A stretch of DNA of 64,000 nt from Erwinia aphidicola (lineage in GTDB: Bacteria > Pseudomonadota > Gammaproteobacteria > Enterobacterales > Enterobacteriaceae), in the NCBI RefSeq assembly GCF_014773485.1, contig NZ_JACXBP010000005.1:62001-126000 (forward strand), read 5' to 3'. Both the position numbers and the translations under genes were made by a program. Positions 1 through 64,000 of this stretch are shown in pieces; positions within the stretch are counted from its first letter, which is position 1, and each line of letters starts with the position of its first letter. The notes under the pieces were generated by a model. That model was not told the origin of the DNA, made no database searches, and was given only the letters and a program-made list of their open reading frames with translations.

Positions 1-35
1 ACCATGCGCCGCTGGCGGTGGAGATCCACCTATGA
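1..35 (+). CDS. ybhP: YbhP C-terminal end (partial)
   Basis: The first bases read in frame as the end of a protein, ...HAPLAVEIHL followed by TGA at 33-35. The stop overlaps the clsB start as ATGA, which implies translational coupling. In E. coli the gene in this position is ybhP, a member of the endonuclease/exonuclease/phosphatase family, and the HAPL tail fits the conserved final histidine region of that fold. Only eleven codons are present, so the identity rests mainly on synteny. Confidence 0.65.
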   Translation, partial: HAPLAVEIHL

Positions 36-1273
36 ACCAGTGGCAGGAAGGTAATCAGATCAGGCTGCTGGAAAATGGCGAGGAATTTTTCCCGCGCGTT
101 TTCGGGGCAATTCAGCGCGCCCAGCACAGCCTGCTGTTGGAAACATTTATCCTGTTTAACGATGATGTCGGCCAGGCCCTGCACGCCGAACTGCTGGCGG
201 CAGCCCAGCGCGGGGTCAAGATTGAGATGATGGTCGACGGCTACGGCTCCCCGGACCTGCCGGACGAATTTGTCCACAGCCTCACCTCGCTCGGCGTGCG
301 CTTTCTGTATTACGATCCGCGCCCGCTGGTCCTTGGCATGCGCACCAACCTGTTTCGCCGCCTGCACCGCAAAATTGTGGTCGCCGATGGCGAGATCGCC
401 TTTGTCGGCGGCATCAACTACTCGGCGGAGCACAACGCCAGCTACGGTCCGGAAGCGAAGCAGGATTATGCGGTGGAGGTTAAAGGGCCCATCGTCGGCG
501 ATATTGCCGCTTACGTGCAGCAGCAGATGGGCAGCGAGCAGAAAATCCGTCGCTGGTGGGGACAGCGCTCGCACCGCCCGGCACATAACGCCAGGCCGGG
601 CAACGCGCAGGCGCTGCTGGTGTATCGCGACAATCATGAGCACCGCGATGACATCGAGCAGCACTATATCGATATGCTGAAGAGTGCGCAGCAAGACGTC
701 ATTATCGCCAATGCCTACTTCTTCCCCGGCTATCGCCTGCTGCGCGAAATGCGCAACGCGGCGCGGCGCGGCGTGCGCGTGCGGCTGATCGTGCAGGGCA
801 AGCCGGATATGCCGATCGTCAAGGTCGGCGCCGAGCTGCTGTATAACTACCTGGTGGAGGGCGGCGTGGAGGTTTACGAGTACTGCCGCCGCCCGCTGCA
901 CGCCAAAATCGCGGTGCAGGATCAACAGTGGTCAACCGTCGGTTCCAGCAATCTCGACCCGCTCAGCCTGTCGCTCAATCTGGAAGCGAATCTGATGATT
1001 CACGATCGCGACTTTAACCAGTGCGTGCGTGACAACCTCGAGGGGCTGCTGGCGGCGGACTGCCAGCGCGTGCAGGAGAGCCAGCTGCCGAAACGCAACT
1101 GGTGGCAGCTGGGCAAAGGCGTGCTGGTTTTCCATTTTCTGCGTCATTTCCCGGCGATTGCCGGCTGGCTGCCCGCCCACACGCCGAAGCTGGCGCAGGT
1201 ACCGCCCCCGGCCCAGCCGGAGATGGAAACCCAGGACAGGGTCGAGACCCCCAACGAAGGAGTTAAACCCTGA
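32..1273 (+). CDS. clsB: Cardiolipin synthase B
   Basis: ClsB belongs to the phospholipase D superfamily and makes cardiolipin, and in E. coli also phosphatidylglycerol, at the inner membrane. Two HKD catalytic motifs are visible: HRKIVVADGEIAFVGG beginning at His112 and HAKIAVQDQQWSTVGSSN beginning at His290. The 413-residue length matches the family. It begins within the stop codon of ybhP, and its own stop overlaps ybhN by one base (TGATG), so ybhP-clsB-ybhN form a coupled operon as in E. coli. The C-terminal tail is proline-rich and poorly conserved. Confidence 0.96.
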   Translation: MNQWQEGNQIRLLENGEEFFPRVFGAIQRAQHSLLLETFILFNDDVGQALHAELLAAAQRGVKIEMMVDGYGSPDLPDEFVHSLTSLGVRFLYYDPRPLVLGMRTNLFRRLHRKIVVADGEIAFVGGINYSAEHNASYGPEAKQDYAVEVKGPIVGDIAAYVQQQMGSEQKIRRWWGQRSHRPAHNARPGNAQALLVYRDNHEHRDDIEQHYIDMLKSAQQDVIIANAYFFPGYRLLREMRNAARRGVRVRLIVQGKPDMPIVKVGAELLYNYLVEGGVEVYEYCRRPLHAKIAVQDQQWSTVGSSNLDPLSLSLNLEANLMIHDRDFNQCVRDNLEGLLAADCQRVQESQLPKRNWWQLGKGVLVFHFLRHFPAIAGWLPAHTPKLAQVPPPAQPEMETQDRVETPNEGVKP

Positions 1274-2223
1274 TGGCTAAAGCGCATACTCTCTGGAGCC
1301 GGGCGAAGAAGGTTCTGACCTGGCTGTTCTTTATCGCGGTAATCGTATTGCTGGTGGTCTATGCCCGCCAGGTGAACTGGGCCGACGTTTGGGATGTGGT
1401 GGTCAACTACAATCGCGTCGCGATCCTGGGGGCCGTGGCGCTGGTGGTGGTCAGCTACCTCACCTACGGCGTGTACGATCTGATTGGCCGCGCCTACTGC
1501 GGGCACAAGCTGGCGAAACGCCAGGTGATGCTGGTGTCGTTTATCTGCTACGCCTTTAACCTGACGCTCAGCACCTGGGTCGGCGGCGTGGCGATGCGCT
1601 ATCGCCTCTACTCGCGGCTCGGCCTTGGCGGCAGCACCATTACGCGCATCTTCTCCCTGAGCATTGCGACTAACTGGCTGGGCTATGTTCTGGTCGCCGG
1701 GATTGTGTTCAGCGCAGCGATGGTGCGGGTGCCGGACGGCTGGTTTATTGGTGCCGGAACCCTGCGGGTGATAGGCATCTGCCTGCTGGCGTTTGTCGCG
1801 GTTTATCTGGCGCTGTGTGCCTTTTCCAAACGCCGCCGCTGGACCATCAAGGGGCAGAAGCTGGCGCTGCCGTCGCTGCGCATGGCGCTGATCCAGTTCG
1901 CGGTTTCCAGCGCTAACTGGCTGGTGATGGGGGCGATTATCTGGCTGCTGCTGATGCAAAAGGTCGATTTCCCGCAGGTGCTGGGGGTGTTGCTCATCAG
2001 CAGTATTGCCGGGGTGATTATTCATATTCCCGCCGGGATTGGCGTGCTGGAGGCGGTGTTCCTGGCGCTGCTGCGCGGAGAACCCATCTCACACGGCGCG
2101 ATTATCGCCGCGCTGCTGGCCTATCGGGTACTCTATTTTATCGCCCCGCTGCTGCTGGCGCTGGTGATGTATCTGTGGCTGGAGGGTCGGGCGAAGACGT
2201 TGAGAGCGAAGAATTTAGCGTAA
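1273..2223 (+). CDS. ybhN: YbhN, flippase-like (UPF0104/LPG synthase TM) membrane protein
   Basis: This is a 316-residue polytopic inner-membrane protein with about seven or eight hydrophobic segments, starting with one at roughly residues 15-30. It belongs to the family of lysylphosphatidylglycerol-synthase-type membrane domains (UPF0104). The exact substrate is not known from sequence. Its one-base overlap with clsB suggests a role linked to cardiolipin or phospholipid handling. A conserved NLTLSTWVGG stretch lies near residue 95. Two REP-like palindromes follow the stop codon. Confidence 0.92.
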   Translation: MAKAHTLWSRAKKVLTWLFFIAVIVLLVVYARQVNWADVWDVVVNYNRVAILGAVALVVVSYLTYGVYDLIGRAYCGHKLAKRQVMLVSFICYAFNLTLSTWVGGVAMRYRLYSRLGLGGSTITRIFSLSIATNWLGYVLVAGIVFSAAMVRVPDGWFIGAGTLRVIGICLLAFVAVYLALCAFSKRRRWTIKGQKLALPSLRMALIQFAVSSANWLVMGAIIWLLLMQKVDFPQVLGVLLISSIAGVIIHIPAGIGVLEAVFLALLRGEPISHGAIIAALLAYRVLYFIAPLLLALVMYLWLEGRAKTLRAKNLA

Positions 2224-2227
2224 ACGA

Positions 2228-2289
2228 GGGCGACCGAATAAAGGTCGCCCCTTACAGCACGTTGGGGCGGCCCCTTTTTCGGTCCGCCC
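2228..2289. repeat. Pair of REP-like palindromes
   Basis: Two hairpins lie between the convergent ybhN and ybhL genes. The first has an exact 8-bp stem, GGGCGACC at 2228-2235 and GGTCGCCC at 2243-2250, with loop GAATAAA and a CTTACA flank. The second is imperfect (GGGCGGCCC to GGTCCGCCC, ending at 2289) with a T-rich loop. They belong to the palindrome family seen at seven other sites in the window. Confidence 0.85.
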
Positions 2290-2295
2290 TTCGCG

Positions 2296-3006
2296 TCAAC
2301 GGCGGTTGCCGAAGATACGCAGCAGCATCAGGAACAGGTTGATAAAGTCGAGATACAGCGTCAGCGCACCCATAATCGAGTAGCGGCGCAGGTTCTCCTT
2401 GTCATCAACGTTGATCCCTTCACCGATGTTTTTCAGCTTCTGGGTGTCATAGGCGGTCAGGCCGACAAACACCACCACGCCAATATAGGTCACTGCCCAC
2501 ATCAGCGCGCTGCTTTTCAGCCAGATATTCACCAGTGACGCCAGCACGATGCCAATCAGCGCCATAAACAGCATGCTGCCCATTCCGCTCAGATCGCGTT
2601 TTGTGGTGTAACCCCACAGGCTCATCGCGCCAAACATCCCGCCGGTAACCAGGAAGGTGCTGGCAATCGAAGAGTAGGTATAGACGAGGAAAATACTCGC
2701 CATGGTCAGCCCGGTTAGCGCTGAATAGAGCATAAACAGGCCGGTTGCAGCGGCTCCGCTCAGCTTGTGCACCATGCCTGACAGCACAAACACCAGCCCC
2801 AGCTGCACGATAATCAGGCCGAAGAAGGTGATGCGATTGGCAAATACCAGCTCCATCACCGCCGGCGTATTCGCCGCGAACCAGGAAACAAACGCCGTTA
2901 ACAGCAAGCCACAGGTCATCCAGCCGTAAACCTGCGCCATATAGACGGACAGGCCCGCGCTGGCACGCTGGACAATGGTATCGTTGGATCGTGGATATCG
3001 GTCCAT
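2296..3006 (-). CDS. ybhL: YbhL, Bax inhibitor-1 family membrane protein
   Basis: This 236-residue protein belongs to the Bax1-I (TMBIM/YccA) family of inner-membrane proteins, which have seven hydrophobic helices and a possible ion-leak function. The family hallmark near the C-terminus, FVGLTAYDTQKLKNIGEG, is present, and the last hydrophobic segment ends in LLRIFGNRR. The length matches E. coli YbhL (234 residues). It is a single gene, convergent with ybhN. Confidence 0.95.
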   Translation of the reverse strand: MDRYPRSNDTIVQRASAGLSVYMAQVYGWMTCGLLLTAFVSWFAANTPAVMELVFANRITFFGLIIVQLGLVFVLSGMVHKLSGAAATGLFMLYSALTGLTMASIFLVYTYSSIASTFLVTGGMFGAMSLWGYTTKRDLSGMGSMLFMALIGIVLASLVNIWLKSSALMWAVTYIGVVVFVGLTAYDTQKLKNIGEGINVDDKENLRRYSIMGALTLYLDFINLFLMLLRIFGNRR

Positions 3007-3315
3007 GATGCTCCCCTTAATAGATGGATGAAAAGTGAGTTAAACCTCAAACAAGTCTGGCACATACCGCCCCGCCTGCGCCAGCCCGAAAGCGCGCGGA
3101 TTTGTTGCTGATTGCGGCGCGATTGAGTTTAGCACTTCATCATGTGTCATTATTGGTGGGTAAATTCACCGAGGAGCTGTTGCTGGCTTTACTGCTAACC
3201 GCCTGCGGGAGAGGTAGTCCGCGTCAAGACGACAGAAATCTGTTTTCTGAGGATAAAATATTAACCGTTTTTTTCCATGGTGTTGCTGCCAGTGAGGTGC
3301 GCTAAAAATTAACGT
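3007..3315. other. Intergenic region, no supported gene
   Basis: This stretch holds the presumed ybhL promoter and leader near 3010-3060; GGGGAG at about 3013-3018 is its ribosome-binding site. A 67-codon open frame on the plus strand has no convincing ribosome-binding site or recognisable protein character. GC content falls sharply after about 3230, marking the left edge of an AT-rich block. Confidence 0.5.
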
Positions 3316-3954
3316 TTAAGCCGATAATTTATCATTTTTCTTGAACAGCAAGCCTAAATCACAGGTAAAGGGACGGCTAAGTATATAAAAATGAGCCATA
3401 TTTTTGCACCCAATTTTACCTAACGCAGACAGCTTGTGTGAACTCACCGTTTTGCAATTTATATTAAATTTATTACTTATTATCCCTGATCCACTCCCTG
3501 TTATAAACTCATGTAAAACATCAAACTCCCTCTTAGTCAGAAACTTCCTCACCTTTCTTTTGGGCGTGGGTTCGAATCTGTATGAAAACTGCAATCCGCA
3601 CAACTTATTTAGCAGGTGAACGATATCCTTTCGATTAACTTTCAATGTATTAGGGTACAAAATATCAGTAAGAAGCTCCTGAAAAACCCCGCAAGTAATC
3701 ATTATCATTCTCGCATGGTTATTTATTATCTCGGTCATTGATGTTTTAACGCTAAACGTACATGTCTGCCAGGAAAGGAGATCCAGAAGAACAATATCCG
3801 CCTCATTGACCTCACTACCGATAAAACTTTCGAGATTTAAACACTCCACCCTACGATTTAGCGCGGGTAAAAACCCAACCCCCGCACAGAGGAATGTATC
3901 GTCAGAGATCAGTAGAATATTCCTAAATTTCATACTGCAGATTTTATTTAACAT
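3316..3954 (-). CDS. LuxR-type helix-turn-helix regulator (RcsA/FimZ-like layout)
   Basis: This 212-residue protein has an N-terminal receiver-like region and a C-terminal LuxR/GerE DNA-binding domain. The HTH lies at roughly residues 143-195: FLTKREFDVLHEFITG, then SNKFNINCKTVSSHK. The N-terminal half has the ISDD and IVLLDLL fragments of a receiver fold but no clear acceptor aspartate motif, so it is probably a phosphorylation-independent pseudo-receiver. The start at 3954 is preceded by AGAGG; Met8 (3933) is an alternative. The gene is visibly AT-rich compared with its neighbours and is divergent from the small ORF at 4110. The target is unknown. Confidence 0.82.
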   Translation of the reverse strand: MLNKICSMKFRNILLISDDTFLCAGVGFLPALNRRVECLNLESFIGSEVNEADIVLLDLLSWQTCTFSVKTSMTEIINNHARMIMITCGVFQELLTDILYPNTLKVNRKDIVHLLNKLCGLQFSYRFEPTPKRKVRKFLTKREFDVLHEFITGSGSGIISNKFNINCKTVSSHKLSALGKIGCKNMAHFYILSRPFTCDLGLLFKKNDKLSA

Positions 3955-4109
3955 AGCAACCTCTACCTGTCAGGTAAAAATACTCCCTTGATTAAAACTA
4001 TACTCAAACTTAATTTTTTTTCAAACTATAGACATTGGGCATTTTTGGTATTAAAAATCTTTCTTACGGAATATTCTTACTAAAGACGACATAAGAGAGA
4101 GCGTGTAAA

Positions 4110-4298
4110 ATGTTACAACTATTACTTTTATTCACCTTGCCTTTAATCATATTTTTCAGCATTTTATATCACTATCAAACCAAAAAAAGGAGGAAAATTT
4201 ACTATAGAAATCATAACAATAAAGAGCTTGCACATATTAAAGGGCGAAGAACAAAGATTTTTTTGACGCTTATAAAGAGACTTATTGGAAAGAAATAG
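4110..4298 (+). CDS. Small membrane protein with highly basic tail (hypothetical)
   Basis: This 62-codon ORF encodes one strongly hydrophobic segment (residues 1-22, Leu/Ile/Phe-rich) followed by a tail with about fifteen Lys/Arg and only one acidic residue, ending LIKRLIGKK. No family was recognised. A weak purine run (AAGAGAGAG) lies upstream. The ORF is divergent from the LuxR-type gene across about 155 bases and shares its AT-rich composition. The protein could be a membrane-anchored or membrane-active peptide controlled by that regulator, but its expression is unproven. Confidence 0.45.
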   Translation: MLQLLLLFTLPLIIFFSILYHYQTKKRRKIYYRNHNNKELAHIKGRRTKIFLTLIKRLIGKK

Positions 4299-4955
4299 CC
4301 AGTTAATACCAACACCCTACCCGCTATTAAAACCTGGGGTTATGCGTTGAAATTTTGCAAAGGGGGCAATGCCCCCGCTATTAGGAGATAAACTATTTTT
4401 TTATTTTTAGGATTTTCACCAAGAAAAAATCGGCATGGTAGAGACCAGGGTAGAGATCGATACTGAATGTTCCTAAATCAAGTTTGCCCCGAAGCGAAAA
4501 AAACTATCAAGAAAAATAGAGTACAGCCTCGCAAGCAATGATACCGTACGGAATAGCGTTAAAATAACCAATAAGCAACACGCCTTAACCTCTCCCGGTT
4601 TCCTGATGCTATCCGCTACATTCACCTGATTGATATAACGAGAGCACATTGTCTTATTCATGCGCTATTTATTACCCACCTGAACATTACTTCCTACTTA
4701 ACACCTGACCTTGCCAATAGGAAAATAATGGACTCGGGGGAAGTCATTCGACACCCAAAGCTGGATCGTATTGATTGCCAGGGCTTTTGCCGATCTTCAG
4801 CGCTAAATTACAGCGCAAAATCACCCGCTGGGCAGCCACAACTGGCTCTGATCGCTTAACTGACGCAGGGCAAAGTGTGATGATTATCCGAGGTCGTAAC
4901 TGACAGGCAGAGTTTTATCTCACGCCGAATTTATCCAATAAATCCATCTGCCGGA
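4299..4955. other. Intergenic region without recognised genes
   Basis: A perfect hairpin GGGGGC-AAT-GCCCCC lies at 4362-4376 but lacks a T-tract. A 62-codon minus-strand frame (4473-4661) has no ribosome-binding site and no recognisable features. The composition shifts from AT-rich back to that of the host at about 4720. The region may be remnants of acquired DNA, but nothing in it can be named. Confidence 0.5.
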
Positions 4956-4982
4956 TAAAGATTGCTCACTGACTGCCGATAG
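4956..4982 (+). promoter_or_regulatory. Sigma-28 (FliA) flagellar promoter
   Basis: TAAAGATT at 4956-4963, an 11-base spacer and GCCGATAG at 4975-4982 match the class 3 flagellar consensus TAAAGTTT-N11-GCCGATAA with one mismatch in each element. The spacing is exact. It points at the chemoreceptor gene starting at 5052, giving a leader of about 60 bases, and indicates expression with the flagellar regulon. Confidence 0.88.
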
Positions 4983-5051
4983 ACTGAGCAAAGGAGGTTG
5001 CAAAACAGGAAGTGACTAACGGGTACATTTTGCCACATCGGGGAAGGTCAC

Positions 5052-6998
5052 ATGCAGAGTCAGACAGTAGCAAAAAAGAGAATGAGCACCCGCACGCTGA
5101 TGCTGCTCACTGGGGTACTGACAATTACCCTGGGTTTCAGCCTCACCATTGGCTTGCTGAGCTGGCAGTCGAGCCAGCAGCAGAAAAAGCTGGCGGAAGA
5201 TTATCTCGGGCAGATCGCCCAGAGCCAGGCGCTATCGGTGCAGAAAGAGCTGGAGTATGCACGCACCGTCGCAGCCGCCATGGGCCAGAGCCTGATTGCC
5301 CTACCCGCCGCGGGCATCACTGACCGCGCTCAGGCGGAACAGATTATGGTCTATGCGCTGAAGATGAACCCCAGCTATCTGTCGATGTCGGCGGTTCTCG
5401 AACCCAATGTTTTAGATGGACGCGATGCGGAGTTCGCCAGCCAGCCTGGTTCGCCGCCGGGTGGGCGCTTCTCGCGCTATGTCGATCGGGATAAAGCGGG
5501 TGCCTATCAAAGCCATCTGATGGGGACATTTCTCACCCCGGGTGATGGCGACTACTATCTGGTACCACGCAAGCTGGAACGCGACACGCTGGCCGAACCT
5601 TACAGCTTCGCCTATGAAGGCGTCCCCACCCTGCTGACCTCCGTTTCGGCGGTGATTTTTGATGATGGCAAGGTGAAAGCCGTGACCACCTCCGATATTT
5701 CACTCGCCTCGCTGCAGGAAAAAGTGAGTAAAATCAAACCGTGGCAAGGCGCAGGCTATGCCATGCTGCTCTCTACCGCCGGTAAGGTGGTTTCCAGCCC
5801 AAACAAGGACGATGCCGGTAAGCCCTATAAAGGCGAAACCGACAAGTTCAGCAGCCAGATAATCCAGCGCTACGACCCGGTTTTGGGTGAGGATGTGCTG
5901 CAAACCTGGCGTCCGATCACCGTTGGCAACAGCCAGGCTTCATGGTATCTCGGCGTTGCCGCGCCGGTGAAGCTGGTGATGGCCGCGGCGAACCGCCAGC
6001 TGATGTATGCGCTGATAATGGCGGTGATCAGTATTGTGGTGGTGTGCGGCGTGCTGGGGCTGGTGTTCAGCCGCAAAGTGGCGAAACCGATCGGCGGGGA
6101 GCCGCGTCAGGCGGCGGATATTGCGCTGGCGGTGGCAGAGGGCGATCTCAGCGCCACTATCCCGGTGAAAGAGAACGATAAGCAGAGTATTTTCTTCGCC
6201 ATGCAGACCATGCAGCACCAGCTGCGCAATATGGTGGGTGAGATTATCTCCGCCAGCGACTCGGTACGTCAGGGGGCGGAAGAGATCGCCAGCGGCAACC
6301 TTGACCTCGCTTCACGCACCGAGCAGCAGGCTGCGGCGCTGGAAGAGACGGCAGCCAGCATGGAGCAGTTAACCGCCACGGTGAAGCACAATGCTGATAA
6401 TGCCCACCAGGCAACGGCGCTGACGGATAACGCTACCGACATCGCCCGGCGCGGCGAGCAGCTGGTGTCGCAGGTGGTGCAGATTATGCAGCAGATTGAT
6501 GAGAGCTCGCAGAAGATTGGTGCTATCACCAGCATTATCAACGGCATTGCCTTCCAGACCAATATTCTGGCGCTGAACGCGGCGGTTGAAGCAGCACGCG
6601 CCGGGGAGCAGGGGCGCGGCTTTGCGGTGGTGGCGGCGGAAGTGCGCAGCCTGGCACAGCGCAGCGCCAATGCGGTGAAGGATATCTCCGCGCTGATCGC
6701 CGAATCGACCCAGCGCGTCGACCACGGGGTGGATCTGGTGCAGAGCGCCGGGAAAACCATGCAGGAGATGACGCAGGCGGTAAACTCGGTGAAGACCATT
6801 ATCGGCGAGATTGTGCATGCCTCCGATGAACAGTCGCAGGGCATCGGTCAGGTGACGGTCGCGGTCAATCAGATGGATGGCGCAACGCAGCAGAACTCCG
6901 CGCTGGTGCAGCAGATGTCGGCCGCCGCCGCATCGCTGGAGGATCAGGCGAAGACGCTGGCGCAGACCGTGCAGCTGTTTAAGCTGGAAACGGCGTAA
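5052..6998 (+). CDS. Methyl-accepting chemotaxis protein (Cache-type sensor)
   Basis: This is a 648-residue chemoreceptor. An N-terminal membrane helix (about residues 15-35) precedes a large periplasmic sensor of double-Cache type (about 40-300; note the FSRYV and DYYLVPRK region). A second helix (about 315-340) is followed by a HAMP domain and a cytoplasmic signalling hairpin. The hairpin tip carries the conserved [20 protein letters not shown] motif. The protein lacks an obvious C-terminal NWETF-type CheR-binding pentapeptide, ending VQLFKLETA. The ATG follows GGGAAGG. The ligand is unknown. It stands alone behind a FliA promoter. Confidence 0.93.
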
Positions 6999-7008
6999 CG
7001 GGGATCGA

Positions 7009-7038
7009 GGGCCGACCAGAAAAGCGGTCGGCCCCTAC
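7009..7038. repeat. REP-like palindrome with CTAC foot
   Basis: GGGCCGACC at 7009-7017 pairs exactly with GGTCGGCCC at 7026-7034 (9 bp, loop AGAAAAGC) and is followed by CTAC. It lies just after the chemoreceptor stop codon and ahead of the 49-bp tandem array. Confidence 0.85.
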
Positions 7039-7051
7039 ACCAGAGCGTAAC

Positions 7052-7281
7052 CGTAGGGGCCGATCATCTTTTTCGATCGGCCCGTCAAACCGGCTGTAAC
7101 CGCAGGGGCCGATCATCTTTTTCGATCGGCCCAGCAAACCGGCTGTAACCGTAGGGGCCGATCATCTTTTTCGATCGGCCCGTCGAACCGGCTGTAACCG
7201 TAGGGGCCGATCATCTTTTTCGATCGGCCCGTCGAACCGGCTGTAACCGCAGGGGCCGATCATCCTTTTCGATCGGCCCGT
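7052..7281. repeat. Tandem array: five copies of a 49-bp REP-like unit
   Basis: The unit starts C-G-(T/C)-AGGGG at 7052, 7101, 7150, 7199 and 7248, exactly 49 bases apart; the last copy is truncated after its palindrome. Each unit has a 9-bp stem GGGCCGATC/GATCGGCCC with a T-rich loop, then a spacer of the type CGTCGAACCGGCTGTAAC. Copies differ at only a few positions (GTAG or GCAG foot, one loop base), so the expansion is recent. It lies between the convergent chemoreceptor and DUF1615 genes. Confidence 0.97.
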
Positions 7282-7290
7282 GACAGCAGA

Positions 7291-8382
7291 TTACTGACGG
7301 CTGATACAGCTCTGATAACGCGTATTCACGCGCTGGGCAAACCAGGCGGTGGTCAGATTACGGGTTATTTTCGGGCTTTCCAGCTTGATGCCCGGCAGCA
7401 CTTCTCGCGGTAATCTCTTACCGGCGTCTTTATCCGCCAGCGCGAATACCGACTTGTACAGGTCGGTTTTCTCGAAGTCGATGCTCTCCCCTTTCTCCAG
7501 CGCCCGACGGATCGCCCGCTCGCTGAAGTCCAGACGCTTGCCGAGGGTACGTACCGCTTTCTCGGTTGAGCCTGCACTGTCGGACCCGTAGTTGATCAGG
7601 TCACCATCCAGCGCCAGCTTGATGCCGCTCAGCCGGGATACCGCCGCCTGGAATGCGGCGTTACGGCTGGCATACCAGCCCGCGTTGAAGTCGGCAAAGC
7701 GATACAGCGGCGCAGTATAATTGGCCGGATAGCCCAGCAGATGCAGGGTACCGAACCACATCCCACCGCGTCGGCTGAAGACTTCGCGCCGGATCGAGCC
7801 GTCAACCTGATACGGGTAGCCTTTACTGTGCGCTTCGGCAAAGGCAATGCTGACCTGCATCGGGCCGCCGGTGTGGATCGGGTTGAGATTGCCAAACAGC
7901 TTCTGCCCCATCGGCACCATATCGATAAAATCATCGAAGATCGCGCTCAGCTCTTTTTCACTGGAGACATGATCGAGGCGATCGGCATAGCTTTTGCCGT
8001 TGGGGGATTTGATCAGCAGCGCGGTGCGCACCAGGAATGATGGGATATGCAGCTGCCCTGCGCGGCGGTCAATCTCGCCCCAGGCGATTTTCGGCAGGCC
8101 GGCCACATTGGCATCGGCGCTGAAGTTGGACTCCTGCCCGGTAACGGCGATCACCGCGCACAGATTGCTGACCGAAGGGTCAATCTCCTGGCCGTTGAAG
8201 GCGACATAGATATCGCTGGCCCAGCCCTGGCGATCGCTGACGCCGGGCGGTAACAGCCGGGCGATCTGGGCTTTCACATCGGTCGGGCGCGCGGCAGGCG
8301 TGGTTTTCGACGTCGGGTTACTACAGCCCGCCAGCACCAGCAGGGCCAGCGGCGCGAGGTGTCTCAAAGAGAAACGGCTCAT
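7291..8382 (-). CDS. DUF1615 family lipoprotein
   Basis: This 363-residue protein has a lipoprotein signal peptide with the lipobox LVLAGC (Cys about residue 20), so it should be anchored in the envelope. The remainder matches the DUF1615 family as remembered, with motifs such as TGQESNF and GPMQVS. Its function is not established. It lies 35 bases downstream of moaE on the same strand and could be a distal member of the moa transcription unit. A REP array separates it from the chemoreceptor. Confidence 0.82.
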   Translation of the reverse strand: MSRFSLRHLAPLALLVLAGCSNPTSKTTPAARPTDVKAQIARLLPPGVSDRQGWASDIYVAFNGQEIDPSVSNLCAVIAVTGQESNFSADANVAGLPKIAWGEIDRRAGQLHIPSFLVRTALLIKSPNGKSYADRLDHVSSEKELSAIFDDFIDMVPMGQKLFGNLNPIHTGGPMQVSIAFAEAHSKGYPYQVDGSIRREVFSRRGGMWFGTLHLLGYPANYTAPLYRFADFNAGWYASRNAAFQAAVSRLSGIKLALDGDLINYGSDSAGSTEKAVRTLGKRLDFSERAIRRALEKGESIDFEKTDLYKSVFALADKDAGKRLPREVLPGIKLESPKITRNLTTAWFAQRVNTRYQSCISRQ

Positions 8383-8417
8383 GAAAATCCTTAGCCAAAG
8401 AAAAGACGCAGTGTACC

Positions 8418-8873
8418 CTATTTTTCCCAGCGTGCGGCGGCGTCGCGGTCGCTCTGTTTAGCCTCGACCCAGCGCTCGCCGTCTGGCGTGGCTTCACGCT
8501 TCCAGAACGGCGCACGGGTTTTCAGCCGATCCATGATAAATTCCGCCGCGTCAAAGGCGGCACCACGGTGCGCGCCACTGACCCCCACCAGCACGATCTC
8601 ATCGCCCGGGAACAGTTCACCGACGCGATGGATGACGGTGACGCGCTGCATTGGCCAGCGGCGGCGCGCTTCGGCTACGATCTCCGCCAGCGCTTTTTCG
8701 GTCATGCCCGGATAGTGTTCGAGGGCCAGGGCACTGACGTTATCACCAAGGTTGTGATTGCGCACTTTGCCGGTAAAGGTCACCACCGCCCCATCTTCAT
8801 CGCAGGCGGCCAGCCACTGATACTCGTCGGCCATATTAAATGGTTCGCTGCCAACCCGAATTCGCGTCTCCAT
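8418..8873 (-). CDS. moaE: Molybdopterin synthase catalytic subunit
   Basis: MoaE is the large subunit of molybdopterin synthase, which inserts dithiolene sulfur carried by MoaD into precursor Z (cPMP). The chosen start gives METRIRVGSEPF and 151 residues, as in the family; an upstream in-frame start (8912) would read into moaD. The conserved tail FIMDRLKTRAPFWKRE contains the catalytic lysines. The ATG lies one base after the moaD stop codon, so the two are translated together. Confidence 0.96.
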   Translation of the reverse strand: METRIRVGSEPFNMADEYQWLAACDEDGAVVTFTGKVRNHNLGDNVSALALEHYPGMTEKALAEIVAEARRRWPMQRVTVIHRVGELFPGDEIVLVGVSGAHRGAAFDAAEFIMDRLKTRAPFWKREATPDGERWVEAKQSDRDAAARWEK

Positions 8874-8874
8874 C

Positions 8875-9120
8875 TCAGCCCCCGGTGACCGGCGGGAAGA
8901 AGGCGACTTCATCCCCGGCGCGCAGCGGATGCGCCATCGGCACCAGCGTCTGATTAACCGCCGCCAGCAGCTTGCCGGACTCCAGCGCCAGCGCCCAGCG
9001 ATCGCCCTTCTGCGCCAGCTCGCTGCGCAGGGCTTCTACGCTGGTAAATTCGGCGGGCAGTTCAAGGCTGGCGGTGCCAACCAGCTCGCGCACCTGGGCA
9101 AAAAACAGCACGTTAATCAT
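8875..9120 (-). CDS. moaD: Molybdopterin synthase sulfur carrier subunit
   Basis: MoaD is an 81-residue ubiquitin-like protein. Its C-terminal Gly-Gly (PPVTGG) is thiocarboxylated and supplies sulfur to MoaE. The length and terminus are exactly those of the family. Its start overlaps the moaC stop by eight bases, and it ends one base before moaE. Confidence 0.96.
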
Positions 9121-9598
9121 GGCTCACCGCCTGAAAATCACCGGATTTCCCACCGCTCTTACTCAGCAGGCGGCACTGTTCGATGGTGATATCTTTCTGC
9201 ACCGCCTTGCACATGTCGTAGATGGTCAGCGCGGCAACGGAGGCCGCGGTCAGTGCTTCCATCTCCACGCCGGTTTTCCCGGTCAGGCGGCACAGCGACT
9301 CGATGCGCACGCGGTTGTGCTGCGGCTGGGCTTCCAGCGACACTTCCACCTTGCTCAGCAGCAGCGGGTGGCAGAGCGGGATCAGCTCCCAGGTGCGTTT
9401 TGCCGCCTGGATGCCGGCAATGCGCGCCGTGGCAAAGACGTCACCCTTATGGTGGCTGCCGTCGATAATCATCTGCAGCGTCTCCGGGTGCATCACCACG
9501 AACGCTTCTGCCCGCGCTTCACGCACGGTTTCCTGTTTGGTGGAAACGTCCACCATATGCGCCTCACCGGCGGCATTAATATGAGTTAACTGAGACAT
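9113..9598 (-). CDS. moaC: Cyclic pyranopterin monophosphate synthase
   Basis: MoaC converts the product of MoaA (3',8-cyclo-7,8-dihydro-GTP) to cyclic pyranopterin monophosphate. The 161-residue length is typical. Conserved motifs include [27 protein letters not shown] and the final KSGGKSG. The gene starts directly after the moaB stop (9599) and overlaps moaD. Confidence 0.97.
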
Positions 9599-10114
9599 TT
9601 ACGGCTTCTTCACATGTGAAACAAAATTACACGGGCGAGTTCGGGCATCCAGCTGTGGCTGAATAATGCGCTCCCACGCCAGCTGACAGGCGCTGGTGGA
9701 ACCGGGCACGGCGAGGATCAGCGTCTGATTGGCGACGCCAGCCACCGCGCGCGACTGAATGGTGGAGGTGCCAATATCCTCCCAGGAGATCATGCGGAAC
9801 AGCTCGCCAAATCCTTCCACTTCACGATCGAACAGCGGCAGCAGCGCTTCCGGGGTGCTGTTTTTCTCATTAAAACCGGTACCGCCGTTGATCAGCACCA
9901 CCTGCACATCCCTGCTGGCGATCCAGCTGGAGACCACGGCGCGAATACGGTAGCGGTTATCGGGCACGATGGCATGGTCGAGCACCTGATGCCCGGCCTC
10001 GATCGCGGCCTCCCGCAGATAGCTGCCGGAGCTGTCGCTCTCCGCCGTATGGCGGTCGGAGACGGTCAGCACCGCCACGTTAAGGGGGGTAAAATCCGTC
10101 GAAGTTTTACTCAT
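9599..10114 (-). CDS. moaB: Molybdopterin adenylyltransferase-like protein MoaB
   Basis: MoaB is a MogA/MoeA-fold protein. In E. coli it is conserved in the operon but dispensable, with MogA doing the adenylylation. The 171 residues beginning MSKTSTDF match the family; an in-frame TTG two codons upstream is less likely. The nucleotide-binding motifs are LINGGTGFNEKNSTPEAL and LAVPGSTSA. Confidence 0.96.
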   Translation of the reverse strand: MSKTSTDFTPLNVAVLTVSDRHTAESDSSGSYLREAAIEAGHQVLDHAIVPDNRYRIRAVVSSWIASRDVQVVLINGGTGFNEKNSTPEALLPLFDREVEGFGELFRMISWEDIGTSTIQSRAVAGVANQTLILAVPGSTSACQLAWERIIQPQLDARTRPCNFVSHVKKP

Positions 10115-10129
10115 AATCAAGTCCTTAGC

Positions 10130-11116
10130 TTAACCGCCGATAAATGAGAGATTCTGCGTGATGCCGGTATTGCCCTGGTGCAGGAAGTGGGTTTGCTTTT
10201 TGCTGGTCAGACTGCTGGCGATACGCGCCTGCAGTTCCGCCTGCTGGCTGTCATCCGCCAGCAGATCTCTGAGCGGTACGCCGCTCTCACCAAACAGGCA
10301 GAGATGCAGATTGCCAATCGCCGATACGCGCAGGCGGTTACAGCTGGCGCAGAAGTCCTTTTCATACGGCATAATCAGGCCAATTTCACCCTGATAGTCG
10401 GCATGCCGGAATACCTGCGCCGGGCCGTCACTGCGCGCGCGCGCCTGACGCACCCAGCCCTGCTGCAGCAGCTGGTCGCGGATCACTTCGCCAGAAACGT
10501 GATGTTTGCGGAACAGCGCCCCGCCGTCACCGGTTTCCATCAGCTCAATAAAACGCAGCTGGATCGGGCGCGTGCGCACCCAGGCAAGAAAGGTATCCAG
10601 GCTGTGGTGATTCACGTCGCGCATCAGCACGGTATTGACCTTCACCTTGCTGAACCCGGCGTCAAAAGCGGCATCGATACCGCGCATCACCTGATGAAAT
10701 TTGTCCTGGCCGGTAATGGCGTGGAACTGGCGCGCATCAAGGCTGTCGATACTGACGTTGAGTGCGGTCAGCCCGGCAGCCCGCCACTCGGCAACATCGC
10801 GCTGCAGGCGATAGCCGTTAGTGGTCACCGCCAGCTGGCGAATAGAGGGGTTGTCGCGCACCGCCGCAATGATGTCCGTAAAGTCACGGCGCATTGAAGG
10901 CTCGCCGCCGGTCAGGCGCACTTTTTCGGTGCCCGCAGCGGCGAACGCCCGCGTGACGCGACGGATTTCATCCAGCGACAGGAAGCTTTTGTTCTGAATA
11001 CCCTGTGGTTTATACCCGTCAGGCAGACAGTATGTGCAACGGAAGTTGCATACATCGGTGATCGACAGACGCAGGTAATAGAACCTGCGGTCGAAACTAT
11101 CAGCAAATTGTGGCAC
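10130..11116 (-). CDS. moaA: GTP 3',8-cyclase (radical SAM)
   Basis: MoaA starts molybdenum cofactor synthesis by rearranging GTP, using two 4Fe-4S clusters. The radical-SAM motif CNFRCTYC gives Cys23, Cys27 and Cys30. The second cluster cysteines lie in [19 protein letters not shown], and the C-terminal Gly-Gly tail (FIGG) needed for activity is intact. The start codon is GTG, preceded by GGAAAGG. It is the first gene of moaABCDE, with a long leader carrying a riboswitch and a ModE box upstream. Confidence 0.97.
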
Positions 11117-11135
11117 CAGAACACCTTTCCAAAGA

Positions 11136-11235
11136 GGGGAGATGCAGTCATTTCTTTCTGCACCCTGGCAACTCGGGGTTGCGGCCAGGAGACCGTATCC
11201 AGCAGGACTTAGGTATCAGGGCTTAAGTGTGATTT
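11136..11235 (-). promoter_or_regulatory. Molybdenum cofactor (Moco) riboswitch in the moaA leader
   Basis: The leader of moaA folds into nested hairpins. One is the perfect stem TGCAG/CTGCA around AAAGAAATGA near 11145-11164. Next to it is CCTGGCCGCAAC paired with GTTGCCAGG near 11164-11194. A TCTCCCC run then precedes the ribosome-binding site. Enterobacterial moaA leaders carry the Moco RNA motif, which represses translation when cofactor is abundant. The position and hairpin layout agree, but the boundaries are approximate and no covariance model was run. Confidence 0.72.
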
Positions 11236-11303
11236 ACCGGACATCGGTAAACCATGGTTTAAAAATTTTAGCGCTTCTGACTGCGCGATACCAGAACAGA
11301 GTT

Positions 11304-11328
11304 TCGCTATATACTTTGAGATATAACG
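11304..11328 (-). promoter_or_regulatory. ModE-binding site upstream of moaA
   Basis: The plus strand reads TCGCTATATA, CTTTGAG, ATATAACG. These are the two arms of the molybdate-responsive ModE palindrome (CGCTATATA-N-TATATAACG type). The same pattern occurs at modA (28490-28515). In E. coli, ModE-molybdate activates moaA, so this site likely sets molybdate-dependent transcription ahead of the riboswitch. Confidence 0.82.
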
Positions 11329-11406
11329 TTTTTTCCCGGCATTTTAACACCCGTTTAGCGTAAAATAGCTTTTATCAACGTTTCAACCATGATGATGACA
11401 ATAACT

Positions 11407-12315
11407 ATGCGCAATCGCACTTTAGCTGACCTCGACCGCGTGGTGGCATTAGGCGGCGGGCACGGCCTGGGTCGTGTGATGTCCGCACTTTCTCCGCTGG
11501 GTTCCCGCCTTACCGGCATTGTGACCACCACGGATAATGGCGGCTCCACCGGGCGCATTCGCCGCTCGGAAGGCGGTATTGCCTGGGGTGATATGCGCAA
11601 CTGCCTTAACCAGCTGATCGCCGAGCCGAGCGTGGCCTCGGCAATGTTTGAGTATCGCTTTGCCGGTAACGGCGAGCTGGCCGGCCATAATCTCGGCAAC
11701 CTGATGCTGAAGGCGCTCGATCATCTCAGCGTGCGCCCGTTTGAGGCGATAAACCTGATCCGCAATCTGCTGAAGGTGGATGCGTTTCTTATCCCGATGT
11801 CAGAGCAGCCCGTCGACCTGGTGGCGCTGGATAGCGAGGGTCACCTGGTATACGGCGAGACTGAAATTGACCAGCTGACCCAGCCGCCGCAGGAGTTAAT
11901 GCTCTCCCCTGCCGTCAGCGCCACGCGTGAAGCGGTAGAAGCGATTGGTGAAGCCGACCTGATCCTGATTGGCCCCGGCAGTTTCTATACCAGCCTGATG
12001 CCGGTGCTGCTGCTGCCGGAAATCGCCCAGGCGCTGCGCCGTACCCCGGCGACGATGGTGTTTATTGGCAATCTCGGCAAAGAGCTCAGCCCGGCAGCGG
12101 CACAGCTGACGGTGGTGGATAAGCTGGCGATGATGGAGAAGGCGATCGGTAAACGGGTGATTGATGCGCTGGTGCTCGGGCCGAAGGTTGACAGCAGCCA
12201 TCTGAGCGACCGCATGGTGATTCAGGAGCCGCTGGAGGCCGGAGATATTCCCTATCGCCACGACCGCCAGCTGCTGCGCCTGGCGCTGGAGCACGCGGTG
12301 CAGGCGATGGTGTGA
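11407..12315 (+). CDS. ybhK: YvcK/YbhK family (CofD-like) protein
   Basis: This 302-residue protein (from MRNRTLAD) belongs to the gluconeogenesis factor YvcK family, related to CofD. In Bacillus, YvcK binds UDP-sugars and is needed for growth on gluconeogenic carbon sources; the enterobacterial role is unclear. Motifs include [24 protein letters not shown] and [11 protein letters not shown]. Three upstream in-frame ATGs (from 11389) exist; the start was chosen by family length. None has a strong ribosome-binding site. It is divergent from moaA. Confidence 0.93.
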
Positions 12316-12335
12316 AAATGCGCCCGATTTGAACC

Positions 12336-12418
12336 GTAGGGGCCGATCATTTTTTTCGATCGGCCCGCGATCTATCCTTTACCGCGCGGGGGGACCGGAA
12401 AAGAAGGTCCCCCCCTAC
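12336..12418. repeat. Two REP-like palindromes
   Basis: The first is GTAG followed by GGGCCGATC/GATCGGCCC with a T-rich loop (12336-12366), identical in its stem to the 49-bp array units. The second has GGGGGGACC pairing with GGTCCCCCC across GGAAAAGAA (12388-12413), followed by CTACA. They sit between the convergent ybhK and uvrB genes in opposite orientations, a BIME-like arrangement. Confidence 0.9.
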
Positions 12419-12439
12419 AAAAACCCTGCGGCCAAATAA

Positions 12440-14464
12440 TTACGATGCGGCGATAAACAGCTCGCGCACCTGGTGCAGCTGGTCACGCACCTGGGCGGCC
12501 TCTTCAAACTCCAGATTCTGCGCGTGCTGCTGCATCTGCGCTTCCAGCTGGTGAATGCGCTTCTGCAGCCCGGCTGGCGACAGATCGACATAGGTCGCAT
12601 CGTCTTCCACCAGGCTCTTACCTTTCATATTGCGCGGCTTAGCTTTGTTCTTCGCCAGCCCCTGGCCCAGCTCAAGAATATCGGCAATTTTCTTGTTCAG
12701 CCCCTGCGGTACAATGCCGTTCTCCTTGTTGTACTGCTCCTGTTTCTCGCGGCGACGCTCGGTTTCGCCTATAGCGCGCTCCATCGACGGGGTGATCTTA
12801 TCACCGTAGAGAATCGCTTTACCGTTGAGGTTACGTGCGGCGCGGCCAATGGTCTGGATCAGCGAGCGTTCGGAGCGCAGGAAGCCCTCTTTATCGGCAT
12901 CGAGGATTGCCACCAGCGACACTTCCGGCATATCCAGGCCCTCTCGCAGCAGGTTAATCCCCACCAGCACGTCAAATTTACCGAGGCGCAAATCGCGAAT
13001 GATCTCGACACGCTCAACGGTATCAATATCCGAGTGCAGATAGCGCACGCGCTCGCCGTGCTCCGTCAGGTATTCGGTTAAATCTTCCGCCATGCGTTTG
13101 GTCAGCACCGTGACCAGCACGCGCTCGTTAATCTGCACGCGCTTGCGGATCTCCGACAGCAGGTCATCCACCTGGGTACCCACCGGGCGCACTTCGACAA
13201 TCGGGTCGAGCAGGCCGGTTGGGCGCACCACCTGGTCAATCACATCACCGCCGGATTTCTCCAGCTCATAATTGCCCGGCGTAGCGGAGACGTAAATAGT
13301 CTGCGGCGCCAGCGCCTCAAACTCTTCAAACTTCATCGGGCGGTTGTCCAGCGCCGACGGCAGGCGGAAGCCATACTCGACCAGCGTCTCTTTGCGCGAG
13401 CGGTCGCCTTTGTACATCCCGCCAATCTGCGGAATCGTGACGTGGGATTCGTCAATCACCAGCAGACCATCGGCAGGCAGGTAGTCAAACAGCGTGGGCG
13501 GCGCTTCGCCTGGACCGCGCCCGGAGAGGTAGCGCGAGTAGTTTTCGATACCGGAGCAGTAGCCCAGCTCGTTCATCATTTCGAGGTCAAACTGGGTGCG
13601 CTGGCTGATGCGCTGCTCTTCCAGCAGCTTGTTGTTTTCCAGCAGCACCTTTTTGCGCTCCGCCAGTTCAACTTTAATCTCTTCCATCGCCTGCACAATG
13701 CGCTCACGCGGCGTGACGTAGTGCGTTTTCGGGTAGATGGTATAGCGCGGGATCACCGACTCAATCTGACCGGTCAGCGGGTCGAAAATTGAGAGCCGCT
13801 CGACCTCTTCATCAAACAGCTCCACGCGCAGCGCGTAGTCGTCCGACTCTGCCGGGAAGATGTCTATCACCTCTCCGCGCACGCGGAATGTTCCGCGCTG
13901 GAATGCCTGGTCGTTACGCGTGTACTGCAGCTCCGCCAGGCGGCGCAGGATGGCGCGCTGGTCAATCACCATACCACGCGTCAGGTGCAGCATCATTTTG
14001 AGGTAGAGGTCAGGGTCGCCAAGGCCGTAAATCGCAGAAACGGAGGAGACCACGATAACGTCGCGCCGCTCCAGCAGGGCTTTAGTGGCGGAAAGACGCA
14101 TCTGCTCGATATGTTCGTTAACCGAGGCATCTTTCTCAATAAAGGTGTCGGAGCTGGGCACATAGGCTTCCGGCTGGTAGTAGTCGTAATACGAGACAAA
14201 GTATTCCACGGCGTTATCAGGGAAAAACTCTTTCATCTCGCCGTACAGCTGCGCCGCCAGCGTCTTGTTAGGGGCCAGCACCATGGTCGGGCGGTTCAGG
14301 TCGGCAATCACGTTGGCGACGGTGAAGGTTTTACCGGATCCGGTCACGCCCAGCAGCGTCTGATGGGCAAGACCATCTTCCAGCCCCTCTTCAAGGCGTC
14401 GAATCGCCTCAGGCTGATCGCCAGATGGTTTGAAATCGGAGTTGAGTTTAAAGACTTTGCTCAT
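12440..14464 (-). CDS. uvrB: Excinuclease ABC subunit B
   Basis: UvrB verifies DNA damage and recruits UvrC in nucleotide excision repair. The 674-residue protein has the Walker A motif GVTGSGKT, the beta-hairpin stretch [10 protein letters not shown] that clamps DNA, the helicase motif DESH, motif [11 protein letters not shown], and the C-terminal UvrC-interaction helix pair (residues about 630-668). A LexA box and DnaA boxes lie upstream, consistent with SOS control. Confidence 0.98.
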
Positions 14465-14544
14465 TGAAGGGCTACCTGAAAAATGAAGTGCGCGAACCGG
14501 ACTGTAATTCTACTCTGCCCTGACGATTTTGCCAGCAAAAAAGA

Positions 14545-14560
14545 CTGGATAAAATTACAG
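14545..14560 (-). promoter_or_regulatory. LexA (SOS) box upstream of uvrB
   Basis: On the coding strand the site reads CTGTAATTTTATCCAG, matching CTGT-N8-ACAG with one mismatch. It closely resembles the remembered E. coli uvrB operator, which also ends ATCCAG. It lies 81-96 bases ahead of the uvrB start codon. Confidence 0.87.
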
Positions 14561-14645
14561 TTATTTTGCATGATGCATCAGAAGAGAGCCCGTCTGCACT
14601 TTTGCCGTCCGTTGCGCAAACGAATGCGCAAAACAGGCGTCGAGG

Positions 14646-14912
14646 TTATCCCCAAATGCTTTACGCTTTTAACATTTGTCAATAGCCTGCTGACAAATCT
14701 GACCCGGCGCTTATCAGGAATATTCCAGTGGCTTGATTTTAATTAACTAATTGATTTTAATCATTTATATAAAGAAGCCGAGTTTCGCACCAACCCGTGC
14801 GCAAGCCGCGTCCGCTCTCGCCTTGCGCGGGTTTTCACACTCTAATGCACAAGGTTATCCACAGGAATGGTGGATAACTGTTTTCAGCGCTTGAGGCGTC
14901 TGATGTGTATAA
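14646..14912. promoter_or_regulatory. Cluster of DnaA boxes upstream of uvrB
   Basis: TTATCCACA on the plus strand at 14855-14863 faces TTATCCACC on the minus strand at 14869-14877, five bases apart. A perfect minus-strand TTATACACA follows at 14904-14912, and a weaker TTATCCCCA lies at 14646-14654. DnaA binding upstream of uvrB has been reported in E. coli. Three close boxes within 58 bases suggest real DnaA binding. Confidence 0.75.
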
Positions 14913-15397
14913 ATCGTCCCCACGCTGCGATCGACCCGCCAAATATTTTTTTTTGCTTTATTTTTACCCCCGCCAGCGGGGATTTCGCCAGGCATTGGCC
15001 ATGTTATGCACCGCGCATTCAATCAGCCGGGCACGTTTTATTCTCCCCGCCTGACTCTCACTGCCATTTCGCGTGGCAGCTGCACCATAAATGATTAACC
15101 CGCGGCACTGGTCCGGTGCAGCACGCTGCTTACTGCAGGAAATTGTTTAGCCGCGCTGACCAATAACTGCGGATGAATGTTATCAGTTTGTCTCTTTTTT
15201 TACTTTTTTCCGCCGTTCAACACCTCTGGCCCACTAATTGCAAGTACTCACTGGTTAGTCCATACCGCCTCACGCTTGCAGCTTGCATAACACCAGAGCG
15301 AGGAGCACAAAACCGCGGGTACTTCATAGCGAGATACCGGACTGTTTGCCAGACGACAAAGAGCGGGAGCAATACAGGTGCGATCGAAAACTGTCTG
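14913..15397. other. Intergenic region upstream of the UrtE-like gene
   Basis: It contains a T-rich run (about 14942-14965), a small CCCCGCCAGCGGGG hairpin near 14968-14982 and probably the promoter of the gene at 15411. The short open frames here have no family resemblance or ribosome-binding sites. No remnants of other urea-transporter genes were recognised. Confidence 0.5.
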
Positions 15398-15410
15398 AAG
15401 GAGAGTGCAG

Positions 15411-16127
15411 ATGCTCAGCTTACGTTCTATTAATCAATTTTATGGGCAGAACCACATATTGTGGGATGTTGATCTCGATCTGCCACCTGGCACCTGTACC
15501 GGCATCCTCGGACAGCCCGGCATGGGAAAAACCACGCTGGTCAACTGCATCATGGGGCATTTGCCGATTAACAGCGGCTCGATGATCTGGCAGGAAGATA
15601 ACGGCCCACCGCAGGACCTGCTGCTGCAGCCGGTGGAAAAACGCGCCTCGCTGGGGATAGGCTATGTTCCGCAGGGGCGACACATCTTTTCGCAGATGAG
15701 TATTGAAGAGAACCTGCAAATCGCCCTGCTGGCCGGTGCCGGTATGGAACGCCACCGGGCTATCCCTCAGATGGTGTATGACCTGTTCCCGGCGCTCTAT
15801 TCGCTGCGTCATCAGCGCAGCGGCGAGCTGCCTATCGACCAGCAGCAGCAGCTGGCGCTGGCGCGTGCGCTGGTACTGCAGCCGAAGCTGCTGATTCTGG
15901 ATGAGCCGACCGAAGGCATGTCGCCCTGGCTGGAAGAGGAGATGGGCAACCTGATCCATCGCCTGAACCATGATTTCGGGATGACCATTTTGCTGCTGGA
16001 GCAGCGCCTGTCGTTTATTCGCCGCGTGGCTGACTACTTCCTGCTGCTGCACCGCGGGCGCAACGTGGCGCACGGCACGGTGGCACAGCTGGATGAGAGC
16101 ATGGTGAATACCTGGCTGACGGTGTGA
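15411..16127 (+). CDS. Orphan UrtE-like ABC transporter ATP-binding protein, degenerate signature
   Basis: The 238 residues resemble UrtE/LivF-type ATPases of urea and branched-chain amino-acid importers. Walker A is GQPGMGKTT, the Q-loop region reads GYVPQGRHIFSQMSIEENL, and Walker B is LLILDEPTEGMSP. The ABC signature, normally LSGGQQQQLA, reads LPIDQQQQLALARAL, so the Ser-Gly-Gly core is lost. Start ATG 15411 has AAGGAG seven bases upstream. No permease or binding-protein gene is nearby. The signature change casts doubt on normal ATPase dimer function; it may be a repurposed or decaying protein. Confidence 0.85.
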   Translation: MLSLRSINQFYGQNHILWDVDLDLPPGTCTGILGQPGMGKTTLVNCIMGHLPINSGSMIWQEDNGPPQDLLLQPVEKRASLGIGYVPQGRHIFSQMSIEENLQIALLAGAGMERHRAIPQMVYDLFPALYSLRHQRSGELPIDQQQQLALARALVLQPKLLILDEPTEGMSPWLEEEMGNLIHRLNHDFGMTILLLEQRLSFIRRVADYFLLLHRGRNVAHGTVAQLDESMVNTWLTV

Positions 16128-16153
16128 GGTTTGCGGGGCGGTGTGAAGTTTGC

Positions 16154-16208
16154 GGGACGGGCATGCCCGTCCCCTACGATGTGCGTAGGGGGCAGGCATG
16201 CCTGACCC
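16154..16208. repeat. Pair of GGCATGCC-centred palindromes with GTAG/CTAC feet
   Basis: GGGACGGGCATGCCCGTCCC (16154-16173) is a perfect 20-bp palindrome followed by CTAC. Facing it is GTAG followed by GGGGCAGGCATGCCTGACCC (to 16208). This is the second class of palindrome in the window, with no A/T loop and the centre GGCATGCC; it recurs at 23750-23879. The pair lies between the convergent UrtE-like gene and bioD. Confidence 0.88.
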
Positions 16209-16210
16209 GT

Positions 16211-16882
16211 TTACGGCAAGGTAATAAACCGCCCCACCTCATCAAACCCCTCTCCACCCGGCAGGTGCGGGATCTCGCCCAGCAGCGGTGCCGGGATCGT
16301 GCGGGTTAACGTCGCCATATACTCCTGGTGACGTTTACCCGCAGGCAGCACGCCGTTGGCAATCCAACCCGCCAGCTGCAGCCCGCTGGCCTGAATCGCC
16401 TGCGCGGTGAGTAAGGCGTGATTAATACAGCCCAGCTTAACGCCCACCACCAGAATCACCGGCAGCTGCTCCTGCACCACCCAGTCGGCAAAGGTCAGAC
16501 TTTCCGACAGCGGCGTGAACCAGCCACCGGCCCCTTCGGTCAGCACCCAGTCAGCCTGTTGTGCAACCGTCTCCAACCCGGCAGAGAGCTGGCGGGCGCT
16601 GATCGGGCGCTGCTCTTCGGCGCTGACAATATGCGGCGAGGTCGGCTCGATAAACGCCAGCGGGTTGACCTGCTGATACGGCAGCCAGACGCTGGCAGTG
16701 CGCTGCAGCGCCAGCGCATCACTGTTGCGCACGCCCTCAGGCGTCACCTCACAGCCGGAGGCCACCGGCTTGTAGCCTGCACAGCGCCATCCCGCAGCTT
16801 TCGCCGCCTGCAACAGTGCACAGCTGGCCACTGTCTTCCCCACTTCCGTATCCGTTCCGGTGACAAACCAGCGCTTACTCAC
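16211..16882 (-). CDS. bioD: Dethiobiotin synthetase
   Basis: BioD carboxylates 7,8-diaminopelargonic acid to dethiobiotin using ATP and CO2. The P-loop GTDTEVGKT is near the N-terminus, with the conserved EGAGGWFTPL and PVILVVGVKLGCINHALLTA. The GTG start at 16882 gives MSKRWFVTG as in E. coli (223 residues); a TTG two codons earlier is possible. It overlaps the end of bioC and is the last gene of bioBFCD. Confidence 0.96.
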   Translation of the reverse strand: MSKRWFVTGTDTEVGKTVASCALLQAAKAAGWRCAGYKPVASGCEVTPEGVRNSDALALQRTASVWLPYQQVNPLAFIEPTSPHIVSAEEQRPISARQLSAGLETVAQQADWVLTEGAGGWFTPLSESLTFADWVVQEQLPVILVVGVKLGCINHALLTAQAIQASGLQLAGWIANGVLPAGKRHQEYMATLTRTIPAPLLGEIPHLPGGEGFDEVGRFITLP

Positions 16883-17633
16883 ACTCAATCACTCCTGATA
16901 CCAGTTGATAACTCAGCAGGCAGCCGCGTTCATCGCGCGGCCAGACCTGCTCCAGCCGCTGCAGCGCGCCACGGCTCAACGCCAGCGCATCGCGCCCCTG
17001 ATGCAGATGGGTGGCGCCGATGCCCTTCAGGGAACGCAGCGCGCTGAGCACGTCCGCAAACGCCAGCGTCAGGGGATAGCACTCAAGCGACAGCCGCATG
17101 CCGCTTGCCGCCTCTGCAATCATCTCTGGCGTGGCAAAGCGGTTGACCGGCGCACAGCGTCCCAGGTGCTGCCAGGCTTGCTGCACCTCACTCAGCGAGC
17201 CGGCGAGCAGCGTGGAAAACAGCACCTGCCCGCCGGGGCGCGTGACGCGCTGCAGCTCGCGCAGCGCCTGCGGCAGCGAACTGCACCACTGCACCGCCAG
17301 GTTGCTCCAGCTGCGGTCAAAGTGGTTATCGGCAAACGGCAGCGCCTCAATGTCGCCCAGCTGATAATGGTGCGCAGCCTGCGCGGCAGCGGCCTGACGC
17401 AGCATATCCGCGGAGAGATCCAGCGCGGTGACGGCATGCCCGTTTTCACGCCAGCGCTGGCTGAACCAGCCAGTGCCGCAGCCGGCATCCAGCACCTCCA
17501 GCTCCTGCCCGGGGCGCGCCAGCTGCATCAGGCGTTCTCCGCACTGGCGCTGTAGCTCCGCATGCTGGTTATAGCTGTGCGCGGCCCGGCCAAACGCCGC
17601 CGCCACCGCCTGTTTATTGACCATTTGCAGCAT
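16875..17633 (-). CDS. bioC: Malonyl-ACP O-methyltransferase
   Basis: BioC methylates malonyl-ACP so that fatty-acid synthesis can build the pimeloyl chain of biotin. The SAM-binding motif [13 protein letters not shown] lies at about residue 46, followed by LDLSADML. The start at 17633 (MLQMVNKQ) is preceded by GGAGGT inside bioF; Met at 17624 is the alternative. It overlaps bioF by 20 bases and bioD by 8. A longer upstream frame would lie within bioF and is not supported. Confidence 0.95.
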
Positions 17634-18768
17634 GCAGCACCTCCAGCAGGGCATCGATATCGGAATCGTGGTGCGCCGCGCTGAGGGTGATGCGCAGCCG
17701 TGAGGTGCCGGGCGGTACGGTCGGCGGGCGGATGGCACTCACCCAGCAGCCCGCCGACCGTAGCCGCTGTGCCAGCGCGAGGGCTGCCTGCTCATCGCCG
17801 ACCATCAGCGGTTGGATGGCGCTGTCCGATGCGGCCAGCTTCCAGCGCAAGCCGCTGGCGTGCTGGCGAAAATAGCCAATATTATCCTTCAGCCTTTGCC
17901 GCTGCTCATCGCCCTGCTGCACGCAGACCAGTGCCGCCTGCAACGCACAGATCTGCGCTGGCGGCATGGCAGTGCTGTAGATCAGGTGACGGGCAAACTG
18001 CAGCAGATATTCCGCGGTGGCGTCATCGCACAGCAGCGCCGCGCCGCTGACGCCAAAAGCTTTGCCAAAGGTGACGATCAGCAGCTGCGGTTTCACCCCC
18101 TGCTGCCAGCAGCTGCCGCGCCCCTGTTCGCCGCAGACGCCAATACCGTGCGCATCATCCACCAGCAGCCAGCTGTTGTGCCGCTGAGCCAGCTGCTGCA
18201 GCGCCGCCAGCGGGGCGCGGTCGCCATCCATGCTGAACAGCCCTTCGGTGACCACCAGCGTCTCGCCACTGCCCGCCGTGGCCAGCAGGGAAGCCAGCGC
18301 GGGCGGCTGATTGTGGCTAAAACGGCGCAGCGTGGCCGGGCAGAGGCTGGCGGCTTCCAGCAGCGAGGCGTGGCACAGCTTATCGGCAAAGATACGATCG
18401 TCTTTGGCCATCATCGCGGTAATCACCGCCTGGTTAGCGGCAAAGCCGGAGATAAACAGCAGCGCGCGCGAGTAGCCCAGCCACTCTGCCAGCTGCTGCT
18501 CAAACTCCGCCTGCGGGGCGCGATAGCCGGTAACGTGCGCTGAACCGCCCGCGCCCACGCCATAGCGGGCCGCGCCCTGCTGCCAGGCGGCCACAATGCG
18601 CGCATCGTGGCTCAGCCCGAGGTAGTCGTTGGCAGAGAAATTGCGGTAATCATGGCCCTCGACCCGCAGGCTGCGCGCATCGGCGTATTCGTTCACCTGC
18701 CGCTGGCGATACTGGCCGTGCAGGCGGCGGGTTTCCAGCGCCTGCTTCATTCGCTGTGACCAGGCCAT
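17614..18768 (-). CDS. bioF: 8-amino-7-oxononanoate synthase
   Basis: BioF is a PLP enzyme that condenses pimeloyl-ACP with L-alanine. The 384 residues match E. coli in length. The PLP-binding lysine lies in [15 protein letters not shown], and other motifs are [23 protein letters not shown] and VDDAHGIGV. Its ATG overlaps the bioB stop codon by one base. Confidence 0.97.
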
Positions 18769-19799
18769 TATCGTGCCGCGTTGTAAAACAGGTCGTTATC
18801 GGCCGTCATCAGCTGCGCCGCCAGCGCCTGCTGCTGTTCGTTATCGCCGCGGTGGGTCTCCGTATGCTGCGGGTTGAGACCCAGCTTGCGGAACAGCAGC
18901 AGATCTTTGTCCTCCTCCGGGTTCGGCGTGGTGAGCAGCTTACAGCCGTAGAAGATCGAGTTGGCCCCGGCCATAAAGCACATCGCCTGAGTCTGTTCGC
19001 TCATCTGCTCGCGCCCGGCGGAGAGCCGCACATGGGAGCCAGGCATCATGATGCGCGCCACCGCGATGGTCCGCACAAAATCAAACGGATCGACGTCATC
19101 GTTATCCGCCAGCGGCGTACCTTTTACCTTGACCAGCATGTTGATCGGCACGCTCTCCGGCGGGGTGGGCAGGTTCGCCAGCTGTACCAGTAGCCCGGCG
19201 CGGTCGCTGACCGTTTCGCCCAATCCGACAATGCCGCCGGAGCAGACTTTAATCCCGGCATCGCGCACCTTGCCCAGCGTATCCAGGCGCTCCTGGTAGC
19301 TGCGCGTGGTAATAATGCTGCCGTAAAATTCCGGCGAGGTGTCAAGGTTATGGTTATAGAAATCCAGCCCGGCATCGGCCAGGCGCTGCGCCTGCTGCTC
19401 GCTCAGCGACCCCAGCGTCATGCAGGTTTCCAGCCCCATCGCTTTCACGCCCTGCACCATCTTTTCCAGATACGGCATATCGCGCTCGTGCGGATTTTTC
19501 CACGCCGCCCCCATGCAGAAACGGCCGGAGCCGGCGGCCTTGGCCTTGCGCGCCGAGATCAGCACCTCCTCCACTTCCATCAGGCGCTCGGACTCCAGCC
19601 CGGTTTTGTAGCGCGCGCTCTGCGGACAGTATTTGCAGTCCTCCGGACAGGCGCCGGTTTTGATCGACAGCAGCGTACTGACCTGCACCTGGCGCGGGTC
19701 GAAATGCTGGCGGTGTACCTGCTGCGCCTCAAACATCAGTTCGAGAAAGGGTTTTTCAAACAGCGCCTGCGCCTGAGAAATAGTCCAACGATGTGCCAT
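18768..19799 (-). CDS. bioB: Biotin synthase (radical SAM)
   Basis: BioB inserts sulfur into dethiobiotin using a radical-SAM 4Fe-4S cluster and a sacrificial 2Fe-2S cluster. The motif CPEDCKYC gives Cys51, Cys55 and Cys58, counted from MAHRW. The start at 19799 follows GGAG; an upstream TTG adds only MEQA. It is the first gene of bioBFCD and is divergent from bioA across the BirA operator. Confidence 0.98.
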
Positions 19800-19846
19800 T
19801 GCTTGCTCCAAAAAAGTCTGTCATTTGTCTTCACGGCCTGGTTATA

Positions 19847-19881
19847 CTTGTAAACTAAATATTTTATTTTTGGTTTACAAG
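19847..19881. promoter_or_regulatory. BirA operator between bioB and bioA
   Basis: CTTGTAAAC at 19847-19855 and GTTTACAAG at 19873-19881 form a perfect 9-bp inverted repeat with a 17-base AT-rich centre. This is the classic bio operator bound by biotinyl-AMP-loaded BirA. Overlapping face-to-face promoters for bioA and bioBFCD are expected here. Confidence 0.96.
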
Positions 19882-19888
19882 TGATTTT

Positions 19889-21175
19889 ATGACCCCAGCC
19901 GATCTTGCCTTTGACCGTCACCACATCTGGCATCCGTACACCTCGATGTCCGCGCCGTTGCCCTGCTACCCGATCGTCGCCGCGCAGGAGACCTCGCTAC
20001 AGCTGGCCGACGGGCGCCAGCTGGTCGACGGCATGTCGTCCTGGTGGGCGGCGATCCACGGTTATAACCATCCGCGCCTCAACCGGGCGCTGCAGGCGCA
20101 GATGGCGCAGATGTCACACGTGATGTTTGGCGGCATAACCCATCCGGCGGCGGTGGCGCTGTGCCGCAGGCTGCTGGCCATGGTGCCGCAGAACTTGCAG
20201 TGCGTGTTTTTGGCGGATTCCGGCTCGGTGGCGGTGGAGGTGGCGATGAAAATGGCGCTGCAATACTGGCAGGCGCGCGGTGAAAAGCGGCAGCGGTTTC
20301 TCACCCTGCGCCACGGCTATCACGGCGATACCTTCGCGGCGATGTCGGTGTGCGACCCGCAAAACTCGATGCACAGCCTGTATCAGGGCTATCTGCCCGA
20401 GCATCTGTTTGCCCCGGCCCCGGCCTGCCGCTTTGACGATGAGTGGCAGGAGAGCGATGCCGATGCGCTGGAGCAGCTGATCGTGGCGCATCATCAGCAG
20501 ATCGGCGCCGTCATCCTCGAACCGATCGTGCAGGGCGCGGGCGGGATGCGCTTTTATCATCCGCGCTATCTGCAACGGGTGCGCGCGCTGTGCGACCGCT
20601 ATTCGCTGCTGCTGATTGCCGATGAGATCGCCACCGGTTTTGGCCGCACCGGCAGGCTGTTTGCCTGTGAACACGCGCAGATCGCCCCGGATATTCTCTG
20701 CGTTGGAAAAGCGCTAACCGGCGGCAGCATGACGCTCTCCGCCACGCTGACCAGCCGCCATGTGGCCGATACCATCAGCCAGGGCACTGCCGGCTGCTTT
20801 ATGCACGGGCCAACCTTTATGGGCAATCCGCTGGCCTGCGCGGTTGCCGCCGAAAGCCTGGCGATACTGCAGGAGAACCACTGGCCTGCTCAGGTCGCCG
20901 CAATTGAAAGCCAGCTGGCCGCCGCGCTGCTGCCGTTGCGCGACCACCCTGCCGTGGCGGACGTGCGGGTGCTGGGCGCGATTGGCGTGGTAGAGACGCA
21001 GCGACCGGTGAATATGGCGGCGATGCAGCAGTTCTTTGTCGAACAGGGCGTGTGGATCCGTCCGTTTGGTCGCCTGATCTACCTGATGCCGCCCTATATC
21101 ATCTCCCCGGCGGCGCTGGCGCAGTTAACGCACGCCATCAGTGAAGCTATTGCTTATCCGGCCCTGTTTAATTAA
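19889..21175 (+). CDS. bioA: Adenosylmethionine-8-amino-7-oxononanoate aminotransferase
   Basis: BioA is a class III PLP aminotransferase that uses SAM as amino donor to form 7,8-diaminopelargonate. The 428 residues start MTPADLAFDRHHIWHPYTSM. Motifs include DGMSSWWAAIHGYNHP, DEIATGFGRTG and the PLP lysine in CVGKALTGG. It starts eight bases after the BirA operator and is transcribed alone, opposite to bioBFCD. Confidence 0.98.
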   Translation: MTPADLAFDRHHIWHPYTSMSAPLPCYPIVAAQETSLQLADGRQLVDGMSSWWAAIHGYNHPRLNRALQAQMAQMSHVMFGGITHPAAVALCRRLLAMVPQNLQCVFLADSGSVAVEVAMKMALQYWQARGEKRQRFLTLRHGYHGDTFAAMSVCDPQNSMHSLYQGYLPEHLFAPAPACRFDDEWQESDADALEQLIVAHHQQIGAVILEPIVQGAGGMRFYHPRYLQRVRALCDRYSLLLIADEIATGFGRTGRLFACEHAQIAPDILCVGKALTGGSMTLSATLTSRHVADTISQGTAGCFMHGPTFMGNPLACAVAAESLAILQENHWPAQVAAIESQLAAALLPLRDHPAVADVRVLGAIGVVETQRPVNMAAMQQFFVEQGVWIRPFGRLIYLMPPYIISPAALAQLTHAISEAIAYPALFN

Positions 21176-21276
21176 TCAGGATCGGCTCACCCTCCCGGCA
21201 GGCAAAAGCGTGATGCGCTACGCTTTTAGAACGTTTTTAAGCGGCACTACTGCCGCATTAAGAAATCGGAGGAACT

Positions 21277-22320
21277 ATGCCACAAGATAAACAGACCAAC
21301 CGCCGCCTGCTGCTGGCCTCACGCCCGCACGGTGCGCCGACCGAGGCGAACTTCCGCCTGGAATCTCAGCACGTGCCGCAGCCCGCTCAGGGACAGGTGC
21401 TGCTGCGCACCGTCTGGCTCTCCCTCGACCCTTACATGCGCGGGCGCATGAGCGACGCCCCTTCCTACGTTCCGCCGGTCGCGCTGAATGAGGTGATGTG
21501 CGGCGGCACGGTAGCGATTGTTGAGCGTTCAGAAAATCCTGATTTCAGCGCGGGCGACTGGGTGGTGAGCGGCAACGGCTGGCAGGATTTCGCGCTGTCT
21601 GACGGGCGAGACCTGCTTAAGCTCAGCGGCCCGGTGCTGGAACACCCTTCCTGGGCGCTGGGCATGTTGGGCATGCCGGGCTTCACCGCCTATATGGGCC
21701 TGCTGGATATCGGTAACCCGCAGCCGGGCGAGACGGTGGTGGTCGCGGCCGCCACGGGGGCTGTCGGTTCGCTGGTCGGGCAGATCGCCAAAATCAAGGG
21801 CTGCCACGTGGTCGGGATTGCGGGCGGTGCGGAGAAATGCCGCTACGCCGAAGAGAAGCTGGGCTTCGACCGCTGCCTGGATCACCGCGATGCCAATCTG
21901 GAACAGCAGCTGAAGCGCCACTGCCCGGATGGTATCGATGTCTACTTTGAAAGCGTCGGTGGGCGGGTATTCGATGCGATATTACCTCTGATGAATACCA
22001 AAGGGCGCATCCCGGTCTGCGGGCTGATAGCTGACTACAACAGCACCGGCGTTCCTGCCGGCCCTGACCGTCTGCCGCTGCTGCAAAGTGCGATCCTGCG
22101 CAAACGCCTGCGCGTGCAGGGCTTTATCATTAACCAGGACTACGGCCACCGCTTTGACGAGTTTTTCCGCCAGATGAGCCAGTGGGTGGCGGAAGATCGC
22201 CTGGTGTTCCGCGAACATATTGTCGACGGTCTGGATAAGGCACCAGAAACCTTTATCGGCATGCTGCAGGGGGAAAACTTCGGCAAGGTGGTCATACGCG
22301 TTGCGGGGGATCGGCCGTGA
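21277..22320 (+). CDS. curA: NADPH-dependent curcumin/2-alkenal reductase family protein
   Basis: This 347-residue zinc-free MDR enzyme is of the CurA (YncB)/leukotriene B4 dehydrogenase type, which reduces carbon-carbon double bonds of unsaturated ketones or aldehydes. The nucleotide-binding motif is AAATGAVGSLVGQIAK, and the N-terminal SLDPYMRGRM is typical. It follows bioA by about 100 bases with a GGAGG ribosome-binding site. It is coupled by a GTGA overlap to the DJ-1/PfpI gene, suggesting a joint role against reactive carbonyls. The symbol reflects family similarity; the substrate is unverified. Confidence 0.88.
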   Translation: MPQDKQTNRRLLLASRPHGAPTEANFRLESQHVPQPAQGQVLLRTVWLSLDPYMRGRMSDAPSYVPPVALNEVMCGGTVAIVERSENPDFSAGDWVVSGNGWQDFALSDGRDLLKLSGPVLEHPSWALGMLGMPGFTAYMGLLDIGNPQPGETVVVAAATGAVGSLVGQIAKIKGCHVVGIAGGAEKCRYAEEKLGFDRCLDHRDANLEQQLKRHCPDGIDVYFESVGGRVFDAILPLMNTKGRIPVCGLIADYNSTGVPAGPDRLPLLQSAILRKRLRVQGFIINQDYGHRFDEFFRQMSQWVAEDRLVFREHIVDGLDKAPETFIGMLQGENFGKVVIRVAGDRP

Positions 22321-22997
22321 GGATCCTGATGGTATTAACCTCCCACGATAAGCTGGGCGATAGCGGTAAAAAGACCGGCTTCTGGCTGGAGGAGTTTGCC
22401 GCGCCGTACTATGTCTTTTTTGACGCCCATATCAATGTGGTGCTGGCTTCTCCCGCCGGGGGGCAGCCGCCGCTCGATCCGGTCAGCGACGCCCCGGATG
22501 CACAAACTCCCGATACCGAACGCTTCCGCCAGGACCCCATTGCTCAGCAGGCGCTGGCCAATACGCAGCAGCTGAAAAATATCGATCCCGGCCATTACGA
22601 TGCGGTGTTCTACCCCGGAGGCCACGGCCCGCTGTGGGACTTAGCGGAAGATGAAGCCAGTATTGCTTTAATCGAAACGCTGTTCGCCAACGGTAAACCG
22701 GTTGCCGCCGTCTGCCACGCGCCGGGCGTGCTGCGCCACGCCAGGAAACCGGACGGTACGCCGCTGGTGGCGGGCAAACGGGTGACCGGCTTTACCAACA
22801 GCGAGGAGCATGCCGTTGGGCTGACGAATGTGGTACCTTTTTTGGTTGAGGACGAGCTGAAAAAGCTTGGCAGCCAGTTTGAACACACGGATAACTGGGG
22901 TGTTTATGTGCTGACTGACGGCCACCTGGTCACCGGACAAAACCCGGCCTCCTCCGCTGCTGCGGCCGAAGAGCTGCTGAAGTTGTTACATCAATAA
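22317..22997 (+). CDS. DJ-1/PfpI family (Hsp31-like) protein
   Basis: This 226-residue protein has the type 1 glutamine-amidotransferase-like fold with nucleophile Cys133 in AAVCHAPGVL and the upstream motif FYPGGHGPLWDLA. Proteins of this subgroup are proposed glyoxalase III, deglycase or chaperone activities. The start is GTG overlapping the curA stop (GTGA). The pair looks like a small carbonyl-stress operon inserted between bioA and ybhB relative to E. coli. Confidence 0.88.
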   Translation: MRILMVLTSHDKLGDSGKKTGFWLEEFAAPYYVFFDAHINVVLASPAGGQPPLDPVSDAPDAQTPDTERFRQDPIAQQALANTQQLKNIDPGHYDAVFYPGGHGPLWDLAEDEASIALIETLFANGKPVAAVCHAPGVLRHARKPDGTPLVAGKRVTGFTNSEEHAVGLTNVVPFLVEDELKKLGSQFEHTDNWGVYVLTDGHLVTGQNPASSAAAAEELLKLLHQ

Positions 22998-23010
22998 TTG
23001 CTAACCAAAA

Positions 23011-23155
23011 TAGTTGAGGTTGCATCAAGGCGACAAGAGAATGACAAATCAGTCAGGAACCGATTTGAACGCTGTTTACAGCGGCCCCATCAGGGGTGAG
23101 GGCCAGGGATGGCCCGAATAACAAGCGCAGTTAACGCAGATGCAGCCTCAAATAT
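23011..23155. repeat. ERIC-like intergenic inverted repeat with divergent core
   Basis: The ends TTGAGGTTGCATC (23014-23026) and GATGCAGCCTCAA (23139-23151) are inverted repeats with one mismatch. Just inside are AAGGCGACAAG on the left and GCGCAGTTAACGCAG on the right, which match the ERIC ends (AAGGCGGCAAG and GCGCAGCCAACGCA) seen at 27586 and 29804. The central part is not the ERIC consensus but has its own stem GGGCCAGGGATGGCCC (23100-23115). Confidence 0.72.
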
Positions 23156-23173
23156 GAAAGTTAAGGAGATGGA

Positions 23174-23650
23174 ATGAAGCTTTTGAGTCACGATTTTAAC
23201 GACGGCGATAAGCTGCCGGAGCGCCAGGTATTGAATGCAATGGGCTATCAGGGTGATAACCTGTCGCCACACCTGAAGTGGGATGACGTGCCTGCCGGCA
23301 CCAAAAGTTTTGTTATCACCTGTTATGACCCCGATGCCCCCACCGGCTCCGGCTGGTGGCACTGGGTGGTGGCGAACCTGCCAGCCGGGGTGCGCGAGCT
23401 TCCGCAGGGCGCCGGTTCCGGCAAAGCGGAGCTGCCAGCCGGCGCGGTGCAGACGCGCACCGATTTCGGCAGCGCAGGTTACGGCGGCGCGGCACCGCCG
23501 AAAGGCGAATCGCACCGTTATATCTTTACCGTGCATGCCATTGATGTAGAGACGCTGGAAGTGGATGAGAACGCCAGTGGCGCTATGGTCGGTTTCAACG
23601 TGCATTTCCATTCGCTGGGCAGCGCTTCCATTACGGCGATCTATTCGTAG
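23174..23650 (+). CDS. ybhB: YbhB, phosphatidylethanolamine-binding (PEBP) family protein
   Basis: This is a 158-residue cytoplasmic member of the PEBP/RKIP family. The anion-binding motifs are visible: YDPDAPTGSGWWHW and, further on, GESHRYIFTVHAID. The function in bacteria is unresolved; kinase-inhibitor-like roles have been proposed. The ATG follows AAGGAG. Synteny (bioA side, next to pgl) agrees with E. coli ybhB. Confidence 0.94.
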   Translation: MKLLSHDFNDGDKLPERQVLNAMGYQGDNLSPHLKWDDVPAGTKSFVITCYDPDAPTGSGWWHWVVANLPAGVRELPQGAGSGKAELPAGAVQTRTDFGSAGYGGAAPPKGESHRYIFTVHAIDVETLEVDENASGAMVGFNVHFHSLGSASITAIYS

Positions 23651-23682
23651 TTAAGCTGGATGGACGGGTTGGCTTAAGACCT

Positions 23683-23879
23683 GTAGGGGCGGACCGCTGT
23701 TTGGGTCCGCCCCTTTTTCGTTGCGCCGCTGCCTGATGAGAGAATTAACCCAGGCTCCAGGCATGCGTGGATCTGTCATGAATATTCGAGAATTAACGTA
23801 GGGTCCAGGCATGCCTGGACCGGGCGGGTCATGACCCGCCCCTACAGCGATACCCGTAGCATGCCTGACCGCTACGGGC
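23683..23879. repeat. Cluster of REP-like palindromes
   Basis: In order: GTAG then GGGCGGACC/GGTCCGCCC (23683-23713); a degenerate copy around TCCAGGCATGCGTGGA; GGTCCAGGCATGCCTGGACC; GGGCGGGTCATGACCCGCCC followed by CTACA; and CCGTAG...CTACGG around CATGCCTGACCG, ending at 23879. The phrase GAGAATTAAC precedes two of them. Both palindrome classes occur in this convergent ybhB-pgl gap. Confidence 0.87.
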
Positions 23880-23880
23880 A

Positions 23881-24873
23881 TTAAGCCAGTGAGTGAATCA
23901 CCACCCACATCGGGCCCTGACCAACTGCGTAGCGCGCCAGCGGCTGCAGCAGGCCACGATCGGAAGTGATTTTGTACACCTCAATATGATGCGACTTCTG
24001 CCCTGCCGCCACCAGATACTGGCCGCTGCGATCGATATTAAAACCGCGTGGCTGGGTTTCGGTTGGCTGATAGCCTTCAATCGTTAACGCCGCGCCGTCG
24101 GCGCTGATGCTGAACACGGTAATCATGCTGGCGGTACGGTCACAGCTGTACAGATGGCGACCATCCGGGGTGATATGAATATCTGCCGCCCAGCGCGTGC
24201 CGCTAAAGCCTTCCGGCATCATATCCAGGCTCTGCACCTTCTGCACTTCGCTGGCGCTGATGTCCCAGACGTCGACGCTGCTGTCCAGTTCGTTGACGCA
24301 GTAGGCGTAACGCTGGTTCGGGTGGAACACCATATGGCGCGGACCGGCACCTTTGGTGGTGCTGACTTCCGCCTGCGGGCGTGGCGTCAGCTTGCCGTCT
24401 TCACCCAGCGTAAACAGGCAGATGCGGTCCTGCTTCAGCGCCGGAACAAACAGCGTGTTGTTACCGAGATCGATATTGGCAGAGTGGCAGCCTTCCAGCC
24501 CGTTCACCACCTCCAGCGGCGCACCCGGCAGGCCATCGGCAGCAATCGGGCTGACGCTGACGCAGGCATCGTTATAGGAACCCACGAAAATAAAGCGCCC
24601 GTTACGGTCGGTAGAAATATGCGTCGGGCTGCCAGGCAGCGGCGCATGGCCGGCTTCTTTCAGCTTACCTTCGGCATCAATCTTATAGGCCACCACGCGA
24701 AAATCCGGGCGCACGCCGACATACAGAAACGCTTTGTCCGGGCTGACCACCATTGGCTGAACCTGGCCCGGTGCATCAACCACCTGCAGCAGCGTCAGTG
24801 CGCCGTCATCATGCAACTGCCAGGCGTGGATCTGATGGCTTTCCGGGCTGGCGGTATAAACAACTTGTTTCAT
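23881..24873 (-). CDS. pgl: 6-phosphogluconolactonase
   Basis: This is the Pgl/YbhE type, a seven-bladed beta-propeller that hydrolyses 6-phosphogluconolactone in the oxidative pentose phosphate pathway. The 330 residues start [18 protein letters not shown]. Conserved stretches include [24 protein letters not shown] and the final GPMWVVIH. It is divergent from ybhA. Confidence 0.96.
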
Positions 24874-24988
24874 GAATGCTCCTTGTTCTGAACGGGAAAT
24901 CAGGTGAATGGATTATTGCACCGCCAGTTTTAAAGCTGGCGTCACAAGGTGTACACTTACTGGCTTACTTCGAGTCACGGAATCGCAC

Positions 24989-25807
24989 ATGAGCTATCGC
25001 ATCATCGCCCTCGATCTGGACGGCACGCTGTTAACCCCGACGAAAACCATTCTGCCAGAATCGCTTGCCGCGCTGAAAAAAGCGCAGCAGGCGGGAATAA
25101 AAATCCTGATCGTGACCGGTCGCCATCACGTTGCCATCCACCCTTTTTATCAGGCACTGGCGCTCGATACACCTGCAATCTGCTGTAATGGCACTTATTT
25201 GTATGATTATCAGACTAAAACGGTGCTCGAGAGCGATCCGCTGCCGCAGGAGCAGGCGCTGCGCGTCGTGGAGATGCTGGACGAAGCGGGCATCCACGGC
25301 CTGCTGTATGTCGATAATGCCATGCTGTATCAGGCTGAAACCGGCCACGTGACGCGCACCATTAACTGGGGACTGTCGCTGCCGGAACACCAGCGCCCGA
25401 CATTCTTACAGGTTGACAGCCTGGCCGACGCGGCACGCAGTGCTGAATCGATCTGGAAATTTGCCCTGTCCCATGCAGACACCGACGCGCTGCAGCAGTT
25501 CGCGCAAAAAGTTGAAGCTGAAATGGGGCTGGCCTGCGAGTGGTCCTGGCATGACCAGGTGGATATTGCCAAAGCGGGCAACAGCAAAGGCAAGCGCCTG
25601 GCGCAGTGGGTAGCCGCGAACGGCTACCAGATGAGCGAGGTGATTGCGTTCGGCGATAATTATAACGATCTCAGCATGCTGGAAACCGTTGGCTTAGGCG
25701 TGGCGATGGGCAATGCGGACGATGCTATTAAAGCGCGGGCGAAACGCGTCATTGGCACCAACCTCGAAAGCGGGATTGCCGATACCCTTTACCGCGAAGT
25801 GCTGTAA
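24989..25807 (+). CDS. ybhA: YbhA, HAD-superfamily sugar/PLP phosphatase
   Basis: This is a 272-residue Cof-type HAD hydrolase. In E. coli, YbhA dephosphorylates pyridoxal phosphate and some sugar phosphates. Motif I is LDLDGTLLT near residue 9, and motif IV is FGDNYNDLSMLE. The start MSYRII at 24989 gives the family length; a longer upstream frame is unsupported. It converges with modC on a shared hairpin. Confidence 0.93.
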   Translation: MSYRIIALDLDGTLLTPTKTILPESLAALKKAQQAGIKILIVTGRHHVAIHPFYQALALDTPAICCNGTYLYDYQTKTVLESDPLPQEQALRVVEMLDEAGIHGLLYVDNAMLYQAETGHVTRTINWGLSLPEHQRPTFLQVDSLADAARSAESIWKFALSHADTDALQQFAQKVEAEMGLACEWSWHDQVDIAKAGNSKGKRLAQWVAANGYQMSEVIAFGDNYNDLSMLETVGLGVAMGNADDAIKARAKRVIGTNLESGIADTLYREVL

Positions 25808-25811
25808 TCAG

Positions 25812-25842
25812 AGCGTGTCGATCAGGTGGTGATCGACACGCT
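25812..25842. terminator. Bidirectional terminator between ybhA and modC
   Basis: AGCGTGTCGATCA (25812-25824) pairs perfectly with TGATCGACACGCT (25830-25842), a 13-bp stem with loop GGTGG, followed by TTTTG on the plus strand. The modC stop codon (25822-25824) lies within the stem. Confidence 0.82.
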
Positions 25843-26880
25843 TTTGATTTGCGCATATAGCCACATATTGGGCTTAATCATCAGTTCATCGCGCGCCCAG
25901 GGCGTGATACGCGCCCACAGCTCGCTCTGCCCCACCAGCAGCTTGACTTCGATCTGATTGTCGATCTCCAGCAGTTCTGCCACCTTCGCCGGGATCACGT
26001 TGCGAATGCTGCTGTTGACCGGGGGTTTTAATATCAGCGAAACATCCGCCGACTGAATGCGAATGCGCAGCGGGGTGCCCTGCGACGCATCCACCCGGTT
26101 TACCCAGATATGCTGATCGCCCAGCGACAGTGCGGTCATCTGGTAGTGAGGATGCTGTTCCAGCACCATCACGCGCAGGATACTGCTCTGGTCACTTCTT
26201 GGCAGCCACGGGCGCATCGCGCTGCTGGCCCAGACGCGCTCCAGCGGGCCAAAGGCTTTCACCTCACCTTTATCCAGCACCATCACGTTATCCGCCAGAT
26301 GCAGCAGTTCATCGAGGCTGTGGCTGACGTAAAGGATCGGCGTTTCCACCTGACGCGCCAGCGTCTGCAGCCAGGCTAGCAGCTCGCGCTTGCGCGGCAG
26401 ATCCAGCGAGGCCAGTGGCTCATCCATCAGCAGGATTTCCGGCGCGCTCAGCAGCGCACGGCCGATCGCCACGCGCTGTTTTTCGCCGCCGGACAGCGAC
26501 CACGGATAGCGATCCAGCAGCGCTTCAATACCCAGCAGCCGCACCAGCGAATCGAACTGCGCGCGCATCGACCTGGCCATGCCATATTCCAGATTGCCGC
26601 GCACCCGGTAGTGCGGGAACAGACGCGCATCCTGGAACACATAGCCGATACGCCGTTTTTCCGGCGGCAGCCAGACGCCATTTTCCGCATCGCTCAGCAG
26701 GCGCCCGTTGAGGGCGATGGTGCCGCGTTGCGGTTTGGTCAGGCCACCAATGGCGTTAATTAACGAGGTTTTTCCGGCGCCGGAGACGCCAAAAATGGCG
26801 GTCACGCCATGAGCGGGCACGCTGGCGTTAATCGTCAGGGTGTGGTCGCCCTGCTGCTGGCTGAAATCGAGTTCTAACAT
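25822..26880 (-). CDS. modC: Molybdate ABC transporter ATP-binding protein
   Basis: ModC is the 352-residue ATPase of the molybdate importer. It has Walker [10 protein letters not shown], signature [16 protein letters not shown] and Walker [15 protein letters not shown]-terminal molybdate-sensing TOBE/Mop domain begins at about residue 290. Its ATG overlaps the modB stop (ATGA). It ends in the terminator shared with ybhA. Confidence 0.97.
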
Positions 26881-27569
26881 CAGAGACCTAAACGCTTACG
26901 ACCCCAGCGGGTCAGCCATTCGGAAAGCAGCAATGAAACCAGCGCCAGCAGGATAGCAATGACGCACAGACGCGCCGCCGCCCCTTCCGCACCGGGGGTT
27001 TCAATCAGCGTATACATGGCGGACGGCAGCGTGCGCGTCTCGCCGGGAATGTTAGAGACAAAAGTAATGGTGGCACCAAACTCGCCGAGCGAGCGGGCGA
27101 AGGCTAACACGGTGCCGACGATAATCCCCGGCAGGGTCAGCGGCAGCGTGATGGTAAAGAACACCCGCCAGCGCCCGGCGCCCAGCGTGCGCGCCGCCTG
27201 CTCCAGCCGGCTATCAACCGCTTCCAGCGCCAGACGGATGGCGCGCACCATCAGTGGAAAAGCGATCACCGCCGAAGCCAGCGCCGCCCCGCGCCAGCTG
27301 AAGGCGAAGCTGAAGCCAAACCAGTCATAAAGATATTCACCAAAAAATCCGCGGCGCCCGAATCCGAGCAGCAGCAGATAGCCCACCACCACCGGGGGCA
27401 GCACCAGCGGCAGGTGGATGACGCTGTCGAGCAGGGTTTTGCCGGGAAACTGGCGACGAACCAGGATCCAGGCCATCAGGATGCCAAACGGCAGGCTACA
27501 GGCGACCGCGACCACGGACACTTTCAGGCTGAGGGCGACGGCCTGCCATTCTGGCTCACTGAGAAACAT
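26880..27569 (-). CDS. modB: Molybdate ABC transporter permease
   Basis: ModB is an inner-membrane permease of 229 residues from [18 protein letters not shown], with about five to six membrane segments. The EAA-loop motif that contacts ModC is [16 protein letters not shown]. In-frame ATGs at 27572 and 27584 also exist; GAAGG suits 27572 or 27569. The leader immediately upstream is an ERIC element. Confidence 0.95.
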
Positions 27570-27585
27570 CATTTTAACCTTCATC

Positions 27586-27687
27586 CTTTAAACTGCAGCT
27601 GCGTTGGCTGCTCTCATTCACCCCAGTCACTGACTGGAGTAAGCACCTGGGGCTTCACTCAACTGCCGCCTTGCTGCAGCTTAAAAG
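27586..27687 (-). repeat. ERIC element between modA and modB
   Basis: It contains the ERIC landmarks on the minus strand: AAGGCGGCAGTTGAGTGAAGC, CCCCAGGTGCTTACTCCAG and TGACTGGGGTGAATGAGAGC followed by AGCCAACGC. The ends TTTAAACTGCAGC and GCTGCAGCTTAAAA are inverted repeats. It is about 102 bp, shorter than the usual 127 bp. The distal end supplies the modA stop codon, and the proximal end abuts the modB ribosome-binding site. Confidence 0.9.
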
Positions 27688-28463
27688 CTTTTGGTTAACG
27701 GGGAGAATCCATACTGTTTGAACACGGCTGCGGCCTGCGGCCCTTTCAGATAGTTGTAGAACGCGGTGACGCTGGCGCTGTTATGGTCTTTCACGATGGC
27801 TATCGGGTACTCTACCGGTTTGTGGCTGGCCTGCGGGAAAGTGCCGACGACCGTCACTTTTTTGCTGGCGATAGCGTCTGAACCATACACGATACCGTAA
27901 GGGGTTTCATCACGTTCGACCAGCGCCAGGGCGGCACGCACGCTATTACCCGGGGCCAGCATCGGCGAGACCTGCTGCCAGGCGCCCAGTTTCTCCAGGG
28001 CCTCTTTAGCGTAGATCCCGGCCGGAACGTGATCCGGATCGCCAACGGCCAGACGCTGCCCTTTCAGCAGGCCCTTCCAGTCGGTTTTTTCACTGATGGT
28101 AACGGCCTGCGCTTTCGTCGAGGCCGGCGCCACCAGCACCAGATCGTTGCCCAGCAGGGTAAAGCGGCTGGCGTCATCAATGGTTTTCTTCCCGGAGGCG
28201 TAATCCATCCACTGCTGATCGGCGGAGATAAACAGATCGGCCGGAGCGCCCTGCTCAATCTGGCGCGCCAGCGTTGACGAGGAAGCAAAAGAAGAGACAA
28301 TTTTGACCTCTTTGCCTTTCTCATACTGGCTGGCGATATCCTGCAGTGCATTAGTCAGGGAAGCGGCGGCAAACACGGTGATGTTCTCGGCCGCCATTGC
28401 GTGGCCGCCTACGCTCAGACTGACGGCCGCCGCAGCCAGCCACGGGTTCCAGTTTACAGACAT
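27681..28463 (-). CDS. modA: Molybdate-binding periplasmic protein
   Basis: ModA is a 260-residue class II solute-binding protein with a signal peptide (cleavage near HAMA-AENI). Motifs are VFAAASLTNALQDI, FASSSTLARQIEQGAPADLFISA and YGIVYGSDA. The C-terminus reads FKQYGFSPLTKSF; the remembered E. coli end is shorter. The stop codon lies inside the ERIC end, so the last residues may come from insertion of that element. A GGAG site lies upstream, and a ModE box overlaps the promoter region. Confidence 0.97.
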   Translation of the reverse strand: MSVNWNPWLAAAAVSLSVGGHAMAAENITVFAAASLTNALQDIASQYEKGKEVKIVSSFASSSTLARQIEQGAPADLFISADQQWMDYASGKKTIDDASRFTLLGNDLVLVAPASTKAQAVTISEKTDWKGLLKGQRLAVGDPDHVPAGIYAKEALEKLGAWQQVSPMLAPGNSVRAALALVERDETPYGIVYGSDAIASKKVTVVGTFPQASHKPVEYPIAIVKDHNSASVTAFYNYLKGPQAAAVFKQYGFSPLTKSF

Positions 28464-28489
28464 GATGTTTCTCCGGTTTCAGGGGGTTA

Positions 28490-28515
28490 CGTTATATACT
28501 TTATGATATAGCGAT
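28490..28515 (-). promoter_or_regulatory. ModE operator of modABC
   Basis: On the coding strand the site reads ATCGCTATATCA, then TAAAG, then TATATAACG, matching the ModE consensus of two CGCTATATA-type arms in inverted orientation. It lies 27-52 bases upstream of modA and should repress modABC when molybdate is plentiful. Confidence 0.9.
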
Positions 28516-28593
28516 GAATTACCCTCTGCCACAGTAAATATCGGCATTGGCGGGAAGAAGTTTAATCGGGGGGAATTGGCAGGGTACAAAAGC

Positions 28594-28617
28594 AAACGCC
28601 CGGAGGTCCGGGCGTTT
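28594..28617 (-). terminator. Terminator after acrZ
   Basis: AAACGCCCGGA (28594-28604) pairs perfectly with TCCGGGCGTTT (28607-28617). On the acrZ strand the stem is followed by GCTTTTG. It lies between acrZ and the modA promoter, separating the two units. Confidence 0.8.
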
Positions 28618-28635
28618 AAAATGGCGCAATCAGTG

Positions 28636-28800
28636 TTACTGAGCGATGCGGTCTTTCTTCGCGGGTTGCTCGTTACGGTGACCGATTTTCGAGATCACGT
28701 TGAAGACTTCACCCAGTCCCCAGATCAGGCCGAGAATAATTGCCATCACGATTGGCACCATAATAATTGCTACGGCCAGGCCTTTCAGTAATTCCAGCAT
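28636..28800 (-). CDS. acrZ: AcrZ, small AcrAB-TolC accessory membrane protein
   Basis: Reading the minus strand gives 54 residues: [20 protein letters not shown], then [17 protein letters not shown], then [17 protein letters not shown]. The first two parts are nearly identical to E. coli AcrZ (49 residues), a single-helix protein that binds AcrB and alters substrate efflux. Its place between modE and modABC is the same as in E. coli. The hydrophilic tail is a few residues longer. Upstream GAGGCTTCC is the likely ribosome-binding region. Confidence 0.95.
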
Positions 28801-28955
28801 GGAAGCCTCATCTTGCTGAAGAAAAAAGTTATTGTAACGGGAGTCTCTAAGAATGCACTGACCTTTTGTGCTTTCGTGCGCTTTTTATGGCCAGTACTTC
28901 TATTCCGGGAGTAGCTGCTACAATCGCCGGCCAAAACTTATCACCCGGAGGATCT

Positions 28956-29735
28956 ATGCAGGCTGAAATTGCCCTGATACTGAAACGACAGCAGCGGCTG
29001 TTCGCCGACCCGCGCCGTATTGAACTGCTGCGCCAGGTGAAAGAGAGCGGATCGATCAGTCAGGGCGCGAAGCTGGCGGGCATCAGCTATAAAAGCGCCT
29101 GGGATGCCATCAATGAGATGAACCAGCTGGCAGAGCGCACGCTGGTCGAGCGCGCCACCGGCGGGAAAGGCGGCGGCGGCGCGCAGGTTACCGCCTGGGG
29201 AGAGCGCCTGCTGGACCTGTACGCCCTGCTTGAACAGATCCAGCAGAGAGCGTTTGATGTGTTGCAGGATGATGCCGCGCCCGGCAGTCTGTTAGCCGCG
29301 ATTGCGCGCTTTTCCCTGCAGACCAGCGCGCGCAACCAGTTCTTTGGCACCATCATCAGCCGCGACATTCAGCCGGTGCAGCAGCACGTTAGCGTGCAAC
29401 TGGCCGATGGCGTCACCCAGGTGCAGGTCGCGCTGACCGCTCAGAGCGCCGATCGCCTGGGGCTTACAAGCGGCAAAGAGGTGCTGGTGCTGATTAAGGC
29501 GCCGTGGGTTGAAGTGTCCAGCCAGCGCGTCGAGGCGGACAACCAGCTGTCCGGCACCGTGCGCGAGATTGAACAGGGTGAGACGCACAGCGAAATCCTG
29601 ATCGCCCTGAGCGGCGGTGAAACCCTGTGCGCCACCGTGGACAATCAGCATATTGCCCAGCAAAAACTGCAGCCGGGCGCGGCGGTGACAGCATATTTTA
29701 ATGCCGATCGCGCCATCATCGCGACGCTGCTCTGA
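28956..29735 (+). CDS. modE: Molybdate-responsive transcriptional regulator
   Basis: ModE binds molybdate and DNA as a dimer, repressing modABC and activating molybdoenzyme and moa genes. The 259 residues from MQAEIALILKRQQ have an N-terminal winged HTH (SISQGAKLAGISYKSAWDAI) and tandem C-terminal Mop domains with SARNQFFGTI and NQLSGTVREIEQG. The start is set by GGAGGA at 28947; a longer frame begins upstream but lacks family support. It is divergent from acrZ-modABC. Confidence 0.97.
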   Translation: MQAEIALILKRQQRLFADPRRIELLRQVKESGSISQGAKLAGISYKSAWDAINEMNQLAERTLVERATGGKGGGGAQVTAWGERLLDLYALLEQIQQRAFDVLQDDAAPGSLLAAIARFSLQTSARNQFFGTIISRDIQPVQQHVSVQLADGVTQVQVALTAQSADRLGLTSGKEVLVLIKAPWVEVSSQRVEADNQLSGTVREIEQGETHSEILIALSGGETLCATVDNQHIAQQKLQPGAAVTAYFNADRAIIATLL

Positions 29736-29803
29736 ATCCCGGGTGCGGGTTTGACAATCAGCAGCAGGAAGCCCCTAATCATCTCACGATGCAGCGACTC
29801 TCA

Positions 29804-29914
29804 ATAACTCGAGCCGCAGGAAGGCGGCAAGCCTGAGAAGCCCCAGCAGCTGAGATAACTGGGTGACTGGGGTGAGCAGGCGCAGCCAACGCATCTGTGG
29901 CTTGAAGTATGACG
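29804..29914 (+). repeat. ERIC element between modE and modF
   Basis: It contains CAGGAAGGCGGCAAG, AGCCCCAG, GTGACTGGGGTGAGCAGGCG and CAGCCAACGCATCTG followed by TTGAAGTATGACG, matching the ERIC consensus along its length (about 111 bp). The ends ACTCGAGCCGCAG and CTGTGGCTTGAAGT form an imperfect inverted repeat. It is in opposite orientation to the modA-modB copy. Confidence 0.92.
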
Positions 29915-29933
29915 TGCAATAATGGAATGAATA

Positions 29934-31403
29934 ATGTCAATGATGCAAATTACGCAGGGCATCTTTCGCCTGAGCGATACCCGAACGCTGAACCTGAATG
30001 ACTTAACCCTTAACGCGGATGAAAGCTGGGCGTTTGTCGGCGCTAACGGCAGCGGTAAATCGTCGCTGGCCCGCGCGCTCTCCGGCGAATTAGCGCCGTC
30101 CAAGGGCAGCGTCAACAGCCATTATCAGCGCCCGGTGCGCTTGTCGCTGGAGCAGCTGCAAAAGCTGGTTTCCGATGAATGGCAGCGCAATAACACCGAC
30201 CTGCTCAGCCCCGGTGAAGACGATACCGGCCGCACCGCCGCTGAGATTATCCAGGACGAGGTCAAAGACCCCGCTCGCTGCCAGCAGCTGGCGACGCGGT
30301 TTGGCATTGCGCACCTGCTGACGCGCCGCTTTAAATATCTCTCAACCGGCGAGACGCGCAAAACGCTGCTGTGCCAGGCGCTGATGGCGCAGCCGGACCT
30401 GCTGATCCTCGATGAGCCGTTTGACGGCCTTGACGTCGCTTCGCGCGCCAACCTGGCGAGCGTGCTGGGTGAACTGCAGCAGCCCGGATTTACTCTGGTG
30501 CTGGTGCTGAACCGCTTTGATGACATCCCCGATTTTATTGCGCACGTCGGCGTGCTGGCGGAGTGTACGCTAACCCACATCGGCGCGCGGGATGCTATCC
30601 TGGCGCAAGCCCTGGTGGCACAGCTGGCGCACAGCGAGCAGCTGGCCGGCATGACGCTGCCGGAAGCTGACGATGCCGCCGCCATCCCAGCGCTGCCCGC
30701 CGGGGCACCGCTGATAGTGCTGCGCGACGGCGTGGTCTCCTATAACGATCGCCCGATCCTCAACCAGCTGAGCTGGCAGGTGGATCGCGGCCAGCACTGG
30801 CAGATTGTCGGCCCGAACGGCGCGGGGAAGTCGACCCTGCTGAGCCTGGTCACCGGCGATCATCCGCAGGGTTACAGCAACGATTTAACCCTGTTTGGCC
30901 GCCGTCGCGGCAGCGGTGAAACCATCTGGGATATCAAGCAGCATATCGGCTACGTCAGCAGCAGTCTGCACCTTGATTACCGCGTCAGCAGCAGCGTGCG
31001 CAACGTGGTGATCTCTGGCTATTTTGACTCAATAGGCATTTATCAGGCGGTGTCTGACCGTCAGCAGGCGCTGGCCCGCGAGTGGCTGGCGCTGCTGGGA
31101 ATGCACGGCGCGCTGGCCGACTCCCCGTTCCACGATCTGTCGTGGGGCCAGCAGCGGCTGGTGCTGATTGCGCGCGCGCTGGTGAAACATCCGGCGCTGC
31201 TGATCCTCGATGAGCCACTGCAGGGGCTGGACCCCATCAACCGCCTGCTGGTCCGCCGCTTTGTCGATGTGCTGATTGGCGAAGGCCGCACCCAGCTGCT
31301 GTTTGTCTCCCACCATGCCGAAGATGCGCCGCAGTGTATTACCCATCGTCTGAGCTTTGTGGCCGACGGCGACGGCTATCGTTATACGCAAGAGGCATTG
31401 TAG
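29934..31403 (+). CDS. modF: ModF, duplicated ABC-type ATPase
   Basis: This is a 489-residue protein with two ABC ATPase domains in tandem. Walker A sites are GANGSGKSSLARAL and GPNGAGKSTLLSLV; Walker B sites are LLILDEPFDGLD and LLILDEPLQGLD. There is no membrane domain. Long identical stretches to E. coli ModF are apparent, for example VSDEWQRNNTD. The function is unclear; it is historically called photorepair protein PhrA and is co-transcribed with modE in E. coli. Here an ERIC lies between them. Confidence 0.96.
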   Translation: MSMMQITQGIFRLSDTRTLNLNDLTLNADESWAFVGANGSGKSSLARALSGELAPSKGSVNSHYQRPVRLSLEQLQKLVSDEWQRNNTDLLSPGEDDTGRTAAEIIQDEVKDPARCQQLATRFGIAHLLTRRFKYLSTGETRKTLLCQALMAQPDLLILDEPFDGLDVASRANLASVLGELQQPGFTLVLVLNRFDDIPDFIAHVGVLAECTLTHIGARDAILAQALVAQLAHSEQLAGMTLPEADDAAAIPALPAGAPLIVLRDGVVSYNDRPILNQLSWQVDRGQHWQIVGPNGAGKSTLLSLVTGDHPQGYSNDLTLFGRRRGSGETIWDIKQHIGYVSSSLHLDYRVSSSVRNVVISGYFDSIGIYQAVSDRQQALAREWLALLGMHGALADSPFHDLSWGQQRLVLIARALVKHPALLILDEPLQGLDPINRLLVRRFVDVLIGEGRTQLLFVSHHAEDAPQCITHRLSFVADGDGYRYTQEAL

Positions 31404-31410
31404 GTTTAAC

Positions 31411-31533
31411 GGGGCGAGCGGAAAAAATGGTCGTCATTACCTTCGTCGATATTCATCCGCACGGGGCGACCGGAAAAAATGGTCGCCCCCTACAGGGTTC
31501 CGCGTGGGGCTGACCTTCTGTTTCGGTTAGCCC
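31411..31533. repeat. REP-like palindromes between modF and gal operators
   Basis: A degenerate copy (GGGGCGAGC...ATGGTCGTC) is followed by GGGGCGACC/GGTCGCCCC with loop GGAAAAAAT and foot CTACA (about 31463-31494). Then comes GGGCTGACC...GGTTAGCCC with a T-rich loop, ending at 31533. One G-T mismatch occurs in the last stem. Confidence 0.85.
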
Positions 31534-31542
31534 ATTATCATA

Positions 31543-31558
31543 ATGTAACCGCTACCAT
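31543..31558 (-). promoter_or_regulatory. GalR/GalS operator, OI-type sequence
   Basis: On the minus strand the site reads ATGGTAGCGGTTACAT, one base from the remembered E. coli internal gal operator GTGGTAGCGGTTACAT. Here it lies upstream of the other operator, 88 bp centre to centre, rather than inside galE. Confidence 0.85.
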
Positions 31559-31630
31559 TATTCCTCCCACCTTGCCTGCTTATCAGTCAGCCCCGTACTA
31601 TTTTTATTGATACTTCGGATTTTTCAGCTT

Positions 31631-31646
31631 GTGTAAACGATTCCAT
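31631..31646 (+). promoter_or_regulatory. GalR/GalS operator, OE-type sequence
   Basis: GTGTAAACGATTCCAT matches the external E. coli gal operator GTGTAAACGATTCCAC in 15 of 16 bases. The bases that follow, up to TGTGCTATTTT at about 31680-31690, resemble the gal P1/P2 promoter with its CRP half-site (GATCACGCTTT). This makes it the control region for galTKM. Confidence 0.9.
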
Positions 31647-31737
31647 TTATACAGACTTGATCACGCTTTCCGCAGCGACTCTGTGCTATTTTCCTTCACA
31701 GCAAAAAATGCATAAAAAAGGTTACCAGGAACTCAAC

Positions 31738-32784
31738 ATGCAGAAATTTAATCCGGTCGATCACCCGCATCGCCGTTATAACCCACTGTCCGATCAGTGG
31801 ATTCTGGTTTCACCGCACCGGGCCAAACGCCCCTGGCAGGGTGCGCAGGAAACCCCGTCGCAGGATAAACTGCCGGCGCACGATCCTGACTGCTTCCTTT
31901 GCCCCGGCAATACGCGCGTCACCGGGGATAAAAACCCCGACTACAGCAGCACCTACGTGTTTACGAATGACTTTGCTGCGCTGATGACCGATACCCCGGA
32001 CGCGCCGCAAAGCGAAGATATGCTGATGCGCTGCGAGAGCGCGCGCGGCACCAGCCGGGTGATCTGCTTCTCCCCCGATCACAGTAAAACCCTGCCCGAG
32101 CTGACGGTTGCGGGGCTGATTGAGGTGGTGAAAACCTGGCAGGAACAGAGCGCCGACCTCGGTCAGCACTATCCCTGGGTGCAGGTATTTGAGAACAAAG
32201 GCGCGGCGATGGGCTGCTCCAACCCGCATCCGCACGGCCAGGTGTGGGCTAACAGCTTCCTGCCTAACGAAGCGAAGCGTGAAGACGATCTGCAGCGCGC
32301 TTATTTCAGCAAAAACGGTGCGCCGATGCTGGTGGATTACGCCGCACGCGAGCTAAAAGACGGCAGCCGCACGGTGGTCGAAACCGAACACTGGCTGGCC
32401 GTGGTGCCGTGGTGGGCAGCGTGGCCGTTTGAAACGCTGCTGCTGCCAAAGGCGCATATTAAACGCATCACCGATTTGAGTGAGGCGCAGCGCGACGATC
32501 TGGCGCTGGCGTTGAAAAAACTCACCAGCCGCTATGACAATCTGTTCCAGTGCTCCTTCCCTTATTCAATGGGCTGGCACGGCGCGCCGTTTAACGATGA
32601 CGCCAATGACCACTGGCAGCTGCACGCGCACTTCTATCCCCCGCTGCTGCGCTCGGCAACGGTGCGTAAATTTATGGTCGGCTATGAAATGCTGGCTGAA
32701 ACCCAACGTGATTTAACGGCGGAGCAGGCGGCAGAACGTCTGCGCGCCGTCAGCGATATTCATTTCCGTGAGACGGGAGCATAA
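31738..32784 (+). CDS. galT: Galactose-1-phosphate uridylyltransferase
   Basis: GalT exchanges UMP between UDP-glucose and galactose-1-phosphate. The 348 residues from [17 protein letters not shown] match the family; an upstream extension is not supported. The active-site triad motif NPHPHGQVW and zinc-ligand CLCPGN-type motif (DCFLCPGN) are present. Here it is the first gene of the operon; galE, normally ahead of it, is absent. Confidence 0.98.
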
Positions 32785-32786
32785 CC

Positions 32787-33928
<1,142 letters not shown>

Positions 33929-33935
<7 letters not shown>

Positions 33936-34969
33936 ACCTCAACCGCAACTCGCACGCCCCCGACGGCGCGGCGTGGCGCATCACCACCCTGCGCAACCGC
34001 AACGGGATGGTTGCAACATTTATGGACTGGGGCGCGACCTGGCTCTCCGCCCGCGTACCGATGGGTGACGGCAGCGTGCGTGAAGCGCTGCTTGGCTGCG
34101 CCACCCCGTCTGACTATCTGCAGCAGTCGGCCTATCTCGGCGCCACGGTGGGCCGTTACGCCAACCGCATCGCCCATGCGCAGATCGCGCGCGACGGCGT
34201 AATCTTTCCGCTAGCCGCCAATCAGGGCGAGCATCAGCTGCACGGTGGCCCGGATGGCTTCCACAATCGCCGCTGGCAGATTGTCAGTCAAAGCGACAGC
34301 GAGGTGGAGTATCGCCTGGATTCGCCGGATGGCGATCAGGGTTTTCCAGGCAATTTGCTGGTCTCCCTGCGCTATCAGCTGAGCGACGACAACACCCTGT
34401 CGATTCGCTATCACGCCACGGTGGATAAAGCCTGCCCGGTCAATCTGACCAACCACGCCTACTTCAATCTGGATGCGCAGCACGGCGATGCCCGCCAGCA
34501 CCAGCTGTTGCTCAATGGCGATCGCTATCTGCCGGTGGACAGCGCGGGCATTCCCAATGCGCCGCTGAAGGACGTGGCGGGGACCAGCTTTGATTTCCGC
34601 CAGCCGAAGAGCGTGCAGCAGGATTTCCTGCAGGACGATGACCAGCGGGCGGTAAAAGGCTACGACCACGCCTTCCTGTTAAATACCCAGGATGGCGAAA
34701 GCCCGGCTGCTCAGCTGTGGTCTGCCGATGGCAAACTGCGCCTCAATGTGTTTACCACCGCCCCGGCGCTGCAGTTCTACAGCGGGAATTATCTGGAAGG
34801 CACCCCGTCACGCGAACAGGGCGTCTATACTGCTTTCCAGGGAATTGCGCTGGAGAGCGAGTTTCTCCCCGACTCGCCGCATCACCCTGAGTATCCGCAG
34901 CCCGACTGCTGGCTGCAGCCAGGTGAATCGTATCAGTCAGTGACGCGTTACCAACTGACGGCGGTTTGA
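33929..34969 (+). CDS. galM: Galactose mutarotase (aldose 1-epimerase)
   Basis: GalM interconverts the alpha and beta anomers of galactose. The 346 residues include catalytic and binding motifs [21 protein letters not shown] and [11 protein letters not shown]. The C-terminal [16 protein letters not shown] holds the catalytic glutamate. It is the last gene of galTKM. Confidence 0.97.
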
Positions 34970-35126
34970 TAAAGCGCATGAAAATCGCGCATCGCGACAG
35001 TTACGGGCTTACGCGCTGCGCAGAATTCAGCTATGGTAATGCACATTAAAATTGCCGTGCGGTTCTTTCCGGCAGTTTACCGGTCACCATTATCATAGAA
35101 ACGTAAAGTTATTAAGGAGTTAAGCT

Positions 35127-35879
35127 ATGGCTGTAACTAAGCTGGTTCTGGTACGTCACGGCGAAAGCCAGTGGAACAACGAAAACCGTTTCACCGGTTG
35201 GTACGACGTTGACCTGTCAGACAAAGGCCGCACCGAGGCGAAAGCCGCTGGTCAGCTGTTGAAGAAAGAGGGTTTCACCTTCGATTTCGCTTACACCTCC
35301 GTGCTGAAACGTGCCATCCACACCCTGTGGAACATTCTGGATGAAGTTGACCAGGTGTGGCTGCCGGTAGAGAAATCCTGGCGCCTGAACGAGCGTCACT
35401 ACGGTGCGCTGCAGGGTCTGGATAAAGCAGAAACCGCACAGAAATACGGTGACGATCAGGTTAAGCAGTGGCGTCGTGGCTTTGCCGTGACCCCACCAGA
35501 GCTGGACCGCGCCGATGAGCGTTTCCCTGGCCACGACCCGCGCTACGCGTCACTGACCGCTGAGCAGCTGCCAACCACCGAAAGCCTGGCGCTGACCATC
35601 GATCGCGTTCTGCCATACTGGAACGAATCTATCCTGCCACGTATGAAAAGCGGCGAGAAAGTGATCATCGCGGCCCACGGTAACTCCCTGCGTGCGCTGG
35701 TGAAATACCTGGACAACATGAGCGAAGAAGAGATCCTCGAGCTGAACATCCCAACCGGCGTGCCGCTGGTGTATGAGTTCGACGAAAACTTCAAACCAAT
35801 CAAACACTACTACCTGGGCGATGCCGACGAGATTGCTGCGAAAGCCGCAGCCGTCGCGAACCAGGGTAAAGCAAAATAA
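35127..35879 (+). CDS. gpmA: 2,3-bisphosphoglycerate-dependent phosphoglycerate mutase
   Basis: GpmA interconverts 3- and 2-phosphoglycerate in glycolysis. The 250 residues carry the phosphohistidine motif [10 protein letters not shown] near residue 10 and the second histidine in [12 protein letters not shown]. The codon choice is that of a highly expressed gene. An AAGGAG site precedes the ATG. It ends at a strong terminator shared with aroG. Confidence 0.98.
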
Positions 35880-35896
35880 TTGCTGCTGATTTGATT

Positions 35897-35929
35897 GAAA
35901 AAAAACCCGCCTGATGGCGGGTTTTTTAT
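35897..35929. terminator. Bidirectional terminator between gpmA and aroG
   Basis: The sequence AAAAAAACCCGCC-TGAT-GGCGGGTTTTTTAT has a perfect stem flanked by A and T tracts, so it can act in both directions. It separates the convergent gpmA and aroG genes. Confidence 0.93.
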
Positions 35930-35942
35930 TGCCTGCAAGCCG

Positions 35943-36995
35943 TTACGCGCGGCGGGCTTTCACCGCGCTGGCCAGCTGGCGCAGCACGGTTTCAGTATCC
36001 TGCCAGCCGATGCAGCCGTCGGTGACGCTTTTGCCGTACACCAGCGGTTCACCGCTCTCCAGGTTCTGATTGCCCTCGACCAGATGGCTCTCAATCATCA
36101 CGCCGATAATTGCCTGCTCGCCGCCCGCAATCTGCTGCGCCACGTCAGTGGCAACATCCAGCTGCTTCTTAAACTGCTTGCTGCTGTTCGCATGGCTGAA
36201 GTCGATCATCACCTGGGCAGGCAGGCCGGCTTTTTCCAGACCGGCTTTCACCGCGCTGACGTGGTGAGCGCTGTAGTTTGGCTCTTTGCCGCCGCGCAGG
36301 ATGATATGGCAGTCTTCGTTACCGCTGGTTTCCACAATCGCCGAGTGGCCATATTTGGTCACGGAGAGGAAACAGTGTGGCGCACTGGCCGCGCCGATGG
36401 CGTCGATAGCCACTTTGATGGTGCCGTCGGTGCCGTTTTTGAAACCTACCGGGCAGGAGAGGCCGGATGACAGCTCGCGGTGGACCTGCGATTCCGTGGT
36501 ACGCGCGCCGATGGCGCCCCAGCTCATCAGATCGCCGACGTACTGTGGCGTGATCATATCGAGGAACTCACCCGCCGCCGGCAGGCCGCTGTCGTTGATC
36601 TCCACCAGCAGCTGGCGCGCAATACGCAGGCCGTCATTAATCTGGAAGCTGCCGTCCATATGGGGATCGTTGATCAGCCCTTTCCAACCCACGGTCGTAC
36701 GGGGTTTTTCAAAATAGACGCGCATCACCACTTCCAGCGAGTCTTTCATCTCGTCACGCAGCGCCAGCAGGCGGCCAGCGTACTCTTTAGCTGCCTTAGT
36801 ATCATGGATAGAGCAGGGGCCGATCACCACCAGCAGGCGATCGTCCTGGGAAGTCAGAATGTTATGGATTGCCTGGCGGGCCGAGGATACTGTTGCAGCA
36901 GCCTTGTCCGTGGCGGGGAATTTTTCAAATAACGCAACCGGAGGTAAAAGTTCTTTTATCTCTTTGATTCTTAAATCATCGTTTTGATAATTCAT
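35943..36995 (-). CDS. aroG: 3-deoxy-7-phosphoheptulonate synthase, AroG (Phe-sensitive) type
   Basis: AroG condenses PEP and erythrose-4-phosphate in the first step of aromatic amino-acid synthesis. The 350 residues start MNYQNDDLRIKEIKELLPP, the signature end of the Phe-feedback isozyme. Motifs are VVIGPCSIHD, RVYFEKPRTTVGWKG and IGARTTESQVHRE. Synteny with gpmA and ybgS agrees with E. coli aroG. A clear TyrR box was not seen. Confidence 0.97.
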   Translation of the reverse strand: MNYQNDDLRIKEIKELLPPVALFEKFPATDKAAATVSSARQAIHNILTSQDDRLLVVIGPCSIHDTKAAKEYAGRLLALRDEMKDSLEVVMRVYFEKPRTTVGWKGLINDPHMDGSFQINDGLRIARQLLVEINDSGLPAAGEFLDMITPQYVGDLMSWGAIGARTTESQVHRELSSGLSCPVGFKNGTDGTIKVAIDAIGAASAPHCFLSVTKYGHSAIVETSGNEDCHIILRGGKEPNYSAHHVSAVKAGLEKAGLPAQVMIDFSHANSSKQFKKQLDVATDVAQQIAGGEQAIIGVMIESHLVEGNQNLESGEPLVYGKSVTDGCIGWQDTETVLRQLASAVKARRA

Positions 36996-37266
36996 AATAT
37001 TTCCAGGTTATTTCATTGCCATACTGCACACCAGGCGCATCTCCTCCAATTTATCGTGACTCCCGGTGACTGTAAATCGCCTTTCGCGGATTCGTTGCTG
37101 ACGTGATTTGCTTTTTCTGGGAGCCCTACTACACTTTTAATCATTACCTCTTGAAATAAATCTATTTGCACAACTTATGATTGGCGAACGCCGCAATCAC
37201 ACTATTTTGTTTCAAACACCGTTAGATCTTGATGATGTCGTATTCAAAAATTAAAGGAGCATAATA

Positions 37267-37587
37267 ATGAATAAGTTCTCTATGGTACTACTGACAGCCG
37301 CAATGACTCTGGGCAGCACCGCTGCAATGGCCGACGGTTCAGCAAATGCAGCGGCCGATGCCGGCGCAGTGGCTGGCAGCGCAAAAGAAAATATTGCGCC
37401 TAACAAAGTTGATAACGACAAAATCAACACTGGCCATGAAACCCAGCATAAAACCATGAAGCACCATAAGAAAATGAGTGCTGATGAGATCAACAAAAAC
37501 ACGCAGTGCAAAGATGGCAAATGTCCGGACATTAACAAAAAAGTCGGCGCTGATGCGAATACCAAAACTGACGGTACTTCGCAGTAA
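37267..37587 (+). CDS. ybgS: YbgS-like small periplasmic protein
   Basis: This 106-residue protein has a signal peptide ending AMA (cleavage about residue 22) and a hydrophilic mature part. The motifs [32 protein letters not shown] and TKTDGTSQ match E. coli YbgS as remembered (126 residues). The two cysteines in CKDGKC could form a disulfide or bind metal. The function is unknown. It sits beside aroG as in E. coli, divergent from it. Confidence 0.9.
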
Positions 37588-37631
37588 CGTTTGTTAAGTT
37601 CTGGCTGGCTGATTCTGGCTCGCTGAAAAAG

Positions 37632-37698
37632 AATCTGGCTGACCGGAAATCTGGCTAACCGGAAATCTGGCTGACCGAAAAAGAGGGTCAGCCACTAC
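37632..37698. repeat. 16-bp tandem repeat running into a REP-like palindrome
   Basis: AATCTGGCTGACCGGA is repeated at 37632, 37648 and 37664 with one change per later copy. The third copy forms the left arm of GGCTGACC/GGTCAGCC (37669-37693, loop GAAAAAGAG), followed by ACTACA. The tandem copies look like slippage duplications of a REP arm. Confidence 0.85.
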
Positions 37699-37781
37699 AT
37701 GACCGAGACAGAATATCAGCCGGTAGCTCGAGGCAGAACGTAGCCGTACGTCGAGGCAGAATGTCAGCCGGTGCATGACCC

Positions 37782-37813
37782 AGGAGAGCTTCGGCTCTCC
37801 TTTTCTCGTTTTT
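37782..37813 (+). terminator. Terminator after ybgS
   Basis: AGGAGAGC-TTCG-GCTCTCCT, an 8-bp stem with a stable TTCG tetraloop, is followed by TTTCTCGTTTTTTT. It lies just before the response-regulator gene and separates it from ybgS. Confidence 0.9.
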
Positions 37814-37865
37814 TTCCCGCCCACCTTCGGCTATCCTGAACCCCCTGCCTGATTTGGAACTGTTC

Positions 37866-38453
37866 ATGACCACCCTATTGCTGATTGACGATCATCCGCT
37901 GGTCCAGGTGGCGCTGGAAGCGGCCCTGGTTCACGCGCCCTTCCCGCTTAAGCTGCTGGCGGCGGATAATCAGCGCGATGCCCTGGCGCTGCTCGGCGAT
38001 CGCGCTATTGGGCTGGTGATCCTCGATATTGGCTTACCGGACAGCGACGGCTTACAGCTGCTTAAGCTGATTAAGCGCCATTACCCGCCACTGCCGGTGG
38101 TGATCTACTCAGCACAGGAGGAGCAGGTCTATCCGCGTCTGGCGGAAGCTGCCGGGGCATCTGGCTATGTTGCCAAGCGTCAGCCGCTCAGCCAGCTGCT
38201 CTCCGCCATCCTTGCCGTGCTCGGCGGCCAGCGCGTCTTCCCTGCCCAGCATGGCGATACGCTTAACGCGGTGTTGACGGCCAAAGAGCAGCAGATCCTC
38301 GCGCTGCTGGCGCGCGGCCTGTCTAATCTGCAGATCGCCGGGCAGCTGCATATCAGCAATAAAACCGTCAGCACCCATAAAAAGAACATCATGGAAAAAA
38401 CCGGAGCGGGCTCGGTCGTCGAACTGGCTCAGCTGTGGCAGTCACAACAGTGA
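37866..38453 (+). CDS. EvgA/BvgA-like response regulator
   Basis: This is a 195-residue NarL/LuxR-type regulator. The receiver has acidic DDHP at residues 8-11, phospho-acceptor Asp54 in LVILDIGLPDSDG and Lys in SGYVAKRQPL. The C-terminal HTH reads LTAKEQQILALLARGLS, then NLQIAGQLHISNKTVSTHKK. The start at 37866 follows GGAA. It overlaps the sensor kinase gene and is its evident partner. Confidence 0.93.
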   Translation: MTTLLLIDDHPLVQVALEAALVHAPFPLKLLAADNQRDALALLGDRAIGLVILDIGLPDSDGLQLLKLIKRHYPPLPVVIYSAQEEQVYPRLAEAAGASGYVAKRQPLSQLLSAILAVLGGQRVFPAQHGDTLNAVLTAKEQQILALLARGLSNLQIAGQLHISNKTVSTHKKNIMEKTGAGSVVELAQLWQSQQ

Positions 38454-41400
38454 GAACGCTACTGCTGATGCTGCTGCTGTTCACCAGCAGCGCGCTGGCG
38501 GCGCTGCGCCCGGTGAGCAGCATCGCCCTGCCGCAGGAGATGATGCCGATGCCGGTCGAATGGGGAAAAACCCTGCGCGTCGGCGTATTACAGGACAACA
38601 GCTCGCCGTGGAATATTGTCGTTGGCAGCGACCTGTACGGTATCAATGCCGACTATCTGGTGGCGCTGCAGCAGACCAGCGGCCTGCACGTCAGCGTGCA
38701 GGGGTTCAGCACGCAGCAGGCGATGATGGCGGCACTGCAGAGCGGAAAGCTGGATGTGCTGTTTGGCGTTCCGCAGCAGACGCTGCCTGCGGGCCTCAGC
38801 GCGACGCAACCGTGGTTCTCCAGCCCGCTGCGTATTTACCGTAATCGCAATAACCTGCGGCCGGTGATGTTCAACTCTGGCGATGCCCGCCTCAGCGTCA
38901 GCCGCGACACCCTGGCGCGCGTTGACCCCGAGTTTGCGCGCAAGCATCACTGGCAGGTGCTGCCCAGTGATTTACAGGCCCTCTCCACCCTGCTCAATCA
39001 GCACAGCGACTATGTGGTGGCGGATGAGACCAGCGCCGGATTCCTGCTGAGCCAGCTGCAGCAGGGCGAAGTTTATCAGCTCGCCTCTTCTCTTGACCCG
39101 GGGGTGCTGCAGCTGGAGGCGGTCACAGCGGATGCCACACTGGCGCAGCAGCTTGATAACGCTATTCGTCAGCTGCCGATGGAGGTGGTGAACGGCATTC
39201 AGGGGCGCTGGAGCAGTGCGCTGCCGCGCTATCAGGACAGCAATACCGCCCACCTGACGCCGATGGAGCGCAGCTGGATTGCGCAGCATCCGGTGGTGAT
39301 TTATGCCGCCGTCAGCGACGACTATCCGTGGAGCTACCGCAATGCCAGCGGGCAGCCCGCCGGTTACAGTGTTGACCTGCTGAACAGCATCGGCCAGATT
39401 ACCGGGTTGCGCTTTCAGCCATACTGGGTCAGCAATGCACAGCAGGCGGGCGCGCTGGTGCAGCAGGGGCGGGCGTTGATCCAACTCAATCTGCCGCTGA
39501 CCGGTGATGATGCAATGCTGAATAATACCCAGCCGGTGTGGCGTGCGCTGTGGGGAGTCTATGTTCAGGCGGCGGCGCAGAACGTCACCGGCTGGCCGGA
39601 TCTGCGCGGTAAACGCATCGGCGTGCTGCGCGGGGATATCGCCGGGCGCCTGTTGCCCGCAGGCAGCACAACCCAGATATTTGAGGATGCCAGCAGCCTG
39701 TACGATGCGCTGGCCAGCGGTCAGATCGACGCGCTGGTCGACAATGTGCTCTCAGCGCGCTGGCGCATCCAGGGGCGTTTTGCCAATACTCTGCAGCTGG
39801 CGTTTGCCGCCAGCGACACCGCATGGCCGGTGACCATCGGCATCGCCCCCGATCGGCCGCTGCTGCGCGCACTGCTGAATAACAGCCTGCAGCAGATCCC
39901 AGCGGAAAGCTGGCAGCGGCTGCGCGAAACCTGGAGCAGCACGCCGGACAGCTTTAGCGATAGCAACAGCGGCGAGATGCGGCCGATCTCCCTCTTCGTA
40001 CTGGTCGCCGCGCTGTTTGCCATCGTCTTCCTGCTGATCCTGCTGCTGAGACGCTATCTGGAGCAGCGGCGTGAGCGGCAGCAGCGCCTGCTGCTGGAGC
40101 AGGAGCGCGAAGTGGCCCAGCGGGAAAACCGCATGAAAAGTCAGTTCCTCGCCACCGTCAGCCACGAGCTGCGCACGCCGATGCAGGCGGTGCTGGGCCT
40201 GCTGGAGCTGGAGCTGATGCAGCAGCCTGAGAGCCATAACCTGGCGTTGATCCACAGCAGCGCCGCCAGCCTGATGACGCTGCTGGGCGATCTGCAGGAT
40301 CACGCCCGGGTTGAGAGCAACAGCTTCAGCTTGGCCCCCCGTCCGCTGGAGCCGGAAAAATGGCTGCAGCGGCTGGCGGTGTTCTACCACCCGCTGATGC
40401 GCGAACAGGGACCGCGGCTGAGCGTCAGCGCCCTGAATCCCCTGCCCGCCTGGGTGCTGATTGACGGCGAACGCCTGCAGCAGATTGCCAACAACCTGAT
40501 TGCCAATGCGATCAAATTTACCCGCGAGGGTGAGATCCGGCTGACGCTGGAAGCGCTGAGCACGCCGCCACAGCTGCATTTTCAGGTCAGCGATAGCGGC
40601 AGTGGCATCCCGCTGGATGAGCAGCAGCGTCTGTTTGAACCCTGGTATCAGACCCCTTCCGGTCGCCAGCTCTCGGTGCAGGGCAGCGGGCTGGGCTTGT
40701 CGATCTGCCGCGAAATTGTCAACCGCATGGGCGGCACTATCACGCTGCAATCCACCCCCGGCCAGGGAACCTGCGTCAGCGTGCTGCTACCGTGGCAGCT
40801 TATTCCCTCGCCACTGCCTGCCGCAGATGCCGAACCGCAGCAGTGCAATACCGAGGCGGTCAGCCATCTGCGCGTGGCGATTGTCGACGACCATCCGACC
40901 AATCTGCTGGTGATGCAGCAACAGCTGGCGCACTGCGGTATCCAGGCGGAAACCTTCGCTGATGGCCGGGCGCTGCTGAAAGACGGTCGCCAGTGGGACC
41001 TGCTGTTTGTTGACTACAGCATGCCGCACCCGAACGGCGTGCAGCTGGTGAAAATAGTGCGCCGTGGCGAACGCCATCAGCCGCATCATACCCGGGTGGT
41101 GCTGTGCTCTGCCGATGCGCAGATCCTCAACCGGCCACAGGCGCGACAGGTTGCTGACCGCCTGCTGGTGAAGCCAGTTTCGTTAGCGGATCTTGCCGCT
41201 CTGCTGCAGGCGGAGGCGCCCGCGCCGTTTGCCGACCTGCCGCAGCGTTTAAATCAGCTGGCGCATCACGATGAGCACTATTTTCAACGCCTGTGCCAGA
41301 CGCTGGCCGAGACGCTGAAGCGCGACTGCGCCGCGCTCAGGCAGGCAATAGCGTCAGAAGAGTGGCAGCAGGTTGAGAAAGCGGCGCACAGAATGAAAGG

Positions 41401-41563
41401 CAGCTGGCTGCTGCTGAACTACAGTGAAGGGGAAACCCTGTGCCAGCAAATCATTGAGGCTGCCCGCCTGCACCAGAACCCTAAGCCTGCAATGAATTTA
41501 TTGATATCATTAAGCGAAAGCCTGTTAACTCAATTGGGATCCTATGGCTCACACCCACACTGA
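38435..41563 (+). CDS. EvgS/BvgS-like unorthodox sensor histidine kinase
   Basis: This is a 1042-residue hybrid kinase. After a signal peptide come two periplasmic solute-binding (SBP_bac_3) domains (about 45-260 and 285-500) and one membrane helix (about 516-537). The HisKA domain has His577 in SHELRTP, the ATPase has [16 protein letters not shown] and GSGLGLSI, the receiver has Asp860 in [10 protein letters not shown], and the Hpt domain has His985 in AAHRMKGSW. No PAS domain is apparent before HisKA, unlike BvgS. The start may instead be GTG 38450 in GTGA overlap with the regulator gene. It overlaps zitB by 20 bases. Confidence 0.93.
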
Positions 41564-42476
41564 AAAGAACGGTAACCGTTCACGTCTGCTGGCAGCCTTT
41601 GTTGTCACGGCCCTGTTTATGCTGGCCGAGGTGGCGGGCGGTCTGCTCTCCGGCTCGCTGGCGCTGCTGGCCGATGCCGGGCATATGCTGACCGACGCCG
41701 CCGCGCTGCTGGTGGCCCTGCTGGCCACGCATTTTGCGCAGCGCAAGCCCAGCCAGCGCCACTCCTTTGGCTTGCTGCGCCTGACCACGCTGGCAGCTTT
41801 TGTCAATGCTATCGCGCTGCTGGTGATTACCGTGCTGATTGTCTGGGAGGCGCTGAGACGTTTCTGGCAGCCGGAGCCGGTGGCGGGTGGCATGATGCTG
41901 ATTGTGGCTATCGGCGGGCTGCTGGCAAACCTGCTGGCGTTCTGGCTGCTGCATCACGGCAGCGGCGATAAGAACCTTAACGTGCGCGCGGCGGCGCTGC
42001 ACGTGCTCGGTGACCTGCTCGGCTCGGTCGGGGCGATTGCTGCCGCGCTGATTATTATGTTTACCGGCTGGACGCCGATCGACCCCATTCTGTCGATTGT
42101 GGTGTCCCTGCTGGTGCTGCGCAGCGGCTGGATGCTGATCAAGGAGAGCGGTCACGAACTGCTGGAGGGGGCGCCGCAGGATATTGATGTGGCTAAGCTA
42201 CAGCGTGCGCTGGCGCGCAGCATCCCGGAGGTGCGTAACGTGCATCATGTGCATTTGTGGCAGGTGGGCGAGAAGCCGGTGATCACGCTGCATGTACAGG
42301 TGATCCCGCCTTACGATCATGACGCGCTGCTGCAGCGCATTCACGAGTATCTGCACCAGCATTATCAGATTGAGCACGCCACGGTGCAGATGGAGTATCA
42401 GCGTTGCGATGGCGATGATTGTGATGTGGGGTGGATTCAGGGCGGCGGCGAGCACCAGCATCACCACCACCATTAA
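41544..42476 (+). CDS. zitB: Zinc efflux cation diffusion facilitator
   Basis: ZitB exports Zn2+ from the cytoplasm by proton antiport. The 310 residues have six membrane helices with metal-site motifs [15 protein letters not shown] and HVLGDLLGS. The cytoplasmic domain has VHHVHLW, and the tail ends in a HQHHHHH run. The start lies 20 bases inside the sensor kinase gene (GGGA upstream), so zitB appears to be the third gene of a regulator-kinase-zitB unit. Confidence 0.95.
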
Positions 42477-42481
42477 CCGTA

Positions 42482-42509
42482 CGGGTCGACCCTTTTTTCG
42501 GTCGACCCG
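42482..42509. repeat. REP-like palindrome between zitB and pnuC
   Basis: CGGGTCGACC (42482-42491) pairs perfectly with GGTCGACCCG (42500-42509) around CTTTTTTC. It lies six bases after the zitB stop and eight before the pnuC stop, and may act as a transcript end for these convergent genes. It lacks a terminal T-tract. Confidence 0.85.
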
Positions 42510-42516
42510 TGGCCAA

Positions 42517-43218
42517 TTATCCTCTCTGGCGGGCGCTTTTCATCCACAGCCACGAGCCATTCAGCGCGATCAGCGTCAGCAGCACATACTCCAGCGCCAT
42601 GGCGTACACTCCCTGACGGGCGAATATCATCACGCTGATCAGGTTGATCACCACCCACAGCAGCCAGTTTTCAACGTACTTGCGCGTCATCAGGATCATC
42701 GCCGCAATCGACAACACCATCATGCACGAATCCCAGAACGGGAAAGCATCCGGCTGCAGCTGCGGCATCACCACGTTGAAGCCCATGCCCTGCATAATGT
42801 TTACAGCGGCACGCGTCAGCAGCGCAAATACCGGATCGATATACAGCGTCATCAGCGCAATGGCGATAACAATCACCGCTGTCCAGGCCAGCAGCTGCGC
42901 ACGCGGCAGCCAGCGAATTTTCAGCGCCTGCTGATTATCACTGGTCTGGCGGCTCCAGGCATACCAGCCGTAGATATTGGCGACGAAAAAGAACAGCTGC
43001 AGCAGCAGGCTGGCGTAAAGCTGGATCTGGAAGAAGATGACCGCGAACAGCGTCACGTTGATCAGGCCGAAAGCGTAGTTGACGATCTTCTCCAGGCTCG
43101 CCAGCCAGATGCACAGCAGCCCGGCAAGGGTACCGATGGCTTCAATCCAGGACAGATCGTAGCCACCGGCCCCAAGAGGGATATGAACCAGAATATTCGA
43201 CGTGCTGAAAAAATCCAT
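42517..43218 (-). CDS. pnuC: Nicotinamide riboside transporter
   Basis: PnuC is a seven-helix inner-membrane facilitator for nicotinamide riboside uptake. The 233 residues include the conserved ASLEKIVNYAFGLINVTLF and NIYGWYAW, which contribute to the substrate site. It lies 26 bases after nadA and should be co-transcribed with it under NadR control. Confidence 0.95.
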   Translation of the reverse strand: MDFFSTSNILVHIPLGAGGYDLSWIEAIGTLAGLLCIWLASLEKIVNYAFGLINVTLFAVIFFQIQLYASLLLQLFFFVANIYGWYAWSRQTSDNQQALKIRWLPRAQLLAWTAVIVIAIALMTLYIDPVFALLTRAAVNIMQGMGFNVVMPQLQPDAFPFWDSCMMVLSIAAMILMTRKYVENWLLWVVINLISVMIFARQGVYAMALEYVLLTLIALNGSWLWMKSARQRG

Positions 43219-43244
43219 ATTGCCATCCTGTCCAGAGCGTAACG

Positions 43245-44306
43245 TCAGGCGTTACCCTTCACGTTGAGTTTGAGATTTGCAGCAAAGGTTAGCATACGAT
43301 TCAACGGGATCAATGCACCTTCTCGCAGTGCATCGTCAACAAAGATCTCATGATCGCTGCCGCCCTGCTCCAGACCCTCAGCAATGGCTTGCAGCCCGTT
43401 CATTGCCATCCACGGACAGTGCGCACAGCTGCGGCAGGTGGCACCCTCGCCGGCCGTTGGTGCCTCGAGCAGCTCTTTGTCCGGGCAGGCCTGCTGCATT
43501 TTATAGAAGATGCCGCGATCGGTGGCGACGATCATCTGCTTGTGCGGCAGGGTTTGCGCTGCATGAATCAGCTGGCTGGTCGAACCGACCGCATCGGCAA
43601 GATTAACGATAGCCTGCGGCGACTCAGGATGGACCAGCACGGCGGCATCGGGATACAGCGCTTTCATCCGCTGCAGCGCCTGAGTTTTGAATTCGTCATG
43701 GACGATGCAGGCGGCCTGCCAGCAGATCACGTCCGCGCCGCTTTTGCGCGTCACATATTGACCAAGATGGCGGTCCGGGGCCCAGATGATTTTCTCGCCC
43801 AGGCTATCAAGATGCTCGATCAGCTCAACGGCAATGCTGGAGGTGACGACCCAGTCGGCGCGCGCCTTGACCGCTGCGGAGGTATTGGCGTACACCACAA
43901 CGGTACGGTCGGGGTGGGCGTCGCAGAATTTGCTGAACTCTTCAATCGGGCAGCCGAGGTCGAGCGAGCACTCCGCCTGCAGCGTCGGCATTAAAATGGT
44001 TTTTTCCGGGCTGAGGATTTTGGCGGTTTCGCCCATAAAGCGCACCCCGGCGACCAGCAGCGTGGAAGCCGGATGCTGGCTGCCAAAGCGCGCCATCTCC
44101 AGCGAATCAGAGACGCAGCCGCCGGTCTCTTCGGCCAGCGCCTGGATTTCCGGGTCGGTATAGTAATGCGCCACCATCACCGCATCCCGCTCTTTCAGCA
44201 GGCGCTTAATTTTTTCGCGGTAAAACTGTTTCTCATCAACGGATAAACGGGCCGGTTTGGGCGGGAAAGGATATACGGCGGATTCGGGATCGAACATCAG
44301 GCTCAT
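43245..44306 (-). CDS. nadA: Quinolinate synthase
   Basis: NadA condenses iminoaspartate with dihydroxyacetone phosphate to quinolinate, using a 4Fe-4S cluster. The 353 residues show the three cluster-cysteine regions: [23 protein letters not shown] and [15 protein letters not shown]. The substrate motif [13 protein letters not shown] lies near residue 45. It is the first gene of nadA-pnuC. Confidence 0.97.
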
Positions 44307-44380
44307 AAGGCGACTCTCGTTTCTTCAACTTAACCGAATTAGCGTAGATGGCCGGTCCGGCGCCAACTCTACGGTTGGTT

Positions 44381-44398
44381 TGTTTTATATGCTAAACA
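44381..44398 (-). promoter_or_regulatory. NadR operator upstream of nadA
   Basis: TGTTTTATATGCTAAACA matches the NadR box TGTTTA-N6-TAAACA except for one base. It lies 75-92 bases upstream of the nadA start and should mediate NAD-dependent repression of nadA-pnuC. Confidence 0.85.
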
Positions 44399-44462
44399 CG
44401 ATAGCTGAAAAATGAACCGATGTCGCCGAATATTTACTTTTCACCGCAGGATGTGACGCCGA

Positions 44463-44969
44463 TCATAATAGCGCTTCCTGCGACCACAGCTGGCCACCTT
44501 CCAGACGCAGCAGGAACGCTTTGGTCTCCAGCCCTCCGGCGAACCCGGTTAGCTTGCCGTTGGCGCCGATAACCCGATGGCATGGGGCAATAATCGAGAG
44601 GGGGTTACGACCATTGGCGGCCCCGACGGCCCTGACGGCGGCCGGGCTGCCCACCTGGCGCGCGATTTCACCATAGCTGCGCGTTTCACCAAACGGAATG
44701 GTGACCAGCGCCGCCCAGACTTTGCGCTGGAATTCAGTGCCGATAAAGTCGAGCGTTACATTGAACTGCTGACGCTGCCCGGAGAAATACTCGCGCAGCT
44801 GCTTTTCAGCTTCCAGCAGGATCGCGTTTGTCGGGTCTTCGTCCTGCGGCAGGAAGCGCACGCGCTTGGGATCGTCGTTTTCCCACAGGATCGCCGCCAG
44901 CCCGCGCTCGGTTGCGACCAGCTTTAGCTCACCGACCGGTGACTGCATCATCTTGTACCAGAATGCCAT
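44463..44969 (-). CDS. ogt: Methylated-DNA--protein-cysteine methyltransferase
   Basis: This 168-residue suicide enzyme removes alkyl groups from O6-alkylguanine to its own cysteine. The active-site motif is IAPCHRVIGANGKLTGFAGG, and the helix-turn-helix region carries ARQVGSPAAVRAVGAANGRNP. It is the Ogt type, without an Ada N-terminal domain. It is divergent from the Ada-AlkA fusion across 169 bases, and the two form an alkylation-repair pair absent from this site in E. coli. Confidence 0.93.
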   Translation of the reverse strand: MAFWYKMMQSPVGELKLVATERGLAAILWENDDPKRVRFLPQDEDPTNAILLEAEKQLREYFSGQRQQFNVTLDFIGTEFQRKVWAALVTIPFGETRSYGEIARQVGSPAAVRAVGAANGRNPLSIIAPCHRVIGANGKLTGFAGGLETKAFLLRLEGGQLWSQEALL

Positions 44970-45138
44970 TTTGCCTCTCCTTAACTGATACCGTCTCTGC
45001 CCTGATTATGCGCGTTCTGACATGCAGCACTGGCCGTTTTCGGTCACCGGGTTAAAATCGTTATATGACCGAATATGGCGAGTGCAACGCATCCCGGTGC
45101 GCTAACCTGGAGAGATTCCCGTTCCACAGGACAATATC

Positions 45139-46596
45139 ATGATTGACCCAGACTCTGCCTATCGTGCCCTCACTTCCCGCGATGCTCGCTTCGACGGCGT
45201 ATTTTACGTCGGGGTGACTTCGACGGGTATCTATTGTCGCCCGATTTGTCCGGTGAAACCGCCCTACGCGGAAAACTGCCTGTTCTTTGACAGCGCCGAG
45301 GCAGCGGAGAAAGCATCATTTCGCCCCTGCCTGCGCTGCCGCCCGGAGCTGGCCCCCGGCAACGCCCCGGTGGATAACAGCCAGCGCATCGCGGGGCGGC
45401 TGATGCAGCGCATTGACGAGGGGCTGATTGAGCAGGTGGAGAGTCTGGAAGAGATCGCCGCGCAGTTTCACCTTAGCCTGCGCCAGCTGCGGCGTATCGT
45501 GCAGAAGGAGCTGGGCGTATCGCCGCAGGAGCTGCGCCAGACGCGCCGCCTGCTGCTGGCTAAGCAGTTGCTGAGTGAAACGCGGCTGCCGGTCACGCAG
45601 ATCGCCTTTGCCAGCGGATTTGCCAGCCTGCGCCGTTTTAACGCCGCCTTCAGCACTCAGTACCGGATGCCACCCACGCGCCTGCGCAAGGCCAGCGAGT
45701 GCGAAGAGAGCGAGCTGAACGGCAGTGATACCTCTACCCTACAGCTGAGCTATCGCCCCCCCTACGACTGGCAGGCCATGCTCGGCTTTCTGCGGCTGCG
45801 TGCACTGCTGGGCGTGGAATATGTTGATGAGCAGAGTTATGCGCGTACCGTGCGTCTGGGAGCGCATCAGGGGTGGATCAGAGTCACTCAGGCGGCAGCG
45901 AAGAGTGTGCTGCTGGTGGAGTTCACCCATTCGCTGACGCCGGTGCTGCCCGCTCTGCTCCGTCGCCTGCGTAATCTGTTCGATCTCAGCGCCCGTCCGG
46001 ACCTGATTGCTGAACATCTGGCGCTCGACCCGCTGTTAACGCCCGCGCTGAATGCCAGCCCTGGCCTGCGCGTGCCCGGGGCTTTTGACGGCTTTGAAAT
46101 GGCGGTGCGCGCCATCCTTGGTCAGCAGATCACCGTAAAGGCCGCAGCGACGCTCGGGGGGCGTTTCGCCACGGCGTTCGGCGATCGCTTGACCACGCCG
46201 TTTGCACAGTTAACCCACCTCTCCCCCCTGCCGGCTCGCGTTGCTCAATGCTCGGTAGATGAGATTGCCAGCCTGGGAATTGTCAGCGCCCGCAGCCGCT
46301 GCATTCTGGCGCTGGCGGCAAGCTGTGCGGATGGAACGCTGCAGCTAGATGCTGCCAGTCAGCCGGAGCAAACCGTGGCGCAGCTGTTAGCCCTGCCGGG
46401 GATTGGCGAATGGACAGCGCAGTATCTGGCAATGCGTGCGCTACGCTGGCCGGATGCATTCCCCGCCGGGGATATCGTGGTACGTAACAATCTGGGGGGT
46501 ATCAGCGCGAAGCAGACAGAGGTTCGTTCACAGGCATGGCGGCCATGGCGCAGTTATGCAGTGATGCATATCTGGAAGAGCGGCAAGTTGGGGTAA
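45139..46596 (+). CDS. Ada–AlkA fusion: alkylation-sensing regulator and DNA-3-methyladenine glycosylase
   Basis: This 485-residue protein has an N-terminal Ada zinc domain with Cys33, Cys37, Cys64 and Cys67 (YCRPICP and PCLRC), where the methylphosphotriester-accepting cysteine lies. An AraC-type HTH follows (about 100-180: LEEIAAQFHLSLRQLRRIV). Then comes an AlkA glycosylase with an N-terminal AlkA domain and a HhH-GPD domain, LPGIGEWTAQYLAMRALRW and PAGD with the probable catalytic aspartate. The C-terminal WRPWRSYAVMHIW is typical. It joins damage sensing and base excision in one chain. Confidence 0.92.
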   Translation: MIDPDSAYRALTSRDARFDGVFYVGVTSTGIYCRPICPVKPPYAENCLFFDSAEAAEKASFRPCLRCRPELAPGNAPVDNSQRIAGRLMQRIDEGLIEQVESLEEIAAQFHLSLRQLRRIVQKELGVSPQELRQTRRLLLAKQLLSETRLPVTQIAFASGFASLRRFNAAFSTQYRMPPTRLRKASECEESELNGSDTSTLQLSYRPPYDWQAMLGFLRLRALLGVEYVDEQSYARTVRLGAHQGWIRVTQAAAKSVLLVEFTHSLTPVLPALLRRLRNLFDLSARPDLIAEHLALDPLLTPALNASPGLRVPGAFDGFEMAVRAILGQQITVKAAATLGGRFATAFGDRLTTPFAQLTHLSPLPARVAQCSVDEIASLGIVSARSRCILALAASCADGTLQLDAASQPEQTVAQLLALPGIGEWTAQYLAMRALRWPDAFPAGDIVVRNNLGGISAKQTEVRSQAWRPWRSYAVMHIWKSGKLG

Positions 46597-46603
46597 TGTG
46601 AAA

Positions 46604-46830
46604 GCTGACCCTCTTTTTCGGTCAGCCAACAAAAACCGGGACGACCAGAAAAGCGGTCGTCCCCTACGAAACCCGGCGCGATTTGCGACTTACCGGCTCG
46701 TAGTGGCTGACCCTCTTTTTCGGTCAGCCAACAAACCCGGGACGACCAGAAAAGCGGTCGTTCCCTACGAAACCCGGCGCGATATGCGACTGACCGGCTC
46801 GTAGTGGCTGACCCTCTTTTTCGGTCAGCC
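46604..46830. repeat. Tandem array of a 101/102-bp unit made of two REP-like palindromes
   Basis: GCTGACCCTCTTTTTCGGTC begins at 46604, 46706 and 46807. Each full unit has GGCTGACC/GGTCAGCC with a T-rich loop, then GGGACGACC/GGTCGTCCC with loop AGAAAAGC and CTACG, then ACCCGGCGCGAT and a GTAG-bearing spacer. The second unit has one stem mismatch (GGTCGTTCC). The third copy is only the first palindrome. The array lies between the Ada-AlkA gene and the tRNA operon end. Confidence 0.95.
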
Positions 46831-46845
46831 TGAATCGCACATAGC

Positions 46846-46870
46846 AAAAAGGCGCCTTTAGGGCGCCTTC
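46846..46870 (-). terminator. Terminator of the tRNA operon
   Basis: On the minus strand AAGGCGCC and GGCGCCTT (46849-46856 with 46862-46869) form a perfect 8-bp stem with a 5-base loop followed by TTTTTGC. It lies seven bases beyond the CCA end of the last tRNA. Confidence 0.9.
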
Positions 46871-46876
46871 TTACAT

Positions 46877-46952
46877 TGGTGGGTCGTGCAGGATTCGAAC
46901 CTGCGACCAATTGATTAAAAGTCAACTGCTCTACCAACTGAGCTAACGACCC
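46877..46952 (-). tRNA. tRNA-Lys (anticodon TTT)
   Basis: A 76-base cloverleaf that begins GGGTCGTTAGCTCAG, has anticodon loop CTTTTAA, contains GGTTCGAATCC in the T arm and encodes CCA. It is the last tRNA of the cluster, four bases after a tRNA-Val. Its sequence is identical to the other three lysine copies. Confidence 0.98.
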
Positions 46953-46956
46953 GATA

Positions 46957-47032
46957 TGGTGGGTGATGACGGGCTCGAACCGCCGACCCCCTCCGTGTAA
47001 AGGAGATGCTCTACCAACTGAGCTAATCACCC
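46957..47032 (-). tRNA. tRNA-Val (anticodon TAC)
   Basis: A 76-base gene that begins GGGTGATTAGCTCAG, has anticodon loop TTTACAC and T arm GGTTCGAGCCC, with encoded CCA. It is identical to the second valine copy at 47266. Confidence 0.98.
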
Positions 47033-47069
47033 ATATCGTCATGCTGCGCAAAGACTTTCGCTGGGAAAG

Positions 47070-47145
47070 TGGTGGGTCGTGCAGGATTCGAACCTGCGAC
47101 CAATTGATTAAAAGTCAACTGCTCTACCAACTGAGCTAACGACCC
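47070..47145 (-). tRNA. tRNA-Lys (anticodon TTT)
   Basis: Same 76-base sequence as the copy at 46877, with encoded CCA. It opens the downstream Lys-Val-Lys block; the spacers on either side differ from those of the upstream block. Confidence 0.98.
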
Positions 47146-47185
47146 GCAATGCGGTTAATCTTTGCTACTTTCACACTTTAAAGTT

Positions 47186-47261
47186 TGGTGGGTCGTGCAG
47201 GATTCGAACCTGCGACCAATTGATTAAAAGTCAACTGCTCTACCAACTGAGCTAACGACCC
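47186..47261 (-). tRNA. tRNA-Lys (anticodon TTT)
   Basis: Same 76-base lysine tRNA with encoded CCA. It follows the tRNA-Val at 47266 by four bases (ATAT spacing), the same junction seen in the downstream block. Confidence 0.98.
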
Positions 47262-47265
47262 GATA

Positions 47266-47341
47266 TGGTGGGTGATGACGGGCTCGAACCGCCGACCCCC
47301 TCCGTGTAAAGGAGATGCTCTACCAACTGAGCTAATCACCC
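47266..47341 (-). tRNA. tRNA-Val (anticodon TAC)
   Basis: Second copy of the 76-base valine tRNA, with encoded CCA and anticodon TAC, in the upstream Lys-Val-Lys block. Confidence 0.98.
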
Positions 47342-47387
47342 ATATCGAAACTTTAAAGCACGGTTTACACCGCTTAAAACTTAATAG

Positions 47388-47463
47388 TGGTGGGTCGTGC
47401 AGGATTCGAACCTGCGACCAATTGATTAAAAGTCAACTGCTCTACCAACTGAGCTAACGACCC
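47388..47463 (-). tRNA. tRNA-Lys (anticodon TTT)
   Basis: First tRNA of the operon in transcription order, 76 bases with encoded CCA. The promoter should lie in 47464-47560, between it and cpoB; no strong -35/-10 pair was identified by eye. Confidence 0.98.
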
Positions 47464-47627
47464 ACTTTTGTGCTGCTGGCGTCTCTTAACATATCCCCCG
47501 GCAACGGCGGCATATATTACTGATTTGAATTTCCAGCGCAACCACTATTTCAGGTTAAGCTGTTCAACTGCTTAGCTTTCACGCGGTAAGACCAGAATCC
47601 AGGCGAAATCTGGCCAGATGGCGCAAA

Positions 47628-48431
47628 TTACAGAGCGGCCGAACGTTTTTGCGCCTGTTTCGCTGCATCAGTATTAGGGTAAAGTTTTACCACCTGCTGA
47701 TACACCGCTTTGGCTTTTGCCTTGTCGCCTTTTTCCTGCATGATCACCCCCACCTTCAGCAGCGCATCGCCACTCTTCGGTGATTTAGGGTAATTTTTTA
47801 CTACGGTGGCAAAATAATAGGCCGCGTCGTCTTTTTTACCTTTGTTGTAATTCAACTGTCCCAGCCAGTAATTGGCATTCGGCTGGAAGGTGGAATCCGG
47901 ATACTTCTTCACAAAGGCCTGAAAAGCGGCGATCGCCTGATCGTACTGCTTTTTCTCCAGCACCAGTGCCACTGCGGCATTGTAGTCGGTGTTGGCATCA
48001 CCGCTTTGCACAGGCGCAGCAGCAGCGGCGGCAGGAGCCGCCGCCGCGTCGCTACCTGACGCACCGCTATTGCCTGCCGCAGCATCGCCGCCAGCTGCGG
48101 CTGCGTTAGCATTTGCGCCACCGCTGCTCAGACTGTCGATCTGCTGGTAAAGGCCTTTCTGACGTTCCACAACCTGGTTCAGCTGATAGCTGTTTTCCTG
48201 GATCTGACCACGTAACTGGTCAATATCATTTTGGTTAGCGGAAAGTTGCTGCTGAAGCTGCTGGAGGAGCTGTGCCTGAGCATTAGAAATACGCTCAAGA
48301 GTGGTGACGCGGTCTTCAACCGAGCCAGAGCCAACGTTACTGATTGTTGCCTGGGCATTAGCGGCCCAGGGGGCCGCTACGCCAATCAGTAACGACAGAC
48401 TCAACAGGTGAGTTCTGAAGCTACTAATCAT
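47628..48431 (-). CDS. cpoB: Cell division coordinator CpoB (YbgF)
   Basis: CpoB is a periplasmic protein that links Tol-Pal function with PBP1B-driven peptidoglycan synthesis at constriction. The 267 residues have a signal peptide, an N-terminal coiled coil (about 35-95, rich in QLLQQLQQQL-type heptads), an Ala/Gly-rich linker (about 105-145) and C-terminal TPR repeats (YNAAVALVLEKKQYDQAI onward). It starts nine bases after pal. Confidence 0.96.
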   Translation of the reverse strand: MISSFRTHLLSLSLLIGVAAPWAANAQATISNVGSGSVEDRVTTLERISNAQAQLLQQLQQQLSANQNDIDQLRGQIQENSYQLNQVVERQKGLYQQIDSLSSGGANANAAAAGGDAAAGNSGASGSDAAAAPAAAAAAPVQSGDANTDYNAAVALVLEKKQYDQAIAAFQAFVKKYPDSTFQPNANYWLGQLNYNKGKKDDAAYYFATVVKNYPKSPKSGDALLKVGVIMQEKGDKAKAKAVYQQVVKLYPNTDAAKQAQKRSAAL

Positions 48432-48440
48432 GTGATTCTC

Positions 48441-48959
48441 TTAGTAAACCAGTACTGCACGACGGTTTTTAGCATAAGCTGATTCGTCGTGACCCAGTAC
48501 TGCAGGTTTTTCTTTACCGTAAGAAACGATAGAGATCTGGTCAGCAGAAACGCCTTTACCCTGCAGGTACATTTTCACAGCAGTAGCACGACGCTCGCCC
48601 AGTGAAATGTTGTACTCAGGAGTACCGCGCTCATCCGCATGACCTTCTACGGTCACTTTGTAAGATGGGTTGCTACGCAGGAAGTTTGCGTGTGCATCCA
48701 GCATCTGAGCGAATTCTGACTGGATGTCAAACTTGTCCAGACCGAAGTAAACGATGTTGTTTTTCTGCAGTTCTTGCATCTGCAGACGTGCCTGCTCGTC
48801 AGAAGACATGTTACCGCTGTTCATGCCGCTGTTAGAACCGTCACCCATGCCCATACCGTTGGTCTGGTCATTGTTGTTGTTCTTGTGAGAGCTACATGCA
48901 GCCACTGCGATTACTGGCAGTGCCAGCAGTAAGCCTTTCAGCACTTTGTTCAGTTGCAT
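48441..48959 (-). CDS. pal: Peptidoglycan-associated lipoprotein
   Basis: Pal is an outer-membrane lipoprotein that binds peptidoglycan and TolB. The 172 residues have a lipobox VIAVAACSS and an OmpA-type domain with [20 protein letters not shown]. The final KNRRAVLVY is characteristic. A Gly/Asn/Met-rich linker follows the lipidated cysteine. Confidence 0.98.
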
Positions 48960-49003
48960 TATTTAATTCCTATTATAGTTTGCCATACATATTTACACAT
49001 GCA

Positions 49004-50296
49004 TCACAGATACGGCGACCAGGCAGGAAATTTGACCTGTCCATCGGTTGCCGGAAGACGCGCTTTGAAACGCCCATCCGTCGAAACCAACTGCAATACG
49101 GAACCCATCCCCTGAGTAGAGCTATAGATTACCATCGTGCCGTTAGGTGCGAGACTTGGCGTCTCATCCAGGAACGTGTCCGTTAATTGTTGAACGGCTC
49201 CCGTTACCAGATCTTGTCGAGCGACGTGTTGAGCGCCGCTGTTGGTGCTGACCATCACCATTGATTTGCCATCAGTGCTTACGTCGCCATCCTGGTTTTG
49301 ACCGCCTTCCCAGGTAATGCGCTGCGGCGTGCCGCCGTTAACACCAATTTTATAAATTTGCGGACGACCGGCCTGGTCGGAGGTATAGGCCAGAGTCTGG
49401 CTGTCCGGGAACCAGGTCGGTTCAGTGCTGTTATAACGACCGTCGGTCACCTGAGTGATCTGGCCTGAACCCAGGTTCATCACGTAGAGATTCAGACTGC
49501 CGGTTTTCGACAGTGCGAATGCCAGCTTAGAACCATCGGGTGAGAATGCAGGCGCACCGTTGTGACGCGGGAATGAGGCTACCTGTTTAATTGCACCGTT
49601 AGCCAGCGTCTGAATCACCAGCGCAGACTTACCGCTTTCAAAGGTCACATAAGCCACTTTACTCCCGTCTGGAGACCAGGCAGGGGACATCAATGGCTGC
49701 GGTGAACGGTGAACCACAAACTGGTTGTAGCCGTCGTAGTCGGAAACGCGCAGTTCATACGGGAACTGGCCGCCGTTGGTCTGCACCACGTAAGCAATAC
49801 GCGTACGGAATGCACCTTTAATGCCGGTCAGCTTTTCAAAGCTCTCATCACTGGCGGTGTGTGCGGCGTAGCGCAGCCACTGCTTGGTGACTTTGAACTG
49901 GTTTTGCGCCAGTACCGCACCAGGGTTACCCGAGGTGTCGACCAGCTGGTAAGAGACGGTATAGCTACCGTCAGCGCCCGGCTGAACCTGGCCCACAACC
50001 ACCGCATCAATACCCAGCGCGGTCCATGCAGCAGGCTGCACTTCGGCAGCAGAGGTAGGCTGCTGTGGTAAACGTGAACGATCGATTGGGTTAAATTTAC
50101 CGCTGTTACGTAAGTCGGCAGCAACGATGCCACCAATATCTTCCGGTGCTGCACCCGGACCGTCCCACTTAAACGGCACAACGCCGATAGGACGCGCGGT
50201 GTTCACACCCTGAGTAATTTCAATGCGAACTTCTGCATGCGCAACCGCGACAAACAGCATTAAAACGCTCAGCGCTACACGAAATGCCTGCTTCAT
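49004..50296 (-). CDS. tolB: Tol-Pal system protein TolB
   Basis: TolB is a periplasmic beta-propeller that shuttles between Pal and TolA. The 430 residues start [14 protein letters not shown] with a signal peptide ending [12 protein letters not shown]. The C-terminal part has repeated [20 protein letters not shown] blades. The start at 50296 follows GGGAGA; nine further codons upstream are not used. Confidence 0.97.
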
Positions 50297-50403
50297 TATT
50301 TCTCCCTTACCCGGACATAGCACCCGTGGTAAATAGCCTTGTAATCAACAAACCTAAGAGTACGACATGGTGAACATAGTTCAACATGCCGCTTATTACC
50401 GAA

Positions 50404-51687
50404 TTATTGTGGCTTGAAACGCATCGGGGCGTTTTTGAACACCTCATAAACCGCCTGCGAAGGGGGTTTAGGAATGCGAGCCTGCTTAGCTGCCGCTATG
50501 GCCGCCTGGCAAAGTGCCGGGTCACCACCTTCAGACTGAACACTGATCAACATACCATCCGGAGCTAGCTTAATTCGCAGATCGCAGGTTTTACCGGCAT
50601 AAGTACTCGCGTCGTAGAACTTGCTCTGAATGGCAGCTGTAATCTGCCCCAGATAACCATTAATCTCCGCGCCAGATGCCCCTGCAGTTTTCTGGTTGCC
50701 CTGCCCTGCAGCCCCACCGCCTCCGGCAGCTTTACCGGACTTCGGCGCATTTTTACCTGAAGTCAGGTCACCCAGCAGGTCACCGACATCACCAGACTCT
50801 TTCGCGGCTTCCGCTGCGGCTTTCTTCTTGGCGGCGGCATCAGCTTTGGCTTTCGCCGCAGCGTCAGCTTTTGCCTGAGCGGCAGCATCAGCTTTGGCTT
50901 TGGCCGCGGCCTCGGCTTTTTCTTTCGCAGCAGCAGCGGCTTTCTCTTTCGCCTCTTCTGCGGCTTTGGCTTTCGCATCGGCAGCAGCCTGCTGTTTCGC
51001 TTCCTGGGCTGCTTTCGCATCCGCCGCTGCTTTCGCTTTGGCTTCCGCGGTCGCCTTGGCTTTCGCATCGGCTACGGCTTTCTCTTTAGCGGCTTCTGCT
51101 GCGGCCTGCTTCGCTTCGGCCTCAGCTTGTTTCTTCGCATCAGCAGCGGCTTTTTTAGCCTCTTCTGCCGCTTTTTTCTGGGCGTCAGCCGCAGATTTCG
51201 CCTGGGCATCCGCCTGAGCTTTGGCATCGGCTTTCGCTTTTGCCGCGGCGGCTTCTGCCTGTTTTTGCTCTTGTTGAGCCTGCTTCGCCGCGTCCGCTGC
51301 CTGTTTCTGCTCAGCCGCCTGTTGTGCGGCCTGCTGTTTGGCTTCTTCCTGCGCCTGCAGACGCTCTTTCTCCATCTGCTTTAGCTGCTTCTGTTCAGCA
51401 GCCTGCTTTTGCTGCAGCTCTTCCGCCTGCTGCTGCGCCTGTTTCTGGCGCTGCTGCTCGGCACGTTTGCTTTCGCTCTGCTGATTTTGCTGACGATTGT
51501 ACTGTTCTACCACCGCGCCAGAATCGACCATCACTGCATCAATATCGCTACCGCCACCGCCGCCGCTGGCGTCGATGTTTTCGTCAAACGAGCTCCATAC
51601 CAGTAGTGCAATCAAAATGATGTGCAAAATGACTGATACGGTTATGGCACGTTTTAACTTTTCGTCTTGCTCGGTTGCCTTCGACAC
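50404..51687 (-). CDS. tolA: Tol-Pal system protein TolA
   Basis: TolA is an inner-membrane protein spanning the periplasm. The 427 residues have one membrane helix (about 14-34) and a long Ala/Lys/Glu-rich helical domain II (about 60-310) with many KA-A-EAK repeats. A globular C-terminal domain III (about 330-427) has CDLRIKLAPDGMLISV. Domain II repeats make the DNA locally repetitive and create spurious reading frames on the other strand. Confidence 0.97.
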   Translation of the reverse strand: MSKATEQDEKLKRAITVSVILHIILIALLVWSSFDENIDASGGGGGSDIDAVMVDSGAVVEQYNRQQNQQSESKRAEQQRQKQAQQQAEELQQKQAAEQKQLKQMEKERLQAQEEAKQQAAQQAAEQKQAADAAKQAQQEQKQAEAAAAKAKADAKAQADAQAKSAADAQKKAAEEAKKAAADAKKQAEAEAKQAAAEAAKEKAVADAKAKATAEAKAKAAADAKAAQEAKQQAAADAKAKAAEEAKEKAAAAAKEKAEAAAKAKADAAAQAKADAAAKAKADAAAKKKAAAEAAKESGDVGDLLGDLTSGKNAPKSGKAAGGGGAAGQGNQKTAGASGAEINGYLGQITAAIQSKFYDASTYAGKTCDLRIKLAPDGMLISVQSEGGDPALCQAAIAAAKQARIPKPPSQAVYEVFKNAPMRFKPQ

Positions 51688-51716
51688 TCTCGGTTCCCAA
51701 AAACGGTTCGAATGAA

Positions 51717-52148
51717 TTAAATCGGCTGCGTCATTAATCCGACAGACTTAACGCCGGCCTGATGCAGCAAGTTGAGCGCCTTGATGATCTCGTCATAAGG
51801 CACTTCTTTGGCTCCGCCAATCAGGAACACGGTTTTCGGGTTAGCCGTGATGCGACGCTGCGCCTCGGCAACCACCTGTTCCGGTGGCAGCTGCTCCATC
51901 CGATCGTGATCAACCACCAGGCTGTACTGCCCGACTCCGGAAACTTCGACGATCACCGGAGGGTTATCATCGCTGGAGACGGTCTTAGAATCCGTTGCGT
52001 CCGGCAGATCGACTTCCACGCTCTGGGTGATGATCGGCGCCGTTGCCATGAAAATCAGCAGCAGCACCAGCAGCACGTCCAGCAGCGGTACGATATTTAT
52101 CTCGGACTTAACTTCGCGGCGACCACCGCGACCACGTTTTCTGGCCAT
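51717..52148 (-). CDS. tolR: Tol-Pal system protein TolR
   Basis: TolR is the ExbD-like partner of TolQ. The 143 residues have one membrane helix (about 20-40) with the proton-channel aspartate in VPLLDVLLVLLLIFM, and a periplasmic domain. It lies between tolQ and tolA as in other Enterobacterales. Confidence 0.97.
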   Translation of the reverse strand: MARKRGRGGRREVKSEINIVPLLDVLLVLLLIFMATAPIITQSVEVDLPDATDSKTVSSDDNPPVIVEVSGVGQYSLVVDHDRMEQLPPEQVVAEAQRRITANPKTVFLIGGAKEVPYDEIIKALNLLHQAGVKSVGLMTQPI

Positions 52149-52161
52149 GCTAACCTCCGAC

Positions 52162-53249
<1,088 letters not shown>

Positions 53250-53500
53250 TCTACATCCCGGTAATGCTAATCATTGGTACAGGAAAACGTTGCTACTATA
53301 CGCAAGAGCTAACTGCTTGGGAATGGATTGCCAGAGGGTTACGAAAATAATTATCCGGCGGTAACAACTTCACTGATTTCAGCATATTTGTTAAACAATG
53401 ATTGACAAAAAAGCAGGTAAAAAAAGATTGGCGAAGGCGGGAATGAAGTGGAATTTAGCGGGAAAAATTATGGGCCAGAGAAACCTGGCCCATGGCATGC

Positions 53501-53794
53501 TTAAAGGAAGAAAAATCCGACCCCGCTCAGCAATATCAGCAGCGCGGGCAGTGGCGCAAATAACCCACGCCAGCGCAGACGCTGGGGGCGGAATCCGACA
53601 CCGTGGATCACCCCGGCACACACCGCCCACATCAGCAGTAACCCCTGCCAGATAGTCAGCTCGCTGCTGTTGGCTGCGAAGCGTGACGGGTCCCAAAACA
53701 TGCAGCCCGCCAGCAGCAACGCCGCCACCAGGGACAGCGCCCGTAACGGGCCCTTATCCATCAGTTGATAGAGACGAGCGATGCCCTCCCCCAT
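53501..53794 (-). CDS. ybgE: Cyd operon membrane protein YbgE
   Basis: YbgE is a 97-residue membrane protein with three hydrophobic segments. Its function is unknown. The length equals E. coli YbgE, and the central MWAVCAGVIHGVGFRP is typical. Its ATG overlaps the cydX stop codon (TAATG), making it the last gene of cydABX-ybgE. Confidence 0.93.
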   Translation of the reverse strand: MGEGIARLYQLMDKGPLRALSLVAALLLAGCMFWDPSRFAANSSELTIWQGLLLMWAVCAGVIHGVGFRPQRLRWRGLFAPLPALLILLSGVGFFFL

Positions 53795-53904
53795 TACGAT
53801 TTCTCTTCAGCGCTTGCCGCTTCAGCCTGCTCTAACGCCAGGGCTGTAATAATACCGAAGGCACAGGCCAGCAGCGTGCCGAGGATCCAGGCAAAATACC
53901 ACAT
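53794..53904 (-). CDS. cydX: Cytochrome bd-I accessory subunit CydX
   Basis: Reading the minus strand gives 36 residues: MWYFAWILGTLLACAFG, then IITALALEQAEAASAEEKS. The first part is almost identical to E. coli CydX, a single-helix subunit needed for stable haem binding in cytochrome bd-I. It lies between cydB and ybgE, preceded by AGGAG. Confidence 0.96.
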   Translation of the reverse strand: MWYFAWILGTLLACAFGIITALALEQAEAASAEEKS

Positions 53905-53920
53905 GATGACGCTCCTTCTG

Positions 53921-55060
53921 TTAATAGAGAGAATTGCTGTTACCTTCAATATGCTCTTTGGTCAGGCGACCAAACATTTTGTAGTAACACCAGGTTGTAT
54001 AAGCCAGGATGATTGGCACAAAGATAATGGCTGCCACGGTCATCACTTTCAGGGTCAGCAACGTCGACGTTGCATCCCACATCGTCAGGCTGACGTTAGG
54101 TACGGTGCTGGAAGGCATCACGAACGGGAACATCGCTACCCCCGCAGTCAGGATCACGCAGGCCATGGTTAAGGAAGAGAAGACAAATGCCCACGCCCCT
54201 TTCTCCAGCCGCGAACACATAATGGTCAGCAGCGGCAGCACCACGCCCAGCGCCGGAATGGTCCAGAGAATCGGTGCATTATTGAAATTCACCATCCAGG
54301 CACCCGCCTGCTGACTCACTTCTTTCACCAGCGGGTTGGACGGGCCGTTATGATCCAGTACCGAGGTCACCACGTAACCATCAATCCCGTAAACGACCCA
54401 GATGCCTGCCAGCACAAAGCACACCATCATCACCAGCGCACAGATCTGCGCGGTGATGCGCGCGCGCAGGTGCAGCTCACCCACGGTACGCATCTGCAGA
54501 TAAGTTGCCCCCTGAGTCAGGAACATCATCAGGCTAACGATACCTGCCAGCAGGCCAAACGGGTTAAGCAGCTGGAAGAAGTTGCCTGTGTAGAACAGGC
54601 GCAGGTCAGTATCAATGTGGAAAGGCACGCCCTGCAGCAGGTTACCGAACGCCACCCCGATCACCAGCGGTGGTACGAAGCTGCCAATAAAGATTGCCCA
54701 GTCCCACATTCCACGCCAGCGCGGATCTTCTATTTTCGAGCGGTAGTCAAAACCGACCGGACGGAAGAACAGCGAGGCCAGCACCAGGATCATCGCCACG
54801 TAGAAGCCGGAGAAGGCCGCCGCATAAACGGTAGGCCAGGCGGCAAACAGTGCACCGCCGGCAGTGATCAGCCAAACCTGGTTGCCGTCCCAGTGCGGGG
54901 CGATACTGTTGATCATGATGCGGCGTTCGGTATCGGTACGGCCGAGAATGCGCGACAGCACCCCCACCCCCATATCGAAACCATCGGTGATGGCGAATCC
55001 GATACACAGGATGCCAATCAGCAGCCACCAGATAAAACGCATTAGTTCATAAGTTAACAT
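53921..55060 (-). CDS. cydB: Cytochrome bd-I ubiquinol oxidase subunit II
   Basis: CydB is a 379-residue membrane subunit with about nine helices. The N-terminal MLTYELMRFIWWLLIGIL and GFAITDGFDMGVG are characteristic. Together with CydA it reduces oxygen at high affinity while moving protons. It lies 15 bases after cydA. Confidence 0.97.
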   Translation of the reverse strand: MLTYELMRFIWWLLIGILCIGFAITDGFDMGVGVLSRILGRTDTERRIMINSIAPHWDGNQVWLITAGGALFAAWPTVYAAAFSGFYVAMILVLASLFFRPVGFDYRSKIEDPRWRGMWDWAIFIGSFVPPLVIGVAFGNLLQGVPFHIDTDLRLFYTGNFFQLLNPFGLLAGIVSLMMFLTQGATYLQMRTVGELHLRARITAQICALVMMVCFVLAGIWVVYGIDGYVVTSVLDHNGPSNPLVKEVSQQAGAWMVNFNNAPILWTIPALGVVLPLLTIMCSRLEKGAWAFVFSSLTMACVILTAGVAMFPFVMPSSTVPNVSLTMWDATSTLLTLKVMTVAAIIFVPIILAYTTWCYYKMFGRLTKEHIEGNSNSLY

Positions 55061-55075
55061 GTGTGCACTCCTGTC

Positions 55076-56644
55076 TTATCGAACCGGCTGCGGCGCAGTG
55101 GCGGACTGTTCAAAGTGATAGCGCCCGGTTTTCAAGCTGCTTGGGCCAAGGCGCGCAAACTTGAACATCAGATACATTTCAGCGACCAGGAATAGCGTGT
55201 ACAGACCGCAAATCAGTCCGATGGAGAACAGCAGATCGCCAATGGTCAGTGACGAGTTCGCCACGGCGGTTGGCAGCACTTCACCGATGGCCCACGGCTG
55301 GCGGCCGTATTCAGCAACAAACCAGCCTGACTCAATGGCGATCCACGGTAACGGAATACCGTATAGCGCGCATTTAAGTAGCAGCGGGCACTTGCCGATG
55401 CGATTGCGGATCACCGACCAGAACGACAGGCCGATAATCAACAGCATCAGTACGCCACACAGCACCATAATGCGGAATGAGAAATAGAGCGGCGCCACGG
55501 CAGGAATCGAATCTTTAGTGGCCTGCTGGATTTGTGCTTCGCTGGCATCCGCCACGTTCGGCGTATAGCGTTTCAGCAACAGCCCGTAACCGAGGTCCTT
55601 CTTGGCCGCGTTGAATTCAGCACGTACGGCAGGATCCTGATTGCCGGTGCGAAGCTGCTGCAGCAGCTGATAAGCCTTCATGCCGTTACGAATACGCACT
55701 TCGTGCTCGCTCATCAGCTCTTTCAGGCCGGTCACCTGCTTATCCACGGAGCGAGTGGCAATTAAGCCCAGCGCCCAGGGGATCTGAATAGCATAGTTAT
55801 TGCGCTGTGCTTCCTGATCGGGAATACCAAACAGGGTAAACGCCGCCGGGGCTGGCTGGGTTTCCCATTCGGCTTCAATAGCCGCCAGTTTGGTTTTCTG
55901 CACGTCACCGACTTCGTAGCCTGATTCATCACCCAGCACGATGACGGAGAGGATAGCGGCCATGCCAAAGCTGGCGGCAATGGCAAAGGAGCGTTTAGCA
56001 AAGGCCATATCGCGCCCGCGCAGAAGATAGTAGGAGCTGACCCCAAGGATAAACATCGCACCGCAGGTATAGCCTGCCGCCACGGTGTGAACGAATTTAA
56101 CCTGAGCAACGGGGTTGAGGACCAGTTCAGAGAAGCTGATCATCTCCATGCGCATGGTTTCGAAATTGAAATCGGAGGCAACCGGGTTTTGCATCCAGCC
56201 ATTTGCCACCAGAATCCACAGCGCAGAAAGGTTTGAGCCTAATGCCACCAGCCAGGTCACAGCCATATGCTGTACTTTACCCAGACGATCCCAGCCGAAG
56301 AAGAATAGCCCGACAAAGGTGGATTCAAGGAAGAACGCCATTAAACCTTCAATGGCGAGCGGAGCACCGAAGATATCCCCGACATAGTGAGAGTAGTAAG
56401 ACCAGTTGGTGCCGAACTGAAACTCCATGGTAAGTCCGGTGGCGACGCCCAGAGCAAAGTTAATACCAAATAACTTGCCCCAGAATTTGGTCATATCTTT
56501 ATAGATCTGTTTGCCGGACAGAACATATACGGTTTCCATGATTGCCAGTAAAAACGCCATACCCAGCGTTAATGGCACAAACAGGAAATGATACATGGCA
56601 GTCAAGGCAAACTGTAATCGCGACAGTTCGACAATATCCAACAT
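55076..56644 (-). CDS. cydA: Cytochrome bd-I ubiquinol oxidase subunit I
   Basis: CydA carries all haems (b558, b595 and d) and the quinol site. The 522 residues begin [20 protein letters not shown]; His19, the b595/d-side ligand in E. coli numbering, falls in this stretch. GRQPW and the periplasmic Q-loop (about 250-380, including the enterobacterial insert) are present. The start follows AGGAG; an upstream extension is unsupported. Confidence 0.97.
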
Positions 56645-57204
56645 TTCGACTCCTTGCTCCGCTAGCAGATCGCGCTGAATAATATCCGAGTAAAACACTC
56701 AGTTATTCTCGACGAAATCTCCAACAAATGAAATTTTATCCCATGGTAGTTTTCGACGCAGGGCGCGACGCCTTAGCCTGACGACTCAAGGTTACCAACG
56801 GCTTAAACACGCTAATTTTAGAGGTTTTACTATTGTACGCCTTTATACACACAACTTTAAAGCGGTTTTGTGACGACAGTATTATTTTTCCCTTTTCACA
56901 TCAATTTGCTGAGTGATATAGGTAAACCCGCCAAATTGATACAGCGCAATTTAAACTAAAAGCTAAGACACTTTCCAGCAATAAAGACGATAAATAAAAC
57001 TGCTTTTCTTGATCCAGATTAAGATAATGACTGGCATTAATATGGTAGTAAAAAGGAGATGTTAAGTTATTGTATGCACTTTCCAGATGGGCGTTAAATA
57101 TAAACACAAGATCGTGGTTATTTTAGGTTAAATGATTTTTACCTGATGGATGGATAAAAAATAAAGTTAAATCTCAAGCTGATAAAAGTGTGGCATAAGA
57201 AGAT
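56645..57204 (-). promoter_or_regulatory. cydA upstream control region with an FNR-like box
   Basis: This 560-base AT-rich stretch holds no supported gene; the mng genes found here in E. coli are absent. TTGATCCAGATTAA at 57009-57022 matches the FNR consensus TTGAT-N4-ATCAA with one mismatch. Several GTTAA-containing runs (near 57062, 57125 and 57164) could be parts of ArcA sites, but the spacing is not diagnostic. In E. coli, cydAB is controlled by ArcA and FNR. Confidence 0.6.
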
Positions 57205-57233
57205 AAAAAAGCCACCCGCAGGTGGCTTTTTTT
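57205..57233. terminator. Terminator after sucD
   Basis: AAAAAAGCCACC-CGCA-GGTGGCTTTTTTT has a stem flanked by A and T tracts and can act on both strands. It closes the sucABCD transcript on the minus strand. Confidence 0.93.
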
Positions 57234-57252
57234 GCTGTATTGCACAGCGTGC

Positions 57253-58125
57253 TTACTGAGGCAGAACCGCTTTCACCGCGTCGCCGATGTCAGCCAGGCT
57301 GCGCACGGTTTTCACGCCTGCCGCTTCCAGTGCAGCAAACTTCTCGTCAGCTGTCCCTTTACCGCCTGCAATAATTGCACCCGCATGGCCCATACGCTTA
57401 CCTTTAGGCGCGGTCACGCCTGCAATGTAACCGACAACCGGCTTGGTGACGTACTCTTTGATAAACGCAGCCGCTTCTTCTTCTGCGCTACCACCGATCT
57501 CACCGATCATCACAATCGCTTCAGTCTGTGGGTCGTCCTGGAACAGCTTCAGGATATCGATAAAGTTAGAGCCCGGAATCGGGTCACCACCGATACCCAC
57601 GCAGGTAGACTGGCCGTAGCCAATGTCTGTAGTCTGCTTAACGGCTTCATATGTCAGCGTACCAGAGCGGGAAACGATACCGATACGGCCCGGCTGGTGG
57701 ATGTGACCTGGCATGATGCCGATTTTGCACTCGCCTGGGGTGATAACACCCGGGCAGTTTGGACCGATCATACGCACGCCAGCTTCATCCAGCTTCACTT
57801 TTACCGTCAGCATATCCAGCGTTGGAATACCTTCAGTGATGGTGATGATCAGCTTGATGCCTGCATCGATAGCTTCCAGGATACCGTCTTTGCAGAACGG
57901 AGCAGGAACATAGATCACAGAGGCAGTTGCCCCCGTGGCTTCTACGGCTTCGCGTACGGTGTTGAATACCGGCAGACCGAGGTGCTCAGTACCGCCTTTG
58001 CCTGGGGTGACACCGCCAACCAGCTGAGTACCATAAGCTAATGCCTGCTCGGAGTGGAAAGTACCCTGCCCACCGGTGAAGCCCTGGCAGATAACTTTGG
58101 TGTTTTTATCGATCAAAATAGACAT
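57253..58125 (-). CDS. sucD: Succinyl-CoA synthetase alpha subunit
   Basis: SucD binds CoA and carries the phosphohistidine of succinate thiokinase. The 290 residues have the CoA-binding [16 protein letters not shown] and the active-site [14 protein letters not shown]. Its ATG overlaps the sucC stop by one base. Confidence 0.98.
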
Positions 58126-59291
58126 TATTTACCCTCCGCTGCGGCAACAACGCGCTGCGCCGCGTCACTCAGGCTGGTTGCTGCAATAATATTCAGGCCG
58201 CTGTCTGCCAGTTTTTTGGCACCCAACTCGGCATTGTTACCTTCCAGACGGACCACTACCGGTACGTTCACGCCCACTTCAGCGACCGCGCCAATAATAC
58301 CGTCAGCAATCAGGTCGCAGCGTACGATGCCGCCGAAGATGTTAACGAATACGGCTTTCACCGCGTCGTCAGACAGGATGATTTTGAACGCTTCGGTGAC
58401 GCGCTCTTTGGTTGCGCCGCCGCCAACGTCCAGGAAGTTAGCTGGCTGGCCACCGCTCAGCTTCACGATGTCCATGGTGCCCATTGCCAGACCGGCGCCG
58501 TTTACCATGCAGCCGATGTTACCTTCCAGTGCCACATAGTTCAGTTCCCACTGCGCTGCGTGTGCTTCGCGTGAGTCTTCCTGGCTTGGGTCACGCATTT
58601 CGCGTAGCTCAGGCTGGCGGAAAAGTGCGTTGCCGTCGGCAGTCAGTTTACCGTCCAGGCAGACCAGATCGCCCTGCTTGGTGATGACCAGCGGGTTGAT
58701 CTCAACCAGTGCCAGGTCACGCTCCAGGAACAGCGTTGCCAGACCCATGAAGATCTTGGTGAACTGGCCAACCTGCTTACCGGTCAGACCCAGTTTGAAC
58801 GCCAGCTCACGGCCCTGATAGGGCTGTGGTCCAGTCAGCGGGTCCAGCGCCATTTTATGGATCAGGTGCGGGGTTTCTTCCGCTACTTTCTCAATTTCTA
58901 CGCCGCCCTCAGTAGAGGCCATAAACACCACACGACGCGTGCCACGGTCGACTACCGCGCCCAGGTACAGCTCCTGGTCGATGTCGGTCGCAGATTCAAC
59001 CAGAATCTGGTTAACCGGCTGACCATGTGCGTCTGTCTGGTAGGTCACCAGACGTTTGCCCAGCCAGTTTTCAGCGAATGCGCGGATGTCTTCTTTACTG
59101 TTTACCACTTTCACACCGCCCGCTTTACCACGGCCACCGGCATGAACCTGACATTTCACTACCCACGGGCCGGCACCAATTTTAGAGGCGGCTTCTTCTG
59201 CTTCGCGTGGCGTGGTGCAGGCATAACCGGTTGGTGCCGGTAAGCCATACCGTGCAAACAACTGTTTTGCCTGATATTCGTGTAAGTTCAT
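58125..59291 (-). CDS. sucC: Succinyl-CoA synthetase beta subunit
   Basis: SucC is the ATP-grasp subunit of 388 residues starting [18 protein letters not shown]. Conserved parts are [27 protein letters not shown] and [10 protein letters not shown]. It follows sucB by 88 bases and is coupled to sucD. Confidence 0.98.
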
Positions 59292-59379
59292 GATGTTCTA
59301 TCCATTCAGGTCTGAAAAGACTTAGCCACGTTGTGGCTACACATAGGGTTGGGCACGGCGCAAGGCCGTGCCCAGGGGG

Positions 59380-60603
59380 TTAGACATCCAGCAGCAGACG
59401 CTGTGGATCTTCCAGCAGTTCTTTGATTGCGACCAGATAGCCGACAGATTCGCGGCCATCGATCAGACGGTGATCGTAAGAAAGTGCCAGATACATCATT
59501 GGCTGGATCACCACCTGACCATTCACCGCCATTGGACGATCTTTAATGGCGTGCATGCCAAGGATCGCGCTCTGCGGTGGGTTGATGATCGGGGTAGACA
59601 TCAACGAGCCGAACACACCACCGTTGGTGATGGTGAAATTACCGCCGGTCAGTTCATCAACGGTCAGCTTACCGTCGCGCCCTTTCACCGCCAGCTCTTT
59701 AATTTTCTTCTCGATATCTGCCATGCTCAGCGCATCAACATCTTTTAGCACTGGCGTCACCAGGCCGCGCGGCGTGGAAACCGCGATGCTGACGTCGAAG
59801 TAGTTGTGGTAAACCACATCTTCGCCATCAATGGAGGCATTCACTTCCGGGTAACGCTTCAGCGCTTCAACCACCGCTTTGATGTAGAAGGACATAAAGC
59901 CCAGACGCACACCATGACGTTTCTCGAACGCTTCACCGTACTGCTTACGCAGTGACATGATTGGCTGCATGTTCACTTCGTTGAAGGTGGTCAGCATGGC
60001 AGTGCTGTTCTTCGCTTCCAGCAGACGTTCAGCGACGCGTTTGCGCAGGCGCGTCATCGGAACGCGTTTTTCGCTACGGTTGCCGAGTGAAGTTGCTGAA
60101 GCAGCAGCAGCAGGTGCCGCTTTAGGTTCTTCCGCTTTCGCAGGTGCCTTAGCCAGATGTTTTTCCACATCTTCACGCGTGATTCGGCCACCGACACCCG
60201 TGCCTTTAATGGCTGCGGCATCAAGGCTGTGCTCAGCAATCAGGCGACGGATCGCCGGGCTCAGTGCGTCATTGCTCTCTTCTTCCAGCGAAGCAGTCTG
60301 GCGCTGTGCCGGAGTAGAATCATTGCTTTCTGCTTTAGCTGAGGTCTCTTTACCGCCGCTGTTGCCTTCTTTCAGGCGACCCAGCGCCTGGCGAGAAAGC
60401 ACGGTCGCGCCTTCTTCTTCCAGAATCGCTTCCAGCACACCATCCGCAGGTGCAGGAACTTCCAGCACCACTTTATCGGTTTCAATTTCTACCAGCACTT
60501 CATCACGCTTAACGCTGTCGCCGGGCTTTTTATGCCAGGTTGCCACGCTGGCATCGGCGACGGATTCAGGCAGGTCAGGAACAACGATATCTACGCTACT
60601 CAT
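59380..60603 (-). CDS. sucB: 2-oxoglutarate dehydrogenase E2, dihydrolipoyl succinyltransferase
   Basis: SucB is the core of the 2-oxoglutarate dehydrogenase complex. The 407 residues have one lipoyl domain (lysine in [11 protein letters not shown], about residue 44) and an E3-binding domain (about 113-150, [15 protein letters not shown]). The catalytic domain has its active-site histidine in [11 protein letters not shown]. It lies 13 bases after sucA. Confidence 0.98.
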
Positions 60604-60616
60604 TATTTATCCTTAA

Positions 60617-63424
60617 TTATTCAACGTTCAGCGCGTCATTAACCAGATCTTGCTGCTGCGTCTGGTGAACGGACATATAGCCTACTGCCGGTGATGCAGA
60701 TGCAGGACGACCGGCATAACGTAATGAAGCCCCAAACGGCACGACTTCGCGGAAATGGTGCTGGCTGCAATACCAGGCACCCTGGTTCAGTGGCTCTTCC
60801 TGACACCAGACAAAGTCATGCACGTGGGAATACTGTTGCAGCACATCCTGCACCGCTTTATGCGGGAACGGATAGAGCTGCTCAATACGCACGATGGCGA
60901 CATTGGTTTGTTCATTTTTACGGCGCTTGTCAAGCAGGTCGTAGTAGACCTTACCGGAGCACAGCACAACGCGTTTCACGCCCTGAGGATCAAGGTCGTC
61001 GATCTCACCAATTGCCGTCTGGAACGCACCATTGGCCAGCTCTTCCAGTGAAGATACTGCCTGTGGATGACGTAACAGTGACTTCGGTGACATCACCACC
61101 AGCGGACGGCGCATGCCGCGCAGAGCCTGACGGCGCAGCATGTGGTATACCTGTGCTGGCGTTGAAGGCACGCAAACCTGCATGTTCTGCTCGGCGCAAA
61201 GCTGCAGATAACGCTCAAGGCGTGCGGAAGAGTGTTCCGGACCCTGGCCTTCGTAACCATGCGGCAGCAGCATCACCAGGCCACACATACGGCCCCATTT
61301 CTGTTCGCCAGAGCTGATGAACTGGTCGATAACCACCTGAGCACCGTTGGCGAAGTCACCGAACTGCGCTTCCCAAATAGTCAGGGTGCGCGGTTCCGCA
61401 GTCGCATAACCATATTCAAATGCCAGCACGGCTTCTTCCGACAGGACGGAGTCCCAGACTTTGAAGATGCCCTGACCGTTATGAACGTGCTGCAACGGCG
61501 TGTAAGTCGAGCCGTTAGCCTGATTGTGGATGACGGCATGACGGTGGAAGAAGGTTCCGCGCCCCATATCCTCACCGGAGAGACGGCATGGAATGCCTTC
61601 ATCAACCAGCGTGGCATAAGCGAGGTTTTCTGCAGCGCCCCAGTCGAACATTTTGTTGCCGGCCGCCATCTCTGCACGGTCATTGTAAATCTTGGCAACG
61701 CGCGACTGCATTTCCACCGCTTCCGGCACCGTACTGATGCGCTTAGCCAGTTCCTGCAGGCGCTTCAGTTCGATGGTTTCAGGATAACCTTCATCCCAGT
61801 CATGGTTCAGATAAGGCGACCATGTAAAGGAGTGCAGGCTCATCGGGCGCCATTCCGGCACAACGCACTCACCGGCATCCAGCGCATCACGGTACAGGTT
61901 GACCATTTCCGTGGCATCTTCCAGGCTGGCGACTTTTTCAGCTTCCAGCTTGTCAGCATAGATTTTACGCGGTGTCGGGTGCTTCTTGATTTTCTGGTAC
62001 ATCACCGGCTGCGTGGCGCTTGGCTCATCAGCTTCGTTGTGACCGTGACGGCGATAGCAGACCAGATCGATAAACACATCGCGTTTAAAGGTGTTACGGA
62101 AATCCAACGCCAGGCGGGTAACAAAGGCCACCGCTTCCGGGTCGTCGGCATTGACGTGGAAGATAGGTGCCAGCACCATTTTACCAATATCAGTACAGTA
62201 CTGCGTAGAGCGGGCATCTTTCGGGTTTGAGGTGGTGAAACCAATTTGGTTATTGATCACGATACGCACGGTACCGCCCACTTCATAGCCGCGCGCCTGG
62301 GACATGTTCAGGGTTTCCTGCACCACGCCCTGCCCGATTACCGCGGCATCGCCGTGAATGGTAATCGGTAATACTTTATTGCTGCTCGGTTCATCCAGAC
62401 GGTCAAGACGGGCGCGTACCGATCCCATCACTACCGGGCTGACGATCTCCAGATGCGACGGGTTAAACGCCAGCGCCAGGTGAACCATGCCGCCTTCGGT
62501 TTCCACATCCGAAGAGAAGCCCATATGGTACTTCACGTCGCCGGTGCCGAGGTGCTCTTTATGCTTGCCGGAGAATTCGTCGAACAGGTCCTGAGGCTTT
62601 TTGCCCAGCACGTTGATCAGTACGTTCAGACGACCACGGTGCGCCATACCCAGCACCACTTCGCGCGTGCCGCTCTTACCGGCGTGGCGGATCATCTCAT
62701 TGAGCATTGGCACCAGCGCATCGCCACCTTCCAGTGAGAAGCGTTTGGCACCCGGGAATTTCGCCCCGAGGTAACGCTCCAGACCTTCTGCTGCGGTCAG
62801 CTGTTTGAGGAAGCCTTTTTTCTCTTCAACAGAGTAAGAGGCCTGCCCCACTACGGATTCCAGACGCTGTTGGATCCAGCGCTTTTCTTCCGTGTTGGTG
62901 ATGTGCATGTACTCCGCACCGATCGAACCGCAATAGGTCTGTTTCAGTGCAGCATACAGGTCCGCCAGTTTTAGCGTCTCTTTGCCAATGGCGAAGGACC
63001 CGACGTTAAAACTCTCCTGGAAATCTGCATCGCTCAGGCCGTGATAGGCTGGATCGAGATCCGGAACATCTTCCTGTTTCCACAGGCCAAGCGGATCGAG
63101 GTTTGCCTGCTGATGACCGCGGAATCGGAACGCGTTTATCAGCTGCAGTACCTTGACCTGTTTGGCATTGGTTTCAGGGTCGCTAACGGAGGCCGTATAG
63201 CGCGAGGCATCTTTCGCCAGACGGCGGAAATATTCGCGCGTGGTGGAGTGAAATTGCTCAGGTCTAACCCCAGTGCCAGGAAGCTGCTGGAAAAGGGTCT
63301 TCCAGGCATCATCGACAGAGTCAGGATCGGTTAAAAAGTCCTCATAGAGCTGCTCTATGTAGGACTGGTTCGCGCCGGCCAGCCAGGTGGAGTCCAGCCA
63401 GGGTTTCATCGCGCTGTTCTGCAT
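60617..63424 (-). CDS. sucA: 2-oxoglutarate dehydrogenase E1
   Basis: SucA is the thiamine-diphosphate decarboxylase of the 2-oxoglutarate dehydrogenase complex. The 935 residues start MQNSAMKPWLDSTWLAGANQ. Motifs include VLGMAHRGRLNVLINVLGK, IHGDAAVIGQG and LLPHGYEGQGPEHSSARLER. It follows sdhB after about 230 bases, as in the sdh-suc operon. Confidence 0.98.
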   Translation of the reverse strand: MQNSAMKPWLDSTWLAGANQSYIEQLYEDFLTDPDSVDDAWKTLFQQLPGTGVRPEQFHSTTREYFRRLAKDASRYTASVSDPETNAKQVKVLQLINAFRFRGHQQANLDPLGLWKQEDVPDLDPAYHGLSDADFQESFNVGSFAIGKETLKLADLYAALKQTYCGSIGAEYMHITNTEEKRWIQQRLESVVGQASYSVEEKKGFLKQLTAAEGLERYLGAKFPGAKRFSLEGGDALVPMLNEMIRHAGKSGTREVVLGMAHRGRLNVLINVLGKKPQDLFDEFSGKHKEHLGTGDVKYHMGFSSDVETEGGMVHLALAFNPSHLEIVSPVVMGSVRARLDRLDEPSSNKVLPITIHGDAAVIGQGVVQETLNMSQARGYEVGGTVRIVINNQIGFTTSNPKDARSTQYCTDIGKMVLAPIFHVNADDPEAVAFVTRLALDFRNTFKRDVFIDLVCYRRHGHNEADEPSATQPVMYQKIKKHPTPRKIYADKLEAEKVASLEDATEMVNLYRDALDAGECVVPEWRPMSLHSFTWSPYLNHDWDEGYPETIELKRLQELAKRISTVPEAVEMQSRVAKIYNDRAEMAAGNKMFDWGAAENLAYATLVDEGIPCRLSGEDMGRGTFFHRHAVIHNQANGSTYTPLQHVHNGQGIFKVWDSVLSEEAVLAFEYGYATAEPRTLTIWEAQFGDFANGAQVVIDQFISSGEQKWGRMCGLVMLLPHGYEGQGPEHSSARLERYLQLCAEQNMQVCVPSTPAQVYHMLRRQALRGMRRPLVVMSPKSLLRHPQAVSSLEELANGAFQTAIGEIDDLDPQGVKRVVLCSGKVYYDLLDKRRKNEQTNVAIVRIEQLYPFPHKAVQDVLQQYSHVHDFVWCQEEPLNQGAWYCSQHHFREVVPFGASLRYAGRPASASPAVGYMSVHQTQQQDLVNDALNVE

Positions 63425-63622
63425 TGTGATCCCTTAAGCATATGTGTGCTTTTTTTTCGCCGTGGTTGTATTAGTGGAACCTTTGCAAGTCCCCGCCGCG
63501 TTAACGGCTTACCGTGGTACGGTTCTTCGATACGAGCGAAAGGCCCGTAAGGGAACCTTTGCAAAGGGTTTCCGGCAGGGTTACAGCACCGAAAACACCT
63601 TACAAAGATCGCCTGGTAAAAC
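63425..63622 (-). promoter_or_regulatory. sdhB-sucA intergenic leader with repeated 13-mer
   Basis: GGAACCTTTGCAA occurs at 63476-63488 and again at 63552-63564; the second copy is part of an imperfect palindrome, GGAACCTTTGCAAAGGG followed by TTTCC. In E. coli this gap holds the sucA promoter and the sdhB 3'UTR small RNA SdhX. The DNA here may do the same, but no small RNA sequence could be matched. Confidence 0.45.
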
Positions 63623-63645
63623 ACCGGGAACCTGAGGCTCCCGGT
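63623..63645 (-). terminator. Hairpin downstream of sdhB
   Basis: ACCGGGA and TCCCGGT (63623-63629 with 63639-63645) form a 7-bp stem, followed on the minus strand by GTTTTACC. The T-run is short, so read-through into sucA is likely. It could also form the 3' end of an SdhX-like RNA. Confidence 0.55.
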
Positions 63646-63653
63646 ATTTAACG

Positions 63654-64000
63654 CTATGCGCCCCGCTGCAGCAGCATCGACTTAATATGGCCGATCGCAC
63701 GCGTTGGGTTCAGCCCTTTCGGACATACGCTTACACAGTTCATAATGCTGTGACAGCGGAAAACGCTGAAAGCATCATTCAGATTGTCGAGGCGCGCATC
63801 GGTTTCGGTGTCGCGGCTGTCAATCAGGAAACGGTAAGCGGCCAGCAGGCCTGCCGGACCGATAAATTTGTCCGGATTCCACCAGAATGACGGGCATGAG
63901 GTGGAGCAGCAGGCGCAAAGAATACATTCGTACAGGCCATCGAGCTTTTCACGCTGTTCTGGCTCCTGCAGGTGCTCCCTTGCTGGTGGATTCTGCCCAT
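63654..64000 (-). CDS. sdhB: Succinate dehydrogenase iron-sulfur subunit (C-terminal part)
   Basis: About 115 codons of the 3' end are present; the gene runs off the window. The residues read [20 protein letters not shown], then [20 protein letters not shown], with the 4Fe-4S cluster cysteines, then [19 protein letters not shown] for the 3Fe-4S and 4Fe-4S clusters. The end is SMLLQRGA. SdhB passes electrons from FAD in SdhA to ubiquinone. Confidence 0.97.

Follow-up and report, generated by a model that had tools for sequence, protein, structure and literature searches.

A two-component locus of the EvgAS/BvgAS type beside the zinc exporter gene zitB in Erwinia and relatives, with a promoter-like site for zitB in the last kinase codons

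Layout of the locus

In the window, a stretch of 64,000 nucleotides from Erwinia aphidicola, three + strand frames are open and overlap end to end: a response regulator (RR, 37866-38453), a hybrid sensor kinase ending at 41563, and zitB (41544-42476). Is the zinc exporter thereby tied to the sensor system, or does it stand under control of its own? The original prediction took the overlaps as a sign of co-translation and proposed that the kinase may respond to a metal or metal-chelating ligand and govern zinc efflux. As a whole, the locus is best explained, with a probability of about 65%, as a two-component locus with a nested zitB promoter, where read-through would be an extra and the kinase signal and RR targets would lie elsewhere. 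The features, all on the + strand, are as follows.

37267-37587, +, ybgS, upstream neighbour; also the neighbour of zitB in E. coli K-12
37782-37801, +, terminator-like hairpin of ybgS, then a T-rich tail (consensus match only)
37830-37837, +, -10-like site GCTATCCT ahead of RR (motif common to 61/62 loci)
37866-38453, +, RR, receiver and LuxR-type HTH (frame, Pfam)
38450-41563, +, hybrid sensor kinase, 1037 aa, from GTG 38450 (alternative GTG 38435)
38558-39220, +, first periplasmic Venus flytrap domain (VFT), residues ~37-257 (model and structure match; without Pfam match)
39251-39949, +, second VFT, residues ~268-500 (Pfam SBP_bac_3)
39992-40081, +, predicted long helix, residues 515-544, presumed membrane crossing; runs towards HisKA with no PAS between
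40133-40318, +, HisKA with H572 (Pfam)
40463-40795, +, HATPase_c (Pfam)
40874-41206, +, receiver domain of the kinase with D855 (Pfam)
41291-41479, +, Hpt domain with H980 (Pfam)
41495-41512, +, extended -10 promoter-like site for zitB, stretch AATTTATTGATATCATTA, final kinase codons (TG 41502-41503, TATCAT 41505-41510; conserved)
41544-42476, +, zitB, CDF zinc exporter (NCBIfam ZitB equivalog)

The gene order around the locus is gpmA, aroG (-), ybgS, RR, kinase, zitB, pnuC (-) and nadA (-), where gpmA, aroG, pnuC and nadA are named in line with the matching order in E. coli K-12. In K-12, ybgS adjoins zitB with nothing between, which bears out the claim that the two-component genes are placed between them here, unlike in E. 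coli. The end-to-end overlap of the three frames was also confirmed, and its occurrence in 101 genomes puts the layout beyond chance. As to the lengths first given, the 20 nt for kinase/zitB are correct and the 19 nt for RR/kinase are less likely than 4 nt. The latter presuppose a kinase start at GTG 38435; GTG 38450 gives a 4-nt GTGA overlap with RR and leads directly into a signal-peptide-like stretch. Since an in-frame kinase start is present at the -4 place in 60/62 related loci versus 32/62 at the -19 place, the 4-nt overlap appears likelier.

Repeats were observed on both sides of the locus. Short tandem repeats (a 14-nt unit twice and a 16-nt unit 3.1 times, consensus AATCTGGCTGACCGGA) occupy 37599-37681, between ybgS and its terminator. 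By eye, a long inverted repeat with a T run in its loop lies at 42481-42510, between the convergent zitB and pnuC; it is absent from the terminator scan's list.

Domain composition and family membership

Pfam detected Response_reg and GerE in the RR, SBP_bac_3 (one of the two VFTs), HisKA, HATPase_c, Response_reg and Hpt in the kinase, and Cation_efflux and ZT_dimer in ZitB. The exporter scored 566.4 bits against the ZitB equivalog NF002923 (cut-off 408), and its family membership suggests that it exports zinc. The Pfam scan found no PAS domain in the kinase, as had been predicted, and hence not the cytoplasmic PAS that characterises EvgAS. The prediction of two periplasmic binding-protein domains gained support as well: Pfam recognises only the second VFT, and the model of residues 1-545 (mean pLDDT 77.5, pTM 0.54, 23 sequences) aligns to the entire periplasmic parts of BvgS (4q0c; Z 22.8, over model residues 16-524) and EvgS (9ilw; Z 21.6). 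Against 4q0c the rmsd over the VFT pair was 12.7, with single-domain matches of about 3 to 4.

H572, D855 and H980 are invariant in the 9 kinases compared, so the kinase has the invariant residues of a His-Asp-His phosphorelay. With tandem periplasmic VFTs in the model, and with HisKA, HATPase, receiver and Hpt in order with their phospho-residues, it can be classed as a predicted BvgS-type VFT sensor kinase; the phosphorelay from the kinase to the adjacent RR is putative.

Two known systems resemble the pair. EvgAS of E. coli shares the LuxR-type regulator and the tandem-VFT hybrid kinase with HisKA, HATPase, receiver and Hpt, but the pair in the window is linked to zitB and scores far below the equivalog cut-offs, that is, outside membership (RR, 88.9 bits versus 251 for EvgA NF007419; kinase, 229.6 bits versus 1995 for EvgS NF007420). 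EvgS is moreover described as having a PAS domain (PMC5573083), unlike the kinase of the window. BvgAS of Bordetella pertussis has the same periplasmic architecture and phosphorelay order but a different gene neighbourhood; BvgS, too, has a PAS domain, and domain composition is described as variable in its family (PMC4352136). In PADLOC, the RR gave weak matches to three families (best 1.3e-08), of which the two CARF models cover its HTH part, and the kinase gave no match.

Regarding the signal, an alignment of 23 sensor parts contains no invariant His or Cys; H280, a His, is almost invariant. The idea of a metal or metal-chelating ligand thus found no pointer in the sequence, which does not indicate a metal ligand, nor does it exclude one. 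Other EvgS-like kinases are encoded in the same genome, the best at 27-28% identity. Two of about 1100 aa stand head to tail (L002/L003, G000:C24:176069-182347), with regulator-like frames flanking both sides.

Distribution and linkage among genomes

Kinases were searched for at E 1e-150 or better. In a family sample of 149 genomes, nearly all of different genera, the kinase was found in 9, whose synteny was checked directly, and zitB, at 1e-80, in 76. By genus, the kinase is present in 17/37 Erwinia, 54/60 of a Pantoea-like genus (of G146) and 25/30 of a Serratia-like genus (of G025), and zitB in 37/37 (one broken), 58/60 and 26/30, respectively. The labels Pantoea and Serratia rest on the likeness of L013 and L014 to those genera's loci; close named relatives among the matches listed are Pantoea varia, Serratia bockelmannii and Erwinia persicina.

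Including five further genera and with double counts removed, 101 genomes carry the kinase, with a single match each. Going by coordinates, the gene immediately downstream of the kinase, on the same contig, is zitB in 100/101. In the exception, G201, contig ends separate the two, and zitB's contig starts with the kinase tail before zitB. Where kinase matches stop early (e.g. G186, G188, G199, G206, G207), the rest of the kinase is present up to zitB. No kinase away from zitB was found in any of the 101 genomes at E 1e-150, and the linkage extends down to about 45% kinase identity. Plasmid-borne relatives gave no match at E 1e-80. The loci are mutually related and the counts are therefore not independent; the kinase-zitB linkage is, judging from these comparisons, real and ancient. 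The comparison of relatives that the original prediction had proposed thus showed both linkage and overlap to be conserved.

Among the titles and abstract starts listed, from a literature largely outside the subscription journals, none describes a two-component/zitB linkage; zitB together with BvgS gave no paper, and together with EvgS two. As far as these listings go, an EvgAS/BvgAS-type locus that is placed in Erwinia, Pantoea, Serratia and certain relatives between zitB and aroG (with ybgS, in genomes that have it) appears to be undescribed.

Junctions and the promoter-like site of zitB

The kinase/zitB junctions were surveyed in 62 loci, with L013-L015 left out of this and the nested-site tallies. 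In Erwinia, 16/17 junctions overlap by 20 or 26 nt (the remaining kinase is broken), and in the Pantoea-like genus overlaps of 23 or 32 nt were found in 19/20 (the other is disrupted); an earlier in-frame stop in L097 and L167 would make the overlap shorter. Two further genera show overlaps of 26 and 38 nt. In the Serratia-like genus, the kinase stop and zitB start share one base as TAATG in 20/20 loci, and in other Serratia-like loci (L010, L011, L012) gaps of 25, 53 and 3 nt were found. RNA structure at the zitB start is less stable than the shuffle mean (z 1.55).

An extended -10 sigma-70 promoter consists of TGN followed by at least 5/6 of TATAAT at a suitable distance. The stretch AATTTATTGATATCATTA makes up six kinase codons, and its core TGATATCAT at 41502-41510, 42 nt ahead of the zitB start, has this form. 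Loci were scored with TG fixed, at most one mismatch to TATAAT and a position 25-55 nt before the zitB start. The site was found in 40/45 Erwinia/Pantoea loci with a kinase, made up of 15/17 in Erwinia (all at -42) and 25/28 in the Pantoea-like genus (24 at -42, one at -41), and in a further 2/2 kinase-bearing loci (-36, -42). It also occurs in 13/19 kinase-less Erwinia (-39 to -42), a set that leaves aside the kinase-less L127 with its broken zitB (Erwinia G182), and in 5/22 other kinase-less loci, E. coli not among these. In many of the kinase-less Erwinia, the core stands in intergenic DNA. None of 25 loci of the Serratia clade and none of 3615 windows in kinase bodies has the pattern. Misses with a kinase are L096, L097, L165, L166 and L167, in addition to the 6/19 kinase-less Erwinia. 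Scoring covered 26 of the 54 kinase genomes of the Pantoea genus (mostly best matches) plus G222 and G238 (broken kinases below the search threshold), and, for Serratia, 20 of 25 kinase genomes plus G248 (one of the 25) and G261. A general promoter scan, which demands a -35, did not list the site.

The extended -10 in the last kinase codons can thus be regarded as zitB's own promoter-like site in the Erwinia/Pantoea clade. Because zitB has such a site there, retained even in loci with a lost or broken kinase, obligatory co-expression with the kinase is unsupported in Erwinia/Pantoea, and so is co-translation, as first proposed, as the link between the two genes. The original prediction had named a separate zitB promoter with no read-through as a finding that would count against it; as to the promoter, a candidate site is present in Erwinia/Pantoea and absent from the Serratia clade, which seems to fit co-expression better given this absence and the TAATG junctions in the genus.

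The zitB gene of E. coli K-12 belongs to the same exporter family and has the neighbours ybgS, pnuC and nadA, but no two-component genes adjoin it. It has TATGAT 46 nt before its start, in an ordinary intergenic gap, below the threshold of TG plus 5 of 6. According to a review, ZitB is expressed constitutively in E. coli and acts as a first-line defence (PMC3852070), a role that an extended -10 of its own would suit. In five kinase-less loci, that of K-12 among them (L128, L140, L143, L144, L148), an imperfect palindrome, TATGATGTCATA, precedes zitB and may be more than a -10.

Codon usage at the site

Codon analyses used 34 intact Erwinia/Pantoea kinases (L097, L106, L166 and L167 left out). 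When the best of four adjacent windows is taken, the site ranks in the top three six-codon windows for unusual codons in 27/34 kinases and within the lowest 3.2% in 34/34; in the Serratia-like kinases the same place is unremarkable in 20/20 (rank 53 to 439 of about 1060). Conservation was computed from 453 of 561 pairs, those of >=75% identity being dropped. Given the same residue, codon identity is 1.00 for the ATA of the -10 (expected 0.51), 0.93 for the next codon (0.57) and 1.00 for the first codon of the site (0.63); it falls below expectation at the TTG/CTG codon within the site (0.38 versus 0.51). None of the twelve windows with the strongest codon conservation includes the site, and the nine at the top fall within the final eleven codons of the kinase, a stretch whose conservation is explained by the ribosome site and the overlap with zitB. 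Just upstream of the site, 12/15 codons are conserved at or below expectation, so there is no sign of a regulator site in that stretch.

Loss and decay of the kinase

On a quick Erwinia zitB tree, kinase presence changes at least six times, two of the changes forced by starred branches; the tree itself cannot separate gain from loss. Kinase tails remaining in kinase-less Erwinia argue for loss. By eye, L122 keeps an in-frame kinase tail, NLLIQLTRYLLKKLDIYGA, and L120/L121 a frame-shifted one, and these loci retain the nested site besides. Short open kinase traces were seen in L112 and L114, and traces with stops in L108 and L109 (also by eye); L114 also shows similarity to residues 981-1034 of the kinase (E 2.8e-4). 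These last four loci group with the window on the zitB tree (support 85, not starred).

The kinase frame is disrupted in ten loci, in some perhaps through assembly errors, and the site is kept in 7/10. Among L106, L166, L187-L190, L193 and L194, all but L166 keep it (7/8); L097 and L167, with only a late stop in the kinase, do not. The site is likewise absent from L096 and L165, which are relatives of these three misses with an intact kinase.

Possible explanations

The conserved stretch might be kept for the kinase protein and not as a promoter. It does lie in the kinase C-terminal part, just past the Pfam Hpt match, and residues of the LLI/LLISL type recur there, but it persists in kinase-less genomes and in most broken kinases, its codons are unusual, variants such as TGGTATCAT, TGATAGAAT and TGTTATTAT alter the protein yet retain the -10 pattern, and Serratia kinases have other residues at this place; we regard this explanation as highly improbable. 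It is unlikely that, as originally proposed, the kinase senses a metal or metal-chelate, the RR governs zitB and the overlaps serve co-translation. The adjacency in 100/101 genomes, across kinases down to about 45% identity, and the TAATG junction in 20/20 loci of the Serratia-like genus without a nested site agree with it. They are set against the nested promoter-like site of Erwinia/Pantoea, the 20 Erwinia genomes that retain zitB without a kinase (one copy broken), the 12/15 unconstrained upstream codons and a sensor without invariant His or Cys.

The two-component genes and zitB could also be passive neighbours without a functional tie, held together by a stable, vertically inherited aroG-zitB-pnuC segment. 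That the kinase is lost or decays as zitB stays (the changes on the Erwinia tree), that broken kinases stand beside intact-looking zitB starts and that zitB has its own promoter-like site would all fit. No kinase was seen away from zitB in the 101 genomes at E 1e-150, and TAATG is invariant in the 20 Serratia-like genus loci, but both points carry little weight, as vertical inheritance predicts the same; on balance, we find a purely passive association rather unlikely. In a further reading, with the odds against it, the PAS-less VFT phosphorelay and the zinc exporter may form one module, with a basal promoter in the kinase's last codons, read-through added by the RR, and the need for the promoter shaping kinase loss down to the tail only. 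Were this so, exporter dose would be the sum of a constitutive and a ligand-driven part.

In the preferred reading, that of a two-component locus with a nested zitB promoter, the Erwinia/Pantoea locus would comprise two nested transcription units with possible read-through: zitB would be transcribed from the nested promoter, which would supply zinc export at a basal level, as has been described in E. coli, and extra zitB would come through read-through whenever the unit of RR and kinase is active. The signal of the kinase is probably a small ligand or a condition of the envelope, and the main targets of the RR presumably lie elsewhere. The Serratia-like locus would be one transcription unit, where zitB, without the nested site, is probably dependent on read-through, to which stop-start coupling would be added in the genus proper. 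The kinase and zitB are old neighbours, yet expression of the pump need not hinge on the kinase, and overlapping genes need not be co-regulated. What emerges is a sensor system that is widespread in Erwinia, Pantoea and Serratia, apparently uncharacterised, and fixed in position next to a zinc exporter. The locus may also serve, for comparative work, as an example of a promoter that lies within the end of a coding gene and is retained as that gene decays.

Region upstream of the regulator gene

The motif G[CT]TATNCT is found 36-46 nt before the RR start in 61/62 loci, versus 9/2715 background windows. In Erwinia/Pantoea, this -10-like site stands behind the ybgS terminator. By eye, no element common to the RR upstream region and the zitB site was seen. 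In many loci of the Pantoea-like genus (L151, L160, L164 and similar), an inverted repeat, CCTGTGAAATTTACAGG, spans the DNA just ahead of the RR start.
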